Shown here piece after piece: positions 1 through 9,519 of a stretch of DNA of 9,519 nt. The notes below the pieces were generated by a model, which saw only the letters and a program-made list of their open reading frames with translations, was not told the DNA's origin and made no database searches. Position 1 is the first letter of the stretch, and the number at the start of each line of letters is the position of its first letter. Both the position numbers and the translations under genes were made by a program. Origin of the DNA: Candidatus Fermentibacterales bacterium (GTDB lineage Bacteria; Fermentibacterota; Fermentibacteria; Fermentibacterales; JAFGKQ01); NCBI GenBank assembly GCA_016928495.1, contig JAFGKQ010000087.1, positions 1-9,519 on the forward strand, read 5' to 3'.

Positions 1-377
1 ACCATCTCTCGACTCTGGGCCTCTGTCTGACGGGCGGATACAGGCTCCCCATCTCCTCGCCCGGCGTCTCGCTGAGACTGGGGGCCGGTGCAGATGTCTC
101 CTTCATGATGCAGGAGGTCCGCGATCCCTACCTCTCCTCGAACGCTAACGCTATCACGGTGGGGGCGATAGGGGATGCGACGCTCGAGCTGCTGCCTTGG
201 GATCATCTGGGTCTCCTGGCATCCGTGGGCGGCTATCTGGGAACCTCCGCCGGCTCCTGGGACCTGACAGACGAGTACGGCAGCCCGCGCGATGCTGAGC
301 CCGACGAGGTCTACTTCACGGAGCTGAGGAGGTCCCCGGTGAGGTTCGGAGCAGGGTTCTTCTATCTGATCTACTGA
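1..377 (+). CDS. Outer-membrane beta-barrel protein, C-terminal fragment
   Basis: The frame is open from the left edge (first whole codon at base 3) to a TGA at 375-377, giving 124 residues with no start inside; the ATG at 105 is internal. What is seen: alternating polar and hydrophobic stretches rich in Gly, Leu, Tyr and Ser, such as the segments around GGYRLPI, VSLRLGAGADVSF and GLLASVGGYLG, separated by acidic loops (DEYGSPRDAEPDEVYF). The final strand, VRFGAGFFYLIY, ends in an aromatic residue. That ending is the classical C-terminal signature read by the BAM machinery in outer-membrane barrels. I infer an outer-membrane beta-barrel protein of unknown specificity. It converges with the membrane-protein gene on the other strand, with 27 bases between the two stops and no convincing terminator there. 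Confidence 0.6.
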   Translation, partial: HLSTLGLCLTGGYRLPISSPGVSLRLGAGADVSFMMQEVRDPYLSSNANAITVGAIGDATLELLPWDHLGLLASVGGYLGTSAGSWDLTDEYGSPRDAEPDEVYFTELRRSPVRFGAGFFYLIY

Positions 378-404
378 GTAGCCCGGCGGCAGCGCCTCAG
401 GTCT

Positions 405-1070
405 CTATTCTCCGCCCCTGTAGCCAGTCCTCCAGGGCCGCTTGGCCATCCCCCTCTCCCAGATGATCTCGAGAGTGGACCAGATGGCCATGGCGAAGAC
501 TATGCCGCCTACGATCCCGGAGAGCATGCTTCCCTTGACCAGGCCAAGAGCCAGCCCTCCTCCCGCCACTGCGGAGTTGAAGAGCGCTACTATGGTTGCT
601 GCCAATGAGTTGGGGCCGTATCTGGCGAGCACTCTCACCCGCAGGAGGTGAAGGCCCCAGACCGAGACGGGATAGCCCGCCGCCGCGACCAGACCCACCG
701 GGAAGCGCAGCAGGAGGGAGGCGCACCAAGCTGCCAGCGATGGCACGTAGAGCAGGATGGCGGAGCGACTCAGGGGGGAGACCCATCCCAGGTGCTCTGC
801 AACCTCCCCCAGTGCCGTCCAGATCGCCAGCCCGGACACGAGCCCGAGAGCGAGAGCAGCCTCTGCCTCGAGCAGAAGAGTGGAGATCAGGAGGCCGGCC
901 AGGCCAAGGACCAGGGATGTGGCGCCGAAGGCTATCGATGTCCTTCTTCCGGACTCGATCGCCAGGACGAAGAGCCTGTTGCCGAGAACGTGCAGGAAGA
1001 TGACGGCAGCGATGGTGCAGAGCTCGAAGAAAGCAGTGACGAGGTAGACCTGAACGACCTGGGGAACCAT
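405..1070 (-). CDS. Multi-pass membrane protein of unknown family (about 7 TM)
   Basis: This 221-residue protein is dominated by hydrophobic helices at about 8-32, 47-67, 70-88, 104-122, 124-142, 155-178 and 181-203, so it should be an inner-membrane protein with around seven spans. Short basic loops (GRR at 41-43, a LRVRVLARYG stretch near 142-152, and the Arg/Lys-rich tail from 206) fit cytoplasmic loops. Charged residues within or between helices (E16, E68, E70, E89 and E92 in GEVAEH, E201) are possible functional positions. The ATG at 1068-1070 is chosen because a GAGG lies eight bases upstream on the minus strand and the membrane pattern begins directly after it. A longer minus-strand frame over the same bases gives an Arg/Pro-rich non-protein-like translation and is rejected. 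I do not recognise the family. It is transcribed divergently from the lipoprotein gene, with a palindrome between them. Confidence 0.72.
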   Translation of the reverse strand: MVPQVVQVYLVTAFFELCTIAAVIFLHVLGNRLFVLAIESGRRTSIAFGATSLVLGLAGLLISTLLLEAEAALALGLVSGLAIWTALGEVAEHLGWVSPLSRSAILLYVPSLAAWCASLLLRFPVGLVAAAGYPVSVWGLHLLRVRVLARYGPNSLAATIVALFNSAVAGGGLALGLVKGSMLSGIVGGIVFAMAIWSTLEIIWERGMAKRPWRTGYRGGE

Positions 1071-1149
1071 GCCTGCTACCTCGCATTCGCGATCGGCTCG
1101 GGCGTTGCCCGCCTTTGATGCTGCATCGGCGCAATCTGCCGAATGACCG

Positions 1150-1163
1150 AGTTGACGTCAACT
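1150..1163. promoter_or_regulatory. Perfect 14-bp palindrome in the divergent intergenic region (candidate operator)
   Basis: AGTTGACGTCAACT is identical to its reverse complement. It lies 80 bases upstream of the minus-strand membrane-protein start and 50 bases upstream of the lipoprotein ATG. Each half contains TTGACG, which resembles a sigma70 -35 hexamer reading outward on both strands. On the minus strand a weak -10-like CAGATT follows after 17 bases (plus-strand 1133-1138). An operator for a dimeric regulator that controls one or both genes is an inference; no regulator gene is in the window. Confidence 0.35.
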
Positions 1164-1173
1164 TCGAAGGCTC

Positions 1174-1202
1174 TTGCACCGCTCGGTGTGCTCCCGTAGA
1201 AT
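1174..1202 (+). promoter_or_regulatory. Candidate sigma70-type promoter for the five-gene run
   Basis: TTGCAC (1174-1179), a 17-base spacer, then TAGAAT (1197-1202), which matches the -10 consensus TATAAT at five of six positions. The -35 is weak (three of six). Transcription would begin near 1209, leaving almost no leader before the ATG at 1213. That would mean near-leaderless translation, or a later start (1240 or 1252), or a different promoter. The location directly before the first gene of a compact run supports it. Confidence 0.35.
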
Positions 1203-1212
1203 AATCCGTGAA

Positions 1213-3360
1213 ATGTCAGGGTCGAAGTCCGAAACTCTGATGGTTCCGGCAATGATCGTTTGTCTCGCGGTGCTCCCCCTGGCCCTGATGGGGTGTGGCC
1301 AGGACGAGCGGGAGCAGGCGGTCCGGGGGGATTCTCCGCTCATCCGTCTCGAGTCCGATGACCTCTGCGTTGTCACGATGCCACGCCCAGACGCTGATCT
1401 CGACAGCTCCGTGGTCCAAAACGGAAGCACCGTGGCCCACGTCGCCTTCCTGCTGGACACTCCAGTGGAGTTCACGCTGCTCCAGTGCCCTCTTCCGGGC
1501 GGCGTTCCGGAAGCCAGGCTGGAATTCCTCGACAGCCTCGGCGTCTACTCTGCCGGCTTCGACGCCCACGGGCTGCTTCACTATCAGGACTCGCGGGGCG
1601 CCTCCGTGATCGAGCGCATCTGGCCCAGAGGTGGATCCGAGGCCATCGTGCTGCGCGCTCGCGCGGAAGGCCTCTCCCAGTCCGTCCTCTCCTCCGGCTT
1701 CGACAGGACTCTGGCCGATGCGGGGCTGGAGCGCTCGCCCGCGGAGAGAGGCGTCTACCTATCCGATACCGATTCCGGGAGCCTCCTGGCGAGAGTGATG
1801 GACAGGGACGTCTCTCTTCCTCCCGAGCTCGACCACCGTCTCTACCTTCACCTCAGGCCCGACAGCGGGAGCCTCTCGGTCACGGACACGCTGACAGTCG
1901 TCTTCACCGGGGCTCCGGAGCACGGTCATCTCGCGCTCTGCATGCCTGCGGAAGGGACCATCACTGACATCGAGGGCTTCAGCACTCACAGCGCCGACAG
2001 CCTGCTGTGCCATCCCGACTCGCTCACCGGAAGCTACACGGGCGTCTTCCGGGCCGAGCTTGACCCCTTCTACGTCTCTTCCAGCTACGGGGACAGCGTC
2101 GTGGTCCGCGGCCAGGTGCGGCCCTCCTCCTCTTTCTGCGCGGAGCTCTGGTTCTACCCCGGCTCGGCTCTTCCGGAGGTCGGCTACAGCCGGGTCGCGG
2201 TCCGCGTGCCCGTGTTCCTCGAGGCCTGTGTTCCCATGAGGCTGGACAGCACGGTCTTCGAGGAAGACGAGGCCGTTTACTTCTATAGCTCGGGCCAGGG
2301 AGGCATGCGGGGCCAGCTCGCGTGGGCCGTCGACTCCTATACCAGGATAAGCATCGCCGGAGGCCGCTCGAGGCTGTACTATCCCTCCTCGTCGAGGCCC
2401 GAGGACAGGGAGCTGCTCCTCGCGGTGAGCGGCGCGGAGCTTCTGGCGGCCAGCATCTGGGACGAGCTTGGCTTCGAGGAGGCCGGGCTGGATTTCTACC
2501 TGGTGGATCCGCTGGTCGGGGAGGCCACCCTGAGGGGATCGGGCTGTCTTCTCGTGTCGGCCTCCAGACTGGCAGCGATTCCGGCCGCATCCGCCTGGCT
2601 GGACTCTCTTGTGGCAGGGAGCCGGCCGGAGGGGACTGATGTAGCGGCACGGGCCGCTCAGGCGTTCCTCGACAGGTCGACCTACCTCTCTCCCGAGCTC
2701 CGCAGCGTCCTTTCGGGCTACCTCGTCTTCCGCCTCGCGGAGCGGAGCAGCGAGCGAAGCGACGCTGGTTCGCTTCTCCGGGAGGCTCTCCTGAAGTACT
2801 ACCTGTTCGAGACCGAGCGCATCGGAGGCACCGAGTACGCGATCGCTGATCCGCAGCTCCTGGAAAGCCCACTCCGGGAAGCGGTTCTCCTTGGAAAGGG
2901 CCCTCTGGTGATGAGCTACCTCGCTTCGACGGTCGGCGGCTTCGAGAGCGGCCTCAGCAGGGGCCTGTCCAGCCTGAGGCATTCCGGTGACCCCTACCTG
3001 CGGTTCGAGTCCGCCATGAGGATCGGTCCAGGCTCGTTCGAGGAGGAGCTCTTCTACTCATGGCTGTTCGGGCCGGGGATCCCCCAGGTGAGCGTATGCT
3101 GGTCGGACTCGGCCGGAGGCATCCGGCTCGAGTCGAGACAGATACAGCCGGGACCCGACTTCCCTGTCGTCTACGAGGGCTGCCGCGTCATCCTGAGGGA
3201 CGGCACTACGCTCGACGCGAGGCTACCTCCTGACTATGGCGGGGGGTCGGTCTTCCTGCCGCTCGGGACCTCGTCGGGGGTAGTTGACGTGGTGGTCGAC
3301 CCCGAGTGCCTGATCCCGTGCGATTTCACCTATGAAAGGCTGGCTTCGGATGAAGATTGA
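1213..3360 (+). CDS. Lipoprotein resembling an M1 (gluzincin) aminopeptidase without the zinc site
   Basis: Seen: 715 residues from the ATG at 1213, with a hydrophobic segment ending in LALMGC, a good lipobox placing the acylated Cys at residue 28 (bases 1294-1296). The mature protein is therefore probably a membrane-anchored periplasmic or surface lipoprotein. Residues about 210-256 read like the N-terminal beta-saddle of M1 peptidases (RLYLHLRPDSGSLSVTDTLTV). About 425-455 resembles the start of the catalytic domain, 560-590 resembles the M1 stretch YxKGxLVLxxL (here LGKGPLVMSYL), and 613-627 (LFYSWLFGPGIPQVS) resembles the M1 segment with WL, G and P before a beta-strand domain ending in VVVDP (693-697). 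Missing: no HExxH anywhere, no downstream zinc Glu, and RGSGC (441-445) where GxMEN would be expected. If the relationship holds, it is a pseudopeptidase, perhaps a binding or scaffold protein. There is no clear Shine-Dalgarno; starts at 1240 or 1252 are possible. A TTG extension to 1174 would overlap the promoter. Its stop overlaps the next gene. Confidence 0.65.
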   Translation: MSGSKSETLMVPAMIVCLAVLPLALMGCGQDEREQAVRGDSPLIRLESDDLCVVTMPRPDADLDSSVVQNGSTVAHVAFLLDTPVEFTLLQCPLPGGVPEARLEFLDSLGVYSAGFDAHGLLHYQDSRGASVIERIWPRGGSEAIVLRARAEGLSQSVLSSGFDRTLADAGLERSPAERGVYLSDTDSGSLLARVMDRDVSLPPELDHRLYLHLRPDSGSLSVTDTLTVVFTGAPEHGHLALCMPAEGTITDIEGFSTHSADSLLCHPDSLTGSYTGVFRAELDPFYVSSSYGDSVVVRGQVRPSSSFCAELWFYPGSALPEVGYSRVAVRVPVFLEACVPMRLDSTVFEEDEAVYFYSSGQGGMRGQLAWAVDSYTRISIAGGRSRLYYPSSSRPEDRELLLAVSGAELLAASIWDELGFEEAGLDFYLVDPLVGEATLRGSGCLLVSASRLAAIPAASAWLDSLVAGSRPEGTDVAARAAQAFLDRSTYLSPELRSVLSGYLVFRLAERSSERSDAGSLLREALLKYYLFETERIGGTEYAIADPQLLESPLREAVLLGKGPLVMSYLASTVGGFESGLSRGLSSLRHSGDPYLRFESAMRIGPGSFEEELFYSWLFGPGIPQVSVCWSDSAGGIRLESRQIQPGPDFPVVYEGCRVILRDGTTLDARLPPDYGGGSVFLPLGTSSGVVDVVVDPECLIPCDFTYERLASDED

Positions 3361-3601
3361 GATCGCTCTGGAAAGCCCTCTGGAGAAGATCGCTGCCGGT
3401 CTGCTCTGCGGACTGATAGGGCTCGCCTGCCTCGCGGCCGTCTTCTCACTCATGGGTGGCGAGGCCCGGGCCGAGTGGGACAGCTCGAGCGCCTTCGGCG
3501 ACAGCTACTGCCTGGAGGAGATCGCTGACAATCTGGCCGACTGTGCCGCAGCCCTCGAGGACATCTCCTACACGCTCGACTCGATCGAAGGCCGCATATA
3601 G
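3350..3601 (+). CDS. Small membrane-anchored coiled-coil protein
   Basis: An 83-residue protein. I choose the ATG at 3350, not the one at 3332, because GAAAGG at 3334-3339 sits ten bases upstream and because this start gives a short cytoplasmic N-terminus followed by the membrane helix. It overlaps the end of the lipoprotein gene by 11 bases, so translation is probably coupled. Residues 14-35 form one hydrophobic segment. GEARA at 37-41 could be a signal-peptidase I site, but the weakly charged N-terminus makes a retained anchor equally likely. Residues 55-79 carry a perfect heptad pattern, L55-I58-L62-C65-L69-I72-L76-I79, so the acidic tail should form a coiled coil, most likely a homo-oligomer or a partner helix for another protein. 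Cys residues at 54 and 65 could be disulfide-bonded if the tail is periplasmic. No family is recognised. It may act with the lipoprotein. Confidence 0.62.
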   Translation: MKIEIALESPLEKIAAGLLCGLIGLACLAAVFSLMGGEARAEWDSSSAFGDSYCLEEIADNLADCAAALEDISYTLDSIEGRI

Positions 3602-3603
3602 GC

Positions 3604-3632
3604 CCGGCGCCGTTCGCGGGGAAGAGCGCCGG
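3604..3632 (+). repeat. Inverted repeat in the gap before the GH57 gene
   Basis: CCGGCGC (3604-3610) and GCGCCGG (3626-3632) are perfect 7-bp arms with a 15-base loop, starting three bases after the stop of the small membrane-protein gene. No T-run follows, so it is not a typical intrinsic terminator. It could modulate translation or stabilise a processed mRNA end. A possible nine-codon ORF (ATG at 3633-3635, TGA at 3660-3662) begins immediately after it and ends overlapping the GH57 start. Confidence 0.4.
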
Positions 3633-3658
3633 ATGAGCACGCGGTGCAGGGCTGCGCT

Positions 3659-8630
<4,972 letters not shown>

Positions 8631-8638
8631 GACGAACG

Positions 8639-8669
8639 GAGGGGGCGCGGTGGTCTCCCGCGCCCCCTC
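8639..8669. terminator. Bidirectional intrinsic-type terminator hairpin
   Basis: GAGGGGGCGCGG (8639-8650) pairs perfectly with CCGCGCCCCCTC (8658-8669) around a 7-base loop: a 12-bp, almost all G-C stem. It lies eight bases after the methyltransferase stop and 26 bases beyond the serC stop, between converging genes, so it can end both transcripts. The plus-strand tail (TTCC) is poor in T and the minus-strand side also lacks a long T-run, so efficiency is uncertain. Confidence 0.72.
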
Positions 8670-8695
8670 TTCCTGGCGAACCAGGGCGGCGTCGA

Positions 8696-9519
8696 TCAGC
8701 GCCGCTGAAACTTCTTCATGAAGTCCACGAGAGCCTCCACGCCCTCCAGGGGCATCGCGTTGTAGATGGAAGCCCTGCAGCCCCCGACCGAGCGGTGGCC
8801 CTTGAGCCCTATGAGGCCCTTCTCGGCGCCCTCCGAGATGAACTTCTTCTCGAGATCCTCTTCGGGCAGCCTGAAGGTGACGTTCATCCTGGAGCGGCTG
8901 TCGGCTCTGGCGACGGGGCGATAGAAGCCGTCGCTATCGTCGATGGTCTGGTAGAGCAGGTCGGCCTTGCGGTCGTTCATCTTCTCGACACCGTCGAGGC
9001 CTCCGCTCTGCTTGATCCACTTCATCACCAGGCCGACGACGTAGATCGGGAAGACCGGCGGAGTGTTGAACAGAGACTCCTTCTCGAGGTGCGTCCTGTA
9101 GTCCAGCATCGTCGGTATCCGATCCCTGGCCTTCTCGGCCCAGGCCTTCCTGATGACTATGGCCGTCACCCCGGAAGGTCCGATGTTCTTCTGGGCGCCC
9201 GCGTAGATGAGGGCGAACCTGCCGAATTCGAGCCGCCTCGAGAGGAAGTCGGATGACATGTCGCAAACGAGAGGCACATCGCCGGTGTCCGGGAACTCGA
9301 ACATCTGGGTCCCGTAGATCGTGTTGTTGCTCGTGGTGTGGACGTAGGCCGCGCCCGGGGTCAGGCTGAAGCTCCGGGGAACGTAGGTGAAGCCATCCTC
9401 CTCGCTGCTGGCGGCCACGTTGACCCCGCCGAACAGCTTGGCCTCCTTGACCGCCTTCTTCGCCCAGCTTCCCGTGACGACGTAGTCGGCGGTCCCCTCC
9501 TTGTCGAGGAAGTTGAAAG
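8696..9519 (-). CDS. serC: Phosphoserine aminotransferase SerC (N-terminus off the edge)
   Basis: SerC is a PLP enzyme that converts 3-phosphohydroxypyruvate and glutamate to phosphoserine and 2-oxoglutarate in serine synthesis; the family also acts in pyridoxal phosphate synthesis. The frame runs from the TGA at 8696-8698 to the right edge without a stop, about 274 residues, so roughly the first 80-90 of about 360 are missing. Seen in order: TADYVVTGSWAKKAVKEA, HTTSNNTIYGTQ, MSSDFLSRRLEFGRFALIYA, then GAQKN with the PLP-binding Lys (bases 9188-9190), LDYRTHLEKESLFNTPPVF, SRSRMNVTFRL, and GHRSVGGCRASIYNAMPLEG near the C-terminus, ending FMKKFQRR. All match E. coli SerC closely in order and spacing. 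The internal GTG at 9416-9418 is not the start. It converges on the methyltransferase gene with a shared terminator. Confidence 0.97.
   Translation of the reverse strand, partial: FNFLDKEGTADYVVTGSWAKKAVKEAKLFGGVNVAASSEEDGFTYVPRSFSLTPGAAYVHTTSNNTIYGTQMFEFPDTGDVPLVCDMSSDFLSRRLEFGRFALIYAGAQKNIGPSGVTAIVIRKAWAEKARDRIPTMLDYRTHLEKESLFNTPPVFPIYVVGLVMKWIKQSGGLDGVEKMNDRKADLLYQTIDDSDGFYRPVARADSRSRMNVTFRLPEEDLEKKFISEGAEKGLIGLKGHRSVGGCRASIYNAMPLEGVEALVDFMKKFQRR

Follow-up and report, generated by a model that had tools for sequence, protein, structure and literature searches.

A predicted lipoprotein of Candidatus Fermentibacterota with the fold of M1 aminopeptidases and without their active-site residues

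The M1 aminopeptidases, which include aminopeptidase N, ERAP1/2, IRAP, tricorn factor F3 and LTA4 hydrolase, have the same fold and the same order of domains I to III as the protein described here, which we call the pseudo-M1 protein. Shared features are a KG motif two residues past the position of the catalytic Tyr and a W..G.P segment before domain III, whereas the zinc site, the Glu base, the catalytic Tyr, the GxMEN motif and domain IV of the M1 enzymes are missing. Identity to M1 aminopeptidases is 10–14%, and unlike these enzymes the pseudo-M1 protein is a predicted lipoprotein with an added N-terminal domain. Catalytically dead homologues of M1 enzymes are already known. An example is TAF2 of TFIID, a scaffold with the M1 fold that belongs to a eukaryotic nuclear transcription factor and has neither a lipid anchor nor a MOG1/PsbP-like domain. 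A related case is the ribosome-associated yeast protein Tma108, an M1 homologue that is thought to bind protein N-termini non-enzymatically and of which the association with nascent chains requires a residue that binds the substrate N-terminus (PMC11266112). This precedent suggests that binding of protein N-termini, with no peptidase action, may be a task of an M1 homologue, but Tma108 retains all active-site residues but one, whereas the pseudo-M1 protein has lost all the aligned ones and carries a lipobox. Most of the dead peptidase homologues described in the literature consulted come from eukaryotes (PMC11266112), and a literature search, with most subscription journals outside its scope, returned no report of bacterial dead M1 proteins. 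As far as the collections searched show, a lipoprotein of this domain make-up, without a name in Pfam and NCBIfam and present throughout a phylum, is new. If the interpretation given below is correct, a bacterial lipid-anchored pseudopeptidase with the M1 fold would offer a clean example of a binding function built on an old enzyme fold, as well as a candidate core component of the envelope of organisms that are known mainly from metagenomes.

The gene is located in a window of 9,519 nucleotides, which is the whole stretch of DNA that was analysed (contig JAFGKQ010000087.1 of a Candidatus Fermentibacterales bacterium); its features are collected in Table 1. The large lipoprotein of 715 residues that an earlier note had recognized from the sequence is borne out by the open reading frame, by the lipobox (residues 25–28) and by its Cys, C28, which is unchanged in an alignment of 28 homologues that consists of the window protein and 27 others. 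The N-terminal hydrophobic stretch, the lipobox and the invariant Cys are those of a bacterial lipoprotein, and from the predicted attachment at the cell surface we infer a location in the envelope. The sequence motifs to which the note had drawn attention (KGxLV, WLxxxGxP and VDP) are found as KGPLV at residue 562, WLFGPGIP at 617 and VDP at 695. Its remark on a single His in the expected catalytic half also holds, since H590 is the only one of ten His residues that lies beyond residue 267.

Table 1 Features of the pseudo-M1 gene and its surroundings in the window
Feature	Position	Strand	Basis
Pseudo-M1 open reading frame, 715 aa	1213–3360	+	Starts MSGSK; open reading frame
Predicted signal peptide and lipobox LMGC, with predicted lipidated Cys28	1213–1296	+	C28 invariance
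Extra N-terminal domain, residues 40–203	1330–1821	+	Separate AF2 model, Foldseek, VIA
M1 domain I-like beta saddle, residues 204–394 (limits approximate)	1822–2394	+	AlphaFold, Foldseek, VIA, hhalign
Degenerate M1 catalytic (thermolysin-like) domain II, residues 395–622	2395–3078	+	Model, VIA, hhalign, catalytic columns
M1 domain III-like beta domain, residues 623–712	3079–3348	+	Model, VIA, hhalign
Residues 480–484 (RAAQA), opposite HExxH of active M1s	2650–2664	+	hhalign alignments, alignment columns
Residues 538–566, most conserved segment, ending in the KG motif	2824–2910	+	9 of 29 columns invariant
Conserved neighbour, C-terminal part (full length about 440–475 aa in relatives)	3–377	+	Locus comparison
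Divergent neighbour, 221 aa, hydrophobic, conserved across the phylum	408–1070	−	Locus comparison
GH57 alpha-amylase/4-alpha-glucanotransferase, downstream	3644–5725	+	Family search, loci
ligA (NAD-dependent DNA ligase), downstream, conserved neighbour	5722–7719	+	Family search, loci

Residues from about 201 to 710 share the fold of domains I–III of M1 aminopeptidases. The AlphaFold model of the protein (mean pLDDT 80.7, pTM 0.81) gave M1 aminopeptidases in all of the 50 Foldseek matches listed, with a best E value of 6.9e-20, and VIA-align superimposed model residues 190–710 on Anopheles APN1 over 462 residues (Z 18.6, 4.8 Å rmsd). This span corresponds to domains I–III, and the helical domain IV of M1 enzymes is absent. 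With hhalign, the profile of the 28 homologues matched nine M1 peptidases from outside the phylum with a probability of 97.5% (E 8.7e-12, 366 columns), a comparison that is not wholly independent because the family profile itself had found these nine sequences. They are the only matches, all weak, that this profile gave outside the phylum in a search of 385 genomes, and each of them lies in an M1 peptidase with an intact HExxH. The structural comparison is independent of that search. A larger mixed M1 set gave a similar result (97.2%, E 3e-11, 456 columns), and six controls, namely a reversed M1 alignment, GH57, LigA, a SerC-like family and two other neighbour families, remained at a probability of 0.3% or less, with E values of 0.18 or worse. 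The resemblance to M1 enzymes that the earlier note had spotted by eye thus stands in both of the comparisons by which it was to be checked, with M1 profiles and with predicted structures.

In comparisons with other M1 sets, fifteen short M1 sequences gave a moderate match only (65.5, E 6e-5), so that a more diverse set was needed, and four long M1 sequences from the same phylum gave no match (probability 0.6). At a threshold of E ≤ 1, none of the 28 homologues matched the Pfam M1 profiles PF01433 and PF17900; the Pfam M1 score of the active M1 of one relative is 111.8 bits. Pfam, NCBIfam and the PDB sequences, searched with the single sequence and with the profile, gave no meaningful match to the 715-residue protein, which is likely annotated as hypothetical because no Pfam or NCBIfam name applies. 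The kinship with M1 enzymes is visible only by profile–profile and structure comparison.

As the earlier note had observed for the window protein, the HExxH and GxMEN motifs are absent, and this extends to all 28 homologues, in which neither HExxH, nor G.ME[NH] as the search pattern for GxMEN, nor the complete HExxH-x18-E zinc site (aligned columns 480, 481, 484 and 499) was found. In the hhalign alignments the HExxH motif faces R480 (first His), A481 (Glu) and A484 (second His), while the distal Glu pairs with V499 and the catalytic Tyr with L560; these placements agree between the two more sensitive profile alignments, but at about 14% identity a single column may shift by about one residue. 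The homologues have E, R, G, N or A in column 480, A, T, G or S in column 481, A, G or C in column 484, and V, A, M or S in column 499, and column 560, two positions before the KG motif, is occupied by F, L, G, M, C or R, with Tyr in none of the 28. There is no His anywhere in columns 480–490, and H590 is the sole invariant His of domain II. Judged from these alignments, we consider it firmly established that all aligned catalytic and zinc-binding residues were lost.

The N-terminal domain, outside the M1 match, was modelled separately with an AF2 pLDDT of 84.5. The top Foldseek match of this model was PsbP (E 7.6e-4), and the matches include PsbP, LpqN, Mog1, DcrB and Eag chaperones, which have a similar predicted fold. 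The VIA comparison with cyanobacterial PsbP gave Z 8.6 over 124 residues, where noise is usually 7–8, and identity is about 12%. Despite a Z score that is barely above noise, the domain is probably MOG1/PsbP-like because one fold group dominates the rows listed, and it differs from the described members of this group by its fusion with a pseudo-M1 module. Five of the 28 homologues (L029–L033) have a shorter form of the domain, of about 121–128 residues instead of 164.

The gene was found in 40 of 42 genomes of Ca. Fermentibacterota that were examined, nearly always as a single copy. A scan of genome contigs with the window protein alone as query gave no match, whereas a closer alignment used as query was successful. 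Records named Candidatus Aegiribacteria and Candidatus Fermentibacteria contain close relatives of the other members, and the genome of the window belongs to their order. No match to the gene was obtained in G034 and G001. In G034, ligA is present and the contig ends about 0.4 kb upstream of it. In G001, searches for ligA and for the membrane-protein neighbour were negative as well (the latter search being without a positive control), so that the absence touches the locus or the assembly rather than the pseudo-M1 gene alone, and for this reason it was dropped as a clue to function. In two draft genomes the gene is present as two open reading frames (G041:C7:109144-110852 and G021:C183:2120-4130); the break in G021 contains N bases and the one in G041 resembles a frameshift, which may be an assembly error or real. 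The distribution in the phylum, together with the N-terminal domain and the conserved locus, goes beyond what was observed in the earlier note.

Loss of the active site and the two split genes, one with N bases at the break, might suggest an M1 peptidase gene of which only a remnant in decay is left. However, pairwise dN/dS values within one genus are 0.09–0.21 and the values by domain are all 0.36 or lower, thus well below 1, the gene is retained in nearly all genomes and 32 residues are invariant in the 28 homologues, so that decay was rejected and its probability is negligible. The protein is a homologue of a peptidase family that lacks the catalytic residues and is under selection, that is, a pseudopeptidase. 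Its near-universal retention suggests that a dead enzyme has been reused for holding or organizing molecules instead of cutting them. Such a protein may serve as a binder, a scaffold or an inhibitor, as already proposed in the earlier note.

The conservation is not evenly distributed, as 20 of the invariant residues are in the dead catalytic domain II, which also has the lowest mean entropy (1.41 bits). Invariant columns cluster in the segment of residues 538–566 (P 1.2e-6 when set against the entire protein and 1.6e-4 when set against domain II alone, values that are optimistic because the segment was picked after seeing the conservation). With hhalign, this segment aligns with the M1 stretch that bears the catalytic Tyr, which in M1 enzymes borders the active-site cleft; by homology, residues 538–566 would line the cleft in the pseudo-M1 protein as well. 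Structural constraints may explain why most of the invariant positions (Gly, Leu, Val, Ser) are kept. Since a lipid-anchored dead enzyme module under strong selection has to be explained, the best account is a membrane-anchored, non-catalytic binding protein with its ligand, perhaps a peptide, in the former cleft, to which we assign a probability of about 0.55. The lipid anchor would keep the protein, composed of M1 domains I–III with the extra domain in front, in the membrane, where it probably has a non-catalytic role in the envelope. The former active-site cleft would grip a ligand such as a peptide, the N-terminus of a protein or a partner protein without cutting it, and the N-terminal domain may supply a second contact.

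It is also possible, though rather doubtful, that the M1 fold has become a rigid framework for a surface scaffold with partners bound on the outside, as in TAF2, and an old cleft without function. In the present data such a scaffold would be hard to tell from a cleft binder, the aligned catalytic residues and GxMEN are all gone, and the N-terminal domain resembles a fold that occurs in assembly factors and chaperones. A ligand held in the cleft is nevertheless favoured because conservation peaks in domain II and at the old-cleft segment, and not in domains I or III or the N-terminal domain. Five polar residues (E541, D546, K562, H590 and S489) are invariant in the 28 homologues and several of these are in the segment beside the old site, which leads to the idea that the protein is still an enzyme with an active site rebuilt from them. 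This is improbable, as the zinc ligands that organize M1 chemistry have disappeared. We know of no precedent for a rebuilt active site in an M1 protein.

Another suggestion, to which we give little credence, is that the pseudo-M1 protein would be a regulatory partner of active M1 peptidases in the same cells, similar to the inactive alpha subunit of the mitochondrial processing peptidase. M1-domain matches were found in 18 of 19 relatives searched, and one HExxH-bearing M1 that was examined has a Por-type secretion tail. On the other hand, no M1 gene adjoins the pseudo-M1 gene, the kinds of active M1 differ among genomes (some have the long kind only) while the pseudo-M1 gene is kept, and genome G018 has the pseudo-M1 gene and no M1 match. 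The Por_Secre_tail domain itself gave 24 to 109 matches per genome in G000, G001, G005, G007, G009, G016 and G034, an abundance which suggests that the phylum has a type IX-like secretion system. A link of the pseudo-M1 protein with Por-tail proteins is speculation. A fusion of a lipid-anchored M1 module to a MOG1/PsbP-like domain might be envisaged as a phylum-wide envelope receptor or chaperone for peptide or protein ends, possibly serving Por-tail proteins, but this elaboration of the binding role is put forward tentatively and is in itself unlikely.

In most loci examined, the order of genes is neighbour (+), membrane protein (−), pseudo-M1 (+), GH57 (+) and ligA (+). The first neighbour, truncated in the window, is full length in loci L053, L057 and L066 and precedes the membrane-protein gene in the majority of loci. 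Its family has no Pfam or NCBIfam match, and it may be an outer-membrane protein, with a start that by eye resembles CsgG/TolB. The product of the divergently transcribed gene, also without Pfam or NCBIfam match, is probably an integral, multi-pass membrane protein, to judge from its sequence. In L029–L033 (genera g7 and g8), which have the shortened N-terminal domain, there is no GH57 gene at this place and ligA directly follows the pseudo-M1 gene. In L005 the position after the pseudo-M1 gene is taken by a serC-like gene. In the window, a small open reading frame of 89 aa (3332–3601, + strand) overlaps the 3′ end of the pseudo-M1 gene, and the C-terminal half of its translation is 57% identical to L005 at 3752–3871.
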